Below are positions 1 through 37,371 of a DNA stretch of 37,371 bases, piece after piece. Each line of letters begins with the position of its first letter. Within the stretch, counting starts at the first letter, position 1. Where the stretch lies: positions 1 to 37,371 of the forward strand of contig CANNMD010000006.1 in assembly GCA_947505655.1 (NCBI GenBank), read 5' to 3'. The stretch is from Acidimicrobiaceae bacterium. Its GTDB lineage: Bacteria; Actinomycetota; Acidimicrobiia; Acidimicrobiales; Ilumatobacteraceae. The notes below the pieces were generated by a model. It was not told the DNA's origin, ran no database searches, and worked only from the letters and a program-made list of their open reading frames with translations. The position numbers and the translations under genes were made by a program.

Positions 1-487
1 CGCGGATTTCGCCGGCAAGCACGCCGTGCTCGACCACAGGCTCGGCGCCACCCTGCTCGATGACTGAACGCCAGATTTCGTGGGCGGGATCGATCGCGTC
101 AGACACCGGATACGGCTCGTGGTGGGCCGCCACAAGCGAACGACCCTGCGCTTGCCACACGGCGATGGGCATCTCGAACAGCGCCGCACGACGAGCCAGG
201 ATGCCCGTAGACGCCTCGGCGATGACCGCCAAGGCACGCACATCGCTCTGACGAGTTGCCCACGCCAGCGCCGCGCCCAGCCCGCGTTCGGGCTGTTCGT
301 CGAGCAGCACCCAGGCACAGTCGCCCACGATCAATGCTGCGCCTCGACCAAACGACGCGCCCGCTTGTGCATCGGCCACGCTTGGCAAGGCGTGGGGCCC
401 AAGATGGTCGCTGACCAGTGCTCTGAGCTTGATCGACAGCAGTGCGGCGCGGCGCGTGGGGTCTGCAGGAGCGGGCGACGTAGTCAC
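1..487 (-). CDS. hypothetical protein, 3' end truncated by window edge
   Basis: Reverse strand is open from a GTG at 487 to the window edge (VTTSPAPADPTRRAALLSIKLRALVSDHLGPHALPSVADAQAGASFGRGAALIVGDCAWVLLDE...). Not in the ORF track because no stop lies in the window. No family recognised. Confidence 0.6.
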   Translation of the reverse strand, partial: MTTSPAPADPTRRAALLSIKLRALVSDHLGPHALPSVADAQAGASFGRGAALIVGDCAWVLLDEQPERGLGAALAWATRQSDVRALAVIAEASTGILARRAALFEMPIAVWQAQGRSLVAAHHEPYPVSDAIDPAHEIWRSVIEQGGAEPVVEHGVLAGEIR

Positions 488-569
488 CTCGCCAGACTAC
501 GAGCCGAAAGCGTCGACAGCATGGGCAGCATCGGCGGCATCACGCCGTCGGCCCCATTGGCACAGCGAA

Positions 570-607
570 AACGACAAATGCCACTCGATCTCTCGATCGA
601 ATGGCAT
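570..607 (-). terminator. rho-independent terminator downstream of rpmE
   Basis: 13-nt arms ATGCCACTCGATC (578-590) and GATCGAATGGCAT (595-607), one G-U-type mismatch, followed on the minus strand by TTTGTCGTTTTC. Confidence 0.75.
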
Positions 608-645
608 CTGTACAAAACCAAAACCTGCAGCAACGCTGCGAGGAG

Positions 646-858
646 TTACTGACCCTTGCGGGCTCCGTAACGCTTGTTGAAACGCTCGACGCGGCCGCCA
701 GCATCGACGAGCTTTTGCTTGCCGGTGAAGTACGGGTGGCACTCGTTGCACAATTCAAGGCTGAGCGTGCCAGTGCGAGTGCTCTGCGTGACAAAAACGT
801 TGCCGCACGTGCACTTCACGGTGACATCGGCGTAAACGGGGTGGATGTCGGTCTTCAT
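646..858 (-). CDS. rpmE: 50S ribosomal protein L31
   Basis: 70 aa [27 protein letters not shown]...[30 protein letters not shown]; CxC and CxxC zinc-binding cysteines; sits directly downstream of rho. Embedded in the longer track ORF 646..1392. Confidence 0.95.
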
Positions 859-925
859 GACGATCTCCAAAATAGAACGGACGAGAAATGATAGCGGCCG
901 AAAGGAATTTCCGACCCAGGTGTTG

Positions 926-2908
<1,983 letters not shown>

Positions 2909-3186
2909 GGGATCCAACTTTCCAAGAAATGTCCCAAACCGGGACTGAGGGCTATGTGGGCGAGACGCGAGACGTGCACAAGCACAACCGACGTTGATAG
3001 ACCCGCCAACAGCAACAAGAGATTCACACGGCCACGGTTCCGCCAGCGAAATGGTCGCGGGGCGCATCGGAAAGTGCGGCTCGGAACTCCGAGCAATACG
3101 CACCTTACACATCACTTCAGCTGAGATGCAACCACCGCGCCAGATCGCAGCGTTGGCCAAGCTGGGCGCGAGCCCAACGCAGTTGG

Positions 3187-4578
3187 TCAGCGGGCGACGG
3201 CCCGCTCGACAAATGTCTGAACGGCGGCGAGATCGTTCGCAACCAGATTCGTATGTTCGGTGCGATCGAGCAGATCGGCGAGGTGCGCTGGCAACGGTGG
3301 CCGCACACCGGTCGCGGCAAACACCGCATCGGGGAACTTGGCGGGATGCGCCGTTGCCAATGTGACCACCGGACGTCCGTCGAGATGCGCACCGAGACTG
3401 CGCACAGCGGCTGTGCCGGTGGCCGTATGCGGATCGATGAATTGTCCGCTGGATTCGTACACGCGACGGATCTCATGGACGATGCCAGCGTCGTCGACCT
3501 TGGCCGCGCGAAACACTGGGCTGATCCACGTAGCCATCTGGTCGGGCTCCACCTTGAGTGATCCGCTGTGACGGAACCGCTGCAACTGCTCGGCGGTCAT
3601 GCCGCCATCGCGGCCGTTCATCTCGAAGAGCAACCGCTCGAAGTTTGAGGACACTTGAATGTCCATCGATGGGCTCAATGTGGGCATCACGTCGCGGGCG
3701 GTCATGTCGTTGTCGTTGATAAACCGAGTGAGGATGTCGTTCGAGTTCGAGGCCACGATGAAGTCGGCGATAGGTGCGCCCATCTTGCGTGCAATCCAGC
3801 CGCTGAGCACGTTGCCGAAGTTGCCTGTGGGCACGCTGAAGGTGGTCTGGTTGATGGCCGTAGCACCGAGCGAACGCGTTGATGTCACGTAGTACACGAT
3901 CTGCGCCATGACACGCGCCCAGTTGATGCTGTTCACTGCCGACAAGTTCATGCGTTCGCGGAACGCGGCGTCGTTAAACATTGCCTTCACGAGATCCTGG
4001 CAATCGTCGAACGTGCCCTCGACCGCCACGGTGTGCACGTTGGGCGAGTCGACCGTGGTCATCTGCTTGCGTTGCACATCGCTGGTTCGCCCTTGCGGGT
4101 ACAAGATCACGATGTCTACGTTGCTGCACGATTTCACGCCATCGATGGCAGCACTGCCGGTGTCGCCACTGGTTGCACCCACGATGGTGACACGTTGCCC
4201 GCGCTGCGCAAGCACGTGATCAAACAGTCGACCCACTAGCTGCAACGCCACGTCTTTGAACGCAAGCGTGGGTCCGTGGAACTGCTCGAGCAACCACTCG
4301 TTGGCGCCAATCTGAACCAGCGGCACCACCGCATCGTGACGGAACGTTGCGTATGCATCGGTGCACAACTGCGCAAACACATCGGCGTCGATCTCGCCGG
4401 CGACAAACGGCGCCATCACTGCGGCAGCGGCTTCGGCATAACTCGTTACGTGGGTGAGATCGGGCAGGCTCGGCCACTCGGCGGGCATATACAAACCACC
4501 GTCGTTGGCGAGGCCGGCAAGCAGCACATCGCAGAACCCGAGTTCGGGCGCAGCGCCGCGGGTAGACACATAACGCAT
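3187..4578 (-). CDS. thrC: threonine synthase
   Basis: MRYVSTRGAAPELGFCDVLLAGLANDGGLYMPAEWP..., PLP lysine region GPTLAFKDVALQ, SGDTGSAAI. Confidence 0.94.
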   Translation of the reverse strand: MRYVSTRGAAPELGFCDVLLAGLANDGGLYMPAEWPSLPDLTHVTSYAEAAAAVMAPFVAGEIDADVFAQLCTDAYATFRHDAVVPLVQIGANEWLLEQFHGPTLAFKDVALQLVGRLFDHVLAQRGQRVTIVGATSGDTGSAAIDGVKSCSNVDIVILYPQGRTSDVQRKQMTTVDSPNVHTVAVEGTFDDCQDLVKAMFNDAAFRERMNLSAVNSINWARVMAQIVYYVTSTRSLGATAINQTTFSVPTGNFGNVLSGWIARKMGAPIADFIVASNSNDILTRFINDNDMTARDVMPTLSPSMDIQVSSNFERLLFEMNGRDGGMTAEQLQRFRHSGSLKVEPDQMATWISPVFRAAKVDDAGIVHEIRRVYESSGQFIDPHTATGTAAVRSLGAHLDGRPVVTLATAHPAKFPDAVFAATGVRPPLPAHLADLLDRTEHTNLVANDLAAVQTFVERAVAR

Positions 4579-4583
4579 GGGTC

Positions 4584-5873
4584 TCAGGCTCCGATGACGC
4601 GCAGGAGACTGCCGACCCGCTTGACCGTGTCGAGGTCGCGCAGTTCGCGCACGCAGTTCTGCAGCGACGACTCTTTGGCCGTGTGGGTGATGAACACGAG
4701 GCGGGCGTCGTCGCGCAGACCCTCTTGTTCGGCGGCGCGGATGCTCACGTCGTTACGCGCAAACACGCCCGTGACCGAGTGCAACACGCCGGGTCGATCG
4801 GCCACATCGAGACTGAGCAAGTACTCGCTGTTGGTCTCGTCGATAGGGCGAATCACTGCCCGACCAAACGAGCCAAGCGAGCCGTGAGTGCCCTGCGACA
4901 GGTTGACCGCTGCGTCGATGACATCGCCAAGTACTGCAGAAGCGGTGGGCATTCCACCAGCACCGCGACCGTAGAACATCAGCGAGCCAACAGCTTCGCC
5001 CTCGATGAACACTGCGTTGTAGCTCTCGCGCACGCTGGCGAGCGGATGATGGATGGGCACCATCGCCGGGTGTACTCGCACCGAAACCTCGCCGGTAGAT
5101 GCATCTTGTTCGCAGATGGCAAGCAGCTTGACCACGAAACCGAGACGCGATGCCATAGCGATATCGCCAGCGGTGACGCCGCTGATGCCCTCGTGATACA
5201 CATCGCCGGCAACGACCTTGGTGCCGAACGCGATGGTGGCGATGATGGCCGCCTTCGCGCCGGCATCGAAGCCTTCGACATCGGCTGTTGGGTCACGCTC
5301 GGCAAAACCAAGCCGCTGGGCCTCAGACAGGGCGGCTGAATAGTCGGCGCCCTGCTCGGTCATCTTGGTGAGAATGAAGTTGGTGGTGCCGTTGACAATG
5401 CCAAGCACTCGACGAATCGGCTCACCGCGAAGGCTTTCGCGCAATGCGCGAACGATTGGGATGCCGCCGGCAACGGCTGCCTCGAACAACAGGTCGACGC
5501 CAGCAGTATCGGCAGCTGCGTACAGCTCGGCACCTACGTTGGCGAGCAGTTCTTTGTTGGCAGTGACCACTGGCTTACCAGCGGCGAGCGCAGCAGCAAT
5601 CAGTTCGCGGGCTGGCTCGATGCCACCGATGACCTCAACCACGAGATCTACTTCGGGATCATCGACCACGGCACGCGCATCGCGAACCAACACGCCTGCG
5701 GCGAGGTCGACTTCTCTCTCGCGGGACACGTTGCGTACAGCAACTCGGGTCACCTCAAGACGTATGCCAGTACGCGCCTCAATTGCCGCTGCCTGTTCGG
5801 TTACGAGTTGCACAAACGCCGCTCCGACGTTGCCGCAACCCAACACACCAATACGAACGTGATTGCCGGTCAT
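4584..5873 (-). CDS. hom: homoserine dehydrogenase (with C-terminal ACT domain)
   Basis: MTGNHVRIGVLGCGNVGAAFVQLV, NGTTNFILTKM, C-terminal LSLDVADRPGVLHSVTGVFARNDVSI. An in-frame GTG start at 5879 is possible. Confidence 0.94.
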   Translation of the reverse strand: MTGNHVRIGVLGCGNVGAAFVQLVTEQAAAIEARTGIRLEVTRVAVRNVSREREVDLAAGVLVRDARAVVDDPEVDLVVEVIGGIEPARELIAAALAAGKPVVTANKELLANVGAELYAAADTAGVDLLFEAAVAGGIPIVRALRESLRGEPIRRVLGIVNGTTNFILTKMTEQGADYSAALSEAQRLGFAERDPTADVEGFDAGAKAAIIATIAFGTKVVAGDVYHEGISGVTAGDIAMASRLGFVVKLLAICEQDASTGEVSVRVHPAMVPIHHPLASVRESYNAVFIEGEAVGSLMFYGRGAGGMPTASAVLGDVIDAAVNLSQGTHGSLGSFGRAVIRPIDETNSEYLLSLDVADRPGVLHSVTGVFARNDVSIRAAEQEGLRDDARLVFITHTAKESSLQNCVRELRDLDTVKRVGSLLRVIGA

Positions 5874-6003
5874 AGCCACGGCTGCAGGCTAGGCGCACAC
5901 AAGCGCTCTCGGAAGTTCATTAACCAATAATTGAGGGTTCAAGACCATCGAGCAGCTCGGCAAGAAACGCCTGCAACATCGCAACGTGCGGCAGAGATTC
6001 CTC

Positions 6004-7281
6004 TTAGCCCACGTCGCAGGCAAGGAGATCGTCGTACGTCTCGCGACGAATCACGAGCCGCGCCTGACCGTTGCTGACGAACACCACTGGCGGACGCGCG
6101 ACCTTGTTGTAGTTGCTGCCCATGCTGTGCCCATACGCACCGGTGACCGGTGTGGCAACTAAATCGCCGACGCGAATGTCGGTGGGCACCGCTGCGTCGA
6201 AGATCAAGATGTCGCCGCTCTCGCAATGCTTGCCCACGAGACGCGCTGAGCCCGGGCGTTCGGCGGCAACATCGCGCGGCAAAAACGCTTCGTAACCACT
6301 GCCGTACAACACCGGCCGGGGGTTGTCGCTCATGCCGCCATCGACCGAGATGTAGGTGCGGATGCCAGGGATGGTCTTCACCGTGCCCACCGTGTACACC
6401 GTGAGTGCAGCAGATGCGACGATCGACCGGCCGGGCTCGATGCTGATGCGAGCGCGCACATTGAGCGCTGCGCATGCGTCGAGCAGCACGTTGCCCCAAT
6501 GCGCGATGGTGGGTGCTTCCTCGCCGCTTGTGTAGGCGACGCCGAGGCCGCCGCCGAGCACCAACTCGGGCAGACCGAATGGCTCGGCGAACTTGGCCAT
6601 CACCTCGGCAGCCCTAGCGAAGCTTGATGCCTCGAACACGTTTGAGCCGATGTGACAGTGCAACCCGACGAGATGCATTGAGGCCGAACTGGTGGCGCGA
6701 TCAACCGCACGTGCGGCATCGCCGTTGCCAAGGTTGAAACCGAACTTGCTGTCGTCTTGACCCGTAGCGATGAACTCGTGGGTGTGCGCGTGCACGCCCG
6801 GCGTGATGCGCAACAGCACATCTGGGCAAGGCAATCCTTCGCCATGCAACGCGTCGAGACGATCCATCTCATCGAAACTGTCGACCACGATGTGATGCAC
6901 ACCGACAGTGACCGCCTGGCGCAACTCTTGGACGCTCTTGTTGTTGCCGTGCATCACGCATGCCGATGCTGGAACCCCAGCGGCCAACACAATGTGCAAT
7001 TCGCCGCCGGTAGACACATCGAGCAGCAGACCTTCTTCATATGCCAGCAAGGCCATTGCCTTGCAGAGAAATGCCTTGCTGGCATACACCACGTTGCGAC
7101 GGCCAAACGCCTGCACTGCCTCGCGGCAGCGGGCGCGCAGGTGGTCTTCGTCGTACACGAACAACGGCGTGCCATAGGTGGCGGCAAGCTCGGGCACCGA
7201 GCAACCGCCGATGAACAGCGAGCCATCGGAACCAATGGTTGCATTGTCGGGCAGCAACGACATGGGGACTGCGGTAGTCAT
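6004..7281 (-). CDS. lysA: diaminopimelate decarboxylase
   Basis: TPLFVYDEDHLRARC, VYASKAFLCKAM (PLP Lys), HCHIGSNVFE, GGGLGV, EPGRSIV, CESGDIL. Start MTTAVPMSLLPDNA chosen 2 bp after the argS stop. Confidence 0.93.
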   Translation of the reverse strand: MTTAVPMSLLPDNATIGSDGSLFIGGCSVPELAATYGTPLFVYDEDHLRARCREAVQAFGRRNVVYASKAFLCKAMALLAYEEGLLLDVSTGGELHIVLAAGVPASACVMHGNNKSVQELRQAVTVGVHHIVVDSFDEMDRLDALHGEGLPCPDVLLRITPGVHAHTHEFIATGQDDSKFGFNLGNGDAARAVDRATSSASMHLVGLHCHIGSNVFEASSFARAAEVMAKFAEPFGLPELVLGGGLGVAYTSGEEAPTIAHWGNVLLDACAALNVRARISIEPGRSIVASAALTVYTVGTVKTIPGIRTYISVDGGMSDNPRPVLYGSGYEAFLPRDVAAERPGSARLVGKHCESGDILIFDAAVPTDIRVGDLVATPVTGAYGHSMGSNYNKVARPPVVFVSNGQARLVIRRETYDDLLACDVG

Positions 7282-7283
7282 AT

Positions 7284-9017
7284 CTACATCCGCTCTGGCG
7301 CTGAGATGCCGAGAAGGTCGAGGCCCTTTTCCATCACCCGCGCTGTGACATCGCACAACGCAAGACGGCTCTGCTTGGTTGCTTCGTCGGCAGCCTTGAG
7401 CACGGGGCAGTGCTCGTAAAAGCCAGTGAAGTCTTGGGCCAGATCGAACAGGTAGGTGCACAAGCGATGCGGGCTATAGCGATCGATGGTGTCCCAAACA
7501 GCGGTGTCGAAGGCAAGCAGGCGCAACGCGAGGGCGCGCTCTTGCGGAGTTGCCAGCACCGGCACCGAGTTGCGCACCGACGCGCGATCGACTTCGGCGC
7601 GGCGGAAGATGCTGCAAATACGCGCGTGCGCGTATTGCAAGTACGGCGCTGTGTTGCCATCGAACGACAGCATGCGATCCCACTCGAACACGTAGTCCTT
7701 GATGCGATCGGTTGACAGGTCGGCGTACTTCACAGCGCCGATACCAATTGCATGCGCAACAGCCGTGCGCTCGGCAGCGGGCAGATCGGGATTCTTGTCG
7801 ACCACTGCGGCCTCGGCTCGCTCGAGAGCCTCGTTGAGTAGTTCGTTGAGCTTCAGCGACTCGCCGCTGCGGCTCTTGAGCATCTTGCGATCGGCGCCGA
7901 GCACGTTGCCGAACGCCACGTGCACGGCCACGCCAGGAGCCAGCCAGCCCGCCATCTCAGACACAGCAAACACCATCGCCAAATGCTGGGCCTGAGGCGC
8001 ACCAACCACGTAGACCATGCGATCGACCTTGAGTCGCTCGACACGATCGATGACACACGCAAGGTCGGTGGTTGCGTAGTTGTATCCACCCACCGAGTTC
8101 TGCACGATGAGCGGCAACGGCTCGCCTTCGCGGTTCAGGTATCCGGCTGGGAACACCACCTGAGCGCCATCGCTCTCGCGCAGCAGACCCACGTCGCGAA
8201 GTCTTGTGACGACATCGGGCAGCATCGGGTTGTACATGCTCTCGGGTGCCAGATCGGCATCGGTGAGTAACACGCCAAGCGTTGCGTACACCGTGTTGAA
8301 GTAACGGGTGCTCTCGGCCACGAGCACGCCCCACAAACGAAGTGTCTCGGCGTCGCCACCCTGCAGCAGCACCACGCGCTGACGAGCGCGATCGCCGAAG
8401 GCCTCGCCGGCTTCGAACTTGACGCGAGCCGCTTTATAGAAACCAGCGAGGTCGCCCACGGACAGTTCGCTGGCCGCTTCGGTTTCGCCGAGGTCGAGCA
8501 TGTGCTCGATCAACATGCCAAACGGAGTGCCCCAATCGCCGATGTGATTCTCTTTGGTGACCCGGTGTCCAACAAAGGTAAGCATGCGCACGATGGCATC
8601 GCCGATAACCGTGGTGCGGAGATGCCCAACGTGCATCTCCTTGGCCACGTTGGGATGCGAGTAATCGACAACGATGTGCTCGACCAGTGGCGTGGAACGC
8701 ACACCAAGGTGGCTGTCGTTGGCCGCTGCGGCAAGCTGAGATGCCAAGAACTCATTGGTAAACGTGAGGTTCAAAAAGCCGGGGCCGGCAATCTCGATGT
8801 CGCTACACACGCCGACAAGTAGGTCTCGGGCGATGGCCAACACAGCTTCGGCAACCTGACGAGGATTCTGGCCAAGCTGCTTGGCGATAGCCAGCGCACC
8901 GTTGGCCTGCGCGTCGGCGCGGTCGCTGGGTCGCACTACAGGATCGACGCCGGGGCCGCCGACGGCAGCAAAGGCCGGGGCCAACAGTTCAGAGACGGTG
9001 ACAATCGGATCAGCCAT
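7284..9017 (-). CDS. argS: arginine--tRNA ligase
   Basis: MADPIVTVSELLAPAFAAV...; HIGH-like motif SHPNVAKEMHVGHLRTTVIGD; C-terminal DALR-type anticodon-binding end (LCDVTARVMEKGLDLLGISAPERM). Confidence 0.94.
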   Translation of the reverse strand: MADPIVTVSELLAPAFAAVGGPGVDPVVRPSDRADAQANGALAIAKQLGQNPRQVAEAVLAIARDLLVGVCSDIEIAGPGFLNLTFTNEFLASQLAAAANDSHLGVRSTPLVEHIVVDYSHPNVAKEMHVGHLRTTVIGDAIVRMLTFVGHRVTKENHIGDWGTPFGMLIEHMLDLGETEAASELSVGDLAGFYKAARVKFEAGEAFGDRARQRVVLLQGGDAETLRLWGVLVAESTRYFNTVYATLGVLLTDADLAPESMYNPMLPDVVTRLRDVGLLRESDGAQVVFPAGYLNREGEPLPLIVQNSVGGYNYATTDLACVIDRVERLKVDRMVYVVGAPQAQHLAMVFAVSEMAGWLAPGVAVHVAFGNVLGADRKMLKSRSGESLKLNELLNEALERAEAAVVDKNPDLPAAERTAVAHAIGIGAVKYADLSTDRIKDYVFEWDRMLSFDGNTAPYLQYAHARICSIFRRAEVDRASVRNSVPVLATPQERALALRLLAFDTAVWDTIDRYSPHRLCTYLFDLAQDFTGFYEHCPVLKAADEATKQSRLALCDVTARVMEKGLDLLGISAPERM

Positions 9018-9144
9018 GGACTGCCATTCTGCCCGTTCAGCCACGTGAACACGAAGTGCATTCAAAACGCGCAGTCGAAACCAACCGCCGCAGCCCTTCG
9101 ACAAACTCGCGCCTCGACCGCTAACGTAGGCAGGCGTTTATCCA

Positions 9145-9216
9145 GCCCTCGTAGCTCAGGGGATAGAGCATTGGTTTCCGGAACCATGTGCGGGAGTTCG
9201 AATCTCTCCGAGGGCG
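9145..9216 (+). tRNA. tRNA-Arg (anticodon CCG)
   Basis: GCCCTCG/CGAGGGC acceptor stem, D-arm GCTCAGGGGATAGAGC, anticodon loop TTCCGGA, T-arm GGGAGTTCGAATCTCTCC; CCA not encoded. Confidence 0.95.
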
Positions 9217-9304
9217 CTCTTCATCGTCGGTGATTCCTGTCGGGCCAATGGCCCAGCCGCCGAGATAGTGGTTCGTCCCCCTCGGCGGTCGTAAGGTATG
9301 ACCC

Positions 9305-9910
9305 GTGAATAGCACCAAGGCCCACATCGCCGCCCTCTCCCTGCTCGATCGCGCGCTCATCGCGGTAACCGACGACGAGTTGGCAGCCCTACTCGCCGGC
9401 CTTCCCGAAGACCACACCACAGCGGTCAAGCGCATCTGCGACCTGCGCGACGAAGACGCCGATCTCGTCGAAGCTGTGCGCATTGCAGCGCATAAGGGTC
9501 GCCTCAATGGCGATCTGCAGCGCCTCGGCGTGGTGCTCTCCGATGCGAGCTTGGCCGATTGCCTCGAGCAGCTCGGCGACGCCGCCGACATGCCCACCGA
9601 GGAAGAACTGCAGGCGGTCATCCCCGGCCTCATCGAGCGTCACGGCCTCGGCATCGTGCGCGTGATGCTCGCTGCAACCGTGGTTGGCGAAGCCCCCGTG
9701 TCGGCGATGATCGTTGGCTTGCTGAAGACCGACGAAACCGTGAAGCTCGCTCCGGTCGAGCTCAAGCCATTGGCTCCGCTGTTGCCACCAAAGGCCGACG
9801 ACGAAGAGCGTCTGCGTCTGAAGGCACAGCGCAAAGAGCGCAAGGCCCAAGAACAGGCCGAAGCAAAGCTGCGTCGCGACCAGGTCGCACGCGCTCGCAA
9901 CCGCGTCTAG
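9305..9910 (+). CDS. conserved hypothetical protein, charged C-terminus
   Basis: 201 aa ORF with actinobacterial-like codon bias and GTG start; C-terminal Lys/Arg/Glu-rich helix (KADDEERLRLKAQRKERKAQEQAEAKLRRDQVARARNRV). Confidence 0.75.
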   Translation: MNSTKAHIAALSLLDRALIAVTDDELAALLAGLPEDHTTAVKRICDLRDEDADLVEAVRIAAHKGRLNGDLQRLGVVLSDASLADCLEQLGDAADMPTEEELQAVIPGLIERHGLGIVRVMLAATVVGEAPVSAMIVGLLKTDETVKLAPVELKPLAPLLPPKADDEERLRLKAQRKERKAQEQAEAKLRRDQVARARNRV

Positions 9911-10461
9911 TTGCTATGCGCCGCCGAGCCCTGTGCGTCGGCAACCAAACGCTCGTGATTGAGTAGCCACGATTTCGCGTCGGTGCCTCCTGCGAATCCA
10001 GTAAGAGAACCGTCGGCGCCCACCACACGGTGGCACGGCACCACAATCGACAATGGATTGCGCCCATTCGCCGCTCCCACTGCACGCGCCTTGCGCGAGT
10101 CGCCCATGCGCCGCGCCTGTTCGCCGTAGCTCACGGTCTCGGCAAAGGCGATGGAACGCAGCGCCATCCATGCGGCCCGCTGAAAATCGGTGCCCTGTGG
10201 ATCGAGCGCTAGGTCGAACTCGGTTCGGGCGCCAGCGAAGTACTCACTGAGTTGTTGACGCGTCTGTTCGAGCACGCCATTGGGGTCAGACTCGCCGCCA
10301 TCGCGATCATCGAGACGCACGCGGTTTGGCTTCTCTGTCTGCCAGAGCACAGCGCGCAGCCCAACATCGGACGCGACAAGCGTGAGCACACCGACCGGAG
10401 TCGACATCGTGGTTTCGTACAACATCGGTACCAACCCTTCTGTGTCACCGAGCGCAGGCAC
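9907..10461 (-). CDS. ogt: methylated-DNA--protein-cysteine S-methyltransferase
   Basis: FQRAAWMALRSIAFAETVSYGEQARRMG...ANGRNPLSIVVPCHRVVGADGSLTGFAGG; active-site PCHRV. Confidence 0.93.
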   Translation of the reverse strand: MPALGDTEGLVPMLYETTMSTPVGVLTLVASDVGLRAVLWQTEKPNRVRLDDRDGGESDPNGVLEQTRQQLSEYFAGARTEFDLALDPQGTDFQRAAWMALRSIAFAETVSYGEQARRMGDSRKARAVGAANGRNPLSIVVPCHRVVGADGSLTGFAGGTDAKSWLLNHERLVADAQGSAAHSN

Positions 10462-10493
10462 TACGCACCGGTGCGGTATGAAACGAACTCAGC

Positions 10494-11723
10494 TCAGCTG
10501 GGCTCTTTGGGCAGACCCAACACTCGCTCGCCAACGATATTGCGCTGGATCTGGCTGGTGCCACCCCAGATGGTCTCGCTGCGGCTGAAGAAGAACGAGC
10601 TCATCATTGGACTCACTGGGTATCCGGCACGGCGCTTATCGCGTGCCGCGCCTGGCCACGCACCAGTTGTTGGGCCAGCGTCGACAAGCATTGCGCCAGC
10701 ACCCGTGATGTCGAGCGCAAGCAGCATTGCTTCTTGGTGCATCTCAGACCAGTACATCTTGTTCGAAGCGCCGAGTGCAACAACGCCAGGGTCGCGGCTG
10801 TTGTTGAGCGTGGCGCTGAGCGAGCGCAAGCCGTTCACGCGCAGGATCTGAATCTTCGTATAGAACTTGACGAGGCGCTGGCGAATGTTGGGATCGTCGA
10901 TGAGCCCGTTGCTCTTGGCCATCTCGGTCATCAACCGGTGCTCTTCTTCGAAGCGGCGGTAGCCAGTGGTTGCGCTCATGCCGCGCTCGAACGCCAGCGT
11001 TGAGTTGGCAACCTTCCAACCGTTGTTCACGCCGCCAACAACATTGTCCTTAGGGCAATGCGCGTTGTCGAAGAACACTTCGCAGAACTCGGCGGTGCCG
11101 TCTGGCTGGGTGATGCCACGAACTTCGACGCCGGGCTGATCCATTGGCACGAGCAGATACGAGATGCCCTTGTGCTTGGGCGCATCGGGGTCGGTGCGGG
11201 TGAGCAAGAAGCAGTAGTCGGCGTGATGGCCCTGGGTGGTCCACACCTTTTGGCCGTTGATGATCCACTCGTCGCCGTCGAGCACGGCCGAGGTCTTCAG
11301 GCTGGCGAGGTCGGAGCCCGAGTTGGGCTCAGAGAAGCCTTGGCACCACGACATCGTGCCATTGAGGATCTTGGGGAGGAAGTGCTTCTTTTGCTCCTCG
11401 GTGCCCCACTGCAGAATCGTTGGGCCCACCAACGTGTCGCCAAAAAAATCTGCGCGAAGTGGTGCTTTTGCCCGAGCAAATTCTTCGCTGAGCACAACGC
11501 CCTGCATTGTGCTGAGGCCCTTGCCGCCGTAGTCAATAGGCCAAGTGGCGCAGATCCAGCCGCCTTCGAACAACGTTGACGGCCACGTAGCGTTGAACTC
11601 CTTGCGCTGCTCGGCGGTCATCTCGAAACCCTTGTCGAACCAGCCCGCAGGCAGGTTTGTCTCGAGCCAACCTCGGATCTCGGTGCGGAATGTCTCGTCG
11701 GCGGAGGAATAGCTCAGGTCCAT
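10494..11723 (-). CDS. acyl-CoA dehydrogenase family protein
   Basis: MDLSYSSADETFRTEIRGWLETNLP..., CQGFSEPNSGSDLASLKTSA, WITNGQKVWTT-like WIINGQKVWTTQGHHADYCFLLTRTD, C-terminal WGGTSQIQRNIVGERVLGLPKEPS. Confidence 0.93.
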   Translation of the reverse strand: MDLSYSSADETFRTEIRGWLETNLPAGWFDKGFEMTAEQRKEFNATWPSTLFEGGWICATWPIDYGGKGLSTMQGVVLSEEFARAKAPLRADFFGDTLVGPTILQWGTEEQKKHFLPKILNGTMSWCQGFSEPNSGSDLASLKTSAVLDGDEWIINGQKVWTTQGHHADYCFLLTRTDPDAPKHKGISYLLVPMDQPGVEVRGITQPDGTAEFCEVFFDNAHCPKDNVVGGVNNGWKVANSTLAFERGMSATTGYRRFEEEHRLMTEMAKSNGLIDDPNIRQRLVKFYTKIQILRVNGLRSLSATLNNSRDPGVVALGASNKMYWSEMHQEAMLLALDITGAGAMLVDAGPTTGAWPGAARDKRRAGYPVSPMMSSFFFSRSETIWGGTSQIQRNIVGERVLGLPKEPS

Positions 11724-11853
11724 TCCACGAGTTTGACCGACAACGCGCCTCGGTTCCAAGCGGAGCCGCAAATGTGCCAGATCCTGTTTACACGCCGTTC
11801 ACACGGCACACACCCACGCGTAACGGTCGACCCGTACGGTGAATCTCGTAGTA

Positions 11854-11936
11854 CAGCCCGCTCCTGGCTTACCCTCTCCAGCGCATACCGTCCCCCCGGC
11901 GGAGGCTGGATGCCAGGAGCGGGCTGCCTGCTTTTT
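11854..11936 (+). ncRNA. candidate structured small RNA with C6 loop (possibly 6C-like)
   Basis: Perfect 15-bp stem CAGCCCGCTCCTGGC (11854-11868) / GCCAGGAGCGGGCTG (11912-11926); nested TCCAGC (11877-11882)/GCTGGA (11905-11910); six consecutive C (11892-11897) in the apical region; TTTTT at 11932-11936. Intergenic. Family not verified. Confidence 0.45.
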
Positions 11937-12078
11937 CTCACCGCCCACAGCCCTCGTCGAGCGTGTCGCCAACATGCTCCGATGCTGAATTTCGGCAAAC
12001 AAACGCGCACGGTCACCACCTTCGAAAACGGCCATCGTGAAGCGTTTGTCAAGGCGCGTGACCAGCCGTACGGACGAA

Positions 12079-12112
12079 ACCACTCTCCGTGAATCACTAC
12101 CACTCTGCGTGA
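12079..12112 (+). promoter_or_regulatory. tandem direct-repeat operator candidate upstream of the FtsH-like gene
   Basis: ACCACTCTCCGTGA (12079-12092) and ACCACTCTGCGTGA (12099-12112), 13/14 identical, 20-bp centre spacing; followed by TAATGT (12121-12126) as a possible -10. Confidence 0.45.
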
Positions 12113-12160
12113 GAGGTCTGGTAATGTGCGAGCAGTCATTCACTTCGAGAGGGATTCGCG

Positions 12161-13909
12161 ATGGACATCACCGACCTACAGCACGGCCGACTGGTTCACG
12201 GTCACCAAGTCGACACCACTGCTGCACGCGAGCATCAGCGCCAACGTCGCCTCACCCGCTTGGTCGTTGCCTTCGGGCTTCCTCTGGCGTGGATTTGGTA
12301 TCGCGAACTCACCGGCAACCCAGTGAGCCCAGGTCTGCCGAGCATCGTGCGCAGCAGCCCCGAGTTGTCGTTGCTCGTGGTGCTGCTCGTGTTGATGGCC
12401 GCAATGACCCTCATCCCCTACCTCGGGGCTGGCAAGTCGCCACACACCATGCTGCGGGCGTCGGATTCGAAGATTCGCTTGGCCGATGTTGTCGGCGCCG
12501 AGGCCACACGCCGCGAAGCCATCGACACGCTGAACCTGTTTTTGAACCATCAGACCTTCGCCGACGAACTCGGCGGCTCGCCTCGCCGTGGTGTGCTGTT
12601 TGAAGGATTGCCCGGCACCGGCAAGACCTATCTCGCCAAGGCACTTGCGGCCGAGGCTGGCGTTCCGTTCCTGTTCGTCTCGGCGAGCGAATTCCAGTCG
12701 ATGTTCTTTGGTCAGACGAACAAGAAGGTTCGGTCGTTCTTCAAAGCCATGCGCAAAGCCGCTCGAGCCGAAGGTGGCGCCATCGGCTTCATCGAAGAGT
12801 TCGACGCCATCGGTGGGGCCCGTAGCGGGATGAGCTCGAACTCATCTCGTGAAGGCAGCGTGGGCATCGTGAACGAATTGTTGGTGCAGATGCAGAGCTT
12901 CGACCTGCCCACCGGATGGCAGAAAATGAAGAGCAAGTGGATCGACCGCGTGAACTCGTTGCTGCCAGAAGGCACCGCCATTCCTCGCTCGAAGCCCACC
13001 ACCGCAAACGTGTTGCTCATCGCGGCCACCAACCGCGCCGCCGACTTGGATCCAGCGCTACTGCGCCCGGGTCGCTTCGACCGAGTCATCCACTTCGATC
13101 TTCCGCCGCACTCAGATCGTGTCGAGATCGCCGAGTACTACTTGAACAAGAAGTCGCACACGCCTGCCGTCACCGCCAAGGCGATCGCCGACCTGTCCGC
13201 TGGCTACACCCCGGTTCGCATCGAGCGAATTCTCGATGAGGCCTTGATCATTGCGCTGCGTCATGGCCGGCGGGCAATGACTGTTGAAGACGTGATTGAG
13301 GCACAGCTCATCACCGACGTGGGCCTGTCGCACGAAGTGGGCTATCACCCCGACGAGCGTCGTCGAGTGGCTGTTCACGAAGCGGGCCACGCGCTGACGG
13401 CCGCAGTTGCAGGCCGCGACATTCGCATCGCCTCGATTCTGCGCCGCGGCGGCGCGCTCGGTCTTGTGTCGCACTCCGAAGCCGACGAGCGCCACCTGCG
13501 CACACCCACAGAAGCGTTCAACCTGATGGCTATTGCGCTCGCCGGGCGCGCCGCAGAGATGCAGGAATTCGGTGAGGCCAGCAGTGGCATCGCATCAGAC
13601 CTTCAGGTGGCCACAACCATCGCTGCCCAACTTGTGGGCCAGCTCGGTGCCGGCGACAGCTTGATCAGCCTTGAGGCCGCCGCTATGCCAACCGCCGCGA
13701 ACTTGGTGGCCAAGGTGTTGGCCGACGAAGCGTCACGCAAAAAGGTGGACCAGATGTTGTTCGATGCCGCCGACGCAGCAGCGTGTCTGGTGCTTGAGCA
13801 TCGCTATGCGTTGATCAATCTCACCAACGCGTTGCTCGACTACGACGAGCTCACCGGTGCCGAAGTAAAGGCAATCGTTGTCGAAGCGGTGCGAGCCACC
13901 ACGGCCTAA
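12161..13909 (+). CDS. divergent FtsH-like membrane AAA+ ATPase / M41 metallopeptidase
   Basis: Two N-terminal hydrophobic segments; Walker A GLPGTGKT; Walker B-like IGFIEEFDAIG; SRH ATNRAADLDPALLRPGRFDR; zinc motif HEAGH; downstream SGIASDLQVAT. RBS-like GAGAGGG upstream. Confidence 0.9.
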   Translation: MDITDLQHGRLVHGHQVDTTAAREHQRQRRLTRLVVAFGLPLAWIWYRELTGNPVSPGLPSIVRSSPELSLLVVLLVLMAAMTLIPYLGAGKSPHTMLRASDSKIRLADVVGAEATRREAIDTLNLFLNHQTFADELGGSPRRGVLFEGLPGTGKTYLAKALAAEAGVPFLFVSASEFQSMFFGQTNKKVRSFFKAMRKAARAEGGAIGFIEEFDAIGGARSGMSSNSSREGSVGIVNELLVQMQSFDLPTGWQKMKSKWIDRVNSLLPEGTAIPRSKPTTANVLLIAATNRAADLDPALLRPGRFDRVIHFDLPPHSDRVEIAEYYLNKKSHTPAVTAKAIADLSAGYTPVRIERILDEALIIALRHGRRAMTVEDVIEAQLITDVGLSHEVGYHPDERRRVAVHEAGHALTAAVAGRDIRIASILRRGGALGLVSHSEADERHLRTPTEAFNLMAIALAGRAAEMQEFGEASSGIASDLQVATTIAAQLVGQLGAGDSLISLEAAAMPTAANLVAKVLADEASRKKVDQMLFDAADAAACLVLEHRYALINLTNALLDYDELTGAEVKAIVVEAVRATTA

Positions 13910-13925
13910 CGGACGCAGCAGCTGA

Positions 13926-16199
13926 TCAGTTCGCGGCAGCCGCTTGCATTGCTGTCCACACGCGCTGCGAGGTGCACGGCATATCGATGTGACGCACACC
14001 GAGGTGGGCAACGGCGTCGACAACAGCGCTCTGCACAGCGGGGGTGGCACCAATGGTGCCGCTCTCGCCGATGCCCTTGGCACCAAGATCGTTGAGCGGC
14101 GACGGTGTCTCGGCATGCACGGTTTGGAAGCTCGGCAACTCGGCAGCCGAGACGATGCCATAGTCGGCAAAGTTAGAGGTGAGCGGGTTGCCGTCGGCGT
14201 CGTAAACGAACTCCTCGAACAACGCTTGGGCGACGCCCTGAGCAAGGCCGCCGTGAATCTGACCTTCGGCCAGCAACGGGTTGATGATTTTGCCGGCGTC
14301 GTCGACCGCAACGAGTTGGCGCAACACAGCACGGCCGGTCTCGGTATCGAGTTCGACTACAGCAAGGTGTGCGCCCGACGGAAAGCTGCCACCGGCCTGT
14401 TCGAAGTCTCCTTCGCCGAACAGCGTGAGGCTTGACGTGTGCGCTGCGGCGACGATCTCGGTCCATGTGCGGCTGATGGCTGGTGCTCCGGCGACGTGGA
14501 AAACACCATCGGTGATGACGACGTCGGCAACATCGGCTTCGAGCAAACGCGCCGCAACCGAGCGCGCCTGATCGGCAACCAGCGTTGCTGCTCTCGCCAC
14601 GTTGGTACCACCCAATTGCACCGAGCGAGACCCACCGGTGACCGACCCACGCGCAACCAGATCGGTGTCGCCATGGATCACCGTGATGCTGTCCATCGGC
14701 ACGCCCAAGGTGTCGGCAACGAGCATCGCCCACGTAGTGCGATGACCTTGGCCATACGGCGTCGTGCCGGTGACCACGCGTACTGCAACGCCGTCGCCGG
14801 TTGGTGATGGCGTGACCTCGACCTGTCCGAGCTCACCTCCACCCGACATCGCTGTGACCTCTACGTAGACCGATACGCCAATGCCCAACTGCACGATGTC
14901 GCCACGGTCTCGTCGTTGCTGCTGCTCGGCACGAAGCGCTGCGTAGTCGACCGCGGCAAGCAACTTGTCGAGACCACCTTCGTAGTCACCGCTGTCATAT
15001 GTGGTGCCGGTAACGGTGGTGAAGGGAAAGCGATCAGCGGCGATGAGATTGCGACGACGAACGTCGACCGGGTCCATGCCAATCTCGGCTGCGAAGAGAT
15101 CCATGGCCCGTTCGATTGCAGCGGCGGCTTCGGGACGACCCGCGCCTCGGTACGCAACGATGGGAACTGTGTTGGTCACTACCGCTGCAGAACTGAGCTC
15201 GGCGGCAGCGATGTCGTACACACCCGTGAGCATCATTCGGGTCATGAACGGCAGGATGGCCCCGATACGCGGATACGCACCGGCGTCCTGCACGACATCG
15301 AGTTGATATGCCGTGACGCGGCCATCACGCGACCCACCGATGGTGAGTTTCTGTGTCTGCGCACGACCATGCCCCAGACCGTTCATACTCTCGCTGCGCG
15401 TCTCGGTATAGCGCACGGGTCGGCCTACTGCGCGGGCAAGCCACGGCACCAGTGTCTCTTCGGGATAGACCGACGCCTTCGCGCCGAATCCGCCACCGAC
15501 ATCGGGAGTGATAACCCGCACCATCGAAGGGTCGAGCGAATACCACTCGCAGAGCCGCTCTTGCACAGGGTGCGCGCCTTGGCCGGACTGCCAATGGGTG
15601 AGGCGACCATCATCTTCCCAACGGCTTGCGGAGACACGTCCCTCTAGCGGCGATGGGGCAACGCGTTGATTGACGATGTTCGCGGTGACCACGACTTCGC
15701 AAGCGCTGAAGTCGACCGGAGCGGCAGCGGGGATACTCATGCAAACGTTAGAACCGTGGCCAGGAAACAGCAGCACCTCGTCGGTGAGCGCTTGTGCGAC
15801 CGTGATGACTCCGGGCAACACGTCGTACGAAACGATGACCATTTGCACTGCGTCGGTCGCCTGCTCGCGTGTCTCAGCAACGATGGCCACGATGGGTTCG
15901 CCCACGTAACGAACCGTGTCGGAGGCCAGCGCTGAGCGCGGGCAGGTGGCCGGTAAAAACGGGAGGTCGATCGGAAACGGACCGAGATCGATGTCGCTGT
16001 TCACGAAGATGCCAACAACCCCGGGGGCTTGACGCGCCTCGGCGGTATCGATGTCGGTGATGCGCGCATGGGCCATCTGCGACCGCACATAGACCACGTG
16101 TGCAGCGCCTTCGAGATGAAGGTTGTCGATAAACGTGCCGTGACCTGTAAGCAGCGCTGGGTCCTCGCCACGTACAACCCGCTGACCAACTATCCCCAT
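13926..16199 (-). CDS. xanthine dehydrogenase-family molybdopterin-binding subunit, form-II CoxL-like
   Basis: MGIVGQRVVRGEDPALLTGHGTFIDNL..., VRVITPDVGGGFGAK, active-site loop AYRGAGRPEAAAAIERAMD, C-terminal GAKGIGESGTIGATPAVQSAVVDA. Confidence 0.92.
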   Translation of the reverse strand: MGIVGQRVVRGEDPALLTGHGTFIDNLHLEGAAHVVYVRSQMAHARITDIDTAEARQAPGVVGIFVNSDIDLGPFPIDLPFLPATCPRSALASDTVRYVGEPIVAIVAETREQATDAVQMVIVSYDVLPGVITVAQALTDEVLLFPGHGSNVCMSIPAAAPVDFSACEVVVTANIVNQRVAPSPLEGRVSASRWEDDGRLTHWQSGQGAHPVQERLCEWYSLDPSMVRVITPDVGGGFGAKASVYPEETLVPWLARAVGRPVRYTETRSESMNGLGHGRAQTQKLTIGGSRDGRVTAYQLDVVQDAGAYPRIGAILPFMTRMMLTGVYDIAAAELSSAAVVTNTVPIVAYRGAGRPEAAAAIERAMDLFAAEIGMDPVDVRRRNLIAADRFPFTTVTGTTYDSGDYEGGLDKLLAAVDYAALRAEQQQRRDRGDIVQLGIGVSVYVEVTAMSGGGELGQVEVTPSPTGDGVAVRVVTGTTPYGQGHRTTWAMLVADTLGVPMDSITVIHGDTDLVARGSVTGGSRSVQLGGTNVARAATLVADQARSVAARLLEADVADVVITDGVFHVAGAPAISRTWTEIVAAAHTSSLTLFGEGDFEQAGGSFPSGAHLAVVELDTETGRAVLRQLVAVDDAGKIINPLLAEGQIHGGLAQGVAQALFEEFVYDADGNPLTSNFADYGIVSAAELPSFQTVHAETPSPLNDLGAKGIGESGTIGATPAVQSAVVDAVAHLGVRHIDMPCTSQRVWTAMQAAAAN

Positions 16200-16270
16200 C
16201 GCGTTGACTCCTCTTTCATGTGGTTTGAGTTCAGTACGCGCAGACATAGGCACGAACCAATGACAACGCC

Positions 16271-16276
16271 TAGATT
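16271..16276 (+). promoter_or_regulatory. putative -10 element of a leaderless promoter
   Basis: TAGATT, 6 nt before the ATG at 16283. Confidence 0.45.
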
Positions 16277-16282
16277 CACACC

Positions 16283-17476
16283 ATGACTTTGACTGAATCG
16301 GCACCACCAAAAGCAGAACGTTGGACTGCGCAGTGGAAGGAACTCTACGCCGAAGTCGTAACCACCGGCTTGTGCACCGGGTGCGCCGGGTGTGTCGTGA
16401 CGTGCCCTCACGACGTCATCGGCTACGAGCACTCCGAGGGCAAATACTTGCCGTTTCATCTCGAAGAAGAACTCGGTCTCGACAACTGCATTCACGGCGA
16501 AAAGGGTTGCACCACGTGCACCCGCGCATGCCCACGTTTCCGAGCGTGGGAACCGGCCGCCGACATGCACCTGTTCGGCCGCGTGCGTGAGCCCGAAGAA
16601 ATGGGCGGCATCTGGCGTGCGCTGTATCTCACCCGAGCCAGCGACGACATGGTTCACAAGATCGGCCAAGACGGCGGCCTCGTCTCGGCAATGCTCATCT
16701 GGCTGATGGAGCACGATTACATCGAGGCAGCGATGGTCAGTGGCGTTGAGCCCGACGATGCATGGAAAGCCAAGCCCGTGCTGGCTCGCAACACCGCCGA
16801 AGTGCTCGCCACTGCCGGCAGCCGCTACACCTACTGCGCCAACCCACTCGCCTTGCGCGATGCCAAAGAGCAAGGCCTCTCACGCCTGGCTTTGGTGGGC
16901 ATGGGGTGCCAGACCTCGTCGCCTCCAACCATGTGGGATCGCAAGGCCGGCAAGGTCTCGAAGCCGTTCTTGTTCAACATTGGTCTGCTCTGCTCGAAGA
17001 CATTCGACGACGCCATTTTCCCCGAGTTGTTCGAAGCCAAGTACGGCCTGAAGAAGGCCGACATGGTGAAAATGAACATTAAGGGCGTGTTCCAGATTTG
17101 GATGAAGGACGGCTCGTTCCACGAGATCGATCTCAAGGAATGCCACAAGTGGACCCGCGAGGGCTGCAAGAACTGTCCCGACTTCTCTGCCGAACATGCC
17201 GACGTATCAACGGGCGGCATCGGCGAAGACAACGACTGGACACTCACCATCGTGCGCACCGAGTTGGGCGAAGAGGTCATCAACCGCATGATCGCCGACG
17301 GGTCGATCATTGCTCGACCAGCGCAAGACGACAAAGAGGCAATGCGCCTGTTGCGCCTGCTGTCGATTGTGAGCCGTCGCCGCTGGCCAGAGTTCGCCGA
17401 CCGCGCACCTTCGGTTGGTGTGCCACCTCCGAAGAAGAAGGCCGACGCTCCGGCTCCGGCTCCGGCGGCGCCCTAG
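16283..17476 (+). CDS. coenzyme F420 hydrogenase/dehydrogenase beta-subunit (FrhB/FdhB) family protein
   Basis: Ferredoxin-like CTGCAGCVVTCPHDVIG, CIHGEKGCTTCTRACPRF, FrhB-type GQDGGLVSAML..., VGMGCQTS, CKNCPDFSAEHADVSTGGIG. Confidence 0.88.
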   Translation: MTLTESAPPKAERWTAQWKELYAEVVTTGLCTGCAGCVVTCPHDVIGYEHSEGKYLPFHLEEELGLDNCIHGEKGCTTCTRACPRFRAWEPAADMHLFGRVREPEEMGGIWRALYLTRASDDMVHKIGQDGGLVSAMLIWLMEHDYIEAAMVSGVEPDDAWKAKPVLARNTAEVLATAGSRYTYCANPLALRDAKEQGLSRLALVGMGCQTSSPPTMWDRKAGKVSKPFLFNIGLLCSKTFDDAIFPELFEAKYGLKKADMVKMNIKGVFQIWMKDGSFHEIDLKECHKWTREGCKNCPDFSAEHADVSTGGIGEDNDWTLTIVRTELGEEVINRMIADGSIIARPAQDDKEAMRLLRLLSIVSRRRWPEFADRAPSVGVPPPKKKADAPAPAPAAP

Positions 17477-17548
17477 GCCCTTCGTCAGAACTTTGCTACA
17501 CGCCCTCGCATCAAAGAACAGCGTCAGGGCCATGCCAGACTCGCGTCT

Positions 17549-18460
17549 ATGCCTTTGCATCCCCAAGCTCACTTCTTGATTCAGGCCCTCGCTCAGCTCG
17601 GTCTTCCCCCCTTCGAGTTGGGAACCCCGCAGCAGGCGAGAGACGCTCGCGCCGCCCGAGGTATGGCACCCGCAGAACATGTACACGAGGTCCGCGACCT
17701 CGACGCCGGCGGAGTTCCGGCTCGCTTGTACCGACCAAGCGCCGCAAGCGACCTTGGCTTGCTGGTCTACTTTCACGGCGGCGGCTGGGTCATCGGAGAC
17801 CTCGAGTCACACGACAACGTATGTCGCGCGCTTGCGAATCGCAGCGGCCATGCGGTGCTCAACGTCGATTACCGTCTAGCCCCCGAGCACCCGTTTCCGG
17901 CAGCATTGGGCGACTCGATTCAGGCCACCCGTTGGGCGCATGCCAATGCAGCCGATCTGGGTTGCGATGCAAGTCGCATCGCCGTCGGCGGAGACTCTGC
18001 CGGGGCCAACCTAGCTGCAGTAGTCGCCCAGATCGCACCGATTCCGTTGTGCCATCAGATGCTCATCTACCCAGTCACCGACTGCCGCCGCGTATCGGCG
18101 TCGTATTCCGAAAACGCCACGGGCTATTTCCTCACCGCTTCGGGCATGGAGTGGTTCGTCGACCATTACCTGTCGGGCGGCCAGGGGTCACCCGACGACC
18201 CACGCGTCTCGCCGTTGTTGGCCGACGACGCAACGCTGCGTGCCACGCCGCCAGCCCTCGTGATCACCGCCGAGTTCGATCCATTGCGAGACGAAGGCGA
18301 GCAGTACGCCACCCGGCTCGCAGAGCTCGGTGTCGCCACCACGCATGTTCGTTTCAGCGGAATGATCCACGGGTTCTTCAGCATGGCCGAGATGATCGAC
18401 GACGCGAAAGCAGCCCACGCTGTGGCCGCCGAAGCGCTGAAAACTGCCTTCAGTAAATAG
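17549..18460 (+). CDS. alpha/beta hydrolase, hormone-sensitive-lipase-type esterase
   Basis: HGGGWVIGD oxyanion motif, GGDSAGANLA nucleophile elbow, DPLRDEGEQYA, HGFFSM. Confidence 0.93.
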   Translation: MPLHPQAHFLIQALAQLGLPPFELGTPQQARDARAARGMAPAEHVHEVRDLDAGGVPARLYRPSAASDLGLLVYFHGGGWVIGDLESHDNVCRALANRSGHAVLNVDYRLAPEHPFPAALGDSIQATRWAHANAADLGCDASRIAVGGDSAGANLAAVVAQIAPIPLCHQMLIYPVTDCRRVSASYSENATGYFLTASGMEWFVDHYLSGGQGSPDDPRVSPLLADDATLRATPPALVITAEFDPLRDEGEQYATRLAELGVATTHVRFSGMIHGFFSMAEMIDDAKAAHAVAAEALKTAFSK

Positions 18461-18463
18461 GCG

Positions 18464-19153
18464 TCAGTCTGCGCCAAGCACACGGGCTCGGGTGAACACT
18501 GCATCGAGCATCGGTTCGGTCAAGCGACCAGTGAAGGTGTTTTGCTGGCTCGGATGAAACGAGCACAACAACGTGAGTCCCGAATCGGTGCTCGCCTCAA
18601 CAAGATGCCCAAACTTGGGCCGCGGCCGCACCCCAAACTCTGCGCACGCCGCCTCGTACGCGAACCCGCCGAGGCACACCACAACTTTGGCGTTGCGCAA
18701 GAGCGCGAACTCGCGCTGCAAGAACGGCCGGCACGAGTCACGCTCGCTGGTCTCAGGCTTGTTGCCGGGAGGCGCGCATTTCACTGCAGCCGTGACCCAC
18801 GCATTGGTGAGTTCGAGTCCGTCGTCGCGTCCGTGCGACAACGCCTGATTTGCCAAGCCTGCCTTGTGCATCGCTCGGAACAACCAGTCACCGCTGCGAT
18901 CACCGGTGAACACCCGACCGGTTCGATTGGCTCCGTGAGCGGCGGGCGCAAGACCCAACACGATGATCGACGCCTTCGGGTCACCAAAGCCCGGAATTGG
19001 CCGGCCCCAATACTCTTCGTCGCGATACGAAGCCCGCTTGTCGATCGATACCTGTTCGCGCCATTCAACGAGCCGCGGGCACGCGCGGCAGTCGATCACA
19101 CGGCGACGCAGTTGGGCGAGAGTCTTCGACGTGTCCGAAGTTGCAGAACTCAT
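18464..19153 (-). CDS. uracil-DNA glycosylase, family 5 (UDGb-like)
   Basis: GLAPAAHGANRTGRVFTGDRSG, VTAAVKCAPPGNKPETSERDSCRPFL, SFHPSQQNTFTGRLTEPML; N-terminal cysteines C-x2-C. Confidence 0.9.
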   Translation of the reverse strand: MSSATSDTSKTLAQLRRRVIDCRACPRLVEWREQVSIDKRASYRDEEYWGRPIPGFGDPKASIIVLGLAPAAHGANRTGRVFTGDRSGDWLFRAMHKAGLANQALSHGRDDGLELTNAWVTAAVKCAPPGNKPETSERDSCRPFLQREFALLRNAKVVVCLGGFAYEAACAEFGVRPRPKFGHLVEASTDSGLTLLCSFHPSQQNTFTGRLTEPMLDAVFTRARVLGAD

Positions 19154-19204
19154 CCCGCCGACAGTAGGCCGTATTCACGGAACCATGGCTAAATTTGCAG
19201 GTAC

Positions 19205-19855
19205 ATGCCGAAGAAGCCTCCCGCCGGTCCGTCGCCAACGCTTGTGTTGTTGGTTCGTCACGGACAGACCCCCACCACGGGCAAGTTGTTGCCCGGCCGC
19301 GCCAGTGGTCTTCACCTTGCCGATCAGGGCCGTGCTCAAGCCCAAGTGGCAGCCGATCGCATCGCCGGTTTGGCCAAGGTCGATGCCATCTATGCGTCGC
19401 CGCTCGAGCGGGCTCGCGAAACCGCAGCGCCCATCGCCAAAGCTCTCGGCCAAAAGGTGCGCATCGACAAAGGTCTGCTCGAGTGCGATTTCGGCGATTG
19501 GACTGGCGCCGAACTCTCGGCGCTGATGAAGTTGCCCGAATGGACCACCGTGCAGCGGTCGCCATCCACCTTTCGCTTTCCCAATGGCGAGAGTTTTCTC
19601 GAGATGCAAACACGCATGGTCAGCACGCTCGACCGGTTGCGCGCCACCCATCCCGGCAGAACCATCGTGTGCGTGTCGCACGCCGACCCAATCAAGGCCG
19701 CCGTCGCGCACGCCATGGGCACTCACATCGATCTGTTCCAGCGCATCGTGATCTCCACGTGCTCAATCAGCGCAATCGCATACTCCGCCGGCGGGCCAAT
19801 CGTGCTCAATGTCAACTCAACCGGCGGCTCGCTCAGCGAGCTTCGGCCAAGCTGA
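19205..19855 (+). CDS. histidine phosphatase family protein (MSMEG_4193-type)
   Basis: LVLLVRHGQTPTTGKLLPGRASGLHLADQGRAQA..., SPLERARETA, CVSHADPIKAAVAHAMG. Confidence 0.9.
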   Translation: MPKKPPAGPSPTLVLLVRHGQTPTTGKLLPGRASGLHLADQGRAQAQVAADRIAGLAKVDAIYASPLERARETAAPIAKALGQKVRIDKGLLECDFGDWTGAELSALMKLPEWTTVQRSPSTFRFPNGESFLEMQTRMVSTLDRLRATHPGRTIVCVSHADPIKAAVAHAMGTHIDLFQRIVISTCSISAIAYSAGGPIVLNVNSTGGSLSELRPS

Positions 19856-19866
19856 GACGACGCAAC

Positions 19867-20379
19867 ATGGGAGTCTTCTTTCAGTTCGACGACGTCGATG
19901 CTTTCACCACGGTGACTCAAGGCGCCCCGGGTCAGCGCGTGTTCTTTCTCTACGCACGCCAAGGCAACGTCAGTGTTGCCGTGAAATGCGAGAAGCAACA
20001 AGTGGCCGCCATCGCCGACTTTCTCCGCAAGGCGATGACCGACCTCGAGCCCTCGGCAGAACCGCCACGATCACTGTCGTTTGAGACCCCGCCGCCGTTT
20101 GAGGCAGCGTTCGTGCTCGGCCCAATCGCGCTCGGTTACGACCGCGAGAACGACCGACTCTTGGTTCAACTCGAAGAGGTCATCACTGTCGACGAAGACG
20201 GCGAACCTGACGAAGAAGCCTTCGACGATCGCGGCCAAGTGCGCGTGCTGCTGCAGCGCAATCAAGCATTGGCTTTCTGCGCGCACACCGAGTCGGTGGT
20301 GTCGGCGGGTCGGGCACCGTGCGCGTTCTGCGGCAGGCCGATGGAACCCAACGGGCACCCATGTCCAACAATGAACTAA
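19867..20379 (+). CDS. DUF3090 family protein
   Basis: MGVFFQFDDVDAFTTVTQGAPGQRVFFLYARQGN..., C-terminal CAFCGRPMEPNGHPCP. Confidence 0.88.
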   Translation: MGVFFQFDDVDAFTTVTQGAPGQRVFFLYARQGNVSVAVKCEKQQVAAIADFLRKAMTDLEPSAEPPRSLSFETPPPFEAAFVLGPIALGYDRENDRLLVQLEEVITVDEDGEPDEEAFDDRGQVRVLLQRNQALAFCAHTESVVSAGRAPCAFCGRPMEPNGHPCPTMN

Positions 20380-21065
20380 TCCACGGCCTGCTCTACTCGG
20401 GCGAAATCGAAATCGTTGGCCGCATGCCCTGGAGCAGCAACGCCACATTCTTGGTGAACCTCACCAGCCCACACGGCGCGGGCCAAGCCATCTACAAACC
20501 ACTTCGCGGCGAACGACCACTGTGGGACTTCGAACCCGGGCTCCACCGCCGAGAGGTGGCCGCATACCGGCTCAGCGAAGCAATGGGATTTGGGGTTGTG
20601 CCCCACACCGTGCTTCGCGAAGGACCCGTCGGCGAAGGCTCGATGCAATGGTTCGTCGAAGCCGATCACCAAGAGCACTACTTCACCATTTTCGAAAAGC
20701 GCGAAGATCTGCACCACCAACTTCGGTTGATGGCTGTGCTCGACATCGTGGCCAACAACACCGATCGCAAGAGCGGCCATTGCTTACTTGGCTACGACGA
20801 GCGAGTGTGGGGCATCGACCATGGTCTGTGCTTCGCTGCCGAGTTCAAACTGCGCACGGTGATCTGGGAATTTGGTGGCGAGCCGCTACCCGACGAATCC
20901 ATTGCGCCGTTACAGCGTCTACTCGAAGGCGTTCCGCTCGAGGTTGCCGCGCTGTTGGTCGACGAAGAAGTCCTCGCGATTCAAGAGCGCGCCGAATGGC
21001 TACTGCAGCAAGGCGAGTTCCCTATCGACGAATCCGGACGCAGGTATCCGTGGCCTCTGGTCTAG
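20361..21065 (+). CDS. SCO1664 family protein (PI3/4-kinase-like fold)
   Basis: MSNNELIHGLLYSGEIEIVGRMPWSSNATFLV...AIYKPLRGERPLWDFEPGLHRREVAAYRLSEAMGFGVVP...VLDIVANNTDRKSGHCLL...GIDHGLCF. Overlaps DUF3090 by 19 bp. Confidence 0.88.
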   Translation: MSNNELIHGLLYSGEIEIVGRMPWSSNATFLVNLTSPHGAGQAIYKPLRGERPLWDFEPGLHRREVAAYRLSEAMGFGVVPHTVLREGPVGEGSMQWFVEADHQEHYFTIFEKREDLHHQLRLMAVLDIVANNTDRKSGHCLLGYDERVWGIDHGLCFAAEFKLRTVIWEFGGEPLPDESIAPLQRLLEGVPLEVAALLVDEEVLAIQERAEWLLQQGEFPIDESGRRYPWPLV

Positions 21066-22069
21066 ACAGCATCGACGAACCGCTCGACGCACTCATCACC
21101 GCTGCCGATCTCGACGGTCTGGTTCGGCTCATCGACTCACGCTGCGCATCGGCGAACTGGCAAGGGCTGCTGCATCTACGCGACCGAGCCCGATGGGCCG
21201 TGTCTACCGGTCGCCAACTCTGGCCGGCCGCCACGCTGGCCGAGTACCGCCTCGCGCTGCTCGCTCCTGCCGAGTGGGCCGCACAGGTGCTCGACGAAGA
21301 CACCGGCAAGTTCAGCATCGGCCCACTCACCGAAGTGATCGCGCAGGCGCATACGTGGCAATCGCTCGCGCCGTTACTGCCCACCGGACCACGCGCCGCC
21401 TTTGTGGCGCACGAGCGCGTGATCCGTGGCGAAGTGATCGATTCGTCAGACCTGCCCGATGTGCTCGAAATGCCGTTCGCTTTGCAGCCATGGGAACCCG
21501 TGTATCCGGTTGCGGTGTACGAGCCCGACTCGGCCACGTTTGAGGCCCCCGCGTTGCCCGATTCTTCAAGTGAACTCGCCCTGCAGTTCGACCGCAGTGC
21601 CGCGTCGAGCCACGTAGAGATCATCGATGACGACGATGTGGCGCTCGCTGTTCGCCAACTTGTCGAAGCATGGACCGCCGAATCAAACGGCAAGGCCGAA
21701 GTGGTGTGTGTCGAAGGCAGCGCCATCGATGCAGTATCAGCCCTCGGCGTCGCACGAGGCCACATCACCGCGATCACGCCGGCGCACGCGCTGCAATGGC
21801 TCACATGGGCTGGCGCAAGCGGCGGGGCGTTCGGCCGACGCCGGGGCACCGCACTCGGACGCTTTGGTGCGTGGTGGCTCGTGGCTGCGCTCGGAGGCAT
21901 CACCAACGATTGGCCAACGAATCCCGACGTGCTCGGTGCGTTAGCCAGTGAGTTGCAATGGTTCTGGTGGGACGCTGCCGAGCCGGCGCTCGGCTGGCAG
22001 CTGCAACTTGCCGTTGAGTTGCCCGCAGAGGGCCTTGCGTGGGCCATCAGCGCCCGCGACGCTACCTAG
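21050..22069 (+). CDS. hypothetical protein translationally coupled to the SCO1664 gene
   Basis: GTG at 21050 inside the 3' end of the previous gene; 339 aa open frame (VASGLDSIDEPLDALITAADLDGLVRLID...). Confidence 0.7.
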   Translation: MASGLDSIDEPLDALITAADLDGLVRLIDSRCASANWQGLLHLRDRARWAVSTGRQLWPAATLAEYRLALLAPAEWAAQVLDEDTGKFSIGPLTEVIAQAHTWQSLAPLLPTGPRAAFVAHERVIRGEVIDSSDLPDVLEMPFALQPWEPVYPVAVYEPDSATFEAPALPDSSSELALQFDRSAASSHVEIIDDDDVALAVRQLVEAWTAESNGKAEVVCVEGSAIDAVSALGVARGHITAITPAHALQWLTWAGASGGAFGRRRGTALGRFGAWWLVAALGGITNDWPTNPDVLGALASELQWFWWDAAEPALGWQLQLAVELPAEGLAWAISARDAT

Positions 22070-22094
22070 GGCAACTGTTGGCCCGCGGGCTCAA

Positions 22095-24482
22095 TCAGGG
22101 TGTGAGCGACCCAAAGACGTCGACGATCACGTGGGTCTTCACCGAGGTGAACACGCACAGGGTTCCGGCCGACGACACCGCCGAGATCACCAGGTTCGGC
22201 AAGGTCTGGCCACCCGCGTAGTTCACGTTCGACACATTGGGGCGCGCACCGCCACAGGGGTACACGGTGACAAAGCCACTCAACGCCGGGCCATCAACGG
22301 TCACGTTCAAGATCACCGCGGCGGGCGAAGCACCGAGGCCGGCTCGATCGCCGACGTCGAGCACCAACGTTGTGTTTGCCGAGCGGACGCCCTCGCCGGC
22401 GAATTGTTGATCGACGGTAAACAGCCCGGGGCGGGTATCGAGCAACCGCGCCGGCTGAGTCAGCGGCGCAAACTTGCCCGACGACAACTCGCCGAACGTG
22501 TCGATGACAACGTGAGCCTCACCCGACGAGAACACGCACACCGACCCATTGACCCCAAGTGCGGTCACTACCGCGTTGGCGACAGTGACACCGGGTACGT
22601 AGTTGAGATTCGAGGTCTTCGGTTGCTCGGTGCCGCACGCCCACAGCGTGAGATAGCCGTTTGTGGTGGCGCGATCGATGGTCACGTTGAGCACGGCCGT
22701 CTGACCCGACGAACTCATTTCACCGCGCCCTGCGACCGGCACTTCAAGGGTAGAGCCGGTAGTCATCGCCCCGCCCCCGGTCATTTGGCCATCGGTGGTT
22801 GGTTCGCCAGGGCGCGTGTCGAGCAGGCGGGCAGGCGCTGGCACGGGCGTGAACGTGGTAGACGACAACACCCCAAAGACATCGACCACAAGATGCGTCG
22901 GCGACTGGTTATAGATGCAAATGCTTCCGGTGACGCTGAGCTTGGTGACAACGCTGTTCGAAATGATCTGACCGGCGCGCACGTTGAGGTTCGATGTGCT
23001 TGGCCGCTGACCACACGGATACACCGTGATGTAACCCTCGCCGAGCGCTACTGCAGTGACGTTGATGGCCACCGACCGAGCGTTGGCTGGCACCACACCG
23101 CGCCCTGCTATCTGCACCTCAAGCGTCGAATCGTTGGGGCGCGATCCGCGACCGGCGTGTTGGCCGTCGATAGTGGTCATCCCGGCGCGAGTATCGACAA
23201 ATCTGGCTGGCAACGCAGAAACAACGGCCGGCAGCGGCGGCGGCACCACGTTTGGCGTGAGTTGTACGTAGCCAGGATTCGGGCTGCCCGCCATCGCAGC
23301 ATCGACCGCTGTCCATGTAGCCGCGTCGTCGTTACCAAGTGCCCAAAAGGCAACGCCGCCGATGCCTTTCGACTTGGCCAGAGCAATGCGCGCGTACACG
23401 CCATCGGGATCCATGTAGAACACCGTGTGGGCCACGTTGCAACGCACGCTGACGCCATTGATATCTGGTCCACCGATTGAGTCTGTATACGTAAACGTGC
23501 GCTCTTGCAGCGACCCATTCCACAGCGGCGTGGCGCCCTTGCGCTGCGCCAAAGCCGGGAACTGCGAGGTCTCGTAACTCTTCTTCGAAAGCTTCATGTC
23601 GGCGGGCACCACCAGTGGGCAGCTTCCATCGACATTGGTGATCCAGTCGGTGCCATACAGCGGGATGCCCATCACGATCTTGGTGGGCTGGCCCGACACT
23701 GCAATGGCGGCATCGATGCTGTTGCTCGCCCACAGATATGGCGCCATCGGGCCAGCCGAACTGGTGCTGTACGAATAGGTCATCACCCTGATGCGATCGA
23801 CCATCTGCCCGAGCATTGCGTAGTCGTATACCCAGTAGCCGCTGATACCCGAGGTGCCACCGTCGTAGATGGGCGGCACGCTGACTTCGAGTGTCTTGCC
23901 AAGCGAGTGCAATGCCGCCGAAAGCTCGGTGATGAACGCCCCCCATTGCGGGCGCGTGGTGGTCCAGCTTGAGCGCCCATCAGCGAACGCGAACTGTTCG
24001 TAATCGAGGTCGACGCCGTCGTAGCCACCGTTGAGCACGAATGCCAACAACTGCCAGATGTGGTTCGTGCGAGCGGCGGGGTCGGCCAAGACGGCGGCCA
24101 TCACATGCGCCGCGTTGCCATCGACAACGGTAGGGATCAGTGGCTTACCGGCGGCGTGAGTGGCATCTTTGTAGGCCTGAATCTTGCTGGCCGCAGATGC
24201 GTTGGTCGCGATGGTGCCGTTGGCCTGAGCCGAGAAGAAGAACGGCGACAACTCGCCGAACTGCGACGAATGAGCGGTGTACGCAGCCAAGGCATCGAGC
24301 GGCTGCCACCACGGCGCCCATCCAGAGACATCGAACACTCCACCAGTTGCAGCGACCGGGGCCATCGCAAAGTTTGTTGGGGCCACCACGCAAGCAACCA
24401 CAGCGAACAAGCTTGCGGCGCACATCGTGGCGACACGCTTGGCCATTCGCTGCGCCAGACTGGGCGTCGAGTTGGGGGGCAT
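22095..24482 (-). CDS. secreted glycoside hydrolase family 18 protein with three C-terminal repeat domains
   Basis: Signal-peptide-like N-terminus (RMAKRVATMCAASLFAVVACVVAP), GH18 motif GGYDGVDLDYE, RVMTYSYS, then three PAR(L/F)xDTRxG...VVVDVFGxL repeats. Upstream start at 24542 also possible. Confidence 0.88.
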   Translation of the reverse strand: MPPNSTPSLAQRMAKRVATMCAASLFAVVACVVAPTNFAMAPVAATGGVFDVSGWAPWWQPLDALAAYTAHSSQFGELSPFFFSAQANGTIATNASAASKIQAYKDATHAAGKPLIPTVVDGNAAHVMAAVLADPAARTNHIWQLLAFVLNGGYDGVDLDYEQFAFADGRSSWTTTRPQWGAFITELSAALHSLGKTLEVSVPPIYDGGTSGISGYWVYDYAMLGQMVDRIRVMTYSYSTSSAGPMAPYLWASNSIDAAIAVSGQPTKIVMGIPLYGTDWITNVDGSCPLVVPADMKLSKKSYETSQFPALAQRKGATPLWNGSLQERTFTYTDSIGGPDINGVSVRCNVAHTVFYMDPDGVYARIALAKSKGIGGVAFWALGNDDAATWTAVDAAMAGSPNPGYVQLTPNVVPPPLPAVVSALPARFVDTRAGMTTIDGQHAGRGSRPNDSTLEVQIAGRGVVPANARSVAINVTAVALGEGYITVYPCGQRPSTSNLNVRAGQIISNSVVTKLSVTGSICIYNQSPTHLVVDVFGVLSSTTFTPVPAPARLLDTRPGEPTTDGQMTGGGAMTTGSTLEVPVAGRGEMSSSGQTAVLNVTIDRATTNGYLTLWACGTEQPKTSNLNYVPGVTVANAVVTALGVNGSVCVFSSGEAHVVIDTFGELSSGKFAPLTQPARLLDTRPGLFTVDQQFAGEGVRSANTTLVLDVGDRAGLGASPAAVILNVTVDGPALSGFVTVYPCGGARPNVSNVNYAGGQTLPNLVISAVSSAGTLCVFTSVKTHVIVDVFGSLTP

Positions 24483-24550
24483 TGCCAAAGCGTAGGCCAC
24501 CCGGCCACGGGTCTCCCCGCGGCGATCACCCACCGTGATCAACCTGCCCG

Positions 24551-24607
24551 AAAAATACGAAATGGCAGTTGATCCAACCCCCTCGCGGGAACGGGACCAA
24601 CTGCCAT
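24551..24607 (-). terminator. rho-independent terminator downstream of etfA
   Basis: 10-bp perfect stem ATGGCAGTTG (24562-24571)/CAACTGCCAT (24598-24607); on the minus strand followed by TTTCGTATTTTTC. Confidence 0.75.
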
Positions 24608-24627
24608 CACGACAGAGCCATTAGGCG

Positions 24628-25596
24628 TCAGGAACGACCCTGCAACGCCTCAATCAGCTTGGGAAGAACCTTGTGAACATCGCCAACGATGCCCAGATCG
24701 GCGATACCGAAGATCGGTGCTTCTTTGTCCTTGTTGATCGCGATGATGTTCTTCGAGCCCTTCATGCCAACCATGTGCTGGGTGGCGCCCGAGATACCTG
24801 CTGCGATGTACACGCTTGGCTTGACGACCTTGCCGGTCTGCCCAACCTGGTAGCTGTACGGCACCCAGCCGGCATCGACGATTGCCCGTGATGCGCCAGG
24901 GGCACCCTTGAGCAACTTGGCGAGCTGCTCGATCATTTCGTACTTCACTGCTTCGCCGAGGCCACGGCCACCCGACACGACGATGTTTGCTTCGTCGAGC
25001 TTTGGACCGCTGGTCTCTTCGACATGCACTGCCGTGACGGTTGCTCCGCCAGTTGCGCCGAGGTCGGGCACTGGAGCTGCGACCACAGCGGCGGCAGCGC
25101 CACCGGCGGACTCAGCAGCGAAGCTCTTCGGACGGAAGGCTGCGAGGTGCGGGCCCGAACCGGTGAAGCCGGTGGTGACCAACACGTTGCCGCCGAACAC
25201 CGGCGTGGTCACGTTGACCGAGTCGCCATCGACAGCGATGTCGATGTTGTTGGTGAGCACTGTGCGGTCGAGCTTCACCGAGAGGCGGCTCACAACGTCG
25301 CGCCCTTCGTAGCTCTGCGGGAAGATGATCAGGTCGGGGGCGTTGCCGCCATCGATCACTGCCTTCATCGCCGACGACACAGCGACGCCGGGCAACTTGC
25401 CGCCCAGATCGCCGGTTGCGTACACCGTTGTTGCACCGTATTCGCCAAGCGTTGCAGCAACTGCTGCGCCATCGCTACCGACGAATGCCGACAGCGTGCC
25501 GCCCATGCTGCGTGCCTTGGTGAGGAGTTCGAGCGTGCCCGTGGTGGGTGCTCCGTTTGCGACCTGCGCAAAGACCCAGATGTTGTTCAATGCCAT
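24628..25596 (-). CDS. etfA: electron transfer flavoprotein subunit alpha
   Basis: [15 protein letters not shown]..., C-terminal FAD motif [11 protein letters not shown]...[48 protein letters not shown]. Confidence 0.95.
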
Positions 25597-25604
25597 GACG
25601 GACC

Positions 25605-26381
25605 TCAGATCACTTTCAGGTTTTCGAGGAAGGCAACGATCTTGGTGAAGGTCTCGCCATCGTCTTCAATGATTTCGCCAGCAGCGCGGGCCTCAGCCTG
25701 CGTGACGGTGACGACTGCTTGGCCCGAGCCAGCCCAACCAACTGGCGTGATGCCAAGATCGGCTGCGGTGACCTGCTCGACCGGCTTCGACTTCGCTGCC
25801 ATGATGCCTTTGAAGCTTGGGTAGCGAGGCTCAACGACGCCAGCGGTAACGCTGATGACGGCCGGCAACGCACAGGTAACTTCGTCGTAGCCCTCTTCGG
25901 TCTGACGATGCGCCTCGAGCGTGCCACCAGTGATGGTGACCTTCTTGGCGAACGTGACCGAAGCAAGACCGAGCACCTCGGCGAGCTGCTCGGGCACAGT
26001 GCCCGTGTAGCCATCGCTCGACTCGGTGGCCGCGATGATCAAATCGGCGCCGCCCAAGCGTTGCACTGCCGCAGCGAGCACCTTGGCCGTGGTGAGCGCA
26101 TCAGAGCCCAACAAAGCTGGGTCGCTAATGAGCACGCCTTTGGCTGCACCCATTGCGAGAGCGGTGCGCATGCCCGACACTTCGCCGTTGGGGGCCATCG
26201 AGATGAGGCTCACTTCGCCGCCGCCAGCCGCGTCGACCAGCTGAAGCGCCATTTCGACGCCGTAGCTGTCGGACTCATCAAGGATGAGCTTCCCGTCGCG
26301 CTTGAGCGTATTGGTAGAGGGATCCAGCGCGCCCGGGGTTGCCGGGTCGGGGATCTGTTTGACACAAACGATCACGTTCAT
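25605..26381 (-). CDS. etfB: electron transfer flavoprotein subunit beta
   Basis: MNVIVCVKQIPDPATPGALDPSTNTLKRDGKLILDESDSYGVEMALQL..., adjacent to etfA. Confidence 0.94.
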   Translation of the reverse strand: MNVIVCVKQIPDPATPGALDPSTNTLKRDGKLILDESDSYGVEMALQLVDAAGGGEVSLISMAPNGEVSGMRTALAMGAAKGVLISDPALLGSDALTTAKVLAAAVQRLGGADLIIAATESSDGYTGTVPEQLAEVLGLASVTFAKKVTITGGTLEAHRQTEEGYDEVTCALPAVISVTAGVVEPRYPSFKGIMAAKSKPVEQVTAADLGITPVGWAGSGQAVVTVTQAEARAAGEIIEDDGETFTKIVAFLENLKVI

Positions 26382-26461
26382 AGGGTTCCTATTGTTACCG
26401 ACCCGCAAGCGCTGTTCCTAACCGGCGCACCAAGTCTGTCGTCACTGATACCCTCGGGGTC

Positions 26462-27403
26462 TTGCGGATCTTGCTCGTTGTCAACGCGTTCGCGTCGTCC
26501 GTGACGGCCCGAAACACCGTCGTAGTGCACCAGATTCTGTCGCGCGGCAACGACGTTGAGATCGTCGAAACGAACCGCCGTGGCCACGCCACCCGATTTT
26601 CGCAAGATGCGGCCCGGCGCGGCATCGACGTAGTCATTGGCTTTGGCGGCGATGGCACGCTCAACGAAGTGGCCACCGGCGTTGCTGGCACCGACACTGC
26701 GCTCGGTGCCCTACCGGGCGGCAGCACCAACGTGTTTGCCCGAACACTCGGTATGCCCAACGATCCGGTGCTTGCTGTGCAGCAACTGGCCGACGGCATC
26801 AACAGCAACAACATCGAACCCATCGGCCTCGGCAAAGTGAACGGTCGCTACTTCTGCTTCCACACCGGCGTTGGCTACGACGCGGCCGTCGTGAAAGAAG
26901 TCGAGAACCATGGCTCGCTCAAGCGTTGGGCTGGGCACCCGCTGTTCATCTACGCAGCGGTGCACACATGGGCCTCGAAATACGACCGCAGAAATCCTCA
27001 CTTCGAACTGACCTTCGCCAACGGCGACCGCGTGGTCGAGGGCTACTTCACGGTGGTGCTCAACACCAACCCATACACGTATCTCGGGAATCGGCCCCTC
27101 GATCTGTCGCCAGCAGCCACACTCGATCGCGGACTCGTTGCGGTCACGTTCAAGACCATGCAGGCCACCACCATCCTGAAGTCGTTGGGCGGCGCACTAC
27201 GCGGTGGCGGCGTGAAACCAACTGCCTCGCTCGACGTTCACGAAGATGTCGAGAGCCTCTCGATCACTAGCCATCAGCCCTTCCCATATCAGGTCGATGG
27301 CGACTACCTCGGCGAGACCACCGACTTGCAGTTCGAGCACGTGCGCAACGCCGTGCGCCTTGTTCGTCCAGGCGTTGCGGGCGAGTCGCCCGACAAGCTC
27401 TAG
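26462..27403 (+). CDS. diacylglycerol/lipid kinase family protein
   Basis: MRILLVVNAFASSVT..., IGFGGDGTLNEVATGVAGTDTALGALPGGSTNVFARTLG; TTG start. Confidence 0.9.
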   Translation: MRILLVVNAFASSVTARNTVVVHQILSRGNDVEIVETNRRGHATRFSQDAARRGIDVVIGFGGDGTLNEVATGVAGTDTALGALPGGSTNVFARTLGMPNDPVLAVQQLADGINSNNIEPIGLGKVNGRYFCFHTGVGYDAAVVKEVENHGSLKRWAGHPLFIYAAVHTWASKYDRRNPHFELTFANGDRVVEGYFTVVLNTNPYTYLGNRPLDLSPAATLDRGLVAVTFKTMQATTILKSLGGALRGGGVKPTASLDVHEDVESLSITSHQPFPYQVDGDYLGETTDLQFEHVRNAVRLVRPGVAGESPDKL

Positions 27404-28098
27404 CCCGCGGCGAGAATCTCGAGCGCAACGTCGGGCACGTTGGTGCAAATGCCATCAATGCCCCATTCGATCAACTCGCGCATTCGGTCGGGGTCGTCGC
27501 AGGTCCAGGTGTTTACCTGAATACCGGCTTGATGGCATCGATCGATCACGTCGCGCGAGAGCATTCGCACCCATGGATGCAGCGCCGAGTGTCCGCGAGC
27601 CGTAAGCAACTCGACCACATCTTCTGGCGTCGGCCCAGCGAGCCAAGCAGTGCGCACGTGTGGAGCTATAGCTCGACAACGATCGACGGTCTCGATTCGA
27701 AACGACGAGATCAGCCAGCGATGCGGCTCGCCGCGACGATCGAGCAACGCCATGGTCTGATCTGCCACCCAATCGGTGGTATCGAAATCGGGTTCCTGCT
27801 CGTCGTTTTTGATCTCGACGTTGACCCACATGCCCGCACACGCATCGAGCGCCTGATCGAGCGTGGGAATGTGCGCCGTGAGTTCGTTGGCCGCGATGTC
27901 GACACTCGACACCTCGCGAATGACTCGGCCGTCGGCCAGGTAAGCGTCGTGGTGAACGATCAACACATCGTCGGCCGCGCGGCGGACATCGAGCTCGACC
28001 CCGTGCGCGCCCATCTCGCCAGCGCGGCGAAACGCCGCGATTGTGTTCTCGCGCTCGGCCCGAGACGCTCCGCGATGAGCCAACACCTGTACAGCCAC
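27400..28098 (-). CDS. glycerophosphodiester phosphodiesterase
   Basis: LAHRGASRAERENTIAAFRRAGEMGAHGVELDVRRAADDVLIVHHD...; C-terminal VNTWTCDDPDRMRELIEWGIDGICTNVPD. Confidence 0.93.
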   Translation of the reverse strand: MAVQVLAHRGASRAERENTIAAFRRAGEMGAHGVELDVRRAADDVLIVHHDAYLADGRVIREVSSVDIAANELTAHIPTLDQALDACAGMWVNVEIKNDEQEPDFDTTDWVADQTMALLDRRGEPHRWLISSFRIETVDRCRAIAPHVRTAWLAGPTPEDVVELLTARGHSALHPWVRMLSRDVIDRCHQAGIQVNTWTCDDPDRMRELIEWGIDGICTNVPDVALEILAAG

Positions 28099-28256
28099 TG
28101 TTTTCTCCTCGTGCGAGGGCCGATAAACGGCCTGACCTACCTATCTGTTTTCGTGATAGGGGACATCAAATGTTTGCCAAATGGACATCTTCTTGAAATC
28201 AAGGTCTTGTCAAGTCGGCTCGACCAACGTACCGTACGAGCGCCGCATGAATTGCT

Positions 28257-28284
28257 ATCCCGCAAGTCGGGATTCACACTTTTT
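28257..28284 (+). promoter_or_regulatory. attenuator/terminator-like hairpin in the whiB leader
   Basis: ATCCCG-CAAGT-CGGGAT (28257-28273) followed by TTTTT (28280-28284), 46 nt before the GTG start. Confidence 0.35.
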
Positions 28285-28329
28285 GATGGTGACTTTTCCC
28301 ACTCCGCCCTTAGTCCGTCAGGAGACGAC

Positions 28330-28629
28330 GTGTCGATTCTCGCGTCAAGCCTCACCCTTGCTCACGCCGATTATTCATGGCGCGGAGCTTCAATCTGTCG
28401 TGACACCGACCCCGACCTGTTCTTCCCGATCGGAACCACAGGGCATGCGCTCACCCAGATCGCACGGGCCAAAGAAGTATGCGGCGAATGCCCCGTCAGC
28501 GAGCGTTGTCTCGAGTTCGCACTCGAGACCAACCAAGACTCAGGCATCTGGGGCGGCACCTCCGAAGAAGAGCGCCGTGTCATTCGTCGGGCTCAGGTAG
28601 CCCGCAACAAGACCAGCCTCGCCAGCTGA
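28330..28629 (+). CDS. whiB1: WhiB-family iron-sulfur regulator, WhiB1-like
   Basis: WRGASICRDTDPDLFFPIGTTGHALTQIARAKEVCGECPVSERCLEFALETNQDSGIWGGTSEEERR; four conserved Cys, GIWGG turn; RBS AGGAGA before GTG 28330. Confidence 0.9.
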   Translation: MSILASSLTLAHADYSWRGASICRDTDPDLFFPIGTTGHALTQIARAKEVCGECPVSERCLEFALETNQDSGIWGGTSEEERRVIRRAQVARNKTSLAS

Positions 28630-28669
28630 TTTCCCCCGCCACTGCTGTGGCGTGATGAATGCAAGTCGG

Positions 28670-30160
28670 CTACACGCTTTCGAGCGGCACGCGCAGATCT
28701 ACCACCGTGCCAGCCCCATGACGGCGCTCGGTAACACCAGCGGCAACAAAGTCTGCGTCGAGGCTCGCCCGCATCGAGAGTGACCCGGCCAATTCGGTGG
28801 TGACCAAGGTACGCACAATCGACAGCCCGAGGCCGGTGGCCTTGCTCAGATCGAACGACGGATCGAGGCCGCGTCCGTCGTCGAGCACCCGCACTCGAAG
28901 CTCGGCGCCATCGTTGGCCAACTGCACGATGACCGTGCCGCCCTCGCTGCCCTCGGGAAAGCCATGATCGACAGCGTTCTGCAACAACTCGGTGAGCACA
29001 ACGCTGAGTGGCGTTGCCACTGTTGAGGGCAAGCGACCGCCATCGCCCTGCACCACAAACTGAACCGGACGATCCTCGGACTGCAATCCTTCTTCGGCAA
29101 GACGCAACAGCGGACGCACGATCTCGATGAACGCAACATCGTCGCCAGGTTCGCGAGACAACGTTTCGTGCACGAGGGCGATCGTTCGGATGCGGCGAAC
29201 CGATTCGGCGATCGCTGCCTTGGCTTCTTGCGATGTGAGCCGGCGGGCCTGCAGCCGAAGCAGCGACGAGATGGTCTGCAAGTTGTTCTTGACCCGATGG
29301 TGGATCTCGCGAATGGTGGCGTCTTTCGAGAGCAGCAACCGATCGCGTCGACGCAACTCGGTGACATCGCGCAGCATCAGCATGCCACCGGTGACTTCGC
29401 CGTCTTCGATGATCGGGATACATCGCGTCAGCAAGGTGACATCGGCGTTCTGGTCGAACTCTTCGATGACCGGTTCGCTGCGTTCGTAGGCCTGCCGAAT
29501 TGAGCTGTCGTTGAACCCGAGTTCAGCGAGACGCATGCCGACGGCGTTGGCGCTGATGCCCACACGATGCAACGCGGACACGGCGTTCGGCGACGCATAA
29601 CGCACGCGCGCTTCGTCGTCGAGCACCATCGCACCGTCGCCCACGCGCGGCGCCGCTCCCGAGTCGGCGATGCGACCAGGAAATGGAAACTGGCCTTGCG
29701 AAATCATCTTCGCGAATCGATCAAAGATCGACAGATAGGTGCGCTCAAGCTCACCTGGCTGACGACCGGTGACGCTCGAACGCTCGCGTGTCAAGATCGC
29801 AATGACACGATCTTCGAACCGCACTGGGATAGCGAGCATCTGCGCCGGGGCCGACTGGCTCTCGACCGCAATTTCACCCTCTTGCACTTCGCCACTGGCC
29901 ATAGACGACGCGAGCAACGGCAGTTCATTCGCGCTGGCCCAGGCACCCACCCAGTCGCTGAGATAGATGGTCTGGCCCGTAGATGGCCGAACATGCGCTG
30001 TGACGAGCCAGCGCCCTTCTCCAGCCGGCACATAGAGCAACAGATCGGCGAAGCTCAGGTCGGCGAGCAAACCCCACTCGGAGACGAGGTGTTGCAAATG
30101 TGCTGTTTCGTCTCGCGACAGTGCGGTGTGCTGTCTCGCGAGTTCGGCAAGGGTCGCCAT
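28670..30160 (-). CDS. pdtaS: PdtaS-like sensor histidine kinase (HisKA_2/HATPase_c)
   Basis: DHp motif EIHHRVKNNLQTISSLLRLQARR, HATPase N-box ELLQNAVDHGFPEG, DDGRGLDPSFDLSKATGLGLSIVRTLV; N-terminal GAF/PAS-like region; adjacent to whiB1. Confidence 0.92.
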   Translation of the reverse strand: MATLAELARQHTALSRDETAHLQHLVSEWGLLADLSFADLLLYVPAGEGRWLVTAHVRPSTGQTIYLSDWVGAWASANELPLLASSMASGEVQEGEIAVESQSAPAQMLAIPVRFEDRVIAILTRERSSVTGRQPGELERTYLSIFDRFAKMISQGQFPFPGRIADSGAAPRVGDGAMVLDDEARVRYASPNAVSALHRVGISANAVGMRLAELGFNDSSIRQAYERSEPVIEEFDQNADVTLLTRCIPIIEDGEVTGGMLMLRDVTELRRRDRLLLSKDATIREIHHRVKNNLQTISSLLRLQARRLTSQEAKAAIAESVRRIRTIALVHETLSREPGDDVAFIEIVRPLLRLAEEGLQSEDRPVQFVVQGDGGRLPSTVATPLSVVLTELLQNAVDHGFPEGSEGGTVIVQLANDGAELRVRVLDDGRGLDPSFDLSKATGLGLSIVRTLVTTELAGSLSMRASLDADFVAAGVTERRHGAGTVVDLRVPLESV

Positions 30161-30208
30161 GATTCTCCTGTTCGGATTCTCCGGGTGGGATTGTCCTGTG
30201 GGCCTGTC

Positions 30209-30272
30209 GTCAGATCGTCAGATCGTCAGATCGTCAGATCGTCAGATCGTCAGATCGTCAGACCGTCATCTC
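30209..30272. repeat. octanucleotide tandem repeat GTCAGATC, six perfect plus two degenerate copies
   Basis: Exact copies at 30209-30256, then GTCAGACC and GTCATCTC; lies between the ArsA-like gene and pdtaS. Confidence 0.97.
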
Positions 30273-30290
30273 TGAGTTTGGCGCATCCGA

Positions 30291-31463
30291 CTAGCTCCAG
30301 AGATGATCTCCGAGTTGAAGCAGGCTGTGCAAGTCATTGATGTCGTGGTCGAGTGATGGGGCGGCAACCGTGAACGGCGCAAGACGCTCGAGTTCACTGC
30401 GACGTTCGGCTTCCCTCGCTGCGACCATCGCGATGTCGTGAAAGCGATCGGCCACCTCGGTGAGCACCCCACGAACCACCTGAGGATCTGCTTCCAACAC
30501 CGAGCTCAGGTCGGCGGCCAACGAGCCCGTCTGAGCCGCTTTGCGCAGCTGTGCAGCGGCCTTCTCGGCGGCTGGCTCACGCAGCGCCGATGGCATCGTG
30601 CGGTTCAACACCATGCCGCCGAGGGGCAGACGGCGCTCGCGCAGCGCTTCGGCGAGATAGGCCGCTTCATAGGCGGGCGCCGCCTCGAGCGTGGACACAA
30701 CAAGAAAGGCTGTCCGCGGATCCGAGAGCAACCGCTCTACTTCGCGAGCGCGCTCAACAAAGCCCTTTTCCATCGTCTGGAACAACACGAAGAACTCGGC
30801 GATGTCTTGCAGAAAGCGAGACCCAAGCACACGATCGGCAACTTGGTAAAACGGCTTCGAAGCTGCGGTGAACAATCGCGACCGATAGGGAACCGTGAGC
30901 CAACGCAACAAGCGACTGCCAAAGAACTCCATCATCCGACCAGGCGAATCGAGAATGTCGAGCGCGTTACGCGAAGGCGGAGTGTCGATGATGACAAGGT
31001 CGTAACGGCCCGACGCATGGATCTCATGCAGACGCTCCATCGCGATGTAGTCATGGCTCTGCACGAACCGGCCGGTGATGTTTTGGTACAGCGGGTTGGC
31101 CAGCACCGTGTCGCGCAACACATCGTCGGGCGCGTGACGGGCGATGAGTTCATCCCATCCGGCCTTGGTATCGAGCATGGCGGCCCACAGTTCGCCGCGA
31201 GGCGTCACGCCGGCCCCAGCGAACGCGTCAAGCGGGATTTGGGTTTCGGAGTTTCCGAACGCCTGCAGTCCAAGTGCGTTAGCGAGACGGCGTGCAGGGT
31301 CCACCGTGAGCACCAGCACTCGACCGCCTATACGAACTGCCGCCTCGGCCGCCAGTGACGCCGCAATGGTGGTCTTGCCAACGCCACCGCTGCCGCACAC
31401 GATGATCATTTCCTTCGAGGCGAGCAGGTCGGCAATTCCGCTGTTGGTTTGGGTACCAGGCAT
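30291..31463 (-). CDS. ArsA/Get3-family ATPase (second of tandem pair)
   Basis: CGSGGVGKTTIAASLAAEAA P-loop, LTVDPARRLANALG, VIIDTPPSRNALDILDSP. Confidence 0.9.
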   Translation of the reverse strand: MPGTQTNSGIADLLASKEMIIVCGSGGVGKTTIAASLAAEAAVRIGGRVLVLTVDPARRLANALGLQAFGNSETQIPLDAFAGAGVTPRGELWAAMLDTKAGWDELIARHAPDDVLRDTVLANPLYQNITGRFVQSHDYIAMERLHEIHASGRYDLVIIDTPPSRNALDILDSPGRMMEFFGSRLLRWLTVPYRSRLFTAASKPFYQVADRVLGSRFLQDIAEFFVLFQTMEKGFVERAREVERLLSDPRTAFLVVSTLEAAPAYEAAYLAEALRERRLPLGGMVLNRTMPSALREPAAEKAAAQLRKAAQTGSLAADLSSVLEADPQVVRGVLTEVADRFHDIAMVAAREAERRSELERLAPFTVAAPSLDHDINDLHSLLQLGDHLWS

Positions 31464-32404
31464 CAGATCAACTCATCGGATAATGCGTCGACGATCTGAC
31501 TCACAACGCGCCGACCAACAGCACGCGTAAACAGTTCGGGGATGTAGAGCATCGGCGTGTCGGCCGGAACCGCGCCGCGCAGTCGCTCAAGGTGGCCGGA
31601 GCCGACTCGACGGCGGGCCTCGTTCATCCGCGCTGCGTCGACAACCGCTGTGACACTGCGGCCGGCCGCACGGGTCATCAGCCCTTGCGCCGCAGGGGTA
31701 GACAACTGATCGAACACCGCCATCTCGCGCGTGCCGAACAACGCCGGCAACACGCGGTTCACCACCACGCCAGCGAGATCTACCTTTGTGCGTTCGCGCA
31801 CTCGATCGAGCAGTTCAATGGTTTCGTTCACGGGCATTTCTTCGGGGGTCGTCACTGTGATCAACCCAGTGCGCTCGGGATCCTCAAGAATGTCGAGCAT
31901 CCACGCTGTCTGCTCTCGCACCAAGCCCACCTGCACAAGCTCACTAATCACACGCGGCGCGCCGATCTGACTCACGATGTGTCCGCTGGCTTCGGCATCA
32001 ACAACCACGAGGTCGTAGTGGCGTTCACGAACCTCGTAACAGAGCTTGCCGATGGCGAGGATCTCTTTGACCCCGGGAGCAGCGTCGGCGACAAAGTCGA
32101 ACGTGCGCGCCAACGGACCAATGCGCCCAACGAACGGGATGCGCACGAACAGCTTGAGGTACTCGCGTAACGAGTCTTCGGTGTTCATGGCCATGCCGAA
32201 CAGGTTCGAATCGATCTGTCTCGGTTGGTACGGAAACGGCGAACAATCGAATGCAGCCGCGAGCGCGCCCTTGGCGTCCATCTCGCAGACAAGTGTGCGG
32301 CGACCGTGTTGTGCTGCCAGTTGGGCAATAGCCGCGGCGACAGTGGTCTTACCAACGCCACCTTTACCGGTGACGAAGAGCAGCTGACGGTTCAGCAGGT
32401 GCAC
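31463..32404 (-). CDS. ArsA/Get3-family ATPase (first of tandem pair)
   Basis: FVTGKGGVGKTTVAAAIAQLAAQHGRRTLVCEMDAKG..., VVVDAEASGHIVSQIGAP. Stop/start overlap (TGATG) with the next gene. Confidence 0.9.
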   Translation of the reverse strand: MHLLNRQLLFVTGKGGVGKTTVAAAIAQLAAQHGRRTLVCEMDAKGALAAAFDCSPFPYQPRQIDSNLFGMAMNTEDSLREYLKLFVRIPFVGRIGPLARTFDFVADAAPGVKEILAIGKLCYEVRERHYDLVVVDAEASGHIVSQIGAPRVISELVQVGLVREQTAWMLDILEDPERTGLITVTTPEEMPVNETIELLDRVRERTKVDLAGVVVNRVLPALFGTREMAVFDQLSTPAAQGLMTRAAGRSVTAVVDAARMNEARRRVGSGHLERLRGAVPADTPMLYIPELFTRAVGRRVVSQIVDALSDELI

Positions 32405-32451
32405 GGCGACTGACCGAACACGAGCCTCAAGCCGCCACGATCATGCTGGCT

Positions 32452-32685
32452 TCAGCCGCCAAAGCCGATGCGGCGCTCGCTGTCGGTTGTGCCGAGCTCG
32501 ATGTAGGCAATCTTCGACGCGGCGACACCGATGTCGCGGCCCTTTTTGTCGGTGAGCCAGAGCACATCGACGGCGCCAGAGAGCGCCGCTTCAACTTTGG
32601 TCTTCACTTCAGAGCGGTCGACGTCGTCGGCCAACTCGACGCTGATCTCACGGGGTGCTTGGGTCACGCCAATGCGTACGTCCAC
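32452..32685 (-). CDS. DUF3107 domain-containing protein
   Basis: 77 aa MDVRIGVTQAPREISVELADDVDRSEVKTKVEAALSGAVDVLWLTDKKGRDIGVAASKIAYIELGTTDSERRIGFG. Confidence 0.9.
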   Translation of the reverse strand: MDVRIGVTQAPREISVELADDVDRSEVKTKVEAALSGAVDVLWLTDKKGRDIGVAASKIAYIELGTTDSERRIGFGG

Positions 32686-32759
32686 GATGGTCCTTTCAAC
32701 GAACTCAATGCCTGACCATAGTAGGGATCACCGACGCTCGATCTCTGCCTCGTTCCCAA

Positions 32760-32820
32760 GTTTGTTGAAGACAGTTGGTCAAGGTTCGACCTGTTGTCTT
32801 CAACAAACCCTTTGTTGAAG
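32760..32820. repeat. three-copy inverted/direct repeat with alternative hairpins
   Basis: GTTTGTTGAAGACA (32760-32773), TGTCTTCAACAAAC (32795-32808), TTTGTTGAAG (32811-32820). Confidence 0.95.
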
Positions 32821-32851
32821 CAGATCCGGCGGCCGCGTACCGGTTGATTGC

Positions 32852-33994
32852 TCAGCCGTTGATCTTGAGGCTCGCGCTGAAGACTTTCTTCGGCTTGAGC
32901 TCGGTGGCGATGCGACGCGCCATCTCGTGAAACACCAAACCGGCTTCGCTGCCTGGATCTACCGCGGCGACCGGACGACCATCGTCGCCGCCTTCGCGAA
33001 CTGCAGGCACCAACGGCAGCTTGCCCAGCAACGGAACGCCGAGCTCGTCGGCGAGCTCTTGGCCGCCGCCGTTACCGAAGATTTCGTAGTGCTTGCCATC
33101 GTCGCCGGTGAACCAGCTCATGTTCTCGATGATGCCGCGTACCGGAAGGTTGACCTTGGCGGCCATGGCAGCCGACAGGCGCGCTACTTTCTGCGCAGCT
33201 GGCTGAGGTGTGGTGACCACAAAGACCTCGGCACGGGGCAGGTACTGGCTGAGCGACAGCGCGATGTCGCCGGTGCCTGGTGGCATGTCGATGAGCAAGA
33301 AGTCGGGCTCGTCCCAGAACACGTCGGTGAGGAACTGCTCGAGCGCCTTATGCAACATTGGCCCGCGCCAGATGACGGCTTGGCCTTCGGGAACGAAGTA
33401 ACCAATAGAGATGCAACGCACGCCCCACGCCTCTGGTGGGATGAGCATCTGGTCGATAGCCACTGGGTCGCGATCGGTGCCGAGCATGCGCGGGATGCTG
33501 TATCCGTAGATGTCGGCGTCGACAACGCCGACGCTGTATCCCTGAGCGGCCAACGCCACTGCAAGGTTGGTGGTGACGGTGCTCTTGCCAACGCCACCCT
33601 TACCCGAGGCAATGAGCAACGGGCGTGTCTTTGAGCCGACTTCGGCGAACGGAACCTTGCGGCCCTCGGCGTGGCCATGCGCCTGACCTTGACCAGCGCT
33701 GGCGCCGGGGTTGCCGTGCAGCTTGATGCGAAGGTCTTCGCGCTCTTGGTCGGTCATCACCGTGAAGTCGAGCGCCACGGTGGTCACACCCAATGGCACC
33801 AGCGCGCCGGTGACGCGGTTTTGGATCTCGTTGCGCAACGGGCAACCTGCAATGGTGAGCGCAATCAGCACGGCGACCGAACCATCGGCGCGCACTTCGA
33901 CATTGCGAACCATGCCGAGATCGACAATGGAACGATGCAATTCAGGATCCTCAACAGGGCGCAGCGCTTCGATGATCTGATCGGGGGTGGGCAT
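32852..33994 (-). CDS. mrp: Mrp/NBP35-family iron-sulfur carrier P-loop ATPase with N-terminal MIP18 (DUF59) domain
   Basis: MPTPDQIIEALRPVEDPELHRSIVDLGMVRNVEV..., SGKGGVGKSTVTTNLAVALA, DADIYGYSIPRMLG, DMPPGTGDIALSLSQ, ENMSWF. Confidence 0.94.
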   Translation of the reverse strand: MPTPDQIIEALRPVEDPELHRSIVDLGMVRNVEVRADGSVAVLIALTIAGCPLRNEIQNRVTGALVPLGVTTVALDFTVMTDQEREDLRIKLHGNPGASAGQGQAHGHAEGRKVPFAEVGSKTRPLLIASGKGGVGKSTVTTNLAVALAAQGYSVGVVDADIYGYSIPRMLGTDRDPVAIDQMLIPPEAWGVRCISIGYFVPEGQAVIWRGPMLHKALEQFLTDVFWDEPDFLLIDMPPGTGDIALSLSQYLPRAEVFVVTTPQPAAQKVARLSAAMAAKVNLPVRGIIENMSWFTGDDGKHYEIFGNGGGQELADELGVPLLGKLPLVPAVREGGDDGRPVAAVDPGSEAGLVFHEMARRIATELKPKKVFSASLKING

Positions 33995-34047
33995 GGGAGC
34001 TCCAGGCGTGAGGGTTTGGGTGCGGCAATTACCACTACGTAGATAGG

Positions 34048-34053
34048 TAGAAT
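34048..34053 (+). promoter_or_regulatory. putative -10 element of a leaderless promoter
   Basis: TAGAAT 6 nt before the ATG at 34060; preceded by CTACGTAG palindrome (34035-34042). Confidence 0.5.
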
Positions 34054-34059
34054 ACCGCC

Positions 34060-34797
34060 ATGACTTCGGCTGCAGCCACCTCCGGGATGACACCGGGCGC
34101 GTTCAGTGCGCAAGTCACAGCGATCACCTCAGCATTTGGCGACCCAACGCGGCGCAGCATCTACCTCTACACCCGCGAATCGGGCAACGGCGTCACCGCC
34201 GCACAGGTGGCCGAGCACTTCGGTTTGCATCCCAATGTTGCTCGCCATCACCTCGACAAACTCGCTGCCGGCGGATACGTAGAAGTGGCCGTTGAGCGCA
34301 GCGAAGGCGGCGGGGCAGGTCGGCCGTCGAAGCACTACCGCGCCGCTGCCGACGCAGAGCCACTCGAGTTTCCGGTTCGCAGCGACGATCTCGTACTCAC
34401 CCTGCTCGGCCGTTCGCTCGCGATGTTGCCTCGTGAGCAAGCCGAAATCATGGCCGAAGAAGTAGGCATCGAATACGGGCGCACCATGGCGCTCGCATTG
34501 CAGGGCGCATCCCCCGATGGCGAAGTTGTGCAGCGCTCATTCCGTTCGGCGTTGCACACGGTTGCCGACGCACTCACCGCACACGGTTTCGCTGCACACG
34601 CCGATCAACGCAACAACCAGTTGCGCATCATCAACAACCACTGCCCGTTCGGCGATGTCGCAATCGACAACCCGGTGATCTGCGCGGTAGACCGCGGCAT
34701 GGTCAAGGGAATGCTCAAGGCCTTGTACGGCGACACCGATCCTTCGATCGAGACATCAATACCGCTGGGCGACCAGTACTGCGTTACGTCGTTCTAA
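34060..34797 (+). CDS. SufR/ArsR-like winged-helix regulator with C-terminal cysteine cluster
   Basis: AFGDPTRRSIYLYTRESGNGVTAAQVAEHFGLHPNVARHHLDKLAAGGYVEV...GAGRPSKHYR; C-terminal NNHCPFGDVAIDNPVICAVDRGMVKGMLKALYG...DQYCVTSF. Confidence 0.88.
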   Translation: MTSAAATSGMTPGAFSAQVTAITSAFGDPTRRSIYLYTRESGNGVTAAQVAEHFGLHPNVARHHLDKLAAGGYVEVAVERSEGGGAGRPSKHYRAAADAEPLEFPVRSDDLVLTLLGRSLAMLPREQAEIMAEEVGIEYGRTMALALQGASPDGEVVQRSFRSALHTVADALTAHGFAAHADQRNNQLRIINNHCPFGDVAIDNPVICAVDRGMVKGMLKALYGDTDPSIETSIPLGDQYCVTSF

Positions 34798-34827
34798 ACA
34801 ATCTCCGCACGTCGCATCGCCCATCCG

Positions 34828-34870
34828 CCCCATCTCTGCCCCATCCACCCCGATTCTGCCCCATCCACCC
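34828..34870. repeat. regular CCCC-tract array (G4 motif on minus strand)
   Basis: CCCC at 34828, 34839, 34848, 34859 and CCC at 34868; loops 7, 5, 7, 5. Confidence 0.95.
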
Positions 34871-34879
34871 AGTTTCTGT

Positions 34880-34930
34880 TTGCATGGGCGCGATTTAGGA
34901 CAGCAGGTGTCCCAAATCGCGCCCATGCAA
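34880..34930. repeat. large imperfect palindrome (23-bp arms, 5-nt loop)
   Basis: TTGCATGGGCGCGATTTAGGACA (34880-34902) GCAGG TGTCCCAAATCGCGCCCATGCAA (34908-34930), one mismatch. Confidence 0.97.
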
Positions 34931-34937
34931 CAAGGTT

Positions 34938-34994
34938 GGGGACGCCGGGGCCGTTGGGGACGCCGGGGCGGTGGGGACTACGGCTGGGGTGGGG
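34938..34994. repeat. regular GGGG-tract array (G4 motif on plus strand)
   Basis: GGGG at 34938, 34947, 34956, 34965, 34973, 34986 and 34991; first three loops 5 nt each. Confidence 0.95.
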
Positions 34995-35597
34995 TTAGTG
35001 GCGCTGCTCGAGAAACGGGTCTCCGTACATGTTGTAGCCGTTCTGCTCCCAGAATCCGGGAGCATCTCGGTCACTCAGTTCGAGACCTCGAACCCACTTC
35101 GCGCTCTTCCAGAAATACAGATGCGGCACCACAATGCGCACGGGTCCGCCGTGCACTGGCTCGATGTCTTCGCCTTCGTATGCGAAGGCAACGATGGCTT
35201 CATCGGTGGTGATATCGGCGAGCGGAATGTTGGTGGTGTAGCCGTATTCGGCGTGCTCCATCACATGGGTGGCTCCGGGCTGGACACCAGCAAGAGCCAA
35301 CACATCGCGCACCCGAACACCGGTCCAGGTGGTGTCGAACTTCGACCACTTCGTCACGCAGTGAATGTCGAATGTGGGAGTCACCGATGACATCTGCTTG
35401 AGATCGTCGAGCGTGATGGTGATCTTTTGATCGACGAGGCCAAATACAGTGAGGCTCCATTCGCCCGGCGAATAGCGAGGCACGTCGCCAACGTGCAGCA
35501 CTGGGAAACGATCGGTGAGATATTGCCCCGGAGGCAGCCGAGCGGGATCAATGCCCTTGCTCTTGAGTTCGTTGCGGTTTCGCTGGAAAAAACTCAT
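34995..35597 (-). CDS. sulfite oxidase-like molybdopterin-dependent oxidoreductase
   Basis: LTVFGLVDQKITITLDDLKQM, FDIHCVTKWSKFDTTWTGVRVRDVLALAGV, HGGPVRIVVPHLYFWKSAKWVRGLELSDRDAPGFWEQNGYNMYGDPFLEQRH. Confidence 0.92.
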   Translation of the reverse strand: MSFFQRNRNELKSKGIDPARLPPGQYLTDRFPVLHVGDVPRYSPGEWSLTVFGLVDQKITITLDDLKQMSSVTPTFDIHCVTKWSKFDTTWTGVRVRDVLALAGVQPGATHVMEHAEYGYTTNIPLADITTDEAIVAFAYEGEDIEPVHGGPVRIVVPHLYFWKSAKWVRGLELSDRDAPGFWEQNGYNMYGDPFLEQRH

Positions 35598-35647
35598 CAA
35601 CTCATTCTTGCAGCGAGTCTCTGTTTCGCTCGTCACGGTGATGCAAC

Positions 35648-35653
35648 TAGATT
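35648..35653 (+). promoter_or_regulatory. putative -10 element of a leaderless promoter
   Basis: TAGATT 6 nt before the ATG at 35660. Confidence 0.45.
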
Positions 35654-35659
35654 CATAGG

Positions 35660-36448
35660 ATGAGCGATTTTGACTGGGGAGTACCTCTCGGCGATCAGCC
35701 GCCGGCACCGCCGCCGCCACCTCCCGCATATCTCACCGCACCACCGAACTTCGGGGGCTACAACGAGTCCGGCGCCGGCGCGTCGTCACCGCCGCAGAGC
35801 GTGGGTTCTCTCGGCAAGTGGATCACTCGGCTGATGGTGGTCATTGCCGTGCTCAGCGCATTTTCTGTCTCAATCAGCTTCAATCTCCGCGGCCAAGCGC
35901 GCGACTTTCTCGATGGCAATCTCAGCGAAACCGACTTCACCAACTCGTTTGGATTAACCGGGCTGCTCTCGATCCTCACCGGCGCGACAACGCTCGCCGT
36001 GTTTGTACTCACCATCATTTGGATGTTCCGCATCGCCCGCAACAATCAAACCCTCGGACGCGTCGGCACCTGGGTCCCCGGTTGGGCAATCGGCGGATGG
36101 TTCCTGCCGCCGTGCGTGCTCTATGTGATCCCGTTCTTGATGATGCGCGATCTATGGAAGGGGTCCGATCCGCAGTCGGGCCCCGACTGGAAGAAGAACC
36201 CAGTGGACCCGGTGGTGGCCACGTGGTGGATTCTGTATGGCCTCATCCCCACGTTTTTTATCGGTGTCACGTTTGCGGGCGCCAGCAGCTTGACGAATCA
36301 ATCCACTGAAGATGCAGCAAGAAAGCTCGTTGATTCGTTCACGATTTCCACGTTGGCCTCGGTGTGCCAGTTGGCGGCGGCAATCGCTTTCATACAGCTC
36401 GTGCGCCGACTCACAGCGCGCCACCAACAGTTCACCGGCGTGGTTTGA
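35660..36448 (+). CDS. DUF4328-type multi-pass membrane protein with proline-rich N-terminus
   Basis: MSDFDWGVPLGDQPPAPPPPPPAYL..., several hydrophobic segments, RNNQTLGRVGTWVPGWAIGGWFLPPCVLYVIPFLMMRDLWKGSDP. Confidence 0.85.
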   Translation: MSDFDWGVPLGDQPPAPPPPPPAYLTAPPNFGGYNESGAGASSPPQSVGSLGKWITRLMVVIAVLSAFSVSISFNLRGQARDFLDGNLSETDFTNSFGLTGLLSILTGATTLAVFVLTIIWMFRIARNNQTLGRVGTWVPGWAIGGWFLPPCVLYVIPFLMMRDLWKGSDPQSGPDWKKNPVDPVVATWWILYGLIPTFFIGVTFAGASSLTNQSTEDAARKLVDSFTISTLASVCQLAAAIAFIQLVRRLTARHQQFTGVV

Positions 36449-36909
36449 TGATTTTTTTGGTCCGCCATGCCAAAGCCGGTCAGCGCAACGACTCGGTCGA
36501 CGCCGACATGCAACGACCACTCAGCAAGGCGGGCTGGATTCAGTCCAACGCGATCGTGGCTCCTTTACTTGGAGCCGGAGCCGGCAGAATCTTGCTAGCG
36601 AGCCCCTACGTGCGTTGCATGCAGACGCTTGAGCCATTAGCCGCAGCGCTCGACCTGAAGGTCGTTGCCGACGATCGCCTTGCCGAAGCCCAACCGTTGG
36701 GCGCAATGCTCGAGATGATCGCTGAACAACCCGACGGCGCTGTGCTCTGCAGCCACGGCGACATGATTCCCGACACGATGGCCGCGCTGCAACGACGCGG
36801 ATGCGATTCCATTGGTGAACCCAACTGGAAGAAAGCATCAGTGTGGGTCATCGAGCGAGACGCTTCGGGCAACGCCACTACCGCACGTTGCTGGAGCCCA
36901 CCGCGTTAG
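36448..36909 (+). CDS. SixA-like histidine phosphatase
   Basis: MIFLVRHAKAGQRNDSVDADMQRPLSKAGWIQSNAI..., ASPYVRCMQTLEPLA, VLCSHGDMIPD. Confidence 0.9.
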   Translation: MIFLVRHAKAGQRNDSVDADMQRPLSKAGWIQSNAIVAPLLGAGAGRILLASPYVRCMQTLEPLAAALDLKVVADDRLAEAQPLGAMLEMIAEQPDGAVLCSHGDMIPDTMAALQRRGCDSIGEPNWKKASVWVIERDASGNATTARCWSPPR

Positions 36910-37284
36910 CTAACAGAGTTCGATGGCGGGGTCGCAACTGTCGCGGCCGGTGATGAACGCCACGATAAGCACGGCTGCAAGCACCAAGAACACGGTTCCT
37001 ATCGCGATGCCAGCTATCGCCATTCGTTTGCCCTTGTCCGAGCCTGACCGCTTCATCTGACCGCGGCCAACGAAGCCGAAGATCACGCCGAGCAGCGCCG
37101 GAATCGGTGTAACCCAAAAGCATGGGATGACGTTGACCAAACTCAGCACCAAGCTGGCGGTGCTCATGCCATTGTTGCGTTGCGGCTGCATCGATTGCGG
37201 CGAGCTCGCCGATGAAGCGGCGCCGTACTCAGGAAAGTGTGGTGGCGGCGGTGGTGGCGGTGGCGGCGGCGGCGGGATGCTCAT
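36910..37284 (-). CDS. DUF4190-type small membrane protein with poly-proline N-terminus
   Basis: MSIPPPPPPPPPPPPHFPEYG... then two TM segments: STASLVLSLVNVIPCFWVTPIPALLGVIFGFVGRGQMKRS...KGKRMAIAGIAIGTVFLVLAAVLIVAF. Confidence 0.8.
   Translation of the reverse strand: MSIPPPPPPPPPPPPHFPEYGAASSASSPQSMQPQRNNGMSTASLVLSLVNVIPCFWVTPIPALLGVIFGFVGRGQMKRSGSDKGKRMAIAGIAIGTVFLVLAAVLIVAFITGRDSCDPAIELC
37239..37275. repeat. GGN trinucleotide repeat encoding poly-proline in the DUF4190 gene
   Basis: ggtggcggcggtggtggcggtggcggcggcggcggg on the plus strand; 12 consecutive Pro on the minus strand. Confidence 0.9.
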
Positions 37285-37371
37285 CGCCAAACAGTACTGG
37301 CGGCAACAGGACCCTCCGTGGACCTCGAATGCGTGGTGAGGGCTACGAGGTGGGGGGAGCCGAGTCGAGGC

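Follow-up and report, generated by a model that had tools for sequence, protein, structure and literature searches.

The window, which is the whole 37,371-nucleotide stretch of DNA that was analyzed, belongs to a MAG of 2.76 Mb (282 contigs, approximately 85% complete), hereafter called the host. The window contains a 197-bp gap (34798-34994) between two convergent genes. The gene to the left (34087..34797, plus strand, stop at 34797) has a profile match to HTH_20/ArsR-type regulators. The gene to the right (34995..35636, minus strand), whose stop codon TTA starts at 34995, encodes a molybdopterin-binding oxidoreductase (PF00174). An initial annotation labeled these genes as SufR-like and as a sulfite oxidase. 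The right gene is indeed a member of the sulfite-oxidase family, whereas resemblance of the left gene to SufR is weak (29 bits, compared with a cut-off of 178.8).

The gap comprises a palindrome (34880-34930) between a C-rich left flank (34798-34879), which is G-rich if read outward, and a G-rich right flank (34931-34994), which directly abuts the stop codon of the minus-strand gene. The arms of the palindrome (34880-34902 and 34908-34930) are 23 nt each, are 96% complementary and enclose a 5-nt loop. This palindrome ranks first among the inverted repeats of the window, and it carries the core CATGGGCGCGATTTGGGACA-n5-TGTCCCAAATCGCGCCCATG that is common to its family (family 1). The left flank has the tract pattern CCCC-N7-CCCC-N5-CCCC-N7-CCCC-N5-CCC. 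Within it, TCTGCCCCATCCACCC occurs at 34835 and at 34855, a period of 20 (chance expectation, 0.00), and a repeat search of the gap finds a 20-nt tandem unit present three times (34820-34879). The right flank has seven GGGG tracts with loops of 5, 5, 5, 4, 9 and 1, and includes two copies of an 18-nt tandem unit, at 34935 and 34953 (34935-34970). The repeat search and the tract counts thus agree exactly with the initial annotation, which described a C4-tract array, a palindrome with 23-nt arms and a G4-tract array.

The predicted RNA fold of the gap (-107.5 versus -83.7 kcal/mol) is more stable than those of all 200 of 200 dinucleotide shuffles (z = -5.3). The C-rich left flank and the G-rich right flank are largely complementary, and the predicted fold pairs both arrays, which extends the hairpin into one long stem. 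As modeled, the flanks are mirror images of each other and not two independent G4 arrays. A search for a T-tract terminator at the gap found none, as the initial annotation had also reported, and a hairpin with no T-run is not a canonical intrinsic terminator. An Rfam scan of the window matched one tRNA only, and the palindrome has no match in it.

The family-1 palindrome is present in 21 copies in the host genome, nearly all of them outside called genes. These and the other genome-wide statistics are based on sequence searches and on retrieved loci, and the gene calls are codon-usage calls in which single assignments may be wrong. An 11-nt core sequence, GGGCGCGATTT, occurs 38 times in the host, always in inverted pairs at a fixed 28-bp offset, so that no half-site is unpaired; the reversed-pattern control has 0 occurrences. 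Two sister species have approximately 20 and 13 copies. Of 81 genomes searched, just two have the strict family-1 pattern: the host and one sister species (G007). A DNA search of the genus at lower stringency brings in the second sister (G002) and no further member, and the family was not found in 78 other relatives. When an 18-nt half-site was sought among 84,980 species, a scan that possibly does not include the host, matches were found in both sisters, along with two isolated half-sites elsewhere. These two half-sites, in one Anaerolineales and one Myxococcota record, are consistent with chance. These dispersed copies and their conservation in close relatives, which the initial annotation had proposed to look for, exclude low-complexity drift as the origin of the palindrome.

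A less conserved outer motif, CAACNGGGTTTGSGG, has 6 occurrences in the host, all of them adjacent to cores, and it also occurs once at a core-less site in G007. Because this motif stands next to cores, the repeat extends past the palindrome. Neither palindrome family (the second is described below) has an exact match in IMG/VR, which argues against a phage origin; this origin was rejected. A tRNA is nearby at just 1 of 20 loci, and the genes that flank the palindromes have no common functional theme. No further repeated palindromes were found in the retrieved loci, in which the remaining palindromes are unique hairpins. Of 20 family-1 copies, 6 are in convergent gaps; in the window as a whole, 7 of 33 gene pairs are convergent, so that family 1 has no significant enrichment there (p = 0.5). 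Approximately four host copies are located in divergent gaps, and copies in tandem gaps also exist. Bidirectional intrinsic terminators resemble family 1 in that a symmetric hairpin lies between convergent genes. However, family 1 lacks a U-tract, its arm sequence is conserved across unrelated loci, and it is not confined to convergent gaps.

Both sister species are approximately 92-93% identical to the host at the locus in the window. The palindrome is present in the orthologous gap of all three species, although the window genome is alone in having the 20-bp C-array, and indels distinguish the G sides. At 12 orthologous sites of the host and G007, the arms differ at 9 of 480 positions (1.9%) and the 5-nt loops at 17 of 60 (28%). 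At the same sites, the adjacent 60-nt flanks differ by approximately 23%, and sequence 300-700 nt away differs by approximately 5%. Because the arms diverge so much less than loops, flanks and more distant sequence, they are the maintained part of the element, under selection or conversion to a greater degree than the surrounding sequence, most of which is coding. Tandem arrays are found in 10 of 34 flanks, compared with 0.025 expected in shuffles, and their unit differs at each locus. We think that these C/G arrays are fast-evolving, locus-specific duplications of skewed flanks, and not a conserved part.

Loops often differ between species while the arms are unchanged, as in L001 1586-1630 compared with L033 1497-1541, and some orthologous loops look flipped (GCAGN-type versus ACTGC-type).

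The initial annotation emphasized the potential of the two arrays to form G-quadruplexes. It is conceivable that such structures constitute a barrier to replication or transcription and that the palindrome is incidental, and 20 of 34 host flanks do have at least four G3 tracts when read outward, with none having four C3 tracts. However, the other 14 flanks lack four G3 tracts, the C and G arms complement each other and are predicted to fold into one stem, and both sister species retain the palindrome where the left array is absent. The G4 arrays are therefore not supported as a conserved feature, and we consider a G-quadruplex barrier very improbable.

Polarity is shared by nearly all flanks. 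When read outward from the palindrome, flanks contain more G than C in 86 of 88 cases in the three species, whose copies are not mutually independent. This is true of all 52 flanks that face the 3' end of a gene and of 34 of the 36 that face a 5' end; in the host alone, it is true of 37 of 38. Palindrome-free gaps in the host, which serve as a control, exhibit no bias, with G exceeding C outward in 15 of 31 cases at 3' ends and 21 of 53 at 5' ends. Fisher tests that compare palindrome flanks with these gaps, by using the host only, yield p values of 3e-5 and 1e-4. Unlike the palindrome-free gaps, the inward strand is C-rich and G-poor on both sides of the palindrome, and YC dimers occur at 0.296 per nt on this strand versus 0.053 on the outward strand. 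In sequence terms, this composition corresponds to that of Rho-dependent terminators. The conserved feature of the flanks is their outward-G polarity.

Most of the compared family-1 sites are common to the species at approximately 93% identity, which is partly by construction because the comparison was of copies with one another. At each of two host sites, one of the sisters lacks the core. In one case (L003 versus L093, on contig C340 of G007), 48 nt are missing, the outer motif is kept, and at most 1 nt is shared at the junction, which means that there is no target-site duplication. The other case (L017 versus L099, on contig C31 of G002) is not cleanly alignable. Outgroups do not align at these places, and both sites look more like loss of a core than insertion of one. 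In outgroups of the same genus, the gaps lack the family-1 palindrome, contain other, unrelated hairpins and have no strong polarity. Because L099 and L093 retain flank sequence, they represent natural deletion tests of the element.

Near-identical cores dispersed at unrelated loci within one clade, presence or absence at some orthologous sites, and an outer motif that makes the repeat larger than its core might all reflect a miniature mobile element of the MITE or REP type. Such an element would have been spread by a transposase and have no host function, its arms would be recognition sites, and its copies would be kept alike by conversion. We view this explanation as possible but somewhat doubtful. 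A search for Y1_Tnp (PF01797) found no Y1/RAYT transposase in six genus genomes, one of which, the host, is only 85% complete; the control search was positive in 5 of 14 known genomes. Because the host has no unpaired half-sites, no full-length parent is seen, and no autonomous relative with the same ends was found. The clean filled/empty pair (L003/L093) lacks a target-site duplication, many sites are common to species, and the two core-less sites look like losses because they retain outer motif sequence. Moreover, the sole transposase seen inside a copy belongs to the IS30 family, and its element has unrelated ends. The suggestion in the initial annotation of a mobile REP-like element is thus not upheld in the strict REP/REPIN sense, as the sites are mostly shared by descent.

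REP and REPIN sequences associated with RAYT (PMC3116915, PMC2817692) are comparable to family 1 in being short, intergenic, dispersed, hairpin-forming inverted repeats that are targets of insertion sequences. However, REPs usually have more than 100 copies per genome (PMC2817692), whereas family 1 has approximately 20, is a nearly perfect symmetric palindrome and has no RAYT in the six genomes searched. Its mirror-image C/G flanks are also outside the definition of a REP.

An insertion sequence of 1.2 kb is found inside a family-1 palindrome in G007 (contig C206; L067 2392-3618). Its transposase is of the IS30 family (NF033563, 292 bits, cut-off 80), and the element has terminal inverted repeats GGCGGAATCAA...TTGATTCCGCC and a 3-bp target duplication, TCT. 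The same IS30-family element is joined to palindrome arms on contigs C40 and C47 of G002. Five further G002 palindromes hold GGCGGAAT exactly at the position expected of the IS left end, and these scars are explicable as deletion of the IS between the CAACTG of its end and the CAACTG of the palindrome center. On contig C90 of G002, the right end of the IS is present, and one arm has been deleted at a CTCGCC microhomology. Altogether, the element or its scars are found at 8 of the 13 family-1 sites seen in G002; the host MAG, at approximately 85% completeness, yielded no IS30 copy. The positions of these elements and scars show that an IS30-family insertion sequence lands preferentially in the family-1 palindrome. 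Because IS30 prefers nearly palindromic hot spots (PMC9333248), such insertion fits the habits of its family. Insertion sequences inside copies of a dispersed palindrome are also known from REPs, as with IS1397, ISKpn1, IS621 and ISPpu9 (PMC1525189, PMC8450116). The REP-targeting elements that have been surveyed belong to the IS3, IS110, IS4, IS256 and IS5 families (PMC1525189), unlike the element here. The IS30-family element therefore adds an IS family to those that use dispersed palindromes, and its scars record past insertions.

Inverted-repeat and genome searches revealed a second palindrome family, with a copy in the window at 32760..32808 (GTTTGTTGAAGAC-n23-GTCTTCAACAAAC). Family 2 is unrelated in sequence to family 1, has a constant length of 49 bp and is present in about 20 copies per genome. 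Exact copies number 15, 18 and 13 in these three species; a search of 78 other relatives gave none. The 13-bp outer arms and a GGT/ACC pair are invariant, and inner 4-nt segments vary independently in each arm. Outward G exceeds C in 43 of 44 family-2 flanks, and 15 of 20 host copies are in convergent gaps, compared with 7 convergent pairs among the 33 in the window. A candidate autonomous element with family-2 arms 3.8 kb apart was rejected, as it is actually two complete copies, in all three species.

Two unrelated palindromes in one small clade therefore share the same symmetric flank composition, which is missing from palindrome-free gaps. Neither descent nor drift readily explains this likeness, which points to a shared function at gene boundaries. 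Our preferred, although tentative, interpretation is that the palindrome within its C/G mirror flanks is a symmetric, lineage-specific element that marks transcription boundaries, which we regard as quite plausible. The initial annotation had put forward a bidirectional barrier to transcription or replication and a protein-binding architecture besides the mobile element, and of these readings a two-way boundary of transcription would fit best. A transcript from either side would first yield a C-rich, G-poor stretch, which is the type of sequence on which Rho loads. The palindrome would be met next, perhaps as an RNA hairpin that causes pausing and caps the 3' end against exonucleases, perhaps as DNA on which a dimeric protein sits and obstructs RNA polymerase, or both. 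Transcription would then end at the palindrome in both directions, possibly assisted by Rho, and the unrelated family 2 would have this role at other gene ends, most of them convergent. This model would account for the polarity, for its independence of gene orientation and for a second family with the same design. It is less easily reconciled with the lack of clear convergent enrichment in family 1, with the copies in divergent gaps or with the two core-less sites in sister species.

Rho-dependent terminators with a 3'-protecting stem-loop (PMC12350095) similarly have a C-rich, G-poor RNA stretch beside a stable structure. Rho-terminated RNAs are trimmed back to stable structure (PMC12350095), which would suit a C-tract followed by a hairpin. 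Unlike these terminators, family 1 is two-sided and repeats one palindrome sequence, and the role of Rho in it is putative.

The arms look conserved at the level of their sequence, which goes beyond what a plain hairpin needs, and covariation in the stem is thin. Double changes are found in two family-1 pairs, with one more at G002 C21:15056, and in none of family 2. This combination suggests recognition of the arms by a protein, or homogenization of copies, rather than selection on pairing alone, and for the same reason we retain both a hairpin and a protein barrier in the boundary model. Alternatively, the palindromes might be DNA-level sites for a nucleoid- or chromosome-organizing protein or a global regulator that binds an inverted repeat of fixed spacing, and transcription ends would merely be where such sites are tolerated. 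Invariant arms around a variable loop of constant length, the fixed outer arms and GGT/ACC of family 2 next to its independently varying inner segments, and the divergent and tandem copies are all consistent with such a site. However, a protein site alone explains neither the mirror C/G polarity nor the preference of family 2 for convergent gaps, and no candidate protein emerged; we consider it unlikely. In a bolder form of the boundary model, a dedicated arm-binding protein might stall polymerase and Rho, acting on the C-rich RNA, might finish termination. Two unrelated palindromes, both within mirror-image C/G flanks, would then provide a standardized two-way boundary at dozens of gene ends in one lineage, and the IS30-family element would have become adapted to settling at these low-harm sites. 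This scenario is speculative, and we doubt that it holds in full.

Literature searches for palindromic intergenic repeats in Acidimicrobiia and for a repeat-based bidirectional boundary did not reveal a match in the library searched. If the proposed termination is true, then the approximately 40 sites per genome, along with the core-less sites, would constitute a natural replicated experiment on how transcription ends without T-tract terminators in GC-rich bacteria.

Other repeats were observed in the window. An 8-bp unit, TCGTCAGA, forms a tandem run at 30207-30268, just downstream of a gene end, and a 9-bp tandem unit, GCGGTCATT, is located at 2099-2197 within a predicted gene.
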